From positions 1 through 56,382 of the forward strand of contig PHDA01000018.1 in the NCBI GenBank assembly GCA_002842465.1: 56,382 nt of DNA. The letters run 5' to 3'. Positions 1-56,382 of the stretch are shown one piece after another (within the stretch, counting starts at the first letter, position 1; every line of letters starts with the position of its first letter). The position numbers were made by a program, and so were the translations under genes. The DNA is from Bacteroidetes bacterium HGW-Bacteroidetes-7 (GTDB lineage Bacteria; Bacteroidota; Bacteroidia; Bacteroidales; UBA932). Under the pieces are notes generated by a model. It was not told where the DNA came from. It was given only the letters and a program-made list of their open reading frames with translations, and ran no database searches.

Positions 1-158
1 ATACGATGGTAATGGTCTTCAAAAAAAAGTGGAATACCCGCCACAATCTTAAAAACCTCATACACCGACCGAATAATTTCGTCTCTTTCAGAACCGGTAT
101 CTGTTTTACACAGTTCAGCACCGGAATAATAATAGGTATCAGTAAAACCTGCACCCAT
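1..158 (-). CDS. Class IV aminotransferase, N-terminal fragment (cut by window edge)
   Basis: An open frame starts at an ATG at 158 and runs off the left edge, giving 52 codons. An in-frame TAA lies just upstream of that ATG, so the start is well fixed. The peptide carries the pattern 'VYEVFKIVAGIPLFFEDH', which matches the N-terminal strand and 'G.PLFLEDH' motif of fold-type IV PLP enzymes (branched-chain aminotransferase or aminodeoxychorismate lyase type). The lysine that would bind PLP lies outside the window, so amino-acid transaminase cannot be told from PabC-like lyase. No clear TAnnTTTG box is seen upstream. It sits 62 bases from the truncated antiporter, in a stretch that may be a rearrangement junction. 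Confidence 0.62.
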   Translation of the reverse strand, partial: MGAGFTDTYYYSGAELCKTDTGSERDEIIRSVYEVFKIVAGIPLFFEDHYHR

Positions 159-220
159 GGTAATGGCTATTTATTAAAGTAAATTGGAAATTTGCCCCAC
201 TAAGATATCCCAATTTTCTG

Positions 221-1318
221 TCAAACGCTTCCAAGTCGGATTGTTTTTTCGCTTATAAATAAACGCACGCCAACGGGCGTAGGTTTTTTTAAACCAAACA
301 TAATATTCCTTTCAGCTTTAGTAAAACCGAAACTTTTTTGACTTATCCATGCCGCCAAAAATTTTGAAAAGGTTGCGACAACAGTCATAATAACTGCTAC
401 TTTAAATGTCTCAAATCCGGTAAAAAAAACTCTGAAATCAATCAACATTCCCACACCTATAAGGAAGAAAGGAATAAATAGAGCGTTGCCCACAAATTCA
501 ATTCTGTTCATAAGAGGAGAGGTGTGAGGGATAAGTCTGTTTAGTGCCAATCCTGCCAGAAATGCTCCAATAATTGCCTCTATACCTGCTGCTTCGGCAA
601 GGAAGCCGGCAAGAAATACCATACCTAATACAAAGATGTACTGAAGAATATTTTCTCGGTAGGTTTTGAAAAACCAACGTGCAATAATTGGGAATATGAA
701 TATCACAACAAGACCGAAAACTACAACTGAAGTCGATAGTTTTAGCCAGAATTTTCCATCAACAACTCCTGTTGACATCCCGACAATAACGGCAAGAACA
801 AGCAGGGCAAGAGTATCTGTTATTACTGTTCCTCCAACAGTGATATTAACGGCCCTGTTCTTTATTACTCCGAATTTACTTGCAATGGGGTAGGAGAGCA
901 GAGTGTGAGAAGCGAACATACTTGCAAGAAGGATTGATGTTGGCATTGAGAATTTCAATAGATATATGCCTGTAAATGTTCCAATTGCCATTGGAATAAG
1001 GAATGTAAGCATTCCAAAAATCAAGCTTTTTTTACTATTTTTTTTAAACTCCGCAATGTCAATTTCAATTCCTGCCAGGAACATTATATATAGCAAACCA
1101 ACAGTTCCAAACAGTAGTATGCTGCTGTCCCTCTCCATCAGAAAGAATCCGTTAGGTCCAATGATAGCTCCGGCAATAATCAATCCTATTAGGTGTGGAA
1201 TTTTGAATTTATTGAAGATTATTGGAGCAAAGAGAATTATAAACAATATAAGTGCAAAAATCAAAACAGGATTTTCAAGTGGCAGATTAAAATTGACAGC
1301 GAATATGGTGTTAAGCAT
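221..1318 (-). CDS. Kef/NhaP-type cation:proton antiporter, C-terminally truncated
   Basis: Integral membrane exchanger of the CPA2 monovalent cation:proton antiporter family. About ten hydrophobic helices are visible, with family signatures 'GLIIAGAIIGPNG' near the N-terminus and 'GIEAIIGAFLAGLALNR' in the middle. An upstream TTG at 1327 is possible, but the ATG at 1318 is the better start and leaves 20 bases after cls. Bacteroidota relatives normally continue past 'AERNIMFGL' into more helices and usually a universal-stress-type domain. Here the next 22 codons (from about base 300 to 221) look unrelated and include a terminator-like hairpin. The protein is therefore probably non-functional, or the DNA is joined to foreign sequence at about 285-300. 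Confidence 0.8.
   Translation of the reverse strand: MLNTIFAVNFNLPLENPVLIFALILFIILFAPIIFNKFKIPHLIGLIIAGAIIGPNGFFLMERDSSILLFGTVGLLYIMFLAGIEIDIAEFKKNSKKSLIFGMLTFLIPMAIGTFTGIYLLKFSMPTSILLASMFASHTLLSYPIASKFGVIKNRAVNITVGGTVITDTLALLVLAVIVGMSTGVVDGKFWLKLSTSVVVFGLVVIFIFPIIARWFFKTYRENILQYIFVLGMVFLAGFLAEAAGIEAIIGAFLAGLALNRLIPHTSPLMNRIEFVGNALFIPFFLIGVGMLIDFRVFFTGFETFKVAVIMTVVATFSKFLAAWISQKSFGFTKAERNIMFGLKKPTPVGVRLFISEKTIRLGSV
261..290 (+). terminator. Hairpin with T-run inside the antiporter's aberrant 3' end
   Basis: Arms AAACGCACGCC (261-271) and GGCGTAGGTTT (276-286) pair at 9 of 11 positions around a 4-base loop and are followed by a run of T on the plus strand. It looks like an intrinsic terminator, which is out of place within a coding region. 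This supports the view that the antiporter's last codons derive from intergenic DNA. Confidence 0.5.
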
Positions 1319-1338
1319 AAGATTCAATTTAAAGGGTT

Positions 1339-2817
1339 CTAAATTAATGGGCTTAAAAGCCTTGCAAACGACTCCTTTATCTGATTAGATCTACTTCTCT
1401 TTGCCCATTTTGAACTAGCTAGTGGTTTGCACTTTTCAGAATCTTTTATAAATTGGTCTTCAATGCTTTGAGCTACTCCGGCATTGTAAATAATTCCTGT
1501 TATCTCAAAGTTGTAGTCAAGCGAACGGTTATCCAAATTTGCTGAACCGACAATACAGAATTGCCCATCGATAGATATAACCTTAGAGTGGTTAAATCCT
1601 TTGGAATAAAGGAATACCTTAACCCCTGCCTCAAGTAATTCAGTTGCATAGGACATTGTACACCAGTGAGCAATACTTGTGTCTGATTTCTCTGAGAGCA
1701 TTATTGAAACCTCAACGCCTCCAAGAGCAGCTATCTTGATTGCATTTAAAATTGACTCATTGGGTGTGAAGTATGGAGTGATAATGTATATGTTTTTCTT
1801 TGCTTTTGAAATAGCAGCAAAGTAACACTGCATTATACTTGCCCAATCACTGTCTGGTCCTGAAGTTATTATTTGACAATGAATGTTTTTATTACCCGGC
1901 TCAAGGCTGAAGAACTCTTCTGAAACAGGCATTGGGTAGTATTTCTTTCTTTTATTGAACTGTCTGTTTATGATGAAATACCTGTCTAGCAAAAAACTTG
2001 ATTGCATTGAAGCGACAGATTCGCCGATAATCTTTATATGTGTATCGCGCCATTCAGTAAAATTGCCTCCGTTGTAATATCGGTCGGCTATGTTTACTCC
2101 TCCTATAAAACCGATAGTTCCATCCACGACAAGTATCTTCCTATGGTTTCTATAGTTAAACTTAGAAGTAGGTGTCAGAATTCTGACTGGAGAGAAGTTT
2201 AAAAGCTCAATTCCGTTTTTTGTAAGATCGCTTTTATATTCAGATGATAGCCCCCAACATCCGACATCATCAAAAATTACTCTAACCTCAACTCCCTCTT
2301 TTGCCTTTTCAATAAGCAGATTTTTAAGTTTATTTCCAACAATATCATCATCAATAATATATGATTGAAAATGTATATGTTGTTTTGCTCCTGATATGGA
2401 AGAGAACATAGCATCAAGTGCATCTTTTCCATGAAAATATATCTCAATATCTGAGTTTGTTCCCAATGTGCTTCTGCTGCTACGAAGGTTTAGCATTATA
2501 AGCTTTTTGTATGGCTTAAGATTACCAGGGAGATATGATGGGTTTGTCCTGAGGTGTTTAAGTTGGTTGTTGGCAAATATTCTTCTTACTCTTTCATCTC
2601 GGACTCCTTTTCGGTTGAAGATTTTTCTCTTGCGATAATTCTGTCCGAAAAAGAGGTAAAGAAACAACCCTACATAAGGGAGCATCAACATCACAACAAT
2701 CCACGAAAGCGACTTAATGGGATCTAATTTCCTGTATATAATAATTATAGAGGCATATATGGCAATTGCCAGATATAGCAGATATAATATTATTGAAAAA
2801 AGCTCCCAAAACGACAT
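1339..2817 (-). CDS. cls: Cardiolipin synthase (phospholipase D superfamily)
   Basis: Makes cardiolipin by phosphatidyl transfer at the inner membrane. The 492 residues begin with two hydrophobic segments (about 5-28 and 36-58), followed by two phospholipase-D catalytic motifs of the HxKx4D type: 'HRKILVVDG' near residue 225 and 'HSKVISIDG' near residue 407. Each is followed by a glycine-rich stretch ('GFIGGVNIADRY', 'CIVGSANLDNRS') as in bacterial ClsA. Length and layout are normal for the family. ATG at 2817. It follows ubiE by 20 bases and precedes the antiporter by 20 bases, so these minus-strand genes probably share a transcript. Confidence 0.95.
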   Translation of the reverse strand: MSFWELFSIILYLLYLAIAIYASIIIIYRKLDPIKSLSWIVVMLMLPYVGLFLYLFFGQNYRKRKIFNRKGVRDERVRRIFANNQLKHLRTNPSYLPGNLKPYKKLIMLNLRSSRSTLGTNSDIEIYFHGKDALDAMFSSISGAKQHIHFQSYIIDDDIVGNKLKNLLIEKAKEGVEVRVIFDDVGCWGLSSEYKSDLTKNGIELLNFSPVRILTPTSKFNYRNHRKILVVDGTIGFIGGVNIADRYYNGGNFTEWRDTHIKIIGESVASMQSSFLLDRYFIINRQFNKRKKYYPMPVSEEFFSLEPGNKNIHCQIITSGPDSDWASIMQCYFAAISKAKKNIYIITPYFTPNESILNAIKIAALGGVEVSIMLSEKSDTSIAHWCTMSYATELLEAGVKVFLYSKGFNHSKVISIDGQFCIVGSANLDNRSLDYNFEITGIIYNAGVAQSIEDQFIKDSEKCKPLASSKWAKRSRSNQIKESFARLLSPLI

Positions 2818-2837
2818 CTCTGGTAAAAATTATATAA

Positions 2838-3563
2838 TTAACTCTTCTGTGCAATATATAGGATGGCTACTCCTCCTGTCAAAGGAATATAGTCTATGTC
2901 TTTAAATCCGAAATGTTCCAATTCAGATGCAAATTCCTCATATTGTGGGAAAGTGCTTACAGATTGAGGAAGGTAGTTATAAGCGTGGCTATCCTTTGAA
3001 ATAATTTTACCGATAAAAGGCAGGATTTTCATAAAATAGAGGTTGAAAAGCCATTTCCACAAATGGTTTTTGGGCGTGGCAAATTCAAGAATTGCAAGAG
3101 TACCACCTCTTTTTAGTACTCTGCTTATTTCCAACAGTGACTCTCCACGATTCTCAAAATTTCTGATTCCAAAACCAATTGTAACAGCGTCAAAAGTTGA
3201 ATCTTTAAAAGGGATTGATTCAGCGGAAGCACACACAAAACTTGGTTCGGGTTGAGTCTTTTCTTTTGTTTTGCTAATATGCCTGGCAAATTTATCTTTT
3301 GCCACGTCCATCATCTTTTCAGCAATATCGAGGCCTGTAACATCGATTCCTTTTTTAAACAAAGCAAGAGTAAGATCACCTGTGCCGCAAGCAATATCAA
3401 GTACTGTTTTTGGGTTTTTAAGCAGCACCCTGCCCACTAATTTTTTTCGCCACCTTTTATCAATTCCAAAAGAGAGAAGATGGTTAAGCAAATCATAACT
3501 ACCCGCAATGTTATTGAACATAGTTGATATCTTTTCCCTCTCTTTATTAATAATGATGCCCAT
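2838..3563 (-). CDS. ubiE: Demethylmenaquinone methyltransferase (UbiE/MenG family)
   Basis: Transfers a methyl group from SAM to demethylmenaquinone in the last step of menaquinone synthesis. A Rossmann-fold methyltransferase of 241 residues with the SAM-binding motif 'VLDIACGTGDLT' and UbiE signatures 'YDLLNHLLSFGIDKRWRKK' and 'GFGIRNFENR'. A TTG at 3572 could extend it by three codons, but the ATG at 3563 lies one base past the stop of the upstream gene, the usual arrangement for translational coupling. It implies a menaquinone-based respiratory chain, as expected for an anaerobic Bacteroidales. Confidence 0.94.
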   Translation of the reverse strand: MGIIINKEREKISTMFNNIAGSYDLLNHLLSFGIDKRWRKKLVGRVLLKNPKTVLDIACGTGDLTLALFKKGIDVTGLDIAEKMMDVAKDKFARHISKTKEKTQPEPSFVCASAESIPFKDSTFDAVTIGFGIRNFENRGESLLEISRVLKRGGTLAILEFATPKNHLWKWLFNLYFMKILPFIGKIISKDSHAYNYLPQSVSTFPQYEEFASELEHFGFKDIDYIPLTGGVAILYIAQKS

Positions 3564-3564
3564 T

Positions 3565-4131
3565 CTAGTCAAGATAATCTGTTATATATCCGAATGAGAT
3601 ATCATCCATTCTGAGTTCCCCTTTAGTTACATGCCCTAAAAGAGTAATTTCTAAACCATTATTATAAATATAATCTACAAATTTACCCTCTTTGTCTGCA
3701 GATACGCTAACCAGTATTGATTGATTATTATCATTAAACAAAAAGTCTTTTTCAGGCATATCGGAGTCCGAAGTCATGTCAAAACCCAGTTTTTTTAATG
3801 CACAACTCTCAATTAATCCTGCAAACAAACCGACTCTGTCAAGAGTGTGTGCACTAGTGAGCAGACCCTGCTCAATTGCATCAAGAACAACCTCAATAGT
3901 TGAGCTATTGTCCTCCTCTTTTCCCTTATAGTCACCAAGGAGATATATGGTATCACCTTTTTTGCCAAACTTCATGGTGAGCTTGTGAATTCCTTTGCCA
4001 AAGATCTCATCATAAGGCTCTTTGGAGTACTTGGAAATGCTTTCATGAAGCTCTGTACTTTGTGAAATTATCTCCGCTATCTCTTTCAGATTTTCTGTTT
4101 GTGAAATCTGTTTTCTGAAATTTTCGTTCAT
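3565..4131 (-). CDS. Stand-alone AIR-synthase C-terminal-like domain protein
   Basis: A 188-residue protein whose second half resembles the C-terminal domain of PurM/PurL (AIRS_C). It has 'GLLTSAHTLDRVGLFAGLIESC' (compare the PurL consensus AHD.S.GGL..aL.E), then a ligand-type loop and 'LLGHVTKGELRMDDISFG'. There is no N-terminal ATP-binding half and the normal GG of the domain is 'VG', so it is unlikely to catalyse an AIR- or FGAM-synthase reaction by itself. A complete purL lies at 38132-41827. It is coupled to ubiE (1-base gap) and divergent from tRNA-Leu. Function unknown; a regulatory or degenerate homologue is possible. Confidence 0.6.
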   Translation of the reverse strand: MNENFRKQISQTENLKEIAEIISQSTELHESISKYSKEPYDEIFGKGIHKLTMKFGKKGDTIYLLGDYKGKEEDNSSTIEVVLDAIEQGLLTSAHTLDRVGLFAGLIESCALKKLGFDMTSDSDMPEKDFLFNDNNQSILVSVSADKEGKFVDYIYNNGLEITLLGHVTKGELRMDDISFGYITDYLD

Positions 4132-4149
4132 TGCAAAAGCTTTTATTTT

Positions 4150-4182
4150 TTTGCTAAGTTACAAAAAAATATTCTATATTTG
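4150..4182 (+). promoter_or_regulatory. Promoter of tRNA-Leu
   Basis: TTTG at 4150-4153 and TATATTTG at 4175-4182 (fits TAnnTTTG) are 21 bases apart. The predicted transcript starts just before the tRNA at 4193. Confidence 0.65.
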
Positions 4183-4192
4183 CAGACCCTAA

Positions 4193-4279
4193 GCCCAGAT
4201 GGTGAAATTGGTAGACACGCTACTTTGAGGGGGTAGTGCCGGTTACGGTGTGCAAGTTCGAGTCTTGTTCTGGGCACCA
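4193..4279 (+). tRNA. tRNA-Leu (anticodon GAG)
   Basis: An 87-base class II tRNA. The acceptor arms GCCCAGA and TCTGGGC pair. The anticodon stem CTACT/GGTAG encloses loop TTGAGGG, giving anticodon GAG. A long variable arm follows and the T-arm carries the usual TTCGA. The 3' CCA is encoded in the DNA, unlike the tRNA-Arg and tRNA-Val in this window. Confidence 0.95.
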
Positions 4280-4303
4280 AACAAAATAAAGAGAGTAATA
4301 AAC

Positions 4304-4337
4304 CTCTGCACCTGTAAAATGGATTGCAGAGTTTTTT
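4304..4337 (+). terminator. Terminator after tRNA-Leu
   Basis: Stem CTCTGCA (4304-4310) pairs with TGCAGAG (4325-4331) and is followed by six T. It separates the tRNA from the next gene. Confidence 0.75.
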
Positions 4338-4344
4338 ATTTTGA

Positions 4345-4352
4345 TAAATTTG
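4345..4352 (+). promoter_or_regulatory. -7 box of the hydroxyacid dehydrogenase gene
   Basis: TAAATTTG matches TAnnTTTG and lies 19 bases before the ATG at 4372, just after the tRNA-Leu terminator. No TTTG is seen at the -33 position. Confidence 0.5.
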
Positions 4353-4371
4353 AACTTTAAAAAGTAATAGA

Positions 4372-5292
4372 ATGAAAATTGTATTTCTGGATTCCGCCAC
4401 TCTTGGTGCCGACGCTGATCTTACTCCATTGAAGAGCAAAGGTTGTCTTACAGTATATGAAAGTACCTCTCCGGAGTTTGTTAAGGAGAGAATTTCCGGG
4501 GCAGAGGTTATAATTGTAAATAAAGTGCTTATTACAAAAGAGATAATAGATTCATCTCCAACTCTTAAAAGCATCTGTGTAGCTGCAACAGGAGTAAATA
4601 ATGTTGACACAGCCTACGCAAAATCAAAGGGTATCACGGTTTTGAATGTTTCAGGTTACTCTACAAAAAGTGTAACGCAGATAACTTTTTCATCACTTCT
4701 CTCTTTGGTGAGCAATATTGCAAGACACGATATGGCTGTTAAGAGTGGAGAATACACCACCGGAGGCATATTTACCTGGCTTGGTGCACCATTTTTTGAG
4801 TTAAGTGGTAAATCTATGGGTATAATCGGAATGGGTGCTATTGGTCAGGAGGTTGCCTCAGTTGCCACAGCTCTTGGAATGGAGGTGAGTTACTTCTCTA
4901 CCTCCGGTACTTCGCATTGCAAAAAATACCCGTCTCTCACCCTTGATGAGATACTCCAAAGAAGTGATGTTATATCCATACATTCACCTTTAAACGAGAA
5001 AACTTTGGGATTGATAAGCAAGAGTGAACTTGAAAAAATGAAGAGAAGCGCTTTTCTTGTAAATATGGGCAGAGGAGGTATTGTTAATGAGCATGACCTT
5101 GCGGATGCAATTGATAACGAAGTTATTGCAGGAGCTGCTGTAGATGTTTATTCGGTAGAACCGTTACCCTTAGATCACCCTTTTTTAAAGGTTAAAAAAT
5201 CAGATCGTCTGATAATAACACCTCATATTGCATGGACAAGCATAGAGGCAAGAAGAGCCTTGATTGAAGGGATTGCAGCCAATATTGGATAG
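4372..5292 (+). CDS. D-2-hydroxyacid dehydrogenase (glycerate/hydroxypyruvate reductase type)
   Basis: NAD(P)-dependent reduction of a 2-keto acid to its D-2-hydroxyacid, in the cytoplasm. The 306 residues contain the dinucleotide fold motif 'GIIGMGAIGQ', then 'IHSPLNEKT', 'VNMGRGGIVNEHDL' (catalytic Arg), 'VDVYSVEPLP' (catalytic Glu) and 'ITPHIAW' (catalytic His). The triad is complete. Length is slightly short but typical of the glycerate-dehydrogenase subgroup common in Bacteroidota. The substrate cannot be fixed from sequence; hydroxypyruvate/glycerate is most likely and D-lactate is possible. It has its own promoter-like box and ends 22 bases from the convergent SDR gene. Confidence 0.88.
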   Translation: MKIVFLDSATLGADADLTPLKSKGCLTVYESTSPEFVKERISGAEVIIVNKVLITKEIIDSSPTLKSICVAATGVNNVDTAYAKSKGITVLNVSGYSTKSVTQITFSSLLSLVSNIARHDMAVKSGEYTTGGIFTWLGAPFFELSGKSMGIIGMGAIGQEVASVATALGMEVSYFSTSGTSHCKKYPSLTLDEILQRSDVISIHSPLNEKTLGLISKSELEKMKRSAFLVNMGRGGIVNEHDLADAIDNEVIAGAAVDVYSVEPLPLDHPFLKVKKSDRLIITPHIAWTSIEARRALIEGIAANIG

Positions 5293-5314
5293 CAGAAGAA
5301 TTTGTTTTTGAGTT

Positions 5315-6115
5315 CTATTTAAGAGGTGAGTTTGGCTCCTTTTTCATGTAGTTGTATTCCAGACGATCAACAAGACGCGGGAAGAATTTATTAAGAATAA
5401 CTACAAACTTTCCGATTGGTGTAAGAATAACCTCTGCCTTTCTTTTCTCAATACCTTTTATGAGATGTGATGCACACTCCTTTGCACTCATCATTTTATC
5501 CTCTTTACGCGGTGTTTCACCCTGTTTGCTGCCATCAGCAATTAAAGCCTGCTCTCTGATTTCTGAAGTTGTAAACCCTGGAGCAAAAATCATAAAGTGG
5601 ATATTGTCTTTAAGGTGCTCTATTCTAAGGGTGTCGATAAATCCATAAACAGCAAATTTTGAGGCAGAGTAACCTGTTCTTGCCGGAAGTCCTTTGTAGC
5701 CTGCAATAGAGATTACACCTACAACAGAGCCATTGGTTTTTAAAATATGGGGCAAGGCATATTTAGTACAATACACCGTGCCCCAGAAATTTACGTCCAT
5801 TAATTGTTTAATGACACTAAGATTCAGATCTTTAAAAAGGGCACGCATGGAAATTCCTGCATTGTTAACAAGAATATCAATACGGCCAAATCTTTCAAGT
5901 GTTTTTTGAATAAGGTTTTCGCAATCACTCTCTTTGGTGACATCACACTCAACCGAGAGGGTAGGGCAACTAAGAATTTTCTCGAGCTCTTGGAGTTTAT
6001 CGACCCTGCGCGCAGCCATAACAACGCTGCATCCATTTTCTGCAAACGCTTGAGCGGCTGCTCTTCCTATTCCGGAGCTGGCTCCCGTGATTATGACTAC
6101 CTTATTTGTAAGCAT
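5315..6115 (-). CDS. Short-chain dehydrogenase/reductase, candidate 3-ketosphinganine reductase
   Basis: A 266-residue classical SDR with cofactor motif 'TGASSGIGRAAA', 'NNAGISM', and active-site 'YSASK' preceded by a serine in 'VISIAG'. It starts 11 bases after the serine palmitoyltransferase gene and is certainly co-transcribed with it. The product of that enzyme, 3-ketosphinganine, needs an NADPH-dependent reductase of exactly this superfamily. The C-terminal hydrophobic/basic stretch 'GKFVVILNKFFPRLVDRLEY' could dock it on the membrane, as in eukaryotic KDSR. The SDR assignment is firm; the substrate is inferred only from its neighbour. Confidence 0.85.
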   Translation of the reverse strand: MLTNKVVIITGASSGIGRAAAQAFAENGCSVVMAARRVDKLQELEKILSCPTLSVECDVTKESDCENLIQKTLERFGRIDILVNNAGISMRALFKDLNLSVIKQLMDVNFWGTVYCTKYALPHILKTNGSVVGVISIAGYKGLPARTGYSASKFAVYGFIDTLRIEHLKDNIHFMIFAPGFTTSEIREQALIADGSKQGETPRKEDKMMSAKECASHLIKGIEKRKAEVILTPIGKFVVILNKFFPRLVDRLEYNYMKKEPNSPLK

Positions 6116-6126
6116 TTAATTTGCTA

Positions 6127-7377
6127 TTACATTGCCATATCTTTCATTTCATCAGCTTGGTAAACTCCCTCCTTGAGCTTCTTCTGAATCTCTCCAAAGG
6201 CATTAAGTGTGTACTCAACATCTTCGAGAGAGTGCATTGAAGTTGGAATAAGACGGAACATAATTACCCCTTTGGGAACCACAGGATAGATTACAGCTGA
6301 ACAGAATATTTTATAGTTGGTTCGTAAGTCAATAAGAATGTTAGTGGCTTCAGGTACGTTACCTTCAAGAAAGACCGGAGTAACGCAAGCCTCAGCCTTC
6401 CCAATATTAAACCCTCTGTCTCTCAATCCTTTTTGCATTGTTCTGGTTATAAGCCAAAGCTTTTCACGAAGCTCAGGCATTGTCCGAATCATATCCAGCC
6501 TTTTTAGGCATCCCTCAACCATAGCCAATGGAAGAGATTTTGCATAGATCTGAGAACGCAAATTGTATCTTAAGTAGTTTATTAAGTATTCAGGACCTGC
6601 AACAAATCCGCCTATTCCGGCCATCGCCTTTGCAAAGGCTCCGAAATAGAGATCAATCTCATCCATAACACCGTAATGTTCAGATGTTCCTCTGCCATTT
6701 TCTCCCATAACACCAAAACCATGAGCATCGTCAATAAGAATGCGGAACTCATACTTTTTCTTAAGTTCTACAATTTTATCAAGGATTCCCAAGTCTCCTG
6801 TCATGCCATACACACCCTCAGTTATGAGTAAAATGCCACCGCCGGTTTCAGCAACAATTTTGGTTGCCCTGGCAAGTGCCTTTTCGCATTTCTCAATGTC
6901 ATTATGAGGATAAACGATTCTCTGCCCCATATGAAGCCTTACTCCATCCATGATGCAGGCGTGTGCCTCAGAGTCGTAAACAATTATATCGTGTCTGTTA
7001 ACAAGTGCATCAATTGTAGAAACCATTCCCTGGTATCCGAAATTGAACAGATATGCATCCTCCTTAAGTTCAAAAGCAGCAAGCTCTCTCTCCAGTTGTT
7101 CATGAAGTGCTGTCTGTCCGGACATCATTCTTGCTCCCATTGGGTAACCTAATCCCCACTTGGCAGCAGCTTCTGAATCAACCTTTCTTACCTCAGGATG
7201 GTTGGCCAAACCAAGATAATTGTTAAATGTCCAAGCTAATACTTCGGTGCCGTTAAAGGTCATTCTCGGTTGAATCTGACCCTCCAGTTTTGGAAATGCA
7301 AAATATCCGTGTGCTTTTTTACGATATTGCCCAAGTGGGCCACCTTCGTCATTTTTTATTCTCTCAAAAATGTCCAT
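6127..7377 (-). CDS. spt: Serine palmitoyltransferase (alpha-oxoamine synthase family)
   Basis: Condenses serine with a long-chain acyl-CoA to 3-ketosphinganine, the committed step of sphingolipid synthesis, a hallmark of many Bacteroidota. A PLP enzyme of 416 residues, with 'NNYLGLANHPEV' near residue 50, 'DDAHGFGVMGENGRG' (Asp that binds the PLP ring) and the Schiff-base lysine in 'GAFAKAMAGIGGF'. The FAK(S/A)MA form of the lysine motif is that of Bacteroides serine palmitoyltransferase rather than Kbl or BioF, which usually have a SKALG-type motif. It is often misannotated as 2-amino-3-ketobutyrate CoA ligase. Spacing is 13 bases after the peptidase gene and 11 bases before the SDR. Confidence 0.88.
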   Translation of the reverse strand: MDIFERIKNDEGGPLGQYRKKAHGYFAFPKLEGQIQPRMTFNGTEVLAWTFNNYLGLANHPEVRKVDSEAAAKWGLGYPMGARMMSGQTALHEQLERELAAFELKEDAYLFNFGYQGMVSTIDALVNRHDIIVYDSEAHACIMDGVRLHMGQRIVYPHNDIEKCEKALARATKIVAETGGGILLITEGVYGMTGDLGILDKIVELKKKYEFRILIDDAHGFGVMGENGRGTSEHYGVMDEIDLYFGAFAKAMAGIGGFVAGPEYLINYLRYNLRSQIYAKSLPLAMVEGCLKRLDMIRTMPELREKLWLITRTMQKGLRDRGFNIGKAEACVTPVFLEGNVPEATNILIDLRTNYKIFCSAVIYPVVPKGVIMFRLIPTSMHSLEDVEYTLNAFGEIQKKLKEGVYQADEMKDMAM

Positions 7378-7390
7378 TGTGAAAAATATT

Positions 7391-10331
<2,941 letters not shown>

Positions 10332-10333
10332 CT

Positions 10334-10366
10334 AAAAAACCTAATAATTCAGTATAAATTATTAGG
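10334..10366 (-). terminator. Terminator of the TPR/barrel transcript
   Basis: A perfect 10-base inverted repeat, CCTAATAATT (10340-10349) with AATTATTAGG (10357-10366), loop of 7. On the minus strand it is followed by TTTTTT. It lies after the barrel gene that ends at 10395 and before gyrB. Confidence 0.8.
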
Positions 10367-10394
10367 TGTATTTATAAGCTTAAAAAATTGATTG

Positions 10395-12173
10395 TTAGAA
10401 CTTTATACCAAGGCCTAATCCTCCGTTTAAACCGGGCATAGAGTAACTGGACATAAAGATCACCTCTGAGTCAAGAATATTGTTCACCTTAAAGAACAGC
10501 GAGAGATTTTTACTATGAACATAGGTCAGTTCAAAATTTACCAGAGCGTATGATGGGGCATATTTTCTTCCGGGGTTGTAGTAAGAGCTTAACAAATCTT
10601 CAATAAAGAGTGCGGGACTTTTTTTTCTGTAGTCAGCAGTAATATTTGCAATTATTCTCTCTCTCCAGTTGTATCTAACATTTGACCTTATCTCAAGAGG
10701 TGAGTAGTTGTAATGATTATTGGTCATGTTATTATCGTCACGAAAACCGTAGAAATCAAATCCTGCACCTGCCTCGAGTCCTTCTGACTTCCATGCAAGA
10801 TCGGCCCCGATTCCGGTTCTCTTTTCGTGTTCATATATCGCATTAAAGCTGTATGAAGGCATATAAGAGCCTGTCATTGCTAACGGAACAGCGTAGAAGT
10901 AGATCTGATTGTTATATTCGTAATATCCGGCGTAAATATTGAATGAGAGCCTCTCAAACATCTTCCCTTTGAAACCTCCTCTTGCAATAACGGGCTGCTC
11001 GGTATTCTTTACATCAACTTCAGGATGAATCCAAGGATTCTTCTCAAGTAACTTTCTGTAGTTTGTAAAGTTATTTTTGCCATCAATACCTGCATATATC
11101 CAAAGATTATCTTTAAAAATTCTGAAAGAGGCTATGCCTTTGAAGTAGATATTGTAGTCTCTATCTGCAGACTCCCACCAGAGATTGTACTTAAGACCTG
11201 CTTCGAAATCCCATCTACCACTTTTAAAGATGTATCTGGGGTGTAATTCAAGATTACTTCTGTCAAGAGATTCTGATCCGAAAGAGTTGGATGATTCGTA
11301 TGTTATTCCTGCAAGAATTTTATTGGATCCGCCAAATCCTGCTCCCATAAGTGCAGATACTTCAATCGTTTTTTCATCGGACTCTTTTGAAATAAGTGTT
11401 TCCGGATTATTCAAGGCAGTAAATGATGCCTCTCCCTTTAGAGCAGAATATGCAATGTTTAAACCGTAAATAAATGTATTAGGACTTGCATCAGCTGATT
11501 TTAAGAAAAAACCTGCAGAGTAAATGTTGTTCCTCTGAGACAGGGAGTCTTTCATATATGATCTTCCATAGGTATTGGCTCCGTTAAATTTGCCGTAATA
11601 ACTATTCATGTTGTTCTGAAACGCTGCGTTTATTCCGGTTTCACCACTTTTCCACTTATATGAAAACTTAAGCCCGGCATCATTATTATATGATGGAGCA
11701 TAAGATTTGTGCTCTGTTTGCTTGATTTCAAAACCATTAAGCTCTGTTCCTCTTAGTTTTCCGTGGTAAGATTCGTGTCCTGCATAGATAAGTGCCGAAA
11801 ATGATTCCGGCAGTCTGGGCTGAATGAATAACTTTCCATACGGATTAAAAGGGAAACTGCTGCCGGCTTTTAAATATATAAATGGTTGTATAGCTCTTTT
11901 TTCACTCTCGATTGAGGCAGAGGGCAGGGGCGAAAATTCATACAAGTCTTTCAATGGTCGGTCAAAAATTGAGTATTTGAAACTCATATCAAAAATACCC
12001 AATGAGTCAGCAAATGAGCTGAATAATTTGCCTTTTGTTATTTCAAGAAGTTTGGCGTCATAGTCTCTTTTAACCTCCAGTGTAGGGTCAATTCTTTGCT
12101 GAGCAAATAGTGTGGCACCATTAAGTAATAGTACTACCAAATATATTTTTTTGCTGTATGTTTTTGCTGTCAT
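10395..12173 (-). CDS. Outer-membrane beta-barrel protein, TonB-receptor-like without plug
   Basis: A 592-residue exported protein: signal peptide 'KKIYLVVLLLNGATLFA', then many alternating aromatic/polar strands and a C-terminal aromatic 'GLGLGIKF', the typical last strand recognised by the BAM complex. The strand pattern resembles the barrel part of TonB-dependent receptors ('VNNILDSEVIF'), but no plug domain is visible. The TPR gene ends 9 bases upstream, so the two are co-expressed. The pairing suggests a barrel with a periplasmic scaffold partner. Substrate or role unknown. Confidence 0.75.
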   Translation of the reverse strand: MTAKTYSKKIYLVVLLLNGATLFAQQRIDPTLEVKRDYDAKLLEITKGKLFSSFADSLGIFDMSFKYSIFDRPLKDLYEFSPLPSASIESEKRAIQPFIYLKAGSSFPFNPYGKLFIQPRLPESFSALIYAGHESYHGKLRGTELNGFEIKQTEHKSYAPSYNNDAGLKFSYKWKSGETGINAAFQNNMNSYYGKFNGANTYGRSYMKDSLSQRNNIYSAGFFLKSADASPNTFIYGLNIAYSALKGEASFTALNNPETLISKESDEKTIEVSALMGAGFGGSNKILAGITYESSNSFGSESLDRSNLELHPRYIFKSGRWDFEAGLKYNLWWESADRDYNIYFKGIASFRIFKDNLWIYAGIDGKNNFTNYRKLLEKNPWIHPEVDVKNTEQPVIARGGFKGKMFERLSFNIYAGYYEYNNQIYFYAVPLAMTGSYMPSYSFNAIYEHEKRTGIGADLAWKSEGLEAGAGFDFYGFRDDNNMTNNHYNYSPLEIRSNVRYNWRERIIANITADYRKKSPALFIEDLLSSYYNPGRKYAPSYALVNFELTYVHSKNLSLFFKVNNILDSEVIFMSSYSMPGLNGGLGLGIKF

Positions 12174-12182
12174 GGCCGTATT

Positions 12183-15100
12183 TTATTTTTTTTCTGATAG
12201 TTTGTTAAGCCTCATTCTCAGTTGCTCTTCTATGTCATCTTTTCCCTGAGGTTTATAAGATTCAAAGATGCTCTTATATGTGGCCTCTGCCTGATCCCAG
12301 TTTTCTCGTTCTGCAAAAGAATCTCCAAGTAAAATGTAGCTTTTTGCAAGCCAGTAGCTTTGGGGAGTTCTGCTTTCGGCAAAAGAGTAAACATCCTTCT
12401 CAACCTTTATGAAATCTCCTTTGTCAAATGCATCGGATATAAGTAAATAGGCGCTCTCTGCCCCTTCTGGATTGATTTTGTTTTTAGCAAGATCATTTAA
12501 ATATGATATGGCTTTTGCTCTTTCACCCAGCATCCAGTATGATTTAGCAATCACAAATTTAACCCGCGTTCTCTCCTGATCGGTAATGTTAAAACTTTCA
12601 CTTCTAATACCCTCCGCAATAGCATTCTCATACTGTTTGTCCATGTAAAAAGAGTTAGTTTTACCAAGCTGTGCTTCAACCTTGTTATTTTCAAGCTGTG
12701 CTATTCTACTAAGAGTAGAGTAGGCTTTGTTTGCCTGTCTGTAGTTCTCAATCTGATAGGAAATTCTTGCATAATTCAGGGTAGCAAGCTCCGTAAAAGA
12801 GCCCTCTCCAATCTCCATCACTTTAAGAAAAGCATCAAGTGCAAGTTCTGGCTTTCCTGTTTTCTGGTATGATTCTCCCATGTAAAAATATGCCTGTGCA
12901 GCTTTAGTTCCTGTCGGATAACTCTTAATGAATGAGTTTAGAGAGCTTAATGCCAGAGCATAGTTGCCTGACAAAAAGTGTTTTTCGGCGGAACTGAAAA
13001 TAATAAGTTCTCTTTCGTCAGTTGTTCTTACTTTTGAAAGACCTAATCCATCAAGGAATGCTAAAAAGTCCTCGGCTCTGCCCTGGTCCTGATAAATATT
13101 TTCAAGGCCGGCTATGGCTGCTGATGCCTCTGGTGATTGAGGAGTCTCTTGAAGAATTTTTTTATAAAAATCTGCAGCATTGTTGCTTTCGCCTCTGTTT
13201 AGAGCAATCAACCCTAATTCTAACAGGGCTTTTGGATAGAATGGAGTGGTTGCAAATTTGTCTTTCAAGTCATTAAAATACCCTGTTGCTTCTGAGTATT
13301 CTCCTTTCTGAACAAGTGTTCTTCCCAGCTCGTATAGAACTTCCGGGTAAAGATGAGGGCTGAGGTTTGCAGAGACAAGCTCTTTGAGAAGGCCTGCCTT
13401 TCTGCTGTCGTCTCCTAAAAGTCCATGCGCTATTGCCATCTGGAATGACGCATACTGCTTTAATGAAGCTTTGCTGTTGCTGACTCCTGAAAAAGCGGTA
13501 ATTGCCTCTGTATATTTTCTTTGCATAAAGAGACAGTCTCCAAGGCGTGTGACAGCTTCGTCAGCATATAAAATATCGCCTGTCGGCAGATTCAGATATC
13601 TTTTAAACCAAGCCTCTGCCTGTTCGAAATTTGCAAGTTTGAAGTAGGAGTAAGCCAGGTTGTAAAGCGATGTTGAATATTCCCTGTTTCCTTTAAAGGT
13701 GCTGTTTCTTGTTGCAAGCGCAAGGTTGATATCTACAGAGCGTTGAAAACGGTTGTCTCTGTAATACGCTTCTGCCAGCCAAAATTGAGTTACATTGAGT
13801 AAATTATTGTTGTAGTTCCCATTTGTAATAGAAAGCTCAAAAACAGGAATTGCCTCTCTGTATGCACCAAGGTTAATTAGCTGCATACCCCTTAAAAAAG
13901 TAGCCTTCTGCAGGTTAATAATATCCTTAGACGAGGGGTTTCGGATGGTTCTTAAAACATCAATTGCTGATCTGTAATCCTGCTTTAATAAGTATGATGT
14001 TGCAATATAGTTCTGTATCTCATTAAATTTCTGTTCTGTAGGGGAGTATGTGTCAAGATAGCGCCTGAATACACCAATATCAGAGTTAAGGTCAAAAGAG
14101 AGTTTTGCAAAATTGAACATAGCATCCTCTTTTATTGTAAGATCGTGCATACCTTCTGATGCATTTCTGAAACTGTTTAGCGCTTCAACCTTATTTTTTA
14201 TCTCAATATAGCTTCTACCTAAGTGATATGAAGCGTTTTGCGATAGTGAATCATCCTCGCCGATAAGCTGTTTAAGAATCTCAATTGCCTGTTCATATCT
14301 TTTTTGGGTGTAGGCAATTATTCCGGCGTAATAGATATCTTTTCTTGTAAGATTGCCACTTTCAGCAGAATATCTGTCAAAGTAAAACTGGGCACTTTCA
14401 GTGTTGCCGAGAGCGAAAAAAGACTCAGAGACCACTCTTGCAGTTTTTATACGGAGCTCACTAGTAAGTTGCTGGTATAAAGCCTCTCCATTTTTAACAA
14501 CATACTCATAATCTTTAAGCATGAATTTACTCTCGAGGATATAATATTTTGCCAGCAGGGTAAAGCGGGGGTCTTTTTCAATTTTTGAAAAAAGTTCGAT
14601 TGCCTTTTTGAAATCCCTCTTCATATACTCAATATGAGCAGAATAGTAGATAGCAGGATTTGAGTAGCTCCCGAAAGGAAGTCTGTTGATAATTGCAAAG
14701 TTTGAAAGAGCCTCCTGATTATTACCCGTGCGTAGGTTGGCATAACCATATTTAAAGTGGAACTCGGCTTTTTGAGAAGGGGGAAGAGTACTTGGATTTA
14801 TTGCTGATAAAATTCTGTATGCTTCGCTAAAATTGCTCAGATTAAAATAGTGTGATCCGTATTTAAGATCAATCTCGTTCATTTTAGGTGATTCGGGGTA
14901 CTTGCTTTTTATCTCTTGAACTTTAAAATCAATATCAGGTCTGGAAAGTTCAATTGATATTAGGACAAGATAGCTCTCAATCATAGACAATTCGGCTCGT
15001 TTTGATAAATCCGTATTAGTTTGTAGCAGTACAAACTCCTTTTCAGCTGCCTGATACACTCCCTTTGAATATAGATTTACAGCATTTTTATATTGTTCTG

Positions 15101-15200
15101 ATTGCTTTCCCGGTATTTGCGCATATATATAATTGCCAATAGAAGGCATGAGCAGTAATACGAGCAGCAAAATCATACCTCTTCTGTATGTAATTTCCAT
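12183..15200 (-). CDS. Large exported tetratricopeptide-repeat protein
   Basis: A 1005-residue protein. A basic start and hydrophobic stretch ('GMILLLVLLLMPSIGNYIYA') form a signal peptide. Almost all the rest is tandem TPR-like helical pairs with the usual G/Y/A spacing (for example 'AQAYFYMGESYQKTGKPELA', 'ASYHLGRSYIEIKNKVEAL'). TPR proteins are protein-protein scaffolds; in the periplasm of Bacteroidota they often serve envelope assembly or gliding/secretion. No catalytic motif is visible. It is transcribed divergently from ftsE and ahead of the barrel gene, with which it probably works. Exact function unknown. Confidence 0.85.
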   Translation of the reverse strand: MEITYRRGMILLLVLLLMPSIGNYIYAQIPGKQSEQYKNAVNLYSKGVYQAAEKEFVLLQTNTDLSKRAELSMIESYLVLISIELSRPDIDFKVQEIKSKYPESPKMNEIDLKYGSHYFNLSNFSEAYRILSAINPSTLPPSQKAEFHFKYGYANLRTGNNQEALSNFAIINRLPFGSYSNPAIYYSAHIEYMKRDFKKAIELFSKIEKDPRFTLLAKYYILESKFMLKDYEYVVKNGEALYQQLTSELRIKTARVVSESFFALGNTESAQFYFDRYSAESGNLTRKDIYYAGIIAYTQKRYEQAIEILKQLIGEDDSLSQNASYHLGRSYIEIKNKVEALNSFRNASEGMHDLTIKEDAMFNFAKLSFDLNSDIGVFRRYLDTYSPTEQKFNEIQNYIATSYLLKQDYRSAIDVLRTIRNPSSKDIINLQKATFLRGMQLINLGAYREAIPVFELSITNGNYNNNLLNVTQFWLAEAYYRDNRFQRSVDINLALATRNSTFKGNREYSTSLYNLAYSYFKLANFEQAEAWFKRYLNLPTGDILYADEAVTRLGDCLFMQRKYTEAITAFSGVSNSKASLKQYASFQMAIAHGLLGDDSRKAGLLKELVSANLSPHLYPEVLYELGRTLVQKGEYSEATGYFNDLKDKFATTPFYPKALLELGLIALNRGESNNAADFYKKILQETPQSPEASAAIAGLENIYQDQGRAEDFLAFLDGLGLSKVRTTDERELIIFSSAEKHFLSGNYALALSSLNSFIKSYPTGTKAAQAYFYMGESYQKTGKPELALDAFLKVMEIGEGSFTELATLNYARISYQIENYRQANKAYSTLSRIAQLENNKVEAQLGKTNSFYMDKQYENAIAEGIRSESFNITDQERTRVKFVIAKSYWMLGERAKAISYLNDLAKNKINPEGAESAYLLISDAFDKGDFIKVEKDVYSFAESRTPQSYWLAKSYILLGDSFAERENWDQAEATYKSIFESYKPQGKDDIEEQLRMRLNKLSEKK

Positions 15201-15244
15201 TGCAGATTGTTTTAATTAAATGGCAGTTTAAACTCCAAATTTAG

Positions 15245-15252
15245 TAAATTTG
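15245..15252 (+). promoter_or_regulatory. -7 box of ftsE
   Basis: TAAATTTG fits TAnnTTTG. The predicted transcript start (about 15259) leaves only about 15 bases before the ATG at 15274. This supports that ATG over a TTG at 15250 that lies within the box. Confidence 0.6.
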
Positions 15253-15273
15253 CCCTTATTAACACACAAAAAT

Positions 15274-16002
15274 ATGACATCAGACAGATCTCTCCCAATT
15301 ATTGAATTTTTTGATGCAGACATTGCAAAAGAGGAGAACCTGATAATATCGGGACTTAACCTCTCAATCTTCAGGGGAGACTTTATATATCTCCTTGGAA
15401 GGGTTGGAAGCGGTAAAACATCAATAATCAAAAGTATTATTGCTGAAACACCAATAAAATCAGGCAGAGCAAATGTTGCTGGATTTAAATTGGAGAAGAT
15501 TAAGGATAGGGAAATCCCATTTTTAAGGCGCAGAATAGGTGTTGTATTTCAGGATTTTCAGCTCCTTACCGACAGGTCAGTGTATGATAATCTTAGATTT
15601 GTACTTCAAGCTACAGGATGGACCAAAAACAGTGAAATAGACAACGTAATCAAAGAACGACTTGAAAGCGTAGATATGCTTAGAAAAAGCCATAAGATGC
15701 CCCATCAGCTTTCAGGCGGTGAACAGCAGAGAGTGGCAATAGCCAGAGCTCTTCTCAATAACCCGGAGATTATCCTTGCAGATGAGCCTACAGGTAATCT
15801 CGATTCTGAGACAGCTGGAGAGATTATGGATCTTCTTATTAATATCCATAAACTTTACGAACCGGCCATACTTTTTGTTACTCACAACAGAGCCCTCATG
15901 AAACGTTATCCCGGAAGAGTTTTGCTTTGTGAGAACATGAACTGCCGAGAAATAGAGCTCTCTCAGGAGATAGACTTTTCTCAACTTCTTGATATGTGGT
16001 AA
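15274..16002 (+). CDS. ftsE: Cell-division ABC transporter ATP-binding protein FtsE
   Basis: ATPase of the FtsEX complex, which controls septal peptidoglycan hydrolases at division. About 242 residues with Walker A 'GRVGSGKTS', Q-loop 'VVFQDFQLL', ABC signature 'LSGGEQQR', Walker B '[11 protein letters not shown]' and H-loop 'VTHNRAL'. The 'DFQLL' and 'DRSVYDNL' pattern is that of FtsE/LolD-type ATPases. No ftsX is beside it here; in Bacteroidota it is often elsewhere. nth follows after 6 bases in the same direction. Confidence 0.85.
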
Positions 16003-16008
16003 TCCAGA

Positions 16009-16674
16009 ATGACAAAAAGAGAGAGATACAGAGCTGTTGTTGAGTGGTTCGTGCAACATATGCCAGTTGCCGAAAGCGAACTCAGGTACGAAAACCCATA
16101 TCAACTTGTTGTGGCAGTGATTCTTTCGGCCCAATGCACCGATAAGCGTGTTAACCTGGTTACTCCAATGTTTTTCGAGAAATTTCCAGACGCATCTAAA
16201 CTTTCACTTGCAAGCGAACAGGAGGTTTTTGATCTTATTAAGTCTGTAACTTACCCTAACAATAAGAGTAAAAGTCTGCTTGGCATGGCTAAAATGCTTA
16301 CTAACGAGTTTTCATCCGTTGTTCCTTCAGACCCGTTGTTACTGCAAAAATTACCTGGAGTTGGTAGAAAAACCGCCAATGTTATAGCCTCAGTTATTTA
16401 TAACATACCGGTTATAGCAGTTGATACACACGTTTATAGAATTTCAAGAAGATTAGGCCTTTCTACTGCAGATACTCCACTTGGAGTCGAACTTGATTTG
16501 ACTGAAAATATACCTGAACATCTAAGGGCAACGGCACACCATTGGCTCATTTTGCATGGCAGATATGTGTGCGTTGCCAGAAAACCTAAATGCAGCAGCT
16601 GTGGCTTATCGCCCTTCTGTCTCCAGTATCATAAGACCGGCGGGGCAGATCTCCATAAAGGTGGCTCCGTTTGA
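16009..16674 (+). CDS. nth: Endonuclease III (DNA glycosylase/AP lyase)
   Basis: Removes oxidised pyrimidines and nicks the abasic site in base-excision repair. The 221 residues carry the helix-hairpin-helix 'LPGVGRKTANV' with the catalytic Lys, the catalytic Asp in 'AVDTHVYR', and the [4Fe-4S] ligands Cx6Cx2Cx5C in 'CVARKPKCSSCGLSPFC'. All key residues are present. The ATG lies 6 bases after ftsE. Its last 69 bases overlap the 3' end of pyk on the other strand; both reading frames look genuine through the overlap. Confidence 0.96.
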   Translation: MTKRERYRAVVEWFVQHMPVAESELRYENPYQLVVAVILSAQCTDKRVNLVTPMFFEKFPDASKLSLASEQEVFDLIKSVTYPNNKSKSLLGMAKMLTNEFSSVVPSDPLLLQKLPGVGRKTANVIASVIYNIPVIAVDTHVYRISRRLGLSTADTPLGVELDLTENIPEHLRATAHHWLILHGRYVCVARKPKCSSCGLSPFCLQYHKTGGADLHKGGSV

Positions 16675-18039
16675 TGGTCCAAAACTTCCTCCGACTACCC
16701 CAATCACATCCTCTTTTGTAAAGCATTTATCATCAAGCAATCTGTTGATTGAGTTCTTTATGAATTTATCTTTACTTGCAGTCGGGTCCATTGAGTAGGC
16801 GTAAACTCCGTATGAGAGGGCAAGTTCTCGCATTACATGAGGTGCATAACACATTGCATATATTGGAGTTTTAGGTCTGAATGCGGATAGGTATCGGCCG
16901 GTTCTGCCTGTTCGGGTATCAAATACCATTGCTTTTATAGGCAATTTTCTTGTTGCATTTACAAGCTGGCAGCTGAGTACCGCAGCCACAGGGTGAGTTA
17001 TGTCAATTAATTCGAGAGAGTAAGATGGCCTGACCTGACTCTCAATTTCGTTTGCAATTTTTGTCATGGTACGTACTGCCTCGACAGCATATTTTCCATT
17101 TGCTGTTTCGCCGCTCAGCATTATTGCATCTGTCTTCTGATATATCGCATTTGCTACGTCACTCACCTCGGCCCTTGTAGGTCTTGGATTTTCGATCATA
17201 GAGTGAAGCATCTGAGTTGCAATAATAACAGGTTTTTTCCTCTCCTGGCACTTCTTGATAATTTGCCTCTGAATTGTCGGAATCTTCTGATACTCAATCT
17301 CTACACCTAAGTCTCCTCTGGCCACCATCACACCGTAGCAGTGTGATAAAATTTCATCAATATTATCTACACCCTCCTGGTTTTCAATTTTTGCGATAAT
17401 CTTTATGTGGCTTTTGTGGTTGTCTAGAACTCTCTGAATCTCTAAAAGGTCTTTTTTATTCCTAACGAATGAGTGTGCGATAAAGTCCAGATTGTTTTTA
17501 ATAGCCCACAATATATACTCATTATCTCTGTCAGATATCGATGGTAAATTAACCTGAACATTAGGAATGTTAATGCTTTTCCTTCCTTTGATTGTTCCAT
17601 CGTTATTGGCTTTGCAGTATAGTCTTGACGTGCATTTTCTTATTACTGTAAGCGAAATCTCTCCATCATCAATCAGAATATTAGAACCTACCGGAATTTC
17701 AGGTACCAGATGATTATAGTTTGTGTATAGAAGACCATTTCCGGATACTCCTAGTGGATTGTCTTCAAAAATTACTTCGTCTCCGGTTTTAACTGCAAAC
17801 CCACTGTCAAAAGACATGTTTGTAATTCTGATTTCAGGCCCTTTTGTATCAATTAGAATTGCAATTTTTTCGGATACTTTGCGTGTATTTTCTACTATTG
17901 GAAGAGAGGAATCAAGTGTAGTATGAGCAGAGTTTATTCTCACCACATTCATCCCTTCATTATACAAGTTCTTTATAAATTCTACACTGCAATTACGGTC
18001 CGATACCGTACATATTATCTTGGTTTTCTTTTCCGCCAT
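16606..18039 (-). CDS. pyk: Pyruvate kinase
   Basis: Final ATP-forming step of glycolysis (phosphoenolpyruvate to pyruvate). The 477 residues hold the barrel with 'RINSAHT', 'DTKGPEIRI', 'KIENQEGVDNIDEI', the signature 'MVARGDLGVEI', and 'MLSGETANGKYAVEAVRTM'. The C-terminal domain ends 'GGSFGPSNGATFMEI' and is of normal length. With ppdK at 33996-36713 the organism can interconvert PEP and pyruvate in both directions. It is convergent with and overlaps nth by 69 bases. Confidence 0.97.
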   Translation of the reverse strand: MAEKKTKIICTVSDRNCSVEFIKNLYNEGMNVVRINSAHTTLDSSLPIVENTRKVSEKIAILIDTKGPEIRITNMSFDSGFAVKTGDEVIFEDNPLGVSGNGLLYTNYNHLVPEIPVGSNILIDDGEISLTVIRKCTSRLYCKANNDGTIKGRKSINIPNVQVNLPSISDRDNEYILWAIKNNLDFIAHSFVRNKKDLLEIQRVLDNHKSHIKIIAKIENQEGVDNIDEILSHCYGVMVARGDLGVEIEYQKIPTIQRQIIKKCQERKKPVIIATQMLHSMIENPRPTRAEVSDVANAIYQKTDAIMLSGETANGKYAVEAVRTMTKIANEIESQVRPSYSLELIDITHPVAAVLSCQLVNATRKLPIKAMVFDTRTGRTGRYLSAFRPKTPIYAMCYAPHVMRELALSYGVYAYSMDPTASKDKFIKNSINRLLDDKCFTKEDVIGVVGGSFGPSNGATFMEICPAGLMILETEGR

Positions 18040-18047
18040 ATTTCTTC

Positions 18048-18055
18048 TAAATTTG
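18048..18055 (+). promoter_or_regulatory. -7 box of xerD
   Basis: TAAATTTG (TAnnTTTG) on the plus strand, 24 bases before the preferred TTG start at 18079. It faces the pyk -7 box, so the two transcripts begin face to face. Confidence 0.5.
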
Positions 18056-18059
18056 TCTG

Positions 18060-18067
18060 CAAAAGTA
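18060..18067 (-). promoter_or_regulatory. -7 box of pyk
   Basis: Reads TACTTTTG on the minus strand (TAnnTTTG), 20 bases before the pyk ATG. Confidence 0.55.
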
Positions 18068-18078
18068 ATTCATTTTAT

Positions 18079-19002
18079 TTGAAAAGGACGTTTAATAATA
18101 ATTTAATAACCGACTTCTCCTCTTATCTGAGACTAGAGAGGTCTCTGTCATTAAATAGTATTAACGCTTATTGTTCTGACATTTCAAAGCTTGTAATATT
18201 CCTGGAGACTTCACCTGACAACGGGGGCATAGTCAATCCCGAAAAGGCCACACCGTTGGTTTTGTCTACATTTATTGCAACGCTGCACAGCAAAAACCTC
18301 TCCAAAAGATCTCAGGCAAGGCTTATAAGTTCACTTAAGGCATTTTACAGATTTCTGGAAATTGAGGGAAGAGTTAAGGAGAGTGCTGCTGAAATGCTTG
18401 ACTTTCCAAAAGTTAAGCCATATCTTCCAATCGTTTTGTCGGTCGAGGAGGTGGAAAAAATTATTGATGGAATTGACCTTTCTCAAGACCAGGGGCACAG
18501 AAACAGAGCAATTGTTGAGATGCTTTACTCTTGCGGCCTAAGAGTGAGTGAACTTGTTAATCTTAGAATATCTGATCTCTTTTTTGATGAGGGTTTCATA
18601 AGGGTAACAGGCAAGGGAAGTAAACAGAGACTTGTTCCTGTTGGTGCTCCTGCAGTCTCTGCAGTAAAGCTATACCTTGAACAAAGAAAAAAATTAAAAT
18701 TCTCTTCCAAGAATGAAGATACTCTCTTCCTTAACAGAAGAGGTGGAAAATTAAGCAGAGAGATGGTATTCCTGATAATAAAAGGAGAGTCCAAAAAAGC
18801 AGGTATAGTCAAAGACATCTCTCCTCATACATTCAGGCACTCTTTTGCGACGCATATGGTAGAAAACGGAGCAGATCTAAGAGTAGTTCAGCAAATGCTT
18901 GGACATGAGAGCATATTAACAACCGAAATTTATACACATGTGAACAGTGAGAAATGGCGAGAGGGAATCCTTCGTTGCCATCCTAGGGCTAAATCGCACT
19001 AA
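18079..19002 (+). CDS. xerD: Tyrosine site-specific recombinase XerD-type
   Basis: Resolves chromosome dimers at dif with its XerC partner. From TTG at 18079 it has 307 residues, the usual Xer length. The frame is open back to 17923 but would then lie antisense inside pyk, and there is no ATG near the SAM-like core domain ('LITDFSSYLRLERSLSLNSI'). Catalytic residues are present: Arg in 'YSCGLRVSELVNL', Lys in 'RVTGKGSKQR', HxxR in 'SPHTFRHSFATHM', His in 'LGHESILTTEIYTHV' with the nucleophilic Tyr. No phage or integron context, so a housekeeping Xer is most likely. Confidence 0.88.
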   Translation: MKRTFNNNLITDFSSYLRLERSLSLNSINAYCSDISKLVIFLETSPDNGGIVNPEKATPLVLSTFIATLHSKNLSKRSQARLISSLKAFYRFLEIEGRVKESAAEMLDFPKVKPYLPIVLSVEEVEKIIDGIDLSQDQGHRNRAIVEMLYSCGLRVSELVNLRISDLFFDEGFIRVTGKGSKQRLVPVGAPAVSAVKLYLEQRKKLKFSSKNEDTLFLNRRGGKLSREMVFLIIKGESKKAGIVKDISPHTFRHSFATHMVENGADLRVVQQMLGHESILTTEIYTHVNSEKWREGILRCHPRAKSH

Positions 19003-19007
19003 GATGT

Positions 19008-19015
19008 TATATTTG
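19008..19015 (+). promoter_or_regulatory. -7 box of the TonB-dependent receptor gene
   Basis: TATATTTG (TAnnTTTG) 26 bases before the ATG at 19042. Confidence 0.55.
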
Positions 19016-19041
19016 CATTCTGAATTTTAAAAAGAGATTAT

Positions 19042-20988
19042 ATGTCAAAAAAATATTTTCCACTTGTTTCTGCAACTGTTTTAACACTCCTTTTAACAGT
19101 CTCTTCTGGGTTTTCAGCCACTGTTAGAATGTTGGATAAAGAGGTAACCAAGCCAAAGTCAGAAAATGAAAAGGACACACTCAAGCCGGTTAATCTCAAT
19201 ACCGCGGTTGTAACTGCAAATAAAACCAGAGTCAACAGAAGTAATGTGCCACTCACAGTCTCTGTAATTGAGAGACAAGAGATTGAAGCATCGGGACACA
19301 GCTCAATATTGCCTATTCTTTCAATGAACATTCCCGGATTATTTGTAACTCAAAGAGGAGTTACAGGTTTTGGAGTTTCAGAAGGGGCTGCAGGTGCCAT
19401 AAATATCAGAGGTGTAGGGCAAGGTAATAAGGTTCTGATGCTACTTGACGGACAACCTCAGTGGGCAGGTGTTTTCGGTCATTCACTTCCGGATCTTTAT
19501 CTCTCCTCCGACGCAGAGAGGGTGGAGGTTATCAGGGGACCCGGTTCGCTGTTATATGGTTCAAACGCAATGGGGGGAGTTGTAAACATTATCACCAGAA
19601 ACCACGATAAAGATGGGAGAATCACAAAAGCCGGAGTGTCATACGGATCGTATAATACTCAAAAATACTCTGTTAATAACGGATACAGCAAAAAGGGATT
19701 CTCATCATTTGTTTCATTCAACAGGGAGTCAACCGATGGTCACAGAATAAGATCGGGATTCGAAATAACAAATGGATTTATAAAAGCAGGTTATGACCTT
19801 GGAAAAAGCTTTACAGTTAGTGCTGATGTTGCTCTTACAAAAATAAACAATCAGAATCCCGGCCGTGCTGATGATCCGATGATTGATAATATAATGGATA
19901 TTTTAAGAGGGTCTGCATCTCTTATTGTTGAAAACCGCCACAGATATGGCTCCGGAGCACTGCATCTCTTCACCAATAAGGGGGAACACACTATTAATGA
20001 TGGTTATAAAATAGGAGGGAGCCCAAGAAACTACCTGTTCAATTCAAAAGATTTTAACACCGGTGTGATGGTGTACGAAAATATCAGGCTTTTCAAAGGA
20101 AACTCCTTTACGGTTGGATTTGATTATAAAAAGTGGGGAGGAAACGCGTGGAACTCTCCAATAAATGAATCTTCATCATATAATCAAACAACCCTGGTGG
20201 ACAAAGAGGTTAACGAAACAGCCGGTTACATTGTTCTTCAACAGGACTTCTTTTCAAATCTGACTCTTAATGGAGGTCTTAGAGTAGAATATAATTCAGT
20301 GTTTGATGTTGCCTTTATACCTCAGATAGGAGTCACTCTTAAGGCATCACCGGTTAATGTAATAAAAGCCTCAATATCAAAGGGGTACAGAAGCCCAAAT
20401 ATCAGAGAGTTGTATATGTTTCTACCTAGAAATCCTGATTTGTTACCAGAAAACATGATCAATTTTGAATTATCTGCCGGCCATACAATGTTAAATTCTA
20501 ATCTGTCAGCAGAGCTTTCACTGTTTTATATTGATGGTTGGAACATGATTCAAACTGTGGTTATTAATGGAGTACCGAAAAATCTCAACACCGGTCTTTT
20601 TGAAAATAAAGGAATTGAATTTCAGGCAAGTTACAGGATCAGGCCTGATCTTCGTACAGATTTTAATTACAGTTATTTAAAAACATCAAAACCTATTGTT
20701 GCAGCGCCTAAACATAAAATTTTTGCATCGGTAGGTTACACTCCGGGTGATTTTGCTTTTAATTTTAGTGTTCAGCACATTGGAGGGCTCTATTTAAACA
20801 CAGCAACCAGAGCTCAGGAAAGTTACACAATATTCAATGCAAGAGCATCTTACAGATTGGATTTAAAATTTGTTAATACGAGGTTTTTCATCTCAGGTGA
20901 CAATATTACAGATACCTCATATTCTATAAATGAGGGCTTCCCGATGCCTGGAATTACAATTTTAAGCGGGTTTGATATAATTTTTTAG
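19042..20988 (+). CDS. TonB-dependent outer-membrane receptor
   Basis: Active uptake of a scarce nutrient across the outer membrane. The 648 residues start with a signal peptide ('LVSATVLTLLLTVSSGFSA'), then a TonB-box-like 'NTAVVTANKTR', a plug domain with 'NIRGVGQGNKVLMLLDGQP' and 'ERVEVIRGPGSLLYGSNAMGGVVNIITR', and a barrel ending in 'GFDIIF'. The size and plug are of the BtuB/siderophore class rather than the SusC class: no carboxypeptidase-like N-terminal domain and no SusD partner. Ligand unknown; iron chelate or corrinoid are typical. Nothing adjacent gives the substrate. Confidence 0.92.
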   Translation: MSKKYFPLVSATVLTLLLTVSSGFSATVRMLDKEVTKPKSENEKDTLKPVNLNTAVVTANKTRVNRSNVPLTVSVIERQEIEASGHSSILPILSMNIPGLFVTQRGVTGFGVSEGAAGAINIRGVGQGNKVLMLLDGQPQWAGVFGHSLPDLYLSSDAERVEVIRGPGSLLYGSNAMGGVVNIITRNHDKDGRITKAGVSYGSYNTQKYSVNNGYSKKGFSSFVSFNRESTDGHRIRSGFEITNGFIKAGYDLGKSFTVSADVALTKINNQNPGRADDPMIDNIMDILRGSASLIVENRHRYGSGALHLFTNKGEHTINDGYKIGGSPRNYLFNSKDFNTGVMVYENIRLFKGNSFTVGFDYKKWGGNAWNSPINESSSYNQTTLVDKEVNETAGYIVLQQDFFSNLTLNGGLRVEYNSVFDVAFIPQIGVTLKASPVNVIKASISKGYRSPNIRELYMFLPRNPDLLPENMINFELSAGHTMLNSNLSAELSLFYIDGWNMIQTVVINGVPKNLNTGLFENKGIEFQASYRIRPDLRTDFNYSYLKTSKPIVAAPKHKIFASVGYTPGDFAFNFSVQHIGGLYLNTATRAQESYTIFNARASYRLDLKFVNTRFFISGDNITDTSYSINEGFPMPGITILSGFDIIF

Positions 20989-21052
20989 TAACTTATTATT
21001 AAAATACCTATATTCGCGGCTGAAATCATTTAACCCAAAACACACATTTAAG

Positions 21053-21232
21053 ATGAAAAAACTTTTCGTATTGTTCGTTGTGGCCGGACTGGCTCTAACT
21101 TCGTGCGGCAGTAATGCACAACAAGAAGAAGTAACTGAAGTTCAAACTGATACCACAGCTGTTCAAGCTGCTGACAGCACTGCTTGCTGCCCAGACAGCA
21201 CTAAAACAACTGTAGAGACTGTTGTTGAATAA
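21053..21232 (+). CDS. Small lipoprotein with acidic tail and CC motif
   Basis: A 59-residue frame from ATG at 21053. The signal peptide ends in a lipobox 'ALTSCGS' (Cys 18). The mature part is short, rich in E, T, V and A, and carries 'TACCPDST', a vicinal Cys pair that could bind metal or form a disulfide. It is followed by a strong terminator at 21259-21292, which supports it as a real transcribed gene. It sits 64 bases after the receptor gene and may be in the same transcript. I do not recognise the family with confidence. Confidence 0.75.
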   Translation: MKKLFVLFVVAGLALTSCGSNAQQEEVTEVQTDTTAVQAADSTACCPDSTKTTVETVVE

Positions 21233-21258
21233 GGTTACAATTTAAATCAGACAAAAAA

Positions 21259-21292
21259 GACGAGCATCTGTTGATGCTCGTCCTTTTTTTTT
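21259..21292 (+). terminator. Bidirectional terminator
   Basis: Perfect 10-base stem GACGAGCATC/GATGCTCGTC with loop TGTT, flanked by A6 upstream and T9 downstream. It can therefore stop both the lipoprotein transcript (plus) and guaA (minus). Confidence 0.92.
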
Positions 21293-21315
21293 ATCCCCAT
21301 ATCTCTCTCCTCAAA

Positions 21316-22845
21316 TTATTCCCATTCTATTGTTGCAGGAGGTTTTGACGAAATGTCATAAACAACCCTGTTTACTCCCTTAACCTTGTTTATAATATCA
21401 TTGGATACCTTAGCCAGGAATTCATACGGAAGATGAACCCAATCAGCGGTCATTCCGTCTGTAGAGGTAACCGCCCTTAAGACAACAGTAAACTCGTATG
21501 TTCTCTCATCACCCATTACTCCGACACTCTTTATTGGCAATAAAATAGTAGCTGCTTGCCATACCTGATCATATAAATTGCTCTCTCTGAGCGAGTTTAT
21601 AAAAATACTGTCGGCCTCTTGCAATATTGCAAGTTTGTCAGAAGTTACTTCGCCGAGTACCCTTATTCCCAACCCCGGGCCGGGAAACGGATGGCGAGAT
21701 ATCAATTCGTTCTTAATCCCAAGTGCCCTTCCAACTCTTCTTACTTCGTCCTTAAAAAGTGATCTCAGAGGTTCAACTACCTTCAGTTTCATATAATCAG
21801 GCAGTCCTCCCACATTGTGGTGAGATTTAATGGTTGCCGAAGGGCCATTAACTGAAACGGATTCAATCACATCAGGATAAATAGTTCCTTGAGCTAGCCA
21901 TTTTGCGTTATCAACTTTATGTGCCTCTTTATCAAATGTCTCTATAAAAACTCTTCCGATTGCCTTCCTTTTATCTTCAGGATCTGATATGCCGGTTAAT
22001 GCTATGAGGAATTCTTCAGATGCGTCAACTCCTATTACGTTTAGACCCATGTTTTGATAAGAGTGAAGAACGGTCTCAAATTCATCTTTTCTCAAAAGGC
22101 CGTTGTCTACAAAAATGCAATGGAGGTTAGACCCAATTGCCCGGTGAAGTAGCACAGCTGCAACAGTTGAATCAACTCCGCCTGATAGACCCAGAATTAC
22201 GCTCTCACTTCCAATTTTATCCTTTAGCTCTTTGACTGCAGTCTCAATAAATGAATCAGGTGTCCAATCCCCCTTACAACCACAAATACCCTTTACGAAA
22301 TTTTCAAGAATTGCGGAGCCCTGTTCTGTATGATATACTTCCGGGTGAAACTGAAGTGCAAAGGTATTTTCTCCTTCAATACGATAGGCTGCGTTAGTTA
22401 TGTCTCCGGTTGAAGCAACAGGTACTGCTCCTGTTGGCAATTTTGCGATTGTGTCGCCGTGTGACATCCATACTTGTGAGCTGTCGCTGATATTTTTAAA
22501 TAGAGGGCAACTTTTATCGTTAATTTTTAAAATTGCTCTTCCGTATTCTCTGGCAAGAGATGGATTAACCTCCCCACCATATTTTTGTGCCAGATATTGG
22601 GCACCATAACATATGGCTAAAAGTGGAATTGTACCTTTAATTCCGGTGAGATCTGCCACTGGTGACTGAGGATCTCTTACCGAAAATGGGCTTCCCGAAA
22701 GAATTACCCCCTTAACATCATCTCTCGCTTCAGGAATTTTATTGAATGGCACAATTTCACAATAAACATTTAATTCTCTTAATCTTCTGCCAATCAGTTG
22801 TGTAAACTGTGAACCAAAATCAAGTATGAGGATTTTTTCGGTCAT
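21316..22845 (-). CDS. guaA: GMP synthase (glutamine-hydrolysing)
   Basis: Amidates XMP to GMP. The 509 residues have a class I glutaminase domain with nucleophile in '[10 protein letters not shown]' and '[11 protein letters not shown]', an ATP-pyrophosphatase P-loop '[15 protein letters not shown]', and a C-terminal dimerisation domain ending 'PPATIEWE' as in all GuaA. Length normal. Transcribed divergently from typA across 66 bases that contain a perfect dyad. Confidence 0.98.
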
Positions 22846-22871
22846 CGGGATTTTTATTTCGTAAATTTAAA

Positions 22872-22903
22872 CCGCAAAAGTAGAAAAAATATTACTTTTG
22901 CGG
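22872..22903. promoter_or_regulatory. Divergent guaA/typA promoters within one perfect dyad
   Basis: CCGCAAAAGTA (22872-22882) and TACTTTTGCGG (22893-22903) form an 11-base perfect inverted repeat with a 10-base spacer. Each arm contains a TACTTTTG -7 box, one pointing to guaA and one to typA. The predicted typA leader is only about 5 bases. Confidence 0.65.
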
Positions 22904-22911
22904 CCTTGATT

Positions 22912-24708
22912 ATGCAAAAAATACGAAACATTGCCATTATCGCTCACGTTGACCATGGCAAAACCACACTAGTGGACAGAATGATCCTCCAGGCAAAATT
23001 ATTCAGAGATGCCGGAAAGATGGGGGACTTAATAATGGACAGTAACGATCTTGAAAGGGAGAGAGGAATAACAATCCTTGCCAAGAATATGTCTGTACCT
23101 TATAAAGATTATAAAATTAACATCATAGACACTCCGGGACACGCCGATTTTGGCGGTGAAGTGGAGAGGGTTCTGAATATGGCCGATGGTGTGCTTCTTC
23201 TGGTAGATGCCTTTGAGGGGACTATGCCACAGACTAGATTTGTACTTCAGAAGGCTATCGGAATGGGTAAAAAGCCTATTGTTGTAATAAACAAAGTAGA
23301 TAAACCAAATTGTCGTCCTGATGAAGTAAACGAACAGGTATTTGACCTCATGTTTTCTCTTGATGCTACCGAAGATCAGCTGGATTTCAAAACAGTTTAT
23401 GGTAGTGCAAAAAACGGATGGATGTCTCTTGATTGGAAAAATCCGGGCACTGATATTACTCCTTTACTGGATACAATTCTGGAGGTAATTCCTGCTCCTG
23501 AGTACAAAGAGGGTACAATTCAGATGCTAATTTCGTCACTTGAATACTCTCCGTATGTAGGGAGGATTGCTGTGGGCAGGGTAAACAGGGGAACTCTTAA
23601 ACCCGGAATGCCGGTTACTTTGTGCAAGCGCGACGGAACCTTTGAGAAGAGCAAAATAAAAGAGTTAATGGTCTTTCAGGGACTTGAAAAGATCAAAGCA
23701 GACGAGGTGAAATGCGGAGACCTTTGTGCTGTTGTGGGGGTAGAGGGTTTTGAAATCGGCGACACCATTGCAGATATTGAAAATCCTGAGGCGTTGCCAA
23801 CAATTGATATTGATGAGCCAACAATGAGTATGCTCTTTACAATTAATGACTCACCATTTTTCGGAAGAGAAGGAAAGCTTGTTACATCGAGACATCTAAG
23901 AGAGAGGCTTGAGAAAGAGTTGGAGAAAAATCTTGCGATGAAGCTTAAAAATGGTGTAACTGCTGATTCATTTATTGTTTTCGGCAGGGGCGTGCTTCAC
24001 CTTTCAGTCTTGATTGAAACTATGCGTCGTGAAGGCTTTGAACTCCAGGTTGGACAACCAAAAGTGCTGGACAAAAATCTAAATGGAATTAGATGCGAGC
24101 CTGTTGAGCATTTGACAATTGATCTTCCCGAAGAGATGGTAGGACGTGCCATTGAAATGGTTACAAGACGTAAAGGAACTCTTCTTCATATGGAAACGCG
24201 CGGTGAGAGAACACACCTCGATTTTGATATTCCATCAAGAGGGCTTATCGGGCTTAGGAGCAATTTGTTAACCGCTACTCAGGGAGAAGCTGTTGTTGCT
24301 CACAGATTTAAGGCTTACGAACCATTTAAGGGTGAGATAGAGAAGAGAAACAACGGATCGTTGATTTCAATAGATACGGGTATTGCAATTGCTTATTCGA
24401 TGGATAAACTAAAGGACAGAGGTCGCTTTTTTATACATCCAGGAGATGAAATTTACGCCGGACAGGTTGTTGGTGAGAACTCAAGAGGCGATGATCTTGG
24501 AATAAACCTTTGTAAGACCAAGAAGCTTACAAATGTAAGAGCCTCTGGTACCGATGATAAAGCGATGCTTGCACCTCCAATTAACTTTTCACTGGAAGAG
24601 GCACTTGAATTCATTCAGGAGGACGAATTTGTAGAGCTAACTCCTAAATCTATTCGTTTAAGGAAGATATATCTTGACGAGAACGAGCGTAAAAGAAGAA
24701 AGGGTTAA
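22912..24708 (+). CDS. typA: Translational GTPase TypA/BipA
   Basis: Ribosome-binding GTPase linked to 50S assembly and stress adaptation. 598 residues from ATG 22912; a TTG two codons earlier would place the start on the predicted transcript start. G-domain motifs are 'AHVDHGKTT', '[15 protein letters not shown]' and '[13 protein letters not shown]'. The elongation-factor domains and the TypA-specific C-terminal region ('[19 protein letters not shown]', '[14 protein letters not shown]') follow. Length matches the family. Confidence 0.97.
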
Positions 24709-24735
24709 TGAGGTTGTTATTTTAAAAAAATAGAT

Positions 24736-24743
24736 TAACTTTG
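24736..24743 (+). promoter_or_regulatory. -7 box of yceD-rpmF-fabH
   Basis: TAACTTTG (TAnnTTTG) 16 bases before the ATG at 24760. Confidence 0.6.
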
Positions 24744-24759
24744 CGGGCTCATTTCCTTT

Positions 24760-25281
24760 ATGAATAAAGTAAGTAACAGAGAGTATATAATACCCATTAG
24801 TGGTATGTCGGTCGGGAAGCATTTTGTTGACTTTTCAATCGATAATGAATTCTTTGAAGAATATGATAATTCACAGATTCTTGGAGCTTTACTCAGGGTG
24901 AAACTTGAGCTTGATAAAAGTTCGACGCTTATTGAAATAAAAGGGGATATTGGTGGTTCGGTAACTGTAGAGTGTGACAGGTGTCTTGAGTTGATGGAAT
25001 TGAAATTGCAGACTGAGGTTAAATTACTTGTTAAGTTTGTCAAAACTCAGGATGAGGAGGATAATGACGAAGTGATGACGCTGGAACCATCAGAGAGTGA
25101 ACTTGATCTAAGCCAGTTTTTGTATGATTATATCTGCCTTGCTCTTCCAATTCAGAGAGCACATCCACAGGGAGAGTGTGATCCGGAAATGATCAAAAAG
25201 CTAAGTGCTCTTAATAAAAAAGCATTAGACGGAGATGACTCAAAATCTCCTTTTGATAAATTAAAAGATTTAATGAATTAA
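24760..25281 (+). CDS. YceD/DUF177 family protein, probable 23S rRNA accumulation factor
   Basis: A 173-residue protein with the DUF177 signature 'VTVECDRCLELMELKL' and an acidic middle. Members are almost always encoded directly before rpmF, as here (19 bases). YceD in E. coli and plants is needed for normal 23S rRNA levels, so a role in large-subunit biogenesis is likely. A second conserved Cys in 'GECDPEMIKKL' completes the potential metal site. Assignment rests on motif and synteny. Confidence 0.88.
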   Translation: MNKVSNREYIIPISGMSVGKHFVDFSIDNEFFEEYDNSQILGALLRVKLELDKSSTLIEIKGDIGGSVTVECDRCLELMELKLQTEVKLLVKFVKTQDEEDNDEVMTLEPSESELDLSQFLYDYICLALPIQRAHPQGECDPEMIKKLSALNKKALDGDDSKSPFDKLKDLMN

Positions 25282-25300
25282 TATTGTAAACATTATAACG

Positions 25301-25483
25301 ATGGCACATCCAAAACACAAAATTTCCAAGACCCGCAGAAACAAACGCAGAACTCACTACAAGGCAGAGGTTCCAACTCTTGGCAGTTGCTCAAACTGCA
25401 GCGCAGCAGTATTATACCACAGAGTTTGCCCTGAATGCGGATATTACAGAGGAAGGCTTATTATTGAAAAAGCTAACGCATAA
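25301..25483 (+). CDS. rpmF: Ribosomal protein L32 (zinc-ribbon form)
   Basis: A 60-residue protein beginning 'AHPKHKISKTRRNKRRTHYK', the standard L32 N-terminus, with CxxC pairs in 'CSNCSAAVLYHRVCPECGYY' forming the zinc ribbon. Part of the yceD-rpmF-fabH cluster that links ribosome and fatty-acid genes in many bacteria. Confidence 0.98.
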   Translation: MAHPKHKISKTRRNKRRTHYKAEVPTLGSCSNCSAAVLYHRVCPECGYYRGRLIIEKANA

Positions 25484-25492
25484 TTTTTCCTC

Positions 25493-25537
25493 GGAGGTTA
25501 TTTCGGACTCATTACAGACAAAGTTTAAATTACCTCC
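25493..25537 (+). other. Inverted repeat in the rpmF-fabH gap
   Basis: GGAGGTTATTT (25493-25503) and AAATTACCTCC (25527-25537) pair with one mismatch across 23 bases. No T-run follows, so this is not a simple terminator. It may act as an RNA hairpin or protein site between rpmF and fabH. Confidence 0.4.
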
Positions 25538-25590
25538 TTACGGGAAAATTGTCAAAAATCAATTGTAGTATTAATTTGAAGACAATCCCA

Positions 25591-26595
25591 ATGAACGGTA
25601 AAAAAAGGGCTGTAATAACCGGAATTGAAGGTTATGTTCCGGATTTCATACTTGATAACGAAATGTTATCAAAAATGGTAGATACCACTGATGAGTGGAT
25701 CATGACCAGGATTGGGGTGAGAGAGAGAAGGATTTTAAAAGAGGACGGGCTTGGCACCTCCTACATGGGTGCTATAGCTGTTCAAAGGCTTCTTGAAAAG
25801 ACAGGAACTAAACCTGAGGAGGTAGATATGGTGCTTTGTGCCACAGTTACTCCCGATATGATGTTTCCGGCAACAGCAAACATAATTTGTGACAAGACAG
25901 GCATTATGAATGCATGGGGTTTTGACATAAATGCCGGTTGTTCGGGTTTTATCTTCTCATTTGAAACAGCTGCTTCGTTTATTGAAAGCGGCAGATCAAA
26001 GAAGATGATTCTTGTTACCGGTGAAAGGATGTCTGCAATAACTGACTATTCAGACAGAACCACATGCCCACTATTTGGCGATGCAGCCATTGCTATGCTT
26101 ATAGAGCCTACAGAGGACGAAGGTATGGGTCTGCTTGATTCAATCCTTCACGTTGACGGAGTAGGAAGACATTATCTTTTTCAGAAATCGGGAGGCTCAA
26201 TGTACCCATCTTCAGTTGAGACAGTGCAAAACAAAGAGCACTTTGTTTACCAAGATGGTCAAACAGTTTTCAAATATGCAGTAAGCCGTATGGCTGATGT
26301 CTCTGTTGAGCTTATGGAAAAACATGACATCAAGGCAGAAGATATTGCATACCTAATCCCTCACCAGGCCAATATGAGAATCATAGAGGCAACCGGTAAG
26401 AGGATGGGTCTTGAAAAAGAGAAGATTCTTATAAATATTGAGAGATTCGGTAATACCGCAGGAACCTCAATTCCTCTGGTAATGTGGGATTTCGAAAAGA
26501 AATTTAAAAAAGGAGATATTCTTATTTTCTCTGCATTCGGAGCCGGATTTACATGGGGTTCGATGTACTACAAATGGGCATACGATCCTAAATAG
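25591..26595 (+). CDS. fabH: 3-oxoacyl-ACP synthase III (KAS III)
   Basis: Starts fatty-acid synthesis by condensing acyl-CoA with malonyl-ACP. 334 residues from the ATG at 25591; a TTG at 25549 is open but lies in leader sequence. The catalytic triad is visible: Cys in 'INAGCSGFIF', His in 'YLIPHQANMRI', Asn in 'RFGNTAGTSIP'. The C-terminal 'SAFGAGFTWGSMYYKW' is canonical. With spt nearby, it fits branched/straight acyl-chain supply for lipids and sphingolipids, though no direct link is shown. Confidence 0.96.
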   Translation: MNGKKRAVITGIEGYVPDFILDNEMLSKMVDTTDEWIMTRIGVRERRILKEDGLGTSYMGAIAVQRLLEKTGTKPEEVDMVLCATVTPDMMFPATANIICDKTGIMNAWGFDINAGCSGFIFSFETAASFIESGRSKKMILVTGERMSAITDYSDRTTCPLFGDAAIAMLIEPTEDEGMGLLDSILHVDGVGRHYLFQKSGGSMYPSSVETVQNKEHFVYQDGQTVFKYAVSRMADVSVELMEKHDIKAEDIAYLIPHQANMRIIEATGKRMGLEKEKILINIERFGNTAGTSIPLVMWDFEKKFKKGDILIFSAFGAGFTWGSMYYKWAYDPK

Positions 26596-26603
26596 ATTGT
26601 GAT

Positions 26604-26675
26604 GGCCCTATAGTTCAAGGGATAGAACGGAAGTTTCCTAAACTTCAGATTCGCGTTCGAGTCGCGGTGGGGCTA
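26604..26675 (+). tRNA. tRNA-Arg (anticodon CCT)
   Basis: A 72-base cloverleaf: acceptor GGCCCTA with TGGGGCT (two G-U pairs), anticodon stem GAAGT/ACTTC enclosing loop TTCCTAA (anticodon CCT), T-loop GTTCGAGTC. The 3' CCA is not encoded. It starts 8 bases after the fabH stop with no promoter between, so it is probably processed from the fabH transcript. Confidence 0.92.
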
Positions 26676-26678
26676 CAA

Positions 26679-26704
26679 AGGCCGGCAGAGATGCCGGTCT
26701 TTTA
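26679..26704 (+). terminator. Terminator after tRNA-Arg
   Basis: Stem CCGGCA/TGCCGG with a GAGA tetraloop, followed by TCTTTTA. A short A-run upstream could let it also serve the convergent beta-propeller gene. Confidence 0.8.
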
Positions 26705-26706
26705 AT

Positions 26707-27975
26707 TTATTTTAGCTTAGCCAATGCCACCACAGGATTGTCTGATTCCTTTAGAGTATCAACAATTTTCTTTATTTCAGGAGATACTTGGTTGTTTGCC
26801 ACATAATCTATAAGCTCATCGGGATAAAATAAATTAACGGCAAAATTATCTTCCGACATATACTGTGGTATAAACGGTAGTCCATTGAGAATATCGTCCT
26901 TGAATCCGGGTGTGCCTTTAATTGGATGATTGAGCAATGTAAAGTCCCCACTTTTCTTATTATACAATCCAAACGCGTCACTCCTTTCCCGCATTCTTCC
27001 AATGTTTAAAATGTTCTTGCCAATAAATGGCTCGTGCGCATAATCTCTCAAAATGAAATTCATCAGAAGGAAATTTTCGGTTTCTACATAAAAATGATCC
27101 GAGATATTTATAAATTCTCCTGTTGTTGATGTTATGTTACTAAGTACAACTTTTTCATTCATATACTTTCCGTAATCAAGTGCATACACAGGTTCCACCC
27201 CATTCTCTTTGTTGTACGTATAGATGGTATCTGCCAACAATGTAAATATTCTTGGTGAGTTTTTGAATGAATGTAAAAAGGAATGGATCTTAATACCAGA
27301 CATATAAATCCTTCTATTTCCGATTATTATCGTATTATCTCCTTCTGTTTTATATTTTTTTTCTACTACTGGCGTGGGGATATATCCCTCAATTTTGGAA
27401 AGCGTATCGAATAAAAAACCAATATATTCTTTCCCCTCTTTTTCAATTTGAATAAATTGCGATATAAATAAATTGGAGCTTATTTTTATTGTTTTTGACA
27501 TCCTTGTTATTTCTGGAAATGTAAAATCCTTTAAAAACAAACCTTCTCTGGAATAGGTTCTAACAACACTGTAACCCCCTTTTTGAAATTTAGCTCTAAA
27601 ATTTCCTGATCCTGGTTCTATTTCGATCGAACTTGAGCTTGGATACTCTTCCGGACCTCCCCCACGTCTGTCAAAAGTAAAGAGATACTTACCTTCTTTG
27701 TCAAATACCTTAATGATTCTGGAGAAACGAACATATATCCTTTCATTTTCATAATATATAAATGGTAGAGGACCTATAAGAGAACTACTATCTGTCTCCA
27801 GTGGAATATAATTAATATCGGAAGCAATTTCAGAAAGATTTACAACTCTTCCTTTACCAACACTACTCCCTACATCAATTACACTGTAATTAGCATTGGA
27901 TGATCTCACATTTCTTTGTTTCTCGTTGCATGATAAAAGGATGACTGTAATAAAAAGTAAAAAAAGATACTTCAT
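26707..27975 (-). CDS. 6-bladed beta-propeller lipoprotein
   Basis: A 422-residue lipoprotein: signal peptide ending 'VILLSCNE' (lipidated Cys at about 16), then the Bacteroidota 6-bladed beta-propeller pattern ('SEIASDINYIPLETDSSSLIG', 'IKVFDKEGKYLFTFDRRGGGPEEYP'). Members of this group are common beside SusCD loci and secretion systems, but no function is established. It stands alone here, convergent to the fabH/tRNA-Arg unit, with AT-rich DNA upstream. No catalytic residue is recognisable. Confidence 0.82.
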   Translation of the reverse strand: MKYLFLLFITVILLSCNEKQRNVRSSNANYSVIDVGSSVGKGRVVNLSEIASDINYIPLETDSSSLIGPLPFIYYENERIYVRFSRIIKVFDKEGKYLFTFDRRGGGPEEYPSSSSIEIEPGSGNFRAKFQKGGYSVVRTYSREGLFLKDFTFPEITRMSKTIKISSNLFISQFIQIEKEGKEYIGFLFDTLSKIEGYIPTPVVEKKYKTEGDNTIIIGNRRIYMSGIKIHSFLHSFKNSPRIFTLLADTIYTYNKENGVEPVYALDYGKYMNEKVVLSNITSTTGEFINISDHFYVETENFLLMNFILRDYAHEPFIGKNILNIGRMRERSDAFGLYNKKSGDFTLLNHPIKGTPGFKDDILNGLPFIPQYMSEDNFAVNLFYPDELIDYVANNQVSPEIKKIVDTLKESDNPVVALAKLK

Positions 27976-28139
27976 AATTATTCAATTTTAAATTTTATAG
28001 AATATGGGAAAAAGGAGCATCAGGACTCTATGGAGCTAATATTGAGTAATAAAGATAATTAATAAATTATTTAATATAAAATAATTATGATACATCCATA
28101 ATTTAAGAGAAAAAGGGGATATATAATATTATATCAAAT

Positions 28140-28170
28140 ATTGTCAATCTCTTTTCATTGCATAACTTTG
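28140..28170 (+). promoter_or_regulatory. Promoter of the porin/flippase operon
   Basis: ATTG (28140-28143, close to TTTG), 19-base spacer, then TAACTTTG (28163-28170). Ideal Bacteroidota spacing; ATG follows at 28200. Confidence 0.65.
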
Positions 28171-28199
28171 ACAAATCAATTAACTGGATACTAAGACGA

Positions 28200-29462
28200 A
28201 TGAGAAAATTCATTATTGCGGCTCTTATGTTATTTGCAATCTCACAAATGAATGAGGCCAAAGCGCGCGAGCAGAAGATAAATAAGCCTGAGAGAGAGGA
28301 GAGTAAAATCACATATAAATTTGGAGGGTATGTAGAGCTTAAGGCATATACAGATGATTACAAATCCAAAACGACACGAAATCAGATGATTTATTTGTAT
28401 CCGCTGGCTCCTGAGTATAACATGGGAAGGGACATTAATAAGTATTCGACATTGAATGCAAGTGTATTTGCCAGCAGACTTAACTTCTCTGTTAGCGGGA
28501 TGGAGTTTTTGAATGCAAAGGTGAACACATTCATTGAGGCCGATTTTAACGGTTCTAGTCAGGCAACAATATATATGCTTAACATAAGGCATGCATACAT
28601 TAACATGGCCTGGGGCAACTCTTCGCTGCTAATGGGGCAGACAGACCACCTGACTCTTGTTAATGAAGTAACGGCCTCGACACTGGCCTTTATCGCAGGC
28701 TATCCGTTCAACCCTCTAAACAGAAGTATCCAACTTAGATATACATATAACGTTGCGCCAAACATAAAATTTTTGGCTGCAGCCCATTTATATTCAGCCC
28801 ACAAAAGTGTTGGGCCTGAGGATGCTCAGGCAAACGCAAAAATACCCGATTTACAGTTCCAGATCAAATTGGGAGACCCTCAAAAGACTTTTGGAGGTAT
28901 AACAGCCGGGTATAAATTTCTTAAGCCAATCGTGTATGATTATCAGCATAATACCAATACTCCAACGATGGGAACATTCAATATAGGTGCTTTCCTAAGG
29001 ACAAATGTTGAGGATAAAATTCTGTTTAAAACATGGGCCTCTTACGGAAAGAATATGACAATGCTTGGGCAGTTAGGCGGCTACCTGATGGAGTGGAATG
29101 AACATTCGAGTGTAAAATATGAGAGCATAGGTGCAATCTCATGGTGGCAGGATACAGAGGTTAGCCTTAAAGGAAATTTTAAAGCAGGTTTTTTTGCAGG
29201 TTACCAGATGAGGCTTAACGCTTCAGGAAAAATTAGATCAGGAATAAATCCGGAGACATTGAGAGATCAAAAGTTATTATGGTTTGGTAAGATTTCGCCA
29301 AGATTAACTTATAACGTATCCAATAGATTTATTCTTGGAGTGGAGTACAGCCGTACAACTGCAAGATGGGCACAGGAGATAAATGGGAAACTGGAACCGC
29401 TTTCAAAACACCCAAAAACTGCAAACAACAGAATAGAACTAATGGCAAAGGTTATCTTCTAA
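28200..29462 (+). CDS. Porin-like outer-membrane barrel protein
   Basis: 420 residues from ATG 28200 with signal peptide 'FIIAALMLFAISQMNEAKA'. An earlier TTG at 28158 precedes the promoter box and is rejected. The mature chain alternates aromatic and polar residues and begins 'YKFGGYVELKAYTDDY', as in DcaP/porin-type trimers that start with a strand carrying 'GYV...'. It ends 'NRIELMAKVIF' with a terminal Phe suited to BAM recognition. The flippase starts 3 bases later, so the two form an operon, suggesting an envelope-polymer role. Substrate unknown. Confidence 0.75.
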   Translation: MRKFIIAALMLFAISQMNEAKAREQKINKPEREESKITYKFGGYVELKAYTDDYKSKTTRNQMIYLYPLAPEYNMGRDINKYSTLNASVFASRLNFSVSGMEFLNAKVNTFIEADFNGSSQATIYMLNIRHAYINMAWGNSSLLMGQTDHLTLVNEVTASTLAFIAGYPFNPLNRSIQLRYTYNVAPNIKFLAAAHLYSAHKSVGPEDAQANAKIPDLQFQIKLGDPQKTFGGITAGYKFLKPIVYDYQHNTNTPTMGTFNIGAFLRTNVEDKILFKTWASYGKNMTMLGQLGGYLMEWNEHSSVKYESIGAISWWQDTEVSLKGNFKAGFFAGYQMRLNASGKIRSGINPETLRDQKLLWFGKISPRLTYNVSNRFILGVEYSRTTARWAQEINGKLEPLSKHPKTANNRIELMAKVIF

Positions 29463-29465
29463 GTT

Positions 29466-30881
29466 ATGAAAGTACAAAGGGCAGATGTTTACTGGAATTA
29501 TGCGGCCACCTTTATGAGGATGGCCTCTGCAGTAATTATCCTTCCTTTGATATTAAGATTGCTGCCGAGTGAAGAGGTTGGATTGTGGACTGTAATGATT
29601 GGGCTCAATTCAATGATCTACATGCTGGACTTTGGATTCTTTAAAACCTTTTCCCGTGCGATTACTTATGTTTTTACAGGCGCAAAATCCCTTCAAAAAG
29701 AGGGCTTTACTCCTGTTGACCCGGGTTCAGAAATATCTTATCCGCTACTAAAGGGGCTGTTAAAGGCAATGAGCCGTTTTTACGGCATAATGTCACTTAT
29801 CTTTTTATTGCTGCTCTTTACAGGGGGAATTTGGTATATCGAGCGCCTGATGGAGGGATTTGCCGGTGATACAGTAATGGCAAAATGGGCCTGGTATTCT
29901 TACGGTGTGCTATTATGTTACCAGTTCTTTACATACTACTACGATGCCGCTCTTGTTGGAAGGGGAATGATCAAGAGGTCGAGACAGATAATTGTATTCT
30001 CACAAACAATGCACATTATTGTCTCATCTGTACTTCTGTTAAGCGGAATAGGTCTTATCTCTATGGTAATCGGACAGACCATTGCTACCCTTACTAACCG
30101 CTATTTGGCAAGAAGAGCCTTTTATGACAGTGAGATACGCCAAAGGCTTTCAGAGGTAACAGCTGTAGAATGGAGAGAGATTATTAGAAATCTCTTTAAC
30201 ACTGCATATAAAACAGGACTGGCCGGATTAAGCTGGGTATTTGCAAACAGAATGCTTGCGCTTATCGGGGCATTGTATATTCCGCTTACAGTTATGGCTT
30301 CTTATGGTATTTCCAAGCAACTTGCAGATATTACCCTCACTTTATCTGTTGTATGGTTTGGGGCCTACTACCCAAAACTAACAGGTGACCAGATTAATAA
30401 GAGCATACATGAGGTTAAGAGGATATATATTAAAGCTCAGTTAATTGCTGTTGCCGTTTTTATTTCGGCTGCATTTGCAATAATAGTAGCAGGAGGCCCG
30501 CTTCTGAAGCTAATTGGCAGCTCCACTCCACTCCTTGGTAAGTCGCTGCTGATTTTACTGTTTTTTGCAACTATGCTCGAGGCGCTTACCGAGCTTGCCA
30601 CATCGGTGTTGCTAAGCAGAAACGAAGTGCCTCATTACAAGGCGCAATCAATGACTGCAATTGTAATTTTATTGCTGCTCTTTGGCTCTTTGCAATATAC
30701 AAATGCCGGTGTTGTGCTTCTGATAGCAGTTCCGTTTGTGGCACAACTTGCATATCAACACTGGAAGTGGAGCATGAAATTGTACAAAGAGATGGAGATA
30801 AAATTATCCGACTACTCTGCCGGCATTAAATCCATCTATAAATCCCTCCCAGTTTTTAATAATCAGAAGGATAATCAGTAG
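29466..30881 (+). CDS. Polysaccharide flippase (Wzx/MOP superfamily)
   Basis: 471 residues with about 12-14 hydrophobic helices and the family start 'NYAATFMRMASAVIILPLIL' followed by 'EEVGLWTVMIGLNSMIYMLDFG', typical of O-antigen/lipid-linked-sugar flippases. It would translocate a lipid-linked oligosaccharide across the inner membrane. No glycosyltransferase cluster is next to it, which is unusual for a Wzx gene; its only partner is the porin-like gene 3 bases upstream. Its last 78 bases overlap a small reading frame on the other strand. Confidence 0.85.
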   Translation: MKVQRADVYWNYAATFMRMASAVIILPLILRLLPSEEVGLWTVMIGLNSMIYMLDFGFFKTFSRAITYVFTGAKSLQKEGFTPVDPGSEISYPLLKGLLKAMSRFYGIMSLIFLLLLFTGGIWYIERLMEGFAGDTVMAKWAWYSYGVLLCYQFFTYYYDAALVGRGMIKRSRQIIVFSQTMHIIVSSVLLLSGIGLISMVIGQTIATLTNRYLARRAFYDSEIRQRLSEVTAVEWREIIRNLFNTAYKTGLAGLSWVFANRMLALIGALYIPLTVMASYGISKQLADITLTLSVVWFGAYYPKLTGDQINKSIHEVKRIYIKAQLIAVAVFISAAFAIIVAGGPLLKLIGSSTPLLGKSLLILLFFATMLEALTELATSVLLSRNEVPHYKAQSMTAIVILLLLFGSLQYTNAGVVLLIAVPFVAQLAYQHWKWSMKLYKEMEIKLSDYSAGIKSIYKSLPVFNNQKDNQ

Positions 30882-30932
30882 TATTACAGCTGCTGCAATC
30901 CACTTTACAATAGTTTTGTACTCTTTTTTCAT
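30804..30932 (-). CDS. Small single-pass membrane peptide (hypothetical)
   Basis: A 42-residue frame from ATG at 30932: basic start 'MKKEYKTIVKW', one strong hydrophobic helix 'IAAAVILLIILLII', and a tail 'NWEGFIDGFNAGRVVG'. A basic-inside charge pattern and an F.DGF-type tail make it look like a real small membrane protein rather than noise. An AAAGGA stretch precedes the ATG and a TAAATTTG box (TAnnTTTG) lies at 30961-30954 on the minus strand. Its 3' part is antisense to the flippase end. Function unknown. Confidence 0.55.
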   Translation of the reverse strand: MKKEYKTIVKWIAAAVILLIILLIIKNWEGFIDGFNAGRVVG

Positions 30933-31002
30933 AATCCTTTATTTATGTTTTTTCAAATTTAACTATTGCCTGACCAAATAAGGGTCATAAATGGAAAATG
31001 TT

Positions 31003-31010
31003 TACATTTG
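31003..31010 (+). promoter_or_regulatory. -7 box of hydF-hydE
   Basis: TACATTTG (TAnnTTTG), 52 bases before the hydF ATG. No -33 TTTG at the expected place. Confidence 0.5.
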
Positions 31011-31062
31011 CTATTGATAAATTTACGAAAGGATCCTTTTTTTCTGTTTTTAAAAATGTAAT

Positions 31063-32271
31063 ATGAGTAAAGCTAAGTTTGTAGGGGTTTTTGGAAAAAG
31101 AAATTCCGGAAAAAGTTCACTGATAAACATCTTTGCCGGACAGCAGGTAGCAATTGTTTCTGAAACACCGGGAACTACCACCGACCCTGTAAAAAAGAGA
31201 ATGGAGATTTTTGGCATTGGTCCTGTTGTTTTAATTGATACAGCCGGTATAGACGATTCTGGTGATTTGGGTAATCAAAGAGTTGCCAAAACTAAAGAGG
31301 TGATTTCGCAGATTGATATAGCACTTATTCTCTTCACAAATAATCAATTGGACAGGTTTGAGTTGGATCTGATTGAGCAGTTCAGGCAAGAGGATATCCC
31401 TTTTATTATAATTCATAACCAATCTGACATTATACCGCTAGACAGGGCTCTTGCAGTTGAACTAACCGAGAAATTCAAGGCAGATGTACTTGAGTTTTCC
31501 TGCTCACTCCTTGATTCCAAAGAGCAGGATAATCTTGTTGAATTGCTAACATCACTTATGGTAAAAGCTGTCTCGGGGTCACCCTACACAGATAAAACCC
31601 TTTTTGAAGGACTTGTAGAGAAAGATGATGTTGTGATTTTGGTTTGTCCCATTGACAGTGAAGCACCTGAGGGCAGGCTGATTTTACCTCAAATGAACGC
31701 AATAAGAGATCTGCTTGACAGAGATGCAACAGCAGTTGTATTACAGCCGCGAAATCTCGAAAAATATATTAAAGAGCACAGGTCAAAAATAAAAATGGTG
31801 GTAACAGACAGTCAGGCATTTTTAGAGGTTGATAAGGCTGTTCCTGCTGAGATACCACTTACAGGATTCAGTGTGATTCTGGCAAGAAGTAAGGGTAATT
31901 TTCATCACTATGTAAAGGGGACACCTTATATTGACAAACTTGAAGATGGTGACAGGGTTCTTATCCTTGAATCATGTTCACATCACAGTTCATGTGAAGA
32001 TATTGGCCGGGTAAAAATTCCTAAACTTCTTGAGAAGAGAACCGGCAAAAAGATAGAGTGGGACATTGTTGCCGGGCTTGATCCTATTCCTAAAGATATT
32101 GAGAGATACAAATTGGTTATTCAATGCGGAGGGTGTATGATAACCAACAGGCAACTTGCTGCGAGATTAAGAAGTGCAATTAAAAAAGATATTGCTGTTA
32201 CCAATTATGGTATAACACTTGCTTACTGTATGGGAATATATGACAGGGCAACAGCAATGTTCAGGGAATAG
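31063..32271 (+). CDS. hydF: [FeFe]-hydrogenase H-cluster maturation GTPase HydF
   Basis: Scaffold and carrier on which the 2Fe subcluster of [FeFe]-hydrogenase is built before transfer to HydA. 402 residues: a GTPase domain with P-loop 'GKRNSGKSS', 'ETPGTTTDP' and 'DTAGIDDSG', a dimerisation domain, and the C-terminal [4Fe-4S] site CxHx47CxxC formed by 'CSH' and 'CGGC'. All family motifs are present. hydE follows after 60 bases. HydG and the hydrogenase itself are not in the window. Confidence 0.96.
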   Translation: MSKAKFVGVFGKRNSGKSSLINIFAGQQVAIVSETPGTTTDPVKKRMEIFGIGPVVLIDTAGIDDSGDLGNQRVAKTKEVISQIDIALILFTNNQLDRFELDLIEQFRQEDIPFIIIHNQSDIIPLDRALAVELTEKFKADVLEFSCSLLDSKEQDNLVELLTSLMVKAVSGSPYTDKTLFEGLVEKDDVVILVCPIDSEAPEGRLILPQMNAIRDLLDRDATAVVLQPRNLEKYIKEHRSKIKMVVTDSQAFLEVDKAVPAEIPLTGFSVILARSKGNFHHYVKGTPYIDKLEDGDRVLILESCSHHSSCEDIGRVKIPKLLEKRTGKKIEWDIVAGLDPIPKDIERYKLVIQCGGCMITNRQLAARLRSAIKKDIAVTNYGITLAYCMGIYDRATAMFRE

Positions 32272-32331
32272 ACAACGAGATAACCCTGAGAGCTTAACTT
32301 AATAATTATTTAAAGAGAATTACACAGAGAG

Positions 32332-33381
32332 ATGGCCGAGAACGAAATCTTCACCAAAGAAGTTCTGATTAAATATCTAAACGAGACTGATACAGACAAA
32401 ATCAAAGAATTAACTGATAGAGCTTATAAAGTAAAAGTTGACACAATAGGGAGTAAAATCTTTTTAAGAGGCCTTATTGAGTTATCCAATGTTTGCTCTA
32501 AGGATTGCTACTATTGTGGCATTAGACAGTCAAATACAAAGGTTGATAGATACGAACTAACCGACGAACAGGTGATGGAGGCAGCTGAATTTGCCTGGCG
32601 TTCAAAATATGGCTCTCTTGTACTTCAGGCAGGAGAGAGGTGTGGTCGCAGGTATATTTCAAAAGTAACCAGGTTGGTAAAGAATATAAAAGAGCTTACC
32701 GGCGGTGAGCTTGGAATTACACTTTCACTAGGTGAACAGTCAAAAGATGTTTATAAAGAGTGGTTTGATGCCGGAGCGCACAGATACCTTCTTAGAATTG
32801 AGAGCTCCAATAAAGAGCTTTACGCAAGAATTCACCCCAAAAACACCAGACACTCATGGGATGTAAGAGTTAAGGCTATTAAAGATCTTATTGATGTGGG
32901 ATTTCAGACAGGCACAGGCGTTATGATTGGGTTGCCTTACCAAACTACAGAAAATCTGGCAGATGATCTTCTCTTTATAAAAGAGTTAGGAGTTCATATG
33001 GTGGGGATGGGGCCTTACCTCAAACATTCAGATACTCCTCTCGGGTCTGTTGCCGATGAGCACCCAACCTTAGACCTTTCACTTAAAATGGTAGCTCTTC
33101 TGCGTCTGATGCTGCCTAAAATTAATATCGCAGCTACAACCGCAATGCAGGTTATTGATCCATTCGGCAGAGAGAAAGCTGTAATGGCAGGTGCAAATAT
33201 TATAATGCCAAACATGACCATTACCGAGGTAAGAAAAAACTATCAGATTTACGAAAACAAACCCGGAATAAAAGATGATGCCTCAGTTAGTAAATCCAAA
33301 CTTGAGCAGAATCTTAAAGAGATGGGTATAGAAATCGGCTGGAATGAGTGGGGCGACTCCAGAGCTTTCCGTAAACATTAA
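32332..33381 (+). CDS. hydE: [FeFe]-hydrogenase maturase HydE (radical SAM)
   Basis: Radical-SAM enzyme that acts on the HydG-derived iron-cysteine complex to build the dithiomethylamine-bridged cluster. 349 residues with the radical-SAM cluster motif Cx3Cx2C in 'CSKDCYYCGIR', the biotin-synthase-like barrel, and HydE signatures 'LQAGERCGRRYI' and 'GTGVMIGLPYQT'. It starts with 'AGAGAGATG', an acceptable ribosome site. In an operon with hydF. It ends 4 bases from the convergent FMN-binding gene. Implies a fermentative, H2-forming or H2-using anaerobe. Confidence 0.95.
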   Translation: MAENEIFTKEVLIKYLNETDTDKIKELTDRAYKVKVDTIGSKIFLRGLIELSNVCSKDCYYCGIRQSNTKVDRYELTDEQVMEAAEFAWRSKYGSLVLQAGERCGRRYISKVTRLVKNIKELTGGELGITLSLGEQSKDVYKEWFDAGAHRYLLRIESSNKELYARIHPKNTRHSWDVRVKAIKDLIDVGFQTGTGVMIGLPYQTTENLADDLLFIKELGVHMVGMGPYLKHSDTPLGSVADEHPTLDLSLKMVALLRLMLPKINIAATTAMQVIDPFGREKAVMAGANIIMPNMTITEVRKNYQIYENKPGIKDDASVSKSKLEQNLKEMGIEIGWNEWGDSRAFRKH

Positions 33382-33385
33382 TTCT

Positions 33386-33901
33386 TTACTTGACTTTATT
33401 CTCGTTTGCCTTTTTAAGAACGAGCTCAACATTTTTGGTTAAAGAGTTAGCTGAGATTGTTGCACCGGTGTAACTGTCAACTCCTGCCTTTTTCTTTAAA
33501 GCACTCTCAACTGTTAGTCCGTTCCAACTGTTAAAGAAGGTTTGTCTATCAAGCCTTGATATATAAGATGTTGTTTCCCAATGGCTTAATATGCCAACTT
33601 TCCGGATTATCTTATCTTTATCCAACACTATAATTACAGGTGTTGTGTTATGGTAACCTTTTATGTCGTCTGAAAATGGTTTGCTTGACAAAGCGTAACC
33701 TATCTGCTTTTTGCCTGCATCAACAATTCTAAACCAGACTTCATTAATTTTCTCAACTCCTGTTGCCTCCGGGTAAATTGTTTTTATAACCTGTAGCCCT
33801 GAAATTTCCTTTAAAACAGGAACCTCCTTTCCCCTCGAAGCCTGAGCGAATAATATATTTGCACTTAGTGTTAAGACGAGTAAAATAACTATTTTCTTCA
33901 T
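33386..33901 (-). CDS. Exported FMN-binding domain protein (covalently flavinylated)
   Basis: 171 residues from ATG 33901 (a TTG two codons earlier is less likely). Signal peptide 'KKIVILLVLTLSANILFAQ', then an RnfG/NqrC-type FMN-binding domain whose key motif 'VDSYTGATISANS' holds the threonine that ApbE esterifies to FMN. It would act as a periplasmic one-electron carrier. It is not beside an Rnf or Nqr cluster, so its partner is unknown. The convergent hydE suggests, but does not show, a link to hydrogen metabolism. Confidence 0.85.
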   Translation of the reverse strand: MKKIVILLVLTLSANILFAQASRGKEVPVLKEISGLQVIKTIYPEATGVEKINEVWFRIVDAGKKQIGYALSSKPFSDDIKGYHNTTPVIIVLDKDKIIRKVGILSHWETTSYISRLDRQTFFNSWNGLTVESALKKKAGVDSYTGATISANSLTKNVELVLKKANENKVK

Positions 33902-33940
33902 TTTCAATTACATTGGAGCGTTAATAATTATTATTAAACA

Positions 33941-33970
33941 AGAGAGCCGCCTTTTGCCGGGCAGCTCTCT
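33941..33970 (-). terminator. Hairpin downstream of ppdK
   Basis: AGAGAGCCGCC (33941-33951) pairs with GGCAGCTCTCT (33960-33970) with one G-U. The following minus-strand bases are only moderately T-rich, so it is a possible weak terminator of ppdK. Confidence 0.5.
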
Positions 33971-33995
33971 CACCTAATATTGGCAATTAAAGATG

Positions 33996-36713
33996 CTATT
34001 TGTACTCTTTAATTGCTGCCTGAGCTGCTGCAAGACGTGCGATAGGCACTCTAAATGGTGAACATGATACATAATTCATACCAATTTTGTGGCAGAATTC
34101 AACTGATTCAGGATCACCTCCGTGTTCTCCACAAATTCCTATCTTAAGTTTTGCATTTGTATTTCTACCTCCCTTGATACCCATCTCAACAAGTTTACCT
34201 ACTGTTGACTGGTCAAGAGTCTGGAACGGATCTGCCGGGATTATCTTTTTGTCAAGATAGTCCTTCATAAATCCTCCGATATCATCTCTTGAGAAGCCGA
34301 AAGTCATCTGGGTAAGGTCGTTTGTACCAAACGAGAAGAACTGAGCTGTTTTTGCCATCTCTTCTGCAAGCATTGCTGCTCTTGGTATCTCTATCATAGT
34401 GCCATAGAGGTATGAAATTTTAATTCCGAATTTCTTCTCTACCTCAGCGTGAGCTCTGTCACAGATTGCTTTCTGGTCGTCAAGCTCATTAACTGAAACA
34501 GTTACAGGTATCATAATTTCTGGCTGTGGCTCGAATCCCTCTTTAAGAAGTTCTGCAGTTGCCTCGAATATTGCCCTGAACTGAGTCTCTGAAATCTCAG
34601 GATATGTTACACCAAGACGTACTCCGCGGTGACCCATCATTGGGTTAACTTCGTGAAGTGAATCTCCTCTCTTCTTAACATCTTCGATAGATATTCCAAG
34701 CTCTGTAGCAAGTTCTGCCATCTTTTCAGTAGTTTGAGGAACAAACTCATGAAGAGGCGGGTCAAGAAGGCGGAATGTAACAGGCTTACCGTTCATTACC
34801 TTCATGGTGCCTTTAACTGCAGTCTTTACGTATGGCTCAAGTTCGCCAAGTGCTTTAATACGCTCTTCTTTGGTTTTCGAAAGAATCATCTTGCGAAGTT
34901 TTGCAAGAGGCTGCTCTGAGTTTACACCGTAGAACATGTGCTCAATACGGAACAGGCCAATACCCTCAGCTCCAAAACTGATTGCGTTTTGTGCATCTTC
35001 AGGAGTATCTGCATTTGTGCGTACACCTAGTACTCTGTATTTGTCAACGATTGACATATACTCAATAAATCTTGGATTCTCAGATGCATCCATTGTTTCG
35101 ATAGCAGAGTCGTAAACAAAACCTTTGCTGCCGTTAAGACTGAATAGATCTCCCTCTTTGTAAACTTTACCGTTGATGGTAAGTGTTTTTGCATGAAGGT
35201 TAATGTGAAGTGCATCGCAACCTACGATACAGCACTTACCCCAACCACGTGCTACAAGAGCAGCGTGAGAAGTCATACCACCGCGAGCAGTCAAAAGACC
35301 GTCTGCAGCGCGCATACCTTCAACATCTTCAGGGTTGGTCTCTTCGCGGACAAGAATTATCTTCTTTCCTTTTGCATTCCATTCAACAGCATCTTCTGCA
35401 GTGAAAACTATTTGTCCAACTGAACCTCCGGGACCTGCCGGCAGACCTTTCGCAACAACTGTTGCTGCCTTTTCTGATTTAGGGTCTAGGATAGGGTGGA
35501 GTAGTTCGTCAAGTTGAACAGGTGCTACCCTCATTACTGCTGTCTTTTCGTCGATAAGACCTTCGTGAAGCATGTCCATTGCCATATTCAGTGCTGCAAG
35601 ACCGGTTCTCTTACCAACACGGCACTGAAGCATCCAGAGTTTACCATCCTGAATGGTGAACTCGATGTCCTGCATATCGCGAAAATGTTTTTGAAGACTT
35701 AATTGTATTGTATCAAGCTCTTTGTACACAACAGGCATAGCTGTTTCAAGTGATGAAAGATGCTTGTTCTGATCGTTTTTGGTTGATTCGTTAAGTGGGT
35801 TTGGTGTGCGGATACCTGCAACAACGTCTTCTCCTTGAGCGTTTACTAGCCACTCTCCGTAGAATTTATTCTCTCCTGTTGCCGGGTTTCTTGAGAATGC
35901 TACACCGGTTGCCGAGTTGTCACCCATGTTACCGAATACCATCGCCTGAACGTTAACGGCTGTTCCCCACTGATCAGGAATATTTTCAATTCTTCTGTAA
36001 GAGATAGCCCTTTTACCGTTCCATGATTTGAATACGGCTCCTACGCCTCCCCAAAGCTGCTCGATTGCATTATCGGGGAATGGTTTGCCAAGAACATCAA
36101 GTACTTTTGCTTTAAAGGCGTCGCAAAGCTCTACCAGGTCTTCAGTTGAAAGATCGGTGTCGATTTTGTAACCCTTTTTATTTTTAACCTCTTGAAGCAT
36201 TCTGTCAAGTTGTACGCGGATTCCTTTACCCTCTTCAGGATCAAGACCTTCTGCTTTCTCCATTACTACATCGGAGTACATCATGATCAGACGGCGATAT
36301 GCGTCATATACGAATCTTGGATTTCCTGTTTTCTTGATCAGACCAGGGATTGTTTCAGAGCAGAGACCAATGTTCAAAACGGTCTCCATCATACCCGGCA
36401 TTGAGCTTCTTGCACCAGAACGACAAGAAAGCAAAAGCGGATTCTCTTTATCTCCGAATTTCATATCCATTACAGATTCAACTCTCTGAAGTGCCTCCTC
36501 TACCTCTTTCTTAAGTGGCTGAGGATATTGCATTTTGTTTTTGTAAAACTCAACGCATGTTTCAGTAGTGATTGTAAATCCGGCAGGTACAGGTATTCCT
36601 AAAGAACACATCTCTGCAAGGTTGGCGCCTTTGCCTCCCAGTAGATTTTTCATTGAGCCGTCTCCATCAGCACTCTTGCCTCCGAAGAAGTAAACTCTTT
36701 TAATTTCTGACAT
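33996..36713 (-). CDS. ppdK: Pyruvate, phosphate dikinase
   Basis: Interconverts pyruvate/ATP/Pi and PEP/AMP/PPi; in Bacteroidales and other anaerobes it works in PPi-linked glycolysis or gluconeogenesis. 905 residues, the normal size. N-terminal ATP-grasp ('GGKGANLAEMCSLGIPVP'), central phospho-His domain ('GGMTSHAALVARGWGKCCIVG', His phosphorylated), C-terminal barrel with 'GICGEHGGDPESV' and the catalytic Cys nearby. Minus strand with its own -7 box; coexists with pyk. Confidence 0.98.
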   Translation of the reverse strand: MSEIKRVYFFGGKSADGDGSMKNLLGGKGANLAEMCSLGIPVPAGFTITTETCVEFYKNKMQYPQPLKKEVEEALQRVESVMDMKFGDKENPLLLSCRSGARSSMPGMMETVLNIGLCSETIPGLIKKTGNPRFVYDAYRRLIMMYSDVVMEKAEGLDPEEGKGIRVQLDRMLQEVKNKKGYKIDTDLSTEDLVELCDAFKAKVLDVLGKPFPDNAIEQLWGGVGAVFKSWNGKRAISYRRIENIPDQWGTAVNVQAMVFGNMGDNSATGVAFSRNPATGENKFYGEWLVNAQGEDVVAGIRTPNPLNESTKNDQNKHLSSLETAMPVVYKELDTIQLSLQKHFRDMQDIEFTIQDGKLWMLQCRVGKRTGLAALNMAMDMLHEGLIDEKTAVMRVAPVQLDELLHPILDPKSEKAATVVAKGLPAGPGGSVGQIVFTAEDAVEWNAKGKKIILVREETNPEDVEGMRAADGLLTARGGMTSHAALVARGWGKCCIVGCDALHINLHAKTLTINGKVYKEGDLFSLNGSKGFVYDSAIETMDASENPRFIEYMSIVDKYRVLGVRTNADTPEDAQNAISFGAEGIGLFRIEHMFYGVNSEQPLAKLRKMILSKTKEERIKALGELEPYVKTAVKGTMKVMNGKPVTFRLLDPPLHEFVPQTTEKMAELATELGISIEDVKKRGDSLHEVNPMMGHRGVRLGVTYPEISETQFRAIFEATAELLKEGFEPQPEIMIPVTVSVNELDDQKAICDRAHAEVEKKFGIKISYLYGTMIEIPRAAMLAEEMAKTAQFFSFGTNDLTQMTFGFSRDDIGGFMKDYLDKKIIPADPFQTLDQSTVGKLVEMGIKGGRNTNAKLKIGICGEHGGDPESVEFCHKIGMNYVSCSPFRVPIARLAAAQAAIKEYK

Positions 36714-36760
36714 AAATAAATTATTTTCGGTTTATATTATTTGCTATAACTATGGGGGTG

Positions 36761-36768
36761 CAAATATA
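36761..36768 (-). promoter_or_regulatory. -7 box of ppdK
   Basis: Reads TATATTTG on the minus strand (TAnnTTTG), 47 bases before the ppdK ATG, in the 63-base gap after phoH. Confidence 0.5.
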
Positions 36769-36776
36769 GTAATTTT

Positions 36777-38120
36777 TTACAAAAGTTTCCCTGCCAATTC
36801 AGAGAGCTGACTCCTCTCTCCCTTAGTCAGGTTAATGTGACAGAATATCTCCTGCCCGTATAGTTTTTCTCCTAGGTGTGTAAGTCCGTTTGAATGAATG
36901 TCAAGGTATGGAGAGTCTATTTGATGTATGTCTCCGGTAAACACAAGCTTTGTGCCCTCTCCGGCTCTGGTGATAATTGTCTTTACTTCGTGAGGAGTCA
37001 GGTTCTGAGCCTCGTCAATTATAAAAAAGGTATTTGAAAGACTTCTTCCTCTTATGTATGCCAGGGGAGATATAAGCAGTTTCTCATTCTTGAGCATCTC
37101 TTCAACTCTTACAGCTTCACGACTCGTAGATTTGAATGTCCTTTTTATTACAGCCAGGTTATCAAACAGTGGCAACATATATGGACCCAGTTTCTCTTTA
37201 ACATCTCCTGGTAGAAAACCCATCTCCTGATTCTTCAATGGAATAACCGGTCTTGACAATAAAACCTGATCGAAGGATTGCTCCTGAGCCATAGCTGCAG
37301 CTAGTGCTAGAAGTGTTTTTCCTGTACCTGCTGTGCCTGTAAGTGATATCAGCTTTATATCGGGGTTGAGCAGTGCATCAATTGCAAAGGTCTGCTCATC
37401 ATTCCTTGACTCTATCCCATATGCCTTTTGCTTCCTGACAGGAATAATGCTTCTGGTTGAACTATTATATCTTGCAAGTACTCTGCTCTCTTTTTTCTCA
37501 CCTGTAATTATGTATAACTGATTTGAAGGGATATTTTTAAGCTTTAACTCCGAGGCGAGCACACCTTCGTTGATATAAAATAGTTTCTGCATGATAACTT
37601 CAGAGATATTATCCAGATGGATAACCTCCTTCATTATATTCTCAACCCTCTCTTCTGTTATTTTGTCGGTTAGATAGTCCTGAGCAAGCAAGTGCAGGGC
37701 TTTTGCCTTCATTCTAAGGTTAATATCCTTTGTTACCAGCACAACAGTCCTGTCCGGATTTTTTTCGGTGAGCCATTCGGTTGAAGCAAGAATTCTGTGA
37801 TCCTGAGTATCTTCGAAGAGCGATTCGGCCATTTTCTCGCTGAAAGGATGTCCAAGTTCAATTTTGACTATTCCTTTGTTTTTGCCAATTGGTATTCCGT
37901 TATCAAAGAGCTGATTATCTGTTATTTTATCCATCTCTCTGACAAACTCTCTTGCGTTGAAACTCAGAGTATCATTACCTTTTTTGAACTTATCCAGCTC
38001 TTCTATCACGGCAATCGGAATAACAATGTCGTTTTCCTGAAAGTTGTGAATTGCGCGAAAATCGTGCAGGATTACATTTGTGTCAAGCACAAATATTTTT
38101 GGTAATTTTTTCTTTTTCAT
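36777..38120 (-). CDS. PIN-PhoH fusion ATPase/ribonuclease (PhoH2 family)
   Basis: 447 residues. An N-terminal PIN RNase domain ('FVLDTNVILHD', acidic metal ligands also in 'VIEELDKF' and 'VTKDINLRMKA') is fused to a C-terminal PhoH helicase-like ATPase with Walker A 'LTGTAGTGKTLLAL' and Walker B 'FFIIDEAQNLTPHEV' plus 'VFTGDIHQID'. PhoH2 proteins are ATP-dependent RNA unwinding/cleaving enzymes linked to stress. Co-directional with purL, 11 bases downstream. Function in this organism not known. Confidence 0.93.
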   Translation of the reverse strand: MKKKKLPKIFVLDTNVILHDFRAIHNFQENDIVIPIAVIEELDKFKKGNDTLSFNAREFVREMDKITDNQLFDNGIPIGKNKGIVKIELGHPFSEKMAESLFEDTQDHRILASTEWLTEKNPDRTVVLVTKDINLRMKAKALHLLAQDYLTDKITEERVENIMKEVIHLDNISEVIMQKLFYINEGVLASELKLKNIPSNQLYIITGEKKESRVLARYNSSTRSIIPVRKQKAYGIESRNDEQTFAIDALLNPDIKLISLTGTAGTGKTLLALAAAMAQEQSFDQVLLSRPVIPLKNQEMGFLPGDVKEKLGPYMLPLFDNLAVIKRTFKSTSREAVRVEEMLKNEKLLISPLAYIRGRSLSNTFFIIDEAQNLTPHEVKTIITRAGEGTKLVFTGDIHQIDSPYLDIHSNGLTHLGEKLYGQEIFCHINLTKGERSQLSELAGKLL

Positions 38121-38131
38121 AATACTTCATT

Positions 38132-41100
38132 TTATATGTTCCTCAGCCATTTAAGGGCATTTTCAAACATACCTGACCAAGGGGTGACTTCGTCTGTGCT
38201 CCTCTCCTCCGGGTACCAGGCCCAGTTGTGAGGATAAATACAACGTTCAGGGTGTGGCATCATAGCAAGATGCCTTCCGCACGGGCTGCATACTCCTGCT
38301 ACTGCTTCAGGTGAACCGTTTGGATTTGCAGGGTACTCTTGGTAATTATACCTGAGAGCAATATTATAATTGGAAATCTCTTTAGGAAACGAGAATTTTC
38401 CCTCCCCGTGAGCAACCCAAATACCAAGTGAACTTCCAGAGAGTGAGCCTAACATTACAGAAGGGGAATCCTCTACAGTAACTCCTACAAATGCGCTTTC
38501 GTATTTATGGCTGTTATTGTGCTTCATTTTTGGTGAGATGTTCCTGTTTTTTGGGGTTATCAAACCAAGTTCGGCCATTAGCTGACACCCGTTGCAAACT
38601 CCAAGACTAAGTGTATCTTCTCTAGCGTAGAAGTTTTCAAGTGCTTTGGCCGCCTTTTCGTTATACAGGAAGGCGCCTGCCCAACCCTTTGCTGAGCCAA
38701 GAGTATCGGCATTCGAGAATCCACCCACAAATACTATCATACTTACATCCTCTAAAGTCTCTCTTCCGCTTACAAGGTCTGTCATGTGAACATCCTTTAC
38801 AGCAAAACCTGCAAGGTATAGTGCCCATGCCATCTCTCTCTCCCCGTTGGAGCCCTTCTCTCTTATTATGGCAGCAGTTTTTGTTCTTACGATACTCTTT
38901 AATGAGCTGTCTGTTTTTCCTGTAAAAGAGGCCGGAAACTTATAACGTAGAGGTTGTTTAGAATAGTTCTGATATCTTTCATTAGCAAGTTCTTCGCCAA
39001 CTTGATGAATATCAAATAAATAAGATGTTTTAAACCAAGTGTCGCGATATTTGTCAATATCAAGAGATAATTTTTGCTTAGGTAATTTTATGTTTAGCTC
39101 TCTTTTTGTTGAGTATTTTCCAATATTATAAAGAACAATTCCAAATTCAGAGGCGATTGACTCAATTCCGGCTAAATTGCCCTGACTAACCTGAACAATA
39201 ACGCCAGTATCTTCTGAGAAGAGTAATCTGGCAGGGTCTTTTTCATCAAAACGGGATAGATCTGCCTCGATACCACCTTCGCAATTCGGGAAGTTTATCT
39301 CCAGGAGTGCAGTCACAAGACCACCTGCAGAGATGTCATGACCGGCCAGCAGAATTTTATTTTCAACCATTCTTTGGAGCGCTTCAAAACACTGTCTGAA
39401 ATATGTAGCGTTTTTTACATCTGGACACTCGTTTCCAAGTTGATTTGTGATTTGAGCAAAGGCACTTCCTCCCAGAGCAAATGAGTCCTGATTAGTTATG
39501 CTGAACGGAATGTAAAATATGTTTGAATTTTTCTCTTTGGCCAGCACAGGCTTGACAACATTTGTAATATCGTTGCTTTGACCTACTGTAGAGATAATTA
39601 CTGTACCAGGTGATAGAACTTTCTCTCCTCCGGGATATTTCTGTGTCATTGAGAGGGAGTCTTTTCCTGTAGGAATATTGATTCCCAGTTCAATTGCGAA
39701 ATCCGATGCGGCTTTAACTGCTTTAAATAACCTTGCATCCTCTCCTATGTTTCTGCACGGCCACATCCAGTTGGCTGATAGGGAAAGCCCCCTGATTCCG
39801 CCATCAACAGGTGTCCACAGAACATTAGTTAAAGCCTCTGCAATAGCAATTCTGCTTCCTGCTGCAGAGTCAATCAATGCGACTGCCGGTGCATGGCCGA
39901 TAGAGGTAACCATGCCCTTTTTAGTGCCATAGCCAATCTCAACTGCTCCCAGATTGTTAAGTGGCAGCTGAATCTCTCCAACCGTCTGCTGAGCCGCAAT
40001 CAGGCCGGTAACAGAGCGGTCAACCTTGTTTGTTAACCAATCTTTGCAAGCAACAGATTCAAGTTGAAGTACCTGTTCCAGATAGTATTCAAGATCTTCT
40101 GTATCATATTCAAGCGGATCCCATTTTTCGTTATAGCTTACATCTTCCATAACGGTTTTTGGGGCAGAGCCAAACATGTCGCTCAAGGCAAGATCGATGG
40201 GTTTCTCTTTTGTTTTACTGTTTTCAAGGGTGAAGTTATTACGGCCGGTTGCCTCTCCAACAACATAAATTGGAGCTCTTTCGCGGGCCGCTATTCTTTC
40301 AAGTTCAGCTACATCTTTTTCGCTCATAACCAGACCCATTCTCTCCTGAGATTCGTTCCCCACAATCTCTTTTGCAGAGAGGGTAGGATCTCCTACAGGG
40401 AGTTTGCTTATGTCAATATCTCCTCCTGTCTCTTCGATAAGCTCAGACAGACAGTTAAGGTGACCGCCTGCTCCATGGTCGTGAATAGAGATTATTGAAT
40501 TGTTACCCCTCTCCGATAGTGAGCGGATTGCATTGTAAACCCTTTTTTGCATTTCGGGGTTCGACCGCTGTATGGCATTAAGTTCAATTGAATTTTCGAA
40601 CTCTCCGGTAGCCACAGACGATACGGCTCCTCCTCCCATTCCAATTCTATAGTTGTCTCCTCCCAGAAGTACAATTTTATCTCCTTTGTGAGGTTTGCCC
40701 TTGAATGCATACTCTTTTCTTGCATAGCCAATTCCGCCGGCAAGCATTATAACTTTATCGAAACCAAAACTTCTGTGGCTCTCCATATGCTCCATTGTGA
40801 GAAGAGATCCGCAAATTAGTGGTTGCCCGAACTTGTTGCCATAGTCGCTTGCTCCGTTAGACGCCTTAATTAGTATCTCTTGTGGTGTCTGATATAGCCA
40901 CTCTCTTGGTTCTCCGTTCTCCCAGTCTCTGCCCTGATCATCAAATCTTGGATATGAGGTCATATAAACTGCTGTTCCCGCAATAGGAAAAGAGCCTTTT
41001 CCTCCGGCAATTCTATCTCTTATCTCTCCGCCGGAACCTGTTGCTGCTCCATTAAATGGCTCTACAGTTGTTGGAAAATTATGAGTCTCTGCTTTAAGAG

Positions 41101-41827
41101 AGATAACAGTATCTGTTGATTCAGTGGTGTAAAGTGATGGCGTGTCTCCCTTTTCGGGGAAGAATAGAGTAGATGATGGGCCCTCTACAAAGGCGCAATT
41201 GTCTTTGTAAGCTGAGACTATTTTGTTTGGATTTTCAGCAGATGTCTTTTTAATCATCTTAAAGAGAGATGATTCCATTATCTCTCCATCAATTACAAAC
41301 GTTCCATTGAAAATTTTATGTCTGCAGTGCTCAGAATTTACCTGAGAAAAGCCGAAAACCTCTCCATCTGTGAGAGGCCTGCCAAGTTTTTTGCTAAGAT
41401 TTTCAAGGTATTCAACCTCTTCTGAATTAAGGGCTAAGCCTTCATTTTGGTTGTATGTTTTAATATCAGTAATCTCAAGAACAGGTTCAGGTTGTCTGTC
41501 AATATCGAACAGACTCTGATCCAGTCCATGAAAGACTCTTTGTAGCATTTTGTCGTGATGGCCGTTCTCATTTATAATTTCGACAAACTCCTCTATTCTC
41601 TCAATGCCATCTATGTTCATGTTTTTTGTAATCTCAACGGCAGTTGTACTCCAAGGTGTTATCATCTCTTTTCTGGGACCAATGAAAAGGCCATTAATAC
41701 TCTCTGAGCCAATAACTTGGGCACCGGAAAAGAGCCACTTAAGTGCTTGTATATCGCTCTCGGTTAAACTTTTAAATGTCTTGACTGCCAGAATAGGCCC
41801 TTCTGCTTCACGAAAGAATAAAATCAT
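38132..41827 (-). CDS. purL: Phosphoribosylformylglycinamidine synthase, large single-chain type
   Basis: Fourth step of de novo purine synthesis (FGAR to FGAM with glutamine). 1231 residues, the long form fusing PurS-like N-terminus, duplicated AIRS modules and a class I glutaminase. Motifs: 'QVNSEHCRHKIFNG', 'LKAETHNFPTTVEPFNGAAT', 'IHDHGAGGHLNCLSELI', 'HDISAGGLVTALLE', glutaminase nucleophile in 'GVCNGCQLMAEL' and 'MPHPERC'. All key residues present. No other pur genes are adjacent except the AIRS_C-like protein far away at 3565-4131. Confidence 0.97.
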   Translation of the reverse strand: MILFFREAEGPILAVKTFKSLTESDIQALKWLFSGAQVIGSESINGLFIGPRKEMITPWSTTAVEITKNMNIDGIERIEEFVEIINENGHHDKMLQRVFHGLDQSLFDIDRQPEPVLEITDIKTYNQNEGLALNSEEVEYLENLSKKLGRPLTDGEVFGFSQVNSEHCRHKIFNGTFVIDGEIMESSLFKMIKKTSAENPNKIVSAYKDNCAFVEGPSSTLFFPEKGDTPSLYTTESTDTVISLKAETHNFPTTVEPFNGAATGSGGEIRDRIAGGKGSFPIAGTAVYMTSYPRFDDQGRDWENGEPREWLYQTPQEILIKASNGASDYGNKFGQPLICGSLLTMEHMESHRSFGFDKVIMLAGGIGYARKEYAFKGKPHKGDKIVLLGGDNYRIGMGGGAVSSVATGEFENSIELNAIQRSNPEMQKRVYNAIRSLSERGNNSIISIHDHGAGGHLNCLSELIEETGGDIDISKLPVGDPTLSAKEIVGNESQERMGLVMSEKDVAELERIAARERAPIYVVGEATGRNNFTLENSKTKEKPIDLALSDMFGSAPKTVMEDVSYNEKWDPLEYDTEDLEYYLEQVLQLESVACKDWLTNKVDRSVTGLIAAQQTVGEIQLPLNNLGAVEIGYGTKKGMVTSIGHAPAVALIDSAAGSRIAIAEALTNVLWTPVDGGIRGLSLSANWMWPCRNIGEDARLFKAVKAASDFAIELGINIPTGKDSLSMTQKYPGGEKVLSPGTVIISTVGQSNDITNVVKPVLAKEKNSNIFYIPFSITNQDSFALGGSAFAQITNQLGNECPDVKNATYFRQCFEALQRMVENKILLAGHDISAGGLVTALLEINFPNCEGGIEADLSRFDEKDPARLLFSEDTGVIVQVSQGNLAGIESIASEFGIVLYNIGKYSTKRELNIKLPKQKLSLDIDKYRDTWFKTSYLFDIHQVGEELANERYQNYSKQPLRYKFPASFTGKTDSSLKSIVRTKTAAIIREKGSNGEREMAWALYLAGFAVKDVHMTDLVSGRETLEDVSMIVFVGGFSNADTLGSAKGWAGAFLYNEKAAKALENFYAREDTLSLGVCNGCQLMAELGLITPKNRNISPKMKHNNSHKYESAFVGVTVEDSPSVMLGSLSGSSLGIWVAHGEGKFSFPKEISNYNIALRYNYQEYPANPNGSPEAVAGVCSPCGRHLAMMPHPERCIYPHNWAWYPEERSTDEVTPWSGMFENALKWLRNI

Positions 41828-41958
41828 AGGATTTTGAAACTATAAAATTAGGCGCTAAAATTACTCCATTTTGCCCAATTCCCGAAAATTATTTATAAAT
41901 GTAACCATTTTGTGGCTTTTATTTTTCAAATTTGTTTGTTGATTATAGAAAATTCAAA

Positions 41959-43260
41959 ATGTTTAACCAAGAAAAATACATAAAGGAGATTGAGCACATT
42001 TTCAAACAATTTCCATCTTACCAGCAGGTTGGTTCAATTGCATACAAAGAGGGGCTTGAGACCATGAAAGAGTTTGACACTGTGCTTGGCCATCCTCATC
42101 GAAAATTCCCGGTAATACATATTGCCGGAACAAACGGAAAGGGGTCTGTATCCCATATGCTTGCCTCAGTATTCATGAAATTCGGTCTTAAAACGGCTCT
42201 ATATACTTCACCACATCTTTTGGATTTTCGGGAGAGAATAAAAGTGGACGGAAAGATGATCTCAAAAGAGGATGTTTATGAGTTTCTGACAATGCATAAA
42301 AGCTTAATGAACGACATAAAACCATCGTTCTTTGAGATTACCACTGCACTTGCCTTTGATTATTTTGCAAAACAGAAAGTTGATATTGCTGTTATTGAGA
42401 CAGGACTAGGCGGAAGACTCGATTCAACAAACATAGTCAGCCCCTGGCTAAGTATAATAACAAACATCGGACTTGACCACTGTGAGCAACTTGGCTCAAC
42501 AATAACTGCAATTGCGCTGGAAAAGGGGGGCATAATTAAGGATAATGTGCCTGTTGTGATTGGAGAGCATAATGTTACCACAAAAGATATATTTGAAAAA
42601 TTTGCAGCAGAGAGAGGATCAAAGATTCTTTTTTCAAAACTGTACAGATTCAAGGATATTAAGTTAAGTGATTACGAGCTCGATCTAAAAGGCGACTATC
42701 AGGTGAATAACTTGCGAACCACGCTTACTGCCCTATATGTGCTTTCTCAAAATCAGAGTTTTCTCTCTTTGGTGGGTAAAGGATGGAGTGATTATAATAT
42801 TAAAGAGGGTCTTAAAACAGCTGCAGCATCAACCGGGCTCAGAGGGAGGTGGGAGACACTGAATAAAAGGCCTTTGGTGATATGTGATACAGGTCATAAT
42901 GTTCATGGGTTGACAGTTGTCTTCTCTCAACTCAGAAAGCAAAGTTATTCAAGACTCTTTTCTATTATTGGTTTTGTTGCGGACAAAGACATTGAAAAGA
43001 TATTGGGACTTCTGCCGGTGTCGTCATATTTCTATTTTACTCAGGCGCAAATTCCAAGGGCTCTTGATGCAAAACTGCTTGCAAAAAGATGTAATTCGGT
43101 AGGATTACAAGGTGAGGTTGCCATTTCTGTAGTGGAGGCAATAAAGAAATTCAAGTCTGTTTGTAAAGAGGACGACCTTCTTTTCATTGGGGGAAGTACA
43201 TTTATTGTAGCTGAAGCGATAGAATTTTTTGAAAAAAACGAGAATTTTTTTGCAAAATAA
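41959..43260 (+). CDS. folC: Dihydrofolate/folylpolyglutamate synthase
   Basis: Adds glutamate to dihydropteroate and folates. 433 residues from ATG 41959; a TTG at 41932 is a weaker start. Mur-ligase fold: P-loop 'HIAGTNGKGSVSHML', 'TSPHLLDFRERI', 'VIETGLGGRLDSTN', 'ITNIGLDHCEQLG', and C-terminal 'CDTGHNVHGL'. It matches FolC rather than a Mur enzyme in length and motif wording. tRNA-Val follows 49 bases later. Confidence 0.95.
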   Translation: MFNQEKYIKEIEHIFKQFPSYQQVGSIAYKEGLETMKEFDTVLGHPHRKFPVIHIAGTNGKGSVSHMLASVFMKFGLKTALYTSPHLLDFRERIKVDGKMISKEDVYEFLTMHKSLMNDIKPSFFEITTALAFDYFAKQKVDIAVIETGLGGRLDSTNIVSPWLSIITNIGLDHCEQLGSTITAIALEKGGIIKDNVPVVIGEHNVTTKDIFEKFAAERGSKILFSKLYRFKDIKLSDYELDLKGDYQVNNLRTTLTALYVLSQNQSFLSLVGKGWSDYNIKEGLKTAAASTGLRGRWETLNKRPLVICDTGHNVHGLTVVFSQLRKQSYSRLFSIIGFVADKDIEKILGLLPVSSYFYFTQAQIPRALDAKLLAKRCNSVGLQGEVAISVVEAIKKFKSVCKEDDLLFIGGSTFIVAEAIEFFEKNENFFAK

Positions 43261-43279
43261 AAAAATGCAGATATCTTTG
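43249..43279 (+). promoter_or_regulatory. Consensus promoter of tRNA-Val
   Basis: TTTG (43249-43252), exactly 19 bases, then TATCTTTG (43272-43279): a textbook -33/-7 pair, overlapping the end of folC. Confidence 0.8.
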
Positions 43280-43309
43280 CACTCCCAATCGCAAGATAGG
43301 GTTTGAAAG

Positions 43310-43384
43310 GGGAGCATAGCTCAGTTGGTTTAGAGCATCTGCCTTACAAGCAGAGGGTCGGGGGTTCGACTCCCTCTGCTCCCA
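43310..43384 (+). tRNA. tRNA-Val (anticodon TAC)
   Basis: A 75-base cloverleaf: acceptor GGGAGCA/TGCTCCC, D-arm with AGCTCAGTTGG, anticodon stem TCTGC/GCAGA with loop CTTACAA (anticodon TAC), T-arm GGGGGTTCGACTCCC. CCA is not encoded. Confidence 0.96.
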
Positions 43385-43394
43385 CAAGAAAAAA

Positions 43395-43427
43395 GCGAGT
43401 ATCATTACGATATTCGCTTTTTTTTTT
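43395..43427 (+). terminator. Terminator after tRNA-Val
   Basis: Stem GCGAGTATC/GATATTCGC (one G-U), loop ATTAC, then ten T. On the opposite strand the A-run gives U-tract for the convergent lipoprotein gene too. Confidence 0.85.
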
Positions 43428-43434
43428 GCGTAAA

Positions 43435-44523
43435 TCAATTTGGTTCAGGCTGATTAACCCATGGACCGATTTTGAACGGACTTTTGGGAGAAAAATATAG
43501 ATCAACCATTTGGTCAATTATATCATGACCCCTTGCACTGTTGGTGAAGTACACAAGGTGACTTTTCTTTTGGGGAATAATTATAAACAGGGCTTTAAAG
43601 TTACCGTTATCACCCCAGTGAAATATAATATCACCAAATTCAGTATCCTTTTCAATTCCAACTCCCATAGCCCAGTAGATTGCACTATCACACTCTCTTG
43701 GTTTGCCTGAAAAACGAACAGCTTTTGTAACCGGTGAAAACATCTGCTGATGGGTCTCTTTCTTTAATCCTTTTCCCTCCATGAGTACATCCAGGAATTT
43801 TGAGTAGTCCCTTGCTGTTGTTCTTAGTGTATAAGCAGAGTTAGCTCTTGGATGACGCCCTTTACCCCGGTTCTCACCCTCTCTGGTAAATCCGTCAGCA
43901 GCCAGAGTATCGTACTCATCTTTCCATTCATAACTTGTATGATCCATTCTGAATGGAATAAATACCTCCTCTGTTGTCAACTGTTCAAGGCTCTTTCCGG
44001 TAACCTCTTCTACAGCTTTTTGCAGCAAATAATAACCCTCACCCGAATAGCTAAATGCAGAATCGGGTCGGAATTTAAATTTTACAATAGATGAAGGCCA
44101 CTCATCAGATGATGGCGATGTTGCCCAGTTAGGAAGCCCGGTTTTATGAGTCAAAACTGTTCTTGCGGTAATTTTTGAAGCCCATTCTCTATTTTCAAAC
44201 CTCTCAATACCTGTATACTTTGCAAGAGGTTTGTCAATATCAAAAACTCCTCTGTCTGCCAATAAAAACACAATATATGAGAAGATTGGTTTGCTTAGTG
44301 AAGCTGCCTGGAAAACAGAATTTTCATCTATTGATGCTACTATAGTGTCAGATTGCGAAAGTTCAAAAGAGATAAACTCTTTTTTGTTTCTAAAAGCAAC
44401 CTGAATCAGAGGAATTTTAGCTGAATCGGCAATTTCCGCTGTTGTTGGTTTAATATCATTTGTAGCCTTAGGAGCACATGAAAAGGTCACAGTTATTATT
44501 AAAAGCAAGGCAAATATTCGCAT
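43435..44523 (-). CDS. Serine beta-lactamase-like lipoprotein (class C/esterase family)
   Basis: A 362-residue exported lipoprotein (signal ending 'VTFSCAPK'). Beta-lactamase/transpeptidase fold: SxxK in 'AASLSKPIFSY' (nucleophile Ser), second motif 'YSGEGYYLLQK' (Tyr), and third motif 'HWGDNGNFKALF' in place of KTG. The HxG third box is typical of class C-like esterases and D-amino-acid peptidases rather than true beta-lactamases, so drug resistance should not be assumed. Probably peptide or ester hydrolysis in the periplasm. Divergent from the dCas12f locus. Confidence 0.85.
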   Translation of the reverse strand: MRIFALLLIITVTFSCAPKATNDIKPTTAEIADSAKIPLIQVAFRNKKEFISFELSQSDTIVASIDENSVFQAASLSKPIFSYIVFLLADRGVFDIDKPLAKYTGIERFENREWASKITARTVLTHKTGLPNWATSPSSDEWPSSIVKFKFRPDSAFSYSGEGYYLLQKAVEEVTGKSLEQLTTEEVFIPFRMDHTSYEWKDEYDTLAADGFTREGENRGKGRHPRANSAYTLRTTARDYSKFLDVLMEGKGLKKETHQQMFSPVTKAVRFSGKPRECDSAIYWAMGVGIEKDTEFGDIIFHWGDNGNFKALFIIIPQKKSHLVYFTNSARGHDIIDQMVDLYFSPKSPFKIGPWVNQPEPN

Positions 44524-44551
44524 TGTAAAAATTGGTTTAAATAGTTTAAAA

Positions 44552-44559
44552 CAAAATTA
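44552..44559 (-). promoter_or_regulatory. -7 box of the beta-lactamase-like gene
   Basis: Reads TAATTTTG on the minus strand (TAnnTTTG), 28 bases before its ATG. Confidence 0.45.
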
Positions 44560-44623
44560 ACAATTCAAACAGCTATTACAACACCCAAAAACTACACGTT
44601 TAAACTGTTTTCTTTTTTCAAGG

Positions 44624-44644
44624 AGGATATCCTGAATACATTTG
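44624..44644 (+). promoter_or_regulatory. Palindrome plus -7 box ahead of the candidate guide RNA
   Basis: A perfect 10-base palindrome AGGATATCCT (44624-44633) is followed 3 bases later by TACATTTG (44637-44644, fits TAnnTTTG). Transcription would begin near 44651, about 150 bases before the dCas12f ATG, leaving space for a separate RNA. The palindrome sits where an operator could control it. No protein frame starts in this stretch. Confidence 0.45.
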
Positions 44645-44650
44645 CTTCAT

Positions 44651-44790
44651 AAATAAGAAAGGAAATAAAACTCATTATAAGTTTTGGGGCAGCTGTATGT
44701 CCTTAATGTGAGGTGAAAGAGCACTCATAAACCAAATCGGATGCAGCGGTTAGTAATTAAGTACAATAGACAAATCTAATTTTGATTTAT
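44651..44790 (+). ncRNA. Candidate structured guide RNA/tracr-like RNA of the dCas12f locus
   Basis: The core 44686-44753 is about 48 percent G+C in surroundings near 30 percent and folds well. GCTGTAT-gt-CC (44692-44702) pairs with GGATGCAGC (44739-44747), enclosing a hairpin TGTGAG/CTCATA (44707-44712, 44724-44729). AACC (44730-44733) can pair with GGTT (44748-44751), crossing the outer stem as a pseudoknot. Cas12f tracr and TnpB omega RNAs are known for such pseudoknotted scaffolds. Downstream, 'CAATAGACAAAT' (44764-44775) resembles the 'AATAGACGAAT' core of a known Cas12f repeat. Boundaries and the guide segment are not determined; an ordinary structured leader is the alternative. Confidence 0.38.
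44777..44784 (+). promoter_or_regulatory. -7 box directly ahead of the dCas12f gene
   Basis: TAATTTTG (TAnnTTTG) 15 bases before the ATG at 44800. The predicted leader is about 9 bases, so the protein can be made independently of the upstream RNA. Confidence 0.4.
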
Positions 44791-44799
44791 AGATAGAAT

Positions 44800-45882
44800 A
44801 TGATCTTGACAAGAAAGATAGAGGTTGTCATTGACGAAAATGAGACAGAACTCAAAAGTGAATATTTAAAGCAGATTCATTCATGGGGTTATCTGGTGCG
44901 CAATGGCGCAAATGAACTTATTTCCTATTTATATAGTATCGACAGACTTAAGTATTATAAATTTATTACTGAAGATACTAAGATTGCGTTGGGTATAATT
45001 GGTGCAAAAGGGGATAGTATAAAAGAGGGCTCGGCACCATATGTTCTGCTTTCTGAAAGGCTGAAGGGACAAGTTCCAATGGATGTTGCCAATGCTTTAC
45101 AGCAAAATGTTACCAATAGCTATAAGGAGGTTAGAGGCAAAATTTTTAAAGGCATAGCCTCCCTAAAGTCATTCGGCAATATTCCGATTCCTTTTGGAGG
45201 GGGATCGTTAAGAAATCTCCAATATTCAGCCGATACAAATAGTTACCATTTTACACTATTTGGAATTCCCTTTGTAACATTGCTGGGAAGAGACAGAAGC
45301 AATAACAACTTTATACTAAATAGATGTCTTACAAACGAGATCAAAATTTGTACATCTGCACTTCAAATAAGTGAGAACAAGAGAAAGTTGTTTCTTTTGC
45401 TTAGTGTAGATATGCCTAAGGTTGAAATTTCATTGGATGAAGATAACTTTGTTGACGCTCATTTATCAGTAGAAACTCCAATTGTAGCTTTTTTTAGAAA
45501 TGAAAAGAGAGTGATAGGGAATAAGGAGGAGTATCTTCACAGGAGGATTCAGATTCAAAAAGCCTTAAAACGAGCTCAAGTCAACTCTGCATACACCAAT
45601 GGTGGCAGAGGAAGAAAAAGAAAAATCAAGGCCCTTGATAACTTCAGTGGCAAGGAGAAAGATTACATAAATACAAAGCTTCATACATACACAAGGTTAC
45701 TTATCGATTTTGCAGTTAAAAACCGATGTGGTACCATATATCTGATATCCCAAAGTCAAAAAGAGAAAGAGGTAAAAAGAAACTCTTTTTTGCTTAGAAA
45801 TTGGGGTTACTACGGCCTGAAGCAAAAATTGGCGTATAAGGCTAACTTATTCGGAATTAAAATAGTTGAGAAGGCGGGCTGA
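44800..45882 (+). CDS. Nuclease-dead, C-terminally truncated Cas12f/TnpB-family protein
   Basis: 360 residues. The central and C-terminal parts match Cas12f/OrfB proteins of Bacteroidales: 'SLKSFGNIPIPF' (121-132), 'LLGRDRSNNNFILNRCL' (161-177), bridge-helix region 'GGRGRKRKIKALD' (268-280), 'HTYTRLLIDFAVKN' (295-308), 'LLRNWGYYGLKQKLAYKA' (331-348). In active relatives RuvC-I reads 'GVDLGI..P'; here the aligned 'DAHLSVETP' has His 221 for Asp. RuvC-II Glu aligns with Ile 316 in 'GTIYLISQS'. The chain ends at 'GIKIVEKAG', just where 'TSQ.CS.CG' (zinc finger) and the RuvC-III Asp should follow; other frames past the stop do not restore them. So it should bind guide RNA and DNA but not cut. No tnpA, transposon ends or array nearby. 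154 bases before a SusC gene, same strand. Homology is my reading from memory of the family; the regulatory role is inferred. Confidence 0.8.
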   Translation: MILTRKIEVVIDENETELKSEYLKQIHSWGYLVRNGANELISYLYSIDRLKYYKFITEDTKIALGIIGAKGDSIKEGSAPYVLLSERLKGQVPMDVANALQQNVTNSYKEVRGKIFKGIASLKSFGNIPIPFGGGSLRNLQYSADTNSYHFTLFGIPFVTLLGRDRSNNNFILNRCLTNEIKICTSALQISENKRKLFLLLSVDMPKVEISLDEDNFVDAHLSVETPIVAFFRNEKRVIGNKEEYLHRRIQIQKALKRAQVNSAYTNGGRGRKRKIKALDNFSGKEKDYINTKLHTYTRLLIDFAVKNRCGTIYLISQSQKEKEVKRNSFLLRNWGYYGLKQKLAYKANLFGIKIVEKAG

Positions 45883-46036
45883 TTTAGTCCGGTTTATAGC
45901 TACATCTGTAATTCATTTAGAATACCAAATAACACTTTCAGTATTGCAATAGACTCTCTCACTGCCTTAAAGGCAGATGGTAGAGCCTCGTTTTTATAAA
46001 TTTGATTCTAAACATCTAAATACTTAACTAATTTCA
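45883..46036 (+). promoter_or_regulatory. SusC control region with two dyads and a -7 box lacking a -33 box
   Basis: Contains a perfect palindrome TATTGCAATA (45942-45951), a second perfect dyad CTGCCTTAAAGGCAG (45962-45976) followed by AGAGCCTCGTTTTT, and TAAATTTG (45997-46004, TAnnTTTG). The second dyad occupies the place where -33 TTTG should be (45974-45977 reads CAGA), so the promoter probably needs help. As RNA, the second dyad plus T5 could also end the dCas12f transcript. Any DNA-bound regulator, including the dCas12f complex, could act here. Confidence 0.5.
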
Positions 46037-49000
46037 ATGAAAAAAATTTGTTTAACAATCGCAACATTTTTACTTGTTGCATGTCATGTTCTGATGGCTC
46101 AGAATATGAAAATTTCCGGTACGGTTACCGAGACAGGAACCGGCGCCCCCCTTCCGTTTGTTACCATAATGGTAAAAGGAACATCAATAGGAACTACTTC
46201 TGCTGAAGACGGTTCTTACACAATCAACGCTCCTGCAGACGGAATGTTGGTTTTTAGCTTTATCGGCTATACTCCCCTTGAGCTGCCGATTAATAGTCGC
46301 ACAGCATTGGATGCCAAATTAACCCCGGATGCGATAAATCTGGATGATGTAATTGTGGTTGCATATCAGACAGTCAAAAAAGCATCTTTTACAGGTTCGG
46401 CTTCATCAATCAAACAAGAACAGATTGATAGAATACTGTCAACCAATGTAACAAAGTCACTTGCTGGAGCTGTTCCGGGAGTACAGGTAGTAGGAGGCAC
46501 AGGTCAACCTGGATCGTCTGCATCAATAAGAATTCGTGGTATTGGATCAGTTAATGCATCAAGTGCCCCTCTCTATGTAGTTGATGGTGCTGCTTACGAT
46601 GGAGACATCAATGCCATACCTACCGATGACATCGAGTCAATAAGCATTCTTAAGGATGCTGCAGCATCTGCTCTTTACGGAGCCCGTGGTGCGAACGGTG
46701 TTATTATGGTTACAACTAAAAAGGGTAGAGTGGGTAAGTCCACCGTAAGTGCAAAGATTAACATAGGTGCAAGTTCGCGCGCTTTTCAAGAATATGAAAG
46801 AATTGACGCTAAACAATACTATGAGCTAATGTGGGAAGGTTGGAGAAATGCCCGTGTCATTGCAGGTGGGATGACTCCTGCAGCTGCAGCTGCTCAGGCC
46901 AGCGGAGCCACAGCAAATGGTATCGTTGCCAAACTTGGAGGTTACAATCCGTTTGACGTTGCTAACGACCAGGTTATTGGCTTAGATGGCAAACTTAATC
47001 CATCTGCTAAATTGATGTATCAGGATGACTGGATTAAAGAACTTTCTCAAACAGGCATCAGACAGGATTACAACGTGAATCTTAGTGGGGGTGTTGATCA
47101 GACTACTTATTACCTTTCATTGGGTTATATTAATGAAAAAGGTCATGTCAAATGGTCTAGTTTTGATCGTTTTACAGGCCGGATAGGTCTTTCTACAAGA
47201 GTTAATAAATGGTTTAAAGTTGACGGTAACATTTCAGGATCTTCAGCTAATACAGCCAATTTTCTTGCAAATGGAACGTTTACTTCCAACCCTTTCTATT
47301 TCGGAAGAATGATGGGACCAATCTATCCAATTTATCAGAGAAATATTGATGGTTCAATCAAAATGATGGCCGATGGTTCACCTGCTTATGATATGGGAGG
47401 TGGAAACACAGTATACACATGGGCTGGTCATACAAGACCATATGCACCAAACTCAAACCTTATGCTTACTCTTCCTCTGGATGACAGGTCAAACACAAGG
47501 AACCAGTTGTCTGCAAGAATGTCTGCCGAAATTACAATTTTGAAAGATCTTGTATTCAAGGTTTCAGGAAGTACAGATATGACGAACACTCTGACTACCA
47601 CATACCAAAACAATAAATTTGGTGATGCAGGGGTAACTCTTACAGGCGCCGGAGTGTCTGGCAGATCAACTAAGCAGTTCACAGGATCTCAATCTTATAC
47701 TTTCAACCAAATTCTTACCTATAACAAAATGTTTGGATCTCATAATTTAAATATTTTATTAGGACATGAGAATTATCAGTGGGACAGAAAGTTAGTTTCT
47801 GCTACTAGAACTAACTTCAAGATTGACTCAAAAGAGTTGGTTGCAGGTTCTATAGCAGAAGGGTCAACTTCTTATTCAGATATTTACACTCTTGAAGGAT
47901 ACTTTGCAAACTTAAACTACTCTTTTGCAAACAAATATTTCCTTTCTGGATCTTATCGTTATGACGGAACTTCCAGATTTTCTCCAGATTCCCGCTGGGG
48001 AGGATTCTGGTCAGTTGGTGCTTCATGGAGAGCCAAAGCAGAAACCTTTATGTCAACAGTAAACTGGATTGATGACCTGAGAGTAAAAGCTTCTTATGGT
48101 GAACAAGGAAATGACGATATCGGAAACTACTACGGATATCAGAGTTTATTCACGATTTTAGGATACAATAACGGTAACTTTAACGGGGCATTCTATTCAC
48201 AATTAGCAAACAACGAACTTAAGTGGGAGAAAAACGGCAACTTTAACTTAGGAGTTGACTTTGCATTCTTCAACCGCCTTAGAGGTCAAATAGAGTACTT
48301 TATCAGAAAGTCTGACAACCTCCTGTTCCAGGTGCCTCTTCCTCAATCGGCCGGTCTGCATGTTAAGTGGGACAACATAGGAAGTATGAAGAATAATGGT
48401 TTTGAATTCCAGCTTGCAGCAGATATTGTAAAAACCAAGAACTTCGCTTGGACACTTGATATTAATGGTACCCACTATAAAAATGTGATTACAAAAATGC
48501 CTATAGGTCCTGACGGACAATATCAGGAAATTATAACTGGAACTGCTGCAACCGGAACAAGGAAACTATCTGTTGGCCATTCAATATTTGATTACTGGTT
48601 AAGAGAGTGGGCAGGTGTTGACCCTATAGATGGAAGTGCACTCTATTACAAAGACATAAAAGACTCAGAAGGTATTATTACAGGTAGAGAAACAACAAAA
48701 GACCAAAATGCTGGTTCTAATTACTACATGGGTTCATCAATCCCTAATCTTTACGGAGGTATAACCAACACTTTCAAATTCTATGGATTTGACCTTGCCG
48801 TATTTCTTGTTTACCAATTGGGTGGCAAAATGTATGATACAAACTATGCCTCATTAATGCATCCCGGAACTTTCGGAAGTCATATGCATATCGATATGCT
48901 AAATAGGTGGACATCTGACAACACAAATACAAATGTACCTAGACTTCAGAATGCATATGCTGCACCTAATGCAGCGTCAAGCCGTTGGTTAACGTCTGCA

Positions 49001-49222
49001 AGTTATCTTTCTCTAAGGAATATTACCCTTGGGTATAATGTACCTTCACACTTACTTAAGCCGCTTAATATTTCTTCAGTAAGAGTGTTTGCAACAGGCG
49101 ATAACCTCGCACTTTTTGCCAAAAGAAAAGGTATGGACCCACAGCAGACATTTGAAGGGTCTGCAGATCATACCTATATTCCTAACAAGGTTATATCACT
49201 AGGACTTAATATTACATTTTAA
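46037..49222 (+). CDS. SusC/RagA-family TonB-linked outer-membrane transporter
   Basis: Imports glycans or peptides captured by its SusD partner. 1061 residues: signal peptide 'CLTIATFLLVACHVLMA', a carboxypeptidase-regulatory-like domain ('ISGTVTETGTGAPLPFVTI'), the TonB-box region 'NLDDVIVVAYQTVKKASFTG', plug with 'RIRGIGSVNASSAPLYVVDG' and 'ISILKDAAASALYGARGANGVI', and a large barrel ending 'VISLGLNITF'. There is no STN (secretin/TonB N-terminal) domain, so it is not the kind that signals to an anti-sigma factor. susD follows after 10 bases. Ligand unknown; no glycosidase is adjacent. Confidence 0.97.
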   Translation: MKKICLTIATFLLVACHVLMAQNMKISGTVTETGTGAPLPFVTIMVKGTSIGTTSAEDGSYTINAPADGMLVFSFIGYTPLELPINSRTALDAKLTPDAINLDDVIVVAYQTVKKASFTGSASSIKQEQIDRILSTNVTKSLAGAVPGVQVVGGTGQPGSSASIRIRGIGSVNASSAPLYVVDGAAYDGDINAIPTDDIESISILKDAAASALYGARGANGVIMVTTKKGRVGKSTVSAKINIGASSRAFQEYERIDAKQYYELMWEGWRNARVIAGGMTPAAAAAQASGATANGIVAKLGGYNPFDVANDQVIGLDGKLNPSAKLMYQDDWIKELSQTGIRQDYNVNLSGGVDQTTYYLSLGYINEKGHVKWSSFDRFTGRIGLSTRVNKWFKVDGNISGSSANTANFLANGTFTSNPFYFGRMMGPIYPIYQRNIDGSIKMMADGSPAYDMGGGNTVYTWAGHTRPYAPNSNLMLTLPLDDRSNTRNQLSARMSAEITILKDLVFKVSGSTDMTNTLTTTYQNNKFGDAGVTLTGAGVSGRSTKQFTGSQSYTFNQILTYNKMFGSHNLNILLGHENYQWDRKLVSATRTNFKIDSKELVAGSIAEGSTSYSDIYTLEGYFANLNYSFANKYFLSGSYRYDGTSRFSPDSRWGGFWSVGASWRAKAETFMSTVNWIDDLRVKASYGEQGNDDIGNYYGYQSLFTILGYNNGNFNGAFYSQLANNELKWEKNGNFNLGVDFAFFNRLRGQIEYFIRKSDNLLFQVPLPQSAGLHVKWDNIGSMKNNGFEFQLAADIVKTKNFAWTLDINGTHYKNVITKMPIGPDGQYQEIITGTAATGTRKLSVGHSIFDYWLREWAGVDPIDGSALYYKDIKDSEGIITGRETTKDQNAGSNYYMGSSIPNLYGGITNTFKFYGFDLAVFLVYQLGGKMYDTNYASLMHPGTFGSHMHIDMLNRWTSDNTNTNVPRLQNAYAAPNAASSRWLTSASYLSLRNITLGYNVPSHLLKPLNISSVRVFATGDNLALFAKRKGMDPQQTFEGSADHTYIPNKVISLGLNITF

Positions 49223-49232
49223 TAAGAAAACC

Positions 49233-50672
49233 ATGAAAAAAAATATACTAGTATTATTATTACTGGCATCACTGGGTATAGTCTCATGTTCAAAAGATTA
49301 TTTGGAGACTGCCCCTACATCAAGCGTTACAGAGGCTGACCTTTTCAAAACCCTCACTGGTGCGCAAACACTTCTTGAAGGTATTCATCGTTTTGGGTAC
49401 GCTTCCGGAAATGAGCACGACAGATTTGGGCACAAATCAATTGATTATGCATTAGATTGCCTTGGTGAGGACTTCTATTCTACTGAAAGAGGTTACGGAT
49501 GGTTTGTGGCGTGGTACCAATACCTTGTGCATAGAAACGTTAATGCCGGTAATTGCCTCTACCCTTGGGATTTCTACTATGACATTATCAATAATGCAAA
49601 CATCCTGCTAGCTAATATTGATAACATAACAGTTTTCGAATCAGAGATTCCAAGAAGAAACAATATCAAGGCTCAAGCACTAGTTTACAGAGCTTTATCA
49701 CACTATCAGCTTGTGCAAATGTATGCTGATAGGTATAATTGGATAACAAAGAGTAATACACAACTTGGAATTCCCATAAGACTCACTCCAACGCAAGAGC
49801 CACTTGCAAGAGCAACAGTTGAGGAGGTTTATGCTCAGATTAAGATAGATTTGACAGATGCAATAGCTTTGCTTAACGGAAATACTGCATCAAGACTTAA
49901 TATCTCACACATCCATCTCAATACAGCCAATGCGATTGCTGCAAGGGTTGCGCTAACAACAGGTGACTGGGATAATGCCGTAACATATGCAAGAGCGGCA
50001 AGAACAGGTACATCTCTTGAGGTCAATTATAATTATGGATTTAATAAGGCATCAACCGAATGGATCTGGGGTGCTGTGCTAATAGATGAGCAGCAAACCA
50101 CCTATAGATCATTCTTCTCTCACATTGACCCCGTTTTTCAGGGATATGCCACTTTGGGTAACCATAAGCTTATTAGTACTGTTGTTTTCGACTTTATGAG
50201 CGCAACAGATACTCGTAAAGAGGCATTTAAAACTACAGCTGGAAAACCTAGAGTTGGCTGGAAATTCACCGGAGGTGGAAAAATGACCAATGACTATTTG
50301 TATATTAAAGCAGGCGAAATGTATCTGATTGAAGCAGAGGCCGAAGCAAGAAGAGGTGGAATTGCAGATGCACAGAACGTACTTTTCACTTTAATCAACA
50401 AACGTGATCCCGCTTACGTTAAGACTACATTAACAGGAGATGGCCTAATAGGTCACATTCTTATGCACCGTCGTGCTGACCTTTGGGGTGAAGGACAAAG
50501 ATTCTTTGATATCAAAAGGCTTAATATTGCTCTTGATAGAAGAGATCTGGGACACAACTCAGCTCTGTGGAATGCTGCATCATATTTTGAACCAGGTGAT
50601 AAAAATTTTGTATTCCTGATTCCTCAACAAGAGATTGATTCAAACCCACTAATGGTACAGAACCCGCTCTAA
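49233..50672 (+). CDS. SusD/RagB-family surface lipoprotein
   Basis: Surface lid that binds substrate for the SusC transporter. 479 residues: lipoprotein signal 'LLLASLGIVSCSKDYLE', SusD N-terminal motif 'KDYLETAPTSSVTEADLF', TPR-like helices ('NNIKAQALVYRALSHYQLVQMYADRY') and the C-terminal RagB region 'HILMHRRADLWGEGQRFFDIKRL'. 10 bases after susC in the same operon, followed by a strong terminator. Somewhat shorter than many SusD proteins but complete. Confidence 0.96.
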   Translation: MKKNILVLLLLASLGIVSCSKDYLETAPTSSVTEADLFKTLTGAQTLLEGIHRFGYASGNEHDRFGHKSIDYALDCLGEDFYSTERGYGWFVAWYQYLVHRNVNAGNCLYPWDFYYDIINNANILLANIDNITVFESEIPRRNNIKAQALVYRALSHYQLVQMYADRYNWITKSNTQLGIPIRLTPTQEPLARATVEEVYAQIKIDLTDAIALLNGNTASRLNISHIHLNTANAIAARVALTTGDWDNAVTYARAARTGTSLEVNYNYGFNKASTEWIWGAVLIDEQQTTYRSFFSHIDPVFQGYATLGNHKLISTVVFDFMSATDTRKEAFKTTAGKPRVGWKFTGGGKMTNDYLYIKAGEMYLIEAEAEARRGGIADAQNVLFTLINKRDPAYVKTTLTGDGLIGHILMHRRADLWGEGQRFFDIKRLNIALDRRDLGHNSALWNAASYFEPGDKNFVFLIPQQEIDSNPLMVQNPL

Positions 50673-50695
50673 GTATTAAATAATTTTGTTAATAA

Positions 50696-50726
50696 GGATG
50701 ACTATATTTTTAGTCATCCTTTTTTT
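50696..50726 (+). terminator. Terminator of the SusCD operon
   Basis: Perfect 9-base stem GGATGACTA/TAGTCATCC, loop TATTTT, followed by seven T. Confidence 0.92.
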
Positions 50727-50728
50727 GT

Positions 50729-50736
50729 TACTTTTG
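50729..50736 (+). promoter_or_regulatory. -7 box of the S9 peptidase gene
   Basis: TACTTTTG (TAnnTTTG), 39 bases before the ATG at 50776, directly after the SusCD terminator; the peptidase is thus an independent unit. Confidence 0.5.
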
Positions 50737-50775
50737 AGTACTACTTTAATTTAACCTCTTTGAAATTTTTAAACT

Positions 50776-53373
50776 ATGAAAAAATTGTTCTGTTTAACAA
50801 TTGCAATTCTCTCTTTTGTGTTTGCGGAGGCACAGAAAAGGGTTCTGGACGAATCTGTTTATGATTCGTGGAAAACAATTAAACAATTTAAAGTCTCTGA
50901 TGATGCAAATATTACTCTCACGGAGTATGAGAACTTTGCAGATAAGTCAATTCTTGAGATAAAAATCCGGAATCTCTCATTTAACCAAACCGTAAAAGGC
51001 GCAACCGATGCTGCGTTCTTTAATAAACAGAGGGGTGCAGTTTATAAAGTGAAGGATTCACTTTTCTCAATAAATTGCATTTCCGGTCTCACTGAAAAAA
51101 TTGGTGTTTCAAAAAAACATGAGATATCCGATGATTCTCCCATTATTGCATGGTACACAGGCAAAAATCTTTTTTTTAAAACAATTGAGATTACCGGGCT
51201 AGATTCTTTACAGGGAGTTATGCACGTAGCTTTTGCCCCGACTGGAGACATGTTTGCTGTTGCAAATTCTGATGGACAGAGAAGAATCATAAGAGTCATA
51301 GCCCCCGACGCAAGAAAAAAGGTGAAATTTTTGTCGTATGATACACTGCTTACTACACAAAAGTACATTAGTGAAATGTCAGTCAATAAAAACGGTGATA
51401 ATCTTCTGTTTTTTGAGGCAACCGACTCATCCGGTAAATCGGAGGTGAAAGCGGTACTTTTTGAGGTAAAATCTAAAAAAATAACTCACACAGGGCTTGA
51501 TTATACAAGATTGCCTGAGGGTACGGTTTTTAATTATAAAAAAGGGATACAGTTTTCAAAAGATAATGACAATTACAAGTTTGAAATAAATCCTGTAAAA
51601 GAGGAGGAAGCAGAAGAGAAAGCAAAAGTTAAAAAAGAGAAACCTGTATACGAATACGAACTGTGGCGATGGAATGATACACTACTCCCATCACAAAAGA
51701 GAACAAGACAGAGTGTATTTGCCAATCAGCTCAAGTGCATATATAACCCTGCTGAAGATAAGTTAATAAGACTTTCATACGGAAAGGGGGTATTTCTTAT
51801 GCCGGATGATAATTCGCTCTTTGGCTTTGAGTTTGACAACAGACCATATATGTACGAAGATTTATGGGCGGACCCTATTCCAAGAGATCTCTATTGCGTA
51901 AACAGGAAAACAGGGGAGTACAGATTGCTTATTGAGTCATTTATGGGAAGCTTTGCAGTTTCCGGAACTACAGAGCATTTTTTTACCTATGATTTCAAAG
52001 AGGAGGCCTGGTTTGTAACAAACTTATACACAAATGAGAAGAAAAATATCTCAAATTCAATTCCATATCCGGTTAAAAACCAAAGTTTTGACAAACCTCA
52101 GCCCGCCTCTCCATATGGCCATGGAGCTTTAACAGCAGATAAAAAATATTTTCTGATATATGATGAGTTTGATATCTGGGCTGCACCTGTTGACGGATCA
52201 GGAACTGCAAAATGTATTACGAAAGAGTATGGCAGAAAAAACAACATCAGATTCAAGGTTGTGAATACCTCTGAGGAGAGAGGTGGCGACAGGGGAGTTG
52301 ATTTTAAAAAAGAGATACTTTTGGAATCAGTCAATTACGACAATATGAATTCGGGATTCTATACTCTCAAATTTGGTAAAGAACCTGTTCTGTTAGTTGA
52401 GGGGCCACAAAAGCATCGATTCATAAAGAAGTCTGCAAAAGGAAATTTTATAATTCAAATTGAGAATTTTACACAAGCACCTGATTACTGGCTCGCAGGA
52501 CCCGATATGAAACCCATTGAGAGACTCACAGATTTGAACGAACAGACTAAAAATTTTAAATTTGGCAACACATCGTTTATCTCATGGAACGACCCGCAAG
52601 GGGCAAAGCAGACAGGTATTCTCTATACACCCGAAGATTACGACCCAGCAAAAAAATATCCCATGATTGTCTATTTCTATGAGACAATGAGTCAGGATAT
52701 TTTTATGTTTTACCCACCCGCACCCACCACATCAACAATCAACCCATCTATGTATGTAAGTAGAGGGTATGTTGTATTTATGCCCGACATAAGGTACGAA
52801 ATAGGATGGCCGGGCAAAAGCTGCCTGAATATTGTGGAGAGCGGAACAAAATATTTGATAGAAAAAGGGGTTGCAGACCCCGAAAGAGTAGGGGTACAGG
52901 GTCATAGCTGGGGAGGTTATCAGGTTGCCTACCTTATTACACAGACAGATATTTTCAAATGCGCATGCTCTGAGACAGCCGTTGCCAACATGACTTCGGC
53001 ATATTCAGGTCTGCGAGCAGGTGCCGGTAAACCAAGAATGTTTATGTATGAGGCTACTCAAAGCAGAATTGGAGGAACCCTTTGGGATAGACAGCAAAAT
53101 TATATTCAGAATTCACCAATATTCTTTCTTGACAGGGTAACCACTCCTTTGTTGTCAAGACACAGCGATGCAGATGAGGCAGTTCCATATTCACAAGGGC
53201 TGGAATTGTTCCTTGGGTTAAAGAGGCTTGGTAAGGAGGTTTGGATGTTCAACTACAAAGGTGATGGTCACAACATAAAAAAGCGGGACATAGCCGTTGA
53301 CTGGTCCCGCCGTATGGATGAATATTTTGACTACTACCTAATGGGTGCAAAAAGACCCGTTTGGATGAATTAG
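50776..53373 (+). CDS. Exported S9-family (prolyl oligopeptidase-type) serine peptidase
   Basis: 865 residues with signal peptide 'KLFCLTIAILSFVFAEA'. A long N-terminal beta-propeller-like region is followed by the alpha/beta-hydrolase catalytic domain. Triad: Ser in 'GVQGHSWGGYQVAYL' (about residue 710), Asp in 'RHSDADEAVPYSQG' (about 796), His in 'KGDGHNIKKRD' (about 834). The segment rich in E and K near 275-290 ('VKEEEAEEKAKVKKEKP') is a low-complexity insertion. It degrades peptides in the periplasm. It could process material imported by the SusCD pair upstream, though they are separate transcripts. Ends overlapping the esterase stop by 4 bases. Confidence 0.92.
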   Translation: MKKLFCLTIAILSFVFAEAQKRVLDESVYDSWKTIKQFKVSDDANITLTEYENFADKSILEIKIRNLSFNQTVKGATDAAFFNKQRGAVYKVKDSLFSINCISGLTEKIGVSKKHEISDDSPIIAWYTGKNLFFKTIEITGLDSLQGVMHVAFAPTGDMFAVANSDGQRRIIRVIAPDARKKVKFLSYDTLLTTQKYISEMSVNKNGDNLLFFEATDSSGKSEVKAVLFEVKSKKITHTGLDYTRLPEGTVFNYKKGIQFSKDNDNYKFEINPVKEEEAEEKAKVKKEKPVYEYELWRWNDTLLPSQKRTRQSVFANQLKCIYNPAEDKLIRLSYGKGVFLMPDDNSLFGFEFDNRPYMYEDLWADPIPRDLYCVNRKTGEYRLLIESFMGSFAVSGTTEHFFTYDFKEEAWFVTNLYTNEKKNISNSIPYPVKNQSFDKPQPASPYGHGALTADKKYFLIYDEFDIWAAPVDGSGTAKCITKEYGRKNNIRFKVVNTSEERGGDRGVDFKKEILLESVNYDNMNSGFYTLKFGKEPVLLVEGPQKHRFIKKSAKGNFIIQIENFTQAPDYWLAGPDMKPIERLTDLNEQTKNFKFGNTSFISWNDPQGAKQTGILYTPEDYDPAKKYPMIVYFYETMSQDIFMFYPPAPTTSTINPSMYVSRGYVVFMPDIRYEIGWPGKSCLNIVESGTKYLIEKGVADPERVGVQGHSWGGYQVAYLITQTDIFKCACSETAVANMTSAYSGLRAGAGKPRMFMYEATQSRIGGTLWDRQQNYIQNSPIFFLDRVTTPLLSRHSDADEAVPYSQGLELFLGLKRLGKEVWMFNYKGDGHNIKKRDIAVDWSRRMDEYFDYYLMGAKRPVWMN

Positions 53374-54206
53374 TATCCTAAGCCTTTGCCCTTATCGATT
53401 CTGTCAAAGATGAACAGATGCTGGTCTAACATGAATAACCAGTAAGGCCAGCTATGAACCCCCGGACTCATCATAAGCATGTTAGGGATTTTGAGCTCGT
53501 CACAACGTTTCGCAAAATCCCTGCTGCTTTGTGCAAGACCATCCTGAGCGCCGCAACTAATAAGCAGAATATCTTTGCCACCTTTTATTGATTCAAGGCG
53601 GTTTATTGCAGATTGGAGATCATATTGAGTATTCTCAGTTGTATATGGGCCAAGCACCTCTGTCATCTGTGTCTCTTTAAGCCTGGTATCCTGTAGATTT
53701 AGCACGCCTGACATACTTCCGGCAGCCTTGAAACGGGTTGTATCATCTATGTAAACATTAATGGCACCGTGGCCACCCATACTCAATCCTGTGATAAAGG
53801 TCTTCTCAGGATTAAGTTTGTATTTTGATTTGATAAGCGGATATAGCTCCTCATCAAAAAAGTTTCTCCACTGCATTTTATCTTTATCTACATTATTTAG
53901 ATACCAGCTGTTGTAAAAACCATCCGGAGTAATGATAATAAAGCCATATTTATCACTCATAGCCTGGATATCAGCCTTATCGCCCCAGTTGCGATAATTG
54001 CCGCTCCAGCCATGAAGAAGATAGAGGGCAGGTGTCTCTTCTGATTTATCGTAACAGTAGCCCTTTGGAGTAAAGACCAATACAGAGTCATTGCATTTCA
54101 AATTCACTGACTTAATTACAATCAGCTCCTGTGATCTTAACCCGTTTGAAATAAAAAAGGATGTAAGAAATATCAGGGAAAGGCGCTTTAAAAATTTAGG
54201 ATTCAT
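53370..54206 (-). CDS. Exported alpha/beta-hydrolase esterase (esterase D/feruloyl-esterase-like)
   Basis: 278 residues, signal peptide 'LSLIFLTSFFISNGLRS'. Putative esterase fold: oxyanion region 'LYLLHGWSGNYRNW', nucleophile Ser in 'FITGLSMGGHGAINVY' (about residue 144), acid likely Asp in 'SCGAQDGLAQSSRD', and His in 'SPGVHSWPYW'. Such enzymes remove acetyl or feruloyl groups from plant polysaccharides or act on mycolyl-type esters. Convergent with the S9 peptidase, sharing 4 bases. Substrate not determined. Confidence 0.88.
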   Translation of the reverse strand: MNPKFLKRLSLIFLTSFFISNGLRSQELIVIKSVNLKCNDSVLVFTPKGYCYDKSEETPALYLLHGWSGNYRNWGDKADIQAMSDKYGFIIITPDGFYNSWYLNNVDKDKMQWRNFFDEELYPLIKSKYKLNPEKTFITGLSMGGHGAINVYIDDTTRFKAAGSMSGVLNLQDTRLKETQMTEVLGPYTTENTQYDLQSAINRLESIKGGKDILLISCGAQDGLAQSSRDFAKRCDELKIPNMLMMSPGVHSWPYWLFMLDQHLFIFDRIDKGKGLGY

Positions 54207-54315
54207 TTTTTAGAATTTATTATTTGTTATTAGCTATTAATGCTACGCTTAATTGTTAATAACTAGTTGTTTATAATTCACTGGTTATAATTAGTTGGCA
54301 TGCTATTTTGATTAT

Positions 54316-54343
54316 GCTTACTGCTTACTGCTTACTGCTTACT
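54316..54343. repeat. Four tandem copies of GCTTACT
   Basis: A 7-base unit repeated four times without interruption in the 152-base gap upstream of the esterase gene (110 bases before its ATG) and after the NTF2-like gene. Slippage could change spacing of any control element. The flanks ('AACTAGTTG', 'AATTAGTTGG') are AT-rich and hold no gene. Confidence 0.9.
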
Positions 54344-54358
54344 TTTTGTTTGCACTAA

Positions 54359-54793
54359 TTAATGTCTGAAATAAATTTTATTCACGATTTTCCAAGAGTC
54401 TTTGAACTTATAAAGAAACAGATAGTCAGTAAAAATCAGCTTGCCCTCTCTGTGAAGTTCAATTTTGGCCATGGCTGCATTACCTGTAATATCAATATTA
54501 AGAAACTTGCACTCTGTTTTTACTGATGGTACTCTTCCAGCCTCTTTTGCCTGTCTGATGTTTTCTGTCCAAGTGTAGATTGGCAGTTTTGTCATGGTGT
54601 TTCCATCCTGCCCTATTCCAAGAAGTTCGAAGCCGGGGTGGAACCCTTTGTTAATTGCCTCAATGGTGCCTCCATTGTGAATACCAATAACATATGAATC
54701 TGTTATTGTCTTTTTAATATGATCCTCGTCTGTCTGACCGAACAATGTTACTGTCATAATTAACAGGACATTCAAAAGAAACATTTTTTTCAT
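54359..54793 (-). CDS. Exported NTF2-like (lumazine-binding-like) protein
   Basis: 144 residues with a signal peptide ('MFLLNVLLIMTVTLFGQ'). The mature part has the NTF2/SnoaL-like cone fold pattern ('HIKKTITDSYVIGIHNGGTIEAI', 'TECKFLNIDITGNAAMAKIELH', 'FTDYLFLYKFKDSWKIVNKIY'), closest to the putative lumazine-binding group common in Bacteroidota. Catalytic role unknown. It is followed by the tandem repeat and the esterase in the same direction, 152 bases apart, so a shared transcript is possible but not evident. Confidence 0.78.
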   Translation of the reverse strand: MKKMFLLNVLLIMTVTLFGQTDEDHIKKTITDSYVIGIHNGGTIEAINKGFHPGFELLGIGQDGNTMTKLPIYTWTENIRQAKEAGRVPSVKTECKFLNIDITGNAAMAKIELHREGKLIFTDYLFLYKFKDSWKIVNKIYFRH

Positions 54794-54855
54794 AACCCGA
54801 TAAATTAAATTTATTAAGATTTTTTTAAGAATCGATTACCGAACTAAAATTAGAT

Positions 54856-54863
54856 TATTTTTG
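54856..54863 (+). promoter_or_regulatory. -7 box of chrA
   Basis: TATTTTTG (TAnnTTTG) 11 bases before the ATG at 54875; the predicted leader is very short, and the second Met (54893) could be the start instead. Confidence 0.45.
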
Positions 54864-54874
54864 TTAACAAAGTT

Positions 54875-56188
54875 ATGGAAAGAGACAGAGTTATGAAAAA
54901 TAAAAGTGAACAAACCCCGCTAAAAGAGGTTGCGGGACTCTTTTTTAAGCTGGGTTCAATTGCATTTGGCGGGCCTGCAGCTCATATTGCAATGATGGAG
55001 AAGGAGGTTGTGGAGAAGAGAAAATGGATGGACCACCAGCATTTTCTTGACCTTATCGGGGCCACAAATCTTATTCCCGGCCCTAACTCATCAGAGATGG
55101 CTATGCATTGTGGTCATGAGAGGGCGGGTTGGAAAGGACTTATTACCGCGGGAATAACCTTTATCGTGCCTGCAGTTGCCATTACAATGGTCTTTGCCTG
55201 GTTATATGCTAAATATGGCACCCTTCCTGCGGCGGAATCATATTTCTACGGCATTAAACCTGCAGTTGTGGGGATAATTCTTTATGCTTTGTATGGCCTG
55301 GGAAAGAAGGCATTTAAAAACAACATGCTTATTGTAATGGGGCTGGTGACTCTGGGTGTCACATTTCTGGGGGTAGGGGAGATTACGGCTCTGTTTGCCT
55401 GTGGTTTTGCCGGTATTTTAATATTTTTCATCAGCAAACTCTTTAGTAAAAACAGATCTGTAAATAAAAATGTTAAAGAAAATAGTCATGTTAAAAGTAA
55501 AGCAAAAGAGAATACAGAGATTATAATAGGAAAAGAAGCAGAAGCACAAAAACAAACAGAAGAAAATAAAGAAGAAAAACTCAAGATTAAAGATAATCCA
55601 AAGGGAAAAAAACTGCTGTCAATAATCCCGCTAGCATTAATTACTGCAGTAACCGGCGCAACCACACTTTCGGTTCTGAAAATATTTCTCATTTTTCTTA
55701 AAGTAGGTGCACTTCTCTACGGTAGCGGGTATGTGCTCTTTGCCTTTCTGGACAACGAACTTGTGATGGAGGGGCTTCTTACAAGAGAGCAATTAATGGA
55801 TGCAGTAGCCGTTGGCCAGTTTACCCCCGGTCCTGTGCTCTCGACTGCAACCTTTATCGGATGGCAGCTATATGGTTTTTGGGGTGCGATTGCTGCAACT
55901 GTAGGCATTTTTCTCCCATCTTTTATACTAGTGGGTATGCTTAATCCACTAATTCCCAAGTTGAGAAAATCTAAGGTTATGGCAGCTTTCCTTGACGCAG
56001 TTAATGTAGGATCGGTGGCAGTTATTATGGCTGTTGTAATTCAAATGGGAAGAGATGCCGTAACGGACTGGCGTTCAGTGTTAATACTGATCGTTAGCAT
56101 AATTGTATCATTCGGATTTAAAAAGCTCAACAGCGCCTTTATTGTGATAGGCGGCTCTCTGGCAGGGTGGTTATTGCTGATGATTTAG
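54875..56188 (+). CDS. chrA: Chromate transporter family protein, two-domain form
   Basis: 437 residues with two CHR domains in tandem. The first has 'FFKLGSIAFGGPAAHIAMME' and 'IGATNLIPGPNSSEMAMHCG'; the second has 'FLKVGALLYGSGYVLFAFLD' and 'VAVGQFTPGPVLSTATFIG'. These PGP-containing motifs and about ten helices define the CHR superfamily of anion transporters; chromate efflux is proven only for some. The halves are joined by a K/E/N-rich cytoplasmic linker at about 190-250 that is longer than usual. Start at 54875, or Met 7 in 'VMKNKSEQTP'. No chromate reductase nearby, so substrate stays open. Confidence 0.9.
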   Translation: MERDRVMKNKSEQTPLKEVAGLFFKLGSIAFGGPAAHIAMMEKEVVEKRKWMDHQHFLDLIGATNLIPGPNSSEMAMHCGHERAGWKGLITAGITFIVPAVAITMVFAWLYAKYGTLPAAESYFYGIKPAVVGIILYALYGLGKKAFKNNMLIVMGLVTLGVTFLGVGEITALFACGFAGILIFFISKLFSKNRSVNKNVKENSHVKSKAKENTEIIIGKEAEAQKQTEENKEEKLKIKDNPKGKKLLSIIPLALITAVTGATTLSVLKIFLIFLKVGALLYGSGYVLFAFLDNELVMEGLLTREQLMDAVAVGQFTPGPVLSTATFIGWQLYGFWGAIAATVGIFLPSFILVGMLNPLIPKLRKSKVMAAFLDAVNVGSVAVIMAVVIQMGRDAVTDWRSVLILIVSIIVSFGFKKLNSAFIVIGGSLAGWLLLMI

Positions 56189-56382
56189 TCAAGCCGTAGC
56201 GAACTGGGATTATTGGATCATAAGTAAAAGTTGGGGAGAAGAGAGTTCAACATTATTCCACAGGAATATAAGTATTTAGATCACAGTTCAGAGGAGTAAC
56301 CTGATGTCAATGATCGCACAAATCCTCAACTCAAAGGCAACATTTGTTTTCCGATAATTTTCTGCGGCTACTTTTCGGAAAC
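56189..56382. other. Terminal stretch without a supported gene
   Basis: 194 bases after chrA. No terminator-like hairpin with T-run, no tRNA and no frame with a start was found. On the minus strand two short frames stay open to the edge (56288-56380, 30 codons; 56331-56381, 16 codons) and could be the end of a gene beyond the window, but they are too short to identify. Confidence 0.6.

Follow-up and report, generated by a model that had tools for sequence, protein, structure and literature searches.

The window analysed here, a stretch of 56,382 nucleotides from contig PHDA01000018.1 of Bacteroidetes bacterium HGW-Bacteroidetes-7, encodes a nuclease-dead Cas12f (dCas12f) that is directly followed, in the same direction, by a susC and a susD gene (Table 1). 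This confirms the placement of a dead Cas12f just upstream of SusCD reported in a first-pass annotation of the same DNA. That annotation missed a predicted guide-RNA (gRNA) gene, which we place in the 5' leader of dcas12f. The neighbours of dcas12f are ordinary chromosomal genes and no prophage was seen by eye. A sigma profile search found no ECF sigma factor among the window ORFs of at least 90 amino acids.

Table 1. Features of the dcas12f-SusCD locus (window positions) and the evidence for each.
Feature	Position	Strand	Evidence
Candidate -7 box (TAnnTTTG) TACATTTG of a promoter for the gRNA/dcas12f transcript	44637..44644	+	consensus in PMC7366714
Predicted guide-RNA scaffold, tracr-like part fused to a repeat-like 3' end (...GGATGCAGC)	44686..44747	+	conservation, covariation
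Predicted guide GGTTAGTAATTAAGTAC; eight of nine clade members share its first 14 nt	44748..44764	+	susC leader matches at -13
dCas12f, nuclease-dead Cas12f, 360 aa	44800..45882	+	ORF, profile, alignment, AlphaFold/Foldseek, dN/dS
His221 codon, RuvC-I Asp position	45460..45462	+	alignment to active Cas12f 9nzo/9nzr
Ile316 codon, RuvC-II Glu position	45745..45747	+	alignment to active Cas12f 9nzo/9nzr
Leader of linked susC, carries TAAATTTG box, without guide site	45883..46036	+	closest match has 5 mismatches in 14 nt; no match at -13
Linked susC	46037..49222	+	TIGR04056, 789.8 bits; body like the susC of the G143 target locus
Linked susD	49233..50672	+	86% identical to the susD at the G143 target locus

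The dcas12f reading frame has no internal stop and its product matches the PADLOC Cas12f model with an E-value of 1.1e-49. Residues 4-356 align to PDB entry 9n9c, 'Nuclease-deactivated Cas12f' (E 5.4e-64), and the same entry is the top Foldseek match (TM 0.79/0.82) of an AlphaFold model with a mean pLDDT of 82.8. In both sequence and structure searches the nearest solved relatives are Cas12f proteins, with TnpB ranking lower. No Pfam match was obtained for the protein, and searches of annotated phage and plasmid records (2 and 17, respectively) gave matches of 24-34% identity, none of which covered 80%. His221 and Ile316 occupy the positions of the RuvC-I Asp and RuvC-II Glu, and the chain stops before the zinc finger and RuvC-III. 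Since the solved 9n9c protein is equally short (365 aa) and has the same end point, the absence of these parts is common to an already solved structure. The RuvC-I column lacks an acid in all nine members of the window clade and holds one in only 3 of the 103 rows of the whole tree set (Asp in L050, Glu in L221 and L228); an acid at the RuvC-II column is found in 0/103 rows and thus in none of the clade. L050 (Rhinopithecimicrobium faecis) is an ECF-linked dCas12f, without the RuvC-II acid. The dN/dS of the window gene is 0.062 against L019 and 0.069 against L020 (0.061 between L019 and L020), values to be read with a dS of about 1, which is near saturation. The window protein is thus a Cas12f homologue without the RuvC-I and RuvC-II acids, with a frame under purifying selection. 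The first-pass annotation had described the intact frame, both substitutions and the early end of the chain, and had taken the loss of cutting as selected rather than as decay; the fold prediction, the survey of homologues and the dN/dS bear it out on each of these points. It is also right that no CRISPR array accompanies the gene (none was found in 42801-47900) and, with the acids absent as well, the locus lacks both the array and the active nuclease that characterize type V-F CRISPR-Cas.

The best 80 of 301 loci from named genomes were examined together with viral loci, and 120 of 181 proteins were listed, 27 of which were put in one set with the window. An ECF gene lies just 5' of dCas12f in 66 of the 80 loci, is absent in 13, and the remaining locus is cut by a contig edge where the ECF would lie. 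The ECF beside the dCas12f of a Pedobacter locus (L069) has a single PDB match, the RpoE chain of 9n9q (E 6.8e-38), which identifies the ECF-linked loci as dCas12f-sigmaE systems. PDB entries 9n9c, 9n9m, 9n9o and 9n9q represent RNA-guided transcription by such systems, and the known dCas12f-sigmaE relatives activate transcription. In a quick maximum-likelihood tree of 103 rows (midpoint-rooted, no outgroup; 22 of the 23 viral loci, the fragment L231 being omitted) the window forms a clade with L019-L026 (nine rows, support 100), grouped with 17 viral rows and with L027 and L032 (support 98). None of these nine rows has an adjacent ECF, and none lies beside L027 or L032. The clade stands apart from all 66 ECF-linked rows, whose own clade also holds five viral rows and three others. 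The window genome (92.4% complete) has 15 ECF loci over the region-4 cut-off and two further region-2 loci. These 17 sigma loci score at most 46 bits with a profile of the linked ECFs, compared to 110-190 bits for 14 held-out linked ECFs, hence no dCas12f-partner-type ECF is present among them. The first-pass annotation had left two options for the sigma partner, elsewhere in the genome or not used; these scores speak against the first. Membership in the sigma-linked activator family, which it had also suggested, finds no support in the position of the clade or in the genome search.

In the dcas12f 5' leaders of all nine clade members a predicted guide-RNA scaffold is conserved. Over its three helices 96.7% of the alignment cells are paired, compared to 29-49% when the partners are slid, and helix 3 shows compensatory changes from U-A to C-G in four sequences and from G-C to A-U in two. 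None of 500 shuffles equalled the scaffold in paired cells, in double-change cells or in covariation score, although the number of pairs with double changes was not above that of the shuffles (228/500 as high). Single-sequence folds of the scaffold were not better than shuffles (z -0.55 for the window) and Rfam gave no match. A TAnnTTTG box, the -7 consensus according to PMC7366714, precedes the scaffold by 39-52 nt in five of the nine members (the window, L019, L020, L021 and L026) and not in L022-L025. The scaffold ends in GGATGCAGC, or in GCAGATGCAGC in L022-L025. The CRISPR arrays of several viral relatives and of L032 have a period of 65-66 nt and repeats that end in ATACAGC, ATGCAGC or ATACAAC, and this likeness places the start of the guide at GGTTAGTAATTAAG, position 44748 of the window. 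L026 differs from the other eight members in one of these 14 bases, and the bases that follow vary. A reading in which the guide follows GGTTAGTAATTAAG and is AATAGACAAATCTAATTTTG, a sequence containing a reversed -7 box, gave no second match in the genome; it was dropped because flavobacterial scaffolds and the relatives' CRISPR repeat ends put the guide start at GGTTAG. Production of the guide RNA and its binding by dCas12f are thus predictions from sequence.

Two variants of the locus were seen within the clade. Genome G122 has a second dCas12f (L021, 2526-3608) with the same 14-nt guide; its locus lacks SusCD, and the ORF that follows (145 aa) resembles by eye a MarR-type regulator. In L022-L025 an inverted repeat lies between susD and the gRNA (CCACATAAGAG...CTCTTATGTGG in L022 and L023, similar in L024 and L025), perhaps a terminator separating the susD and gRNA units.

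A match to the dCas12f protein was found in ten genomes, and the guide was sought in the eight of the same genus (G110 and G185 being the other two). Its first 11 bases occur 28 times in these eight genomes, including nine guide loci, and a reversed control occurs 24 times. As this count is not above the control, the case rests on placement: of the 19 matches outside guide loci, six are spaced exactly 13 bp from the ATG of a downstream susC, one per genome (G111, G122, G143, G168, G180 and G186). These six susC loci and their orthologue in the window genome follow gdhA, and korAB precedes gdhA in six of the seven, the contig of G143 ending first (gene names by eye from translations). In the window genome, the 17-nt guide with up to three mismatches has nine non-self matches (seven for the reversed control), two of which are at -13 of a susC: the orthologue on contig C19 carries GGTTAGTAAATAAG, with one mismatch at position 10, in the seed, and a second susC on contig C26 has a two-mismatch site. 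For this genome 14 of the 18 TIGR04056 matches were read, including all 10 over the cut-off. In G064, whose guide is GGTTAGTAATTTAGGTTTG, a 19-nt search with up to three mismatches returned the guide locus alone, and a one-mismatch seed site lies at another susC (L185, on its contig C19). Among 26 susC leaders the guide is perfect in three, and none of 5000 letter shuffles of the guide is perfect in any. The 26 leaders come from 30 susC loci, of which L163, L170 and L171 start inside the gene and L180, read separately, has four mismatches at best; 41 further susC matches (71 in all) are without a locus. The flank of the target sites on the gene side reads TTTT, and TTTTA in the case of C26. 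A leader motif about 13 nt before the susC ATG, TTACTAACCAAAA, recurs genus-wide (e.g., L148, 7980-8010), and is perfect over 11 nt in four genomes without a detected dCas12f (G133, G214, G048 and G209). The motif is thus not maintained by the guide, which would rather read a pre-existing element.

The leader of the linked susC itself has no comparable site. Against the guide it shows five mismatches of 14 in the window, G122 and G143, four in G180, and three in G186, G111 and G168, where the first two guide bases are wrong. An exception is L026 in G064, whose linked susC has a two-mismatch site for its own guide and whose linked operon itself belongs to the target family (54-55% susC identity). 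With this exception, the guide fits a homologous susC elsewhere and spares the linked copy, a trait shared with TldR systems. The proposal of the first-pass annotation, an RNA-guided regulator of the adjacent SusCD genes, therefore holds for the predicted guide RNA and the tie to SusCD, but not for the adjacent operon as the target, since the matching site at -13 belongs to a susC in trans.

The two kinds of SusCD loci have also exchanged their content. The linked SusC and SusD of the window share 85% and 86% identity with their counterparts at the G143 target locus, compared to 44% and 37% with the linked pair of G143 and 39% and 33% with the target pair of the window genome itself. The leader and the N-terminal part go with the locus and the SusCD body with the allele; past susD the sequence is again that of the locus (89.6% over 183 bp to the linked locus of G143). 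The loci compared were window 46037-50672, L150 2134-6758 and L019 2177-6934, which represent dCas12f-linked and gdhA-linked positions. This is the one clear exchange among the genomes compared, and on its basis the two loci may be interchangeable expression sites for SusCD bodies.

The geometry of the site bears on the sign of regulation. TAnnTTTG boxes end 48-110 nt before the target susC ATG, and three relatives and C26 also have an upstream TTTG whose distance would suit a -33 box. The guide site (-14 to -30) is downstream of the boxes and thus within the predicted transcribed leader, and its predicted TAM side faces the gene; this placement favours repression over initiation. The constant T-rich flank that adjoins the site may be a mere part of the leader motif. 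By analogy with dCas12a, the strand targeted here is not the best one for blocking elongation.

We therefore consider it likely, judging from these sequence comparisons, that dCas12f is an RNA-guided repressor that silences a rival core SusCD in trans. A single conserved guide RNA would be made from the 5' leader of dcas12f itself and bound by dCas12f, and the complex would bind the DNA of the trans susC leader from the T-rich flank (TTTT) on the gene side. Positioned downstream of the start site, it would block RNA polymerase and keep the rival core SusCD off, and the adjacent SusCD, with a leader without the site, would stay free. The outcome would be a choice between two interchangeable SusCD expression sites and a swap of the surface receptor pair, and selection may have acted on switching between receptor pairs. 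Against the repressor stand the seed mismatch (position 10) in the best site of the window genome and an 11-mer count that stays within the scale of the reversed control. L026/G064 also fits poorly, as its linked two-mismatch site leaves no clean escape. The occurrence of the leader motif in genomes without a detected dCas12f, the second copy L021 with no SusCD nearby, the mixed covariation result and the strand targeted likewise count against it.

Among the alternatives, it is rather unlikely that silencing is post-transcriptional, with the guide pairing to the susC mRNA leader and dCas12f merely stabilising or delivering the RNA. The guide is indeed antisense to the mRNA just upstream of the start codon, and antisense RNAs of the DonS type against susC homologues are known (PMC7366714), yet DNA binding is seen in a relative (9n9m, a complex of dCas12f, gRNA and DNA) and the constant T-rich flank, with the reservation made above, corresponds to the need of a DNA-binding Cas12f. 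Activation of either operon, taken together, is unlikely. For the trans SusCD operons that carry the site it is in itself improbable: the guide does match their leaders and the dCas12f-sigmaE relatives are activators, but the site lies 13 bp before the ATG, downstream of the boxes and with its TAM side toward the gene, so that an R-loop-determined start site would come to lie within the gene or be directed away from it, and the 17 sigma loci include no partner. We give still less credence to a relic without regulatory role, whose guide would match a widespread susC leader motif through common descent or composition. The genus-wide motif and the match numbers would fit a relic; the dN/dS of 0.06, a 14-nt guide kept in eight of nine members while the following bases vary, the failure of all 5000 shuffles to match as well, and the same -13 position in six relatives and on C19 and C26 speak against it. 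Least probable of all is RNA-guided activation of the adjacent SusCD with an ECF sigma factor in trans, the view of the first-pass annotation, for which the family likeness to the dCas12f of 9n9c-9n9q, the match of the 9n9q RpoE chain to the Pedobacter ECF, the adjoining susC and the 15 ECFs of the genome can be cited, and against which stand the linked leader without a guide site, the low scores of all 17 sigma loci and a clade outside the ECF-linked one.

A repressor of this kind would combine elements of several known systems. It shares with dCas12f-sigmaE a homologous dead Cas12f of the same truncated length and gRNA scaffold elements that look alike by eye and give weak nhmmer matches, but it belongs to a different lineage without a linked or partner-type sigma factor, its predicted gRNA lies 5' of dcas12f instead of 3' as in the flavobacterial loci, and its site falls within the predicted transcribed leader, the TAM side being oriented to the gene. 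Several of the sigma-linked loci (L066, L069, L089, L092, L097 and L098) have a series of complete gRNA copies with differing guides downstream of dCas12f, and some Sphingobacterium sigma-linked loci keep CRISPR-like arrays. The sigma-type guide of L092/L098 matched itself and one two-mismatch site in G300, and that of L084/L090 itself and one one-mismatch site. When 55 guides were searched within their own loci, the six matches comprised palindromes or guide-to-guide pairs and one match with two mismatches in L089 (10329).

The nearest lineage in the tree comprises viral dead Cas12f proteins with the same kind of repeat 3' end. Viral contigs with a dead Cas12f (no RuvC-II acid) and arrays are L209 (5680-5984), L211-L214, L219, L223, L226, L229 and L230, and L032 (7198-7366) likewise has an array of 65-66-nt period. 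It is as if these viruses ran a natural CRISPRi. The viral systems have retained CRISPR arrays; in the window clade there is a single fixed guide. In function, the closest parallel is the TldR found with a prophage FliC, as described in PMC13418256: there too, an effector with a dead RuvC is encoded next to the gene of a surface protein, and its guide matches a rival homologue elsewhere. The same text reports a 6-nt seed with tolerated mismatches for flagellin TldR, and TldRs that bind inside fliC ORFs. The window protein differs in being of Cas12f and not TnpB lineage, in its SusCD instead of flagellin, and in the lack of a prophage (by eye). DonS-type RNAs of PULs likewise are complementary to susC and have a negative effect (predicted for the window), but in PMC7366714 they are cis-encoded antisense RNAs with no Cas-like protein, unlike the window system.

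Whether this sigma-free dead Cas12f, a sister of the viral ones that carry CRISPR arrays, represents a new class of natural RNA-guided repressor, in which a hard-wired guide recognizes the genus-wide susC leader motif and so picks the active one among several exchangeable SusCD expression sites, as a surface-receptor switch evolved parallel to TldR/flagellin switching, appears to us evenly balanced on the comparisons made here. None of the papers listed describes a sigma-free dCas12f that represses susC; the primary dCas12f-sigma papers lie outside that list, so that a prior mention there is possible. The system offers an exact predicted guide together with an exact predicted target. SusCD-type nutrient receptors can also serve as phage receptors. 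If the repressor model is true, dead Cas12f would have been recruited for gene regulation in two lineages with opposite effects, activation with a sigma factor in one and sigma-free repression in the other, and the TldR logic of silencing the rival of a linked surface gene would have arisen independently for the nutrient receptors of Bacteroidales.
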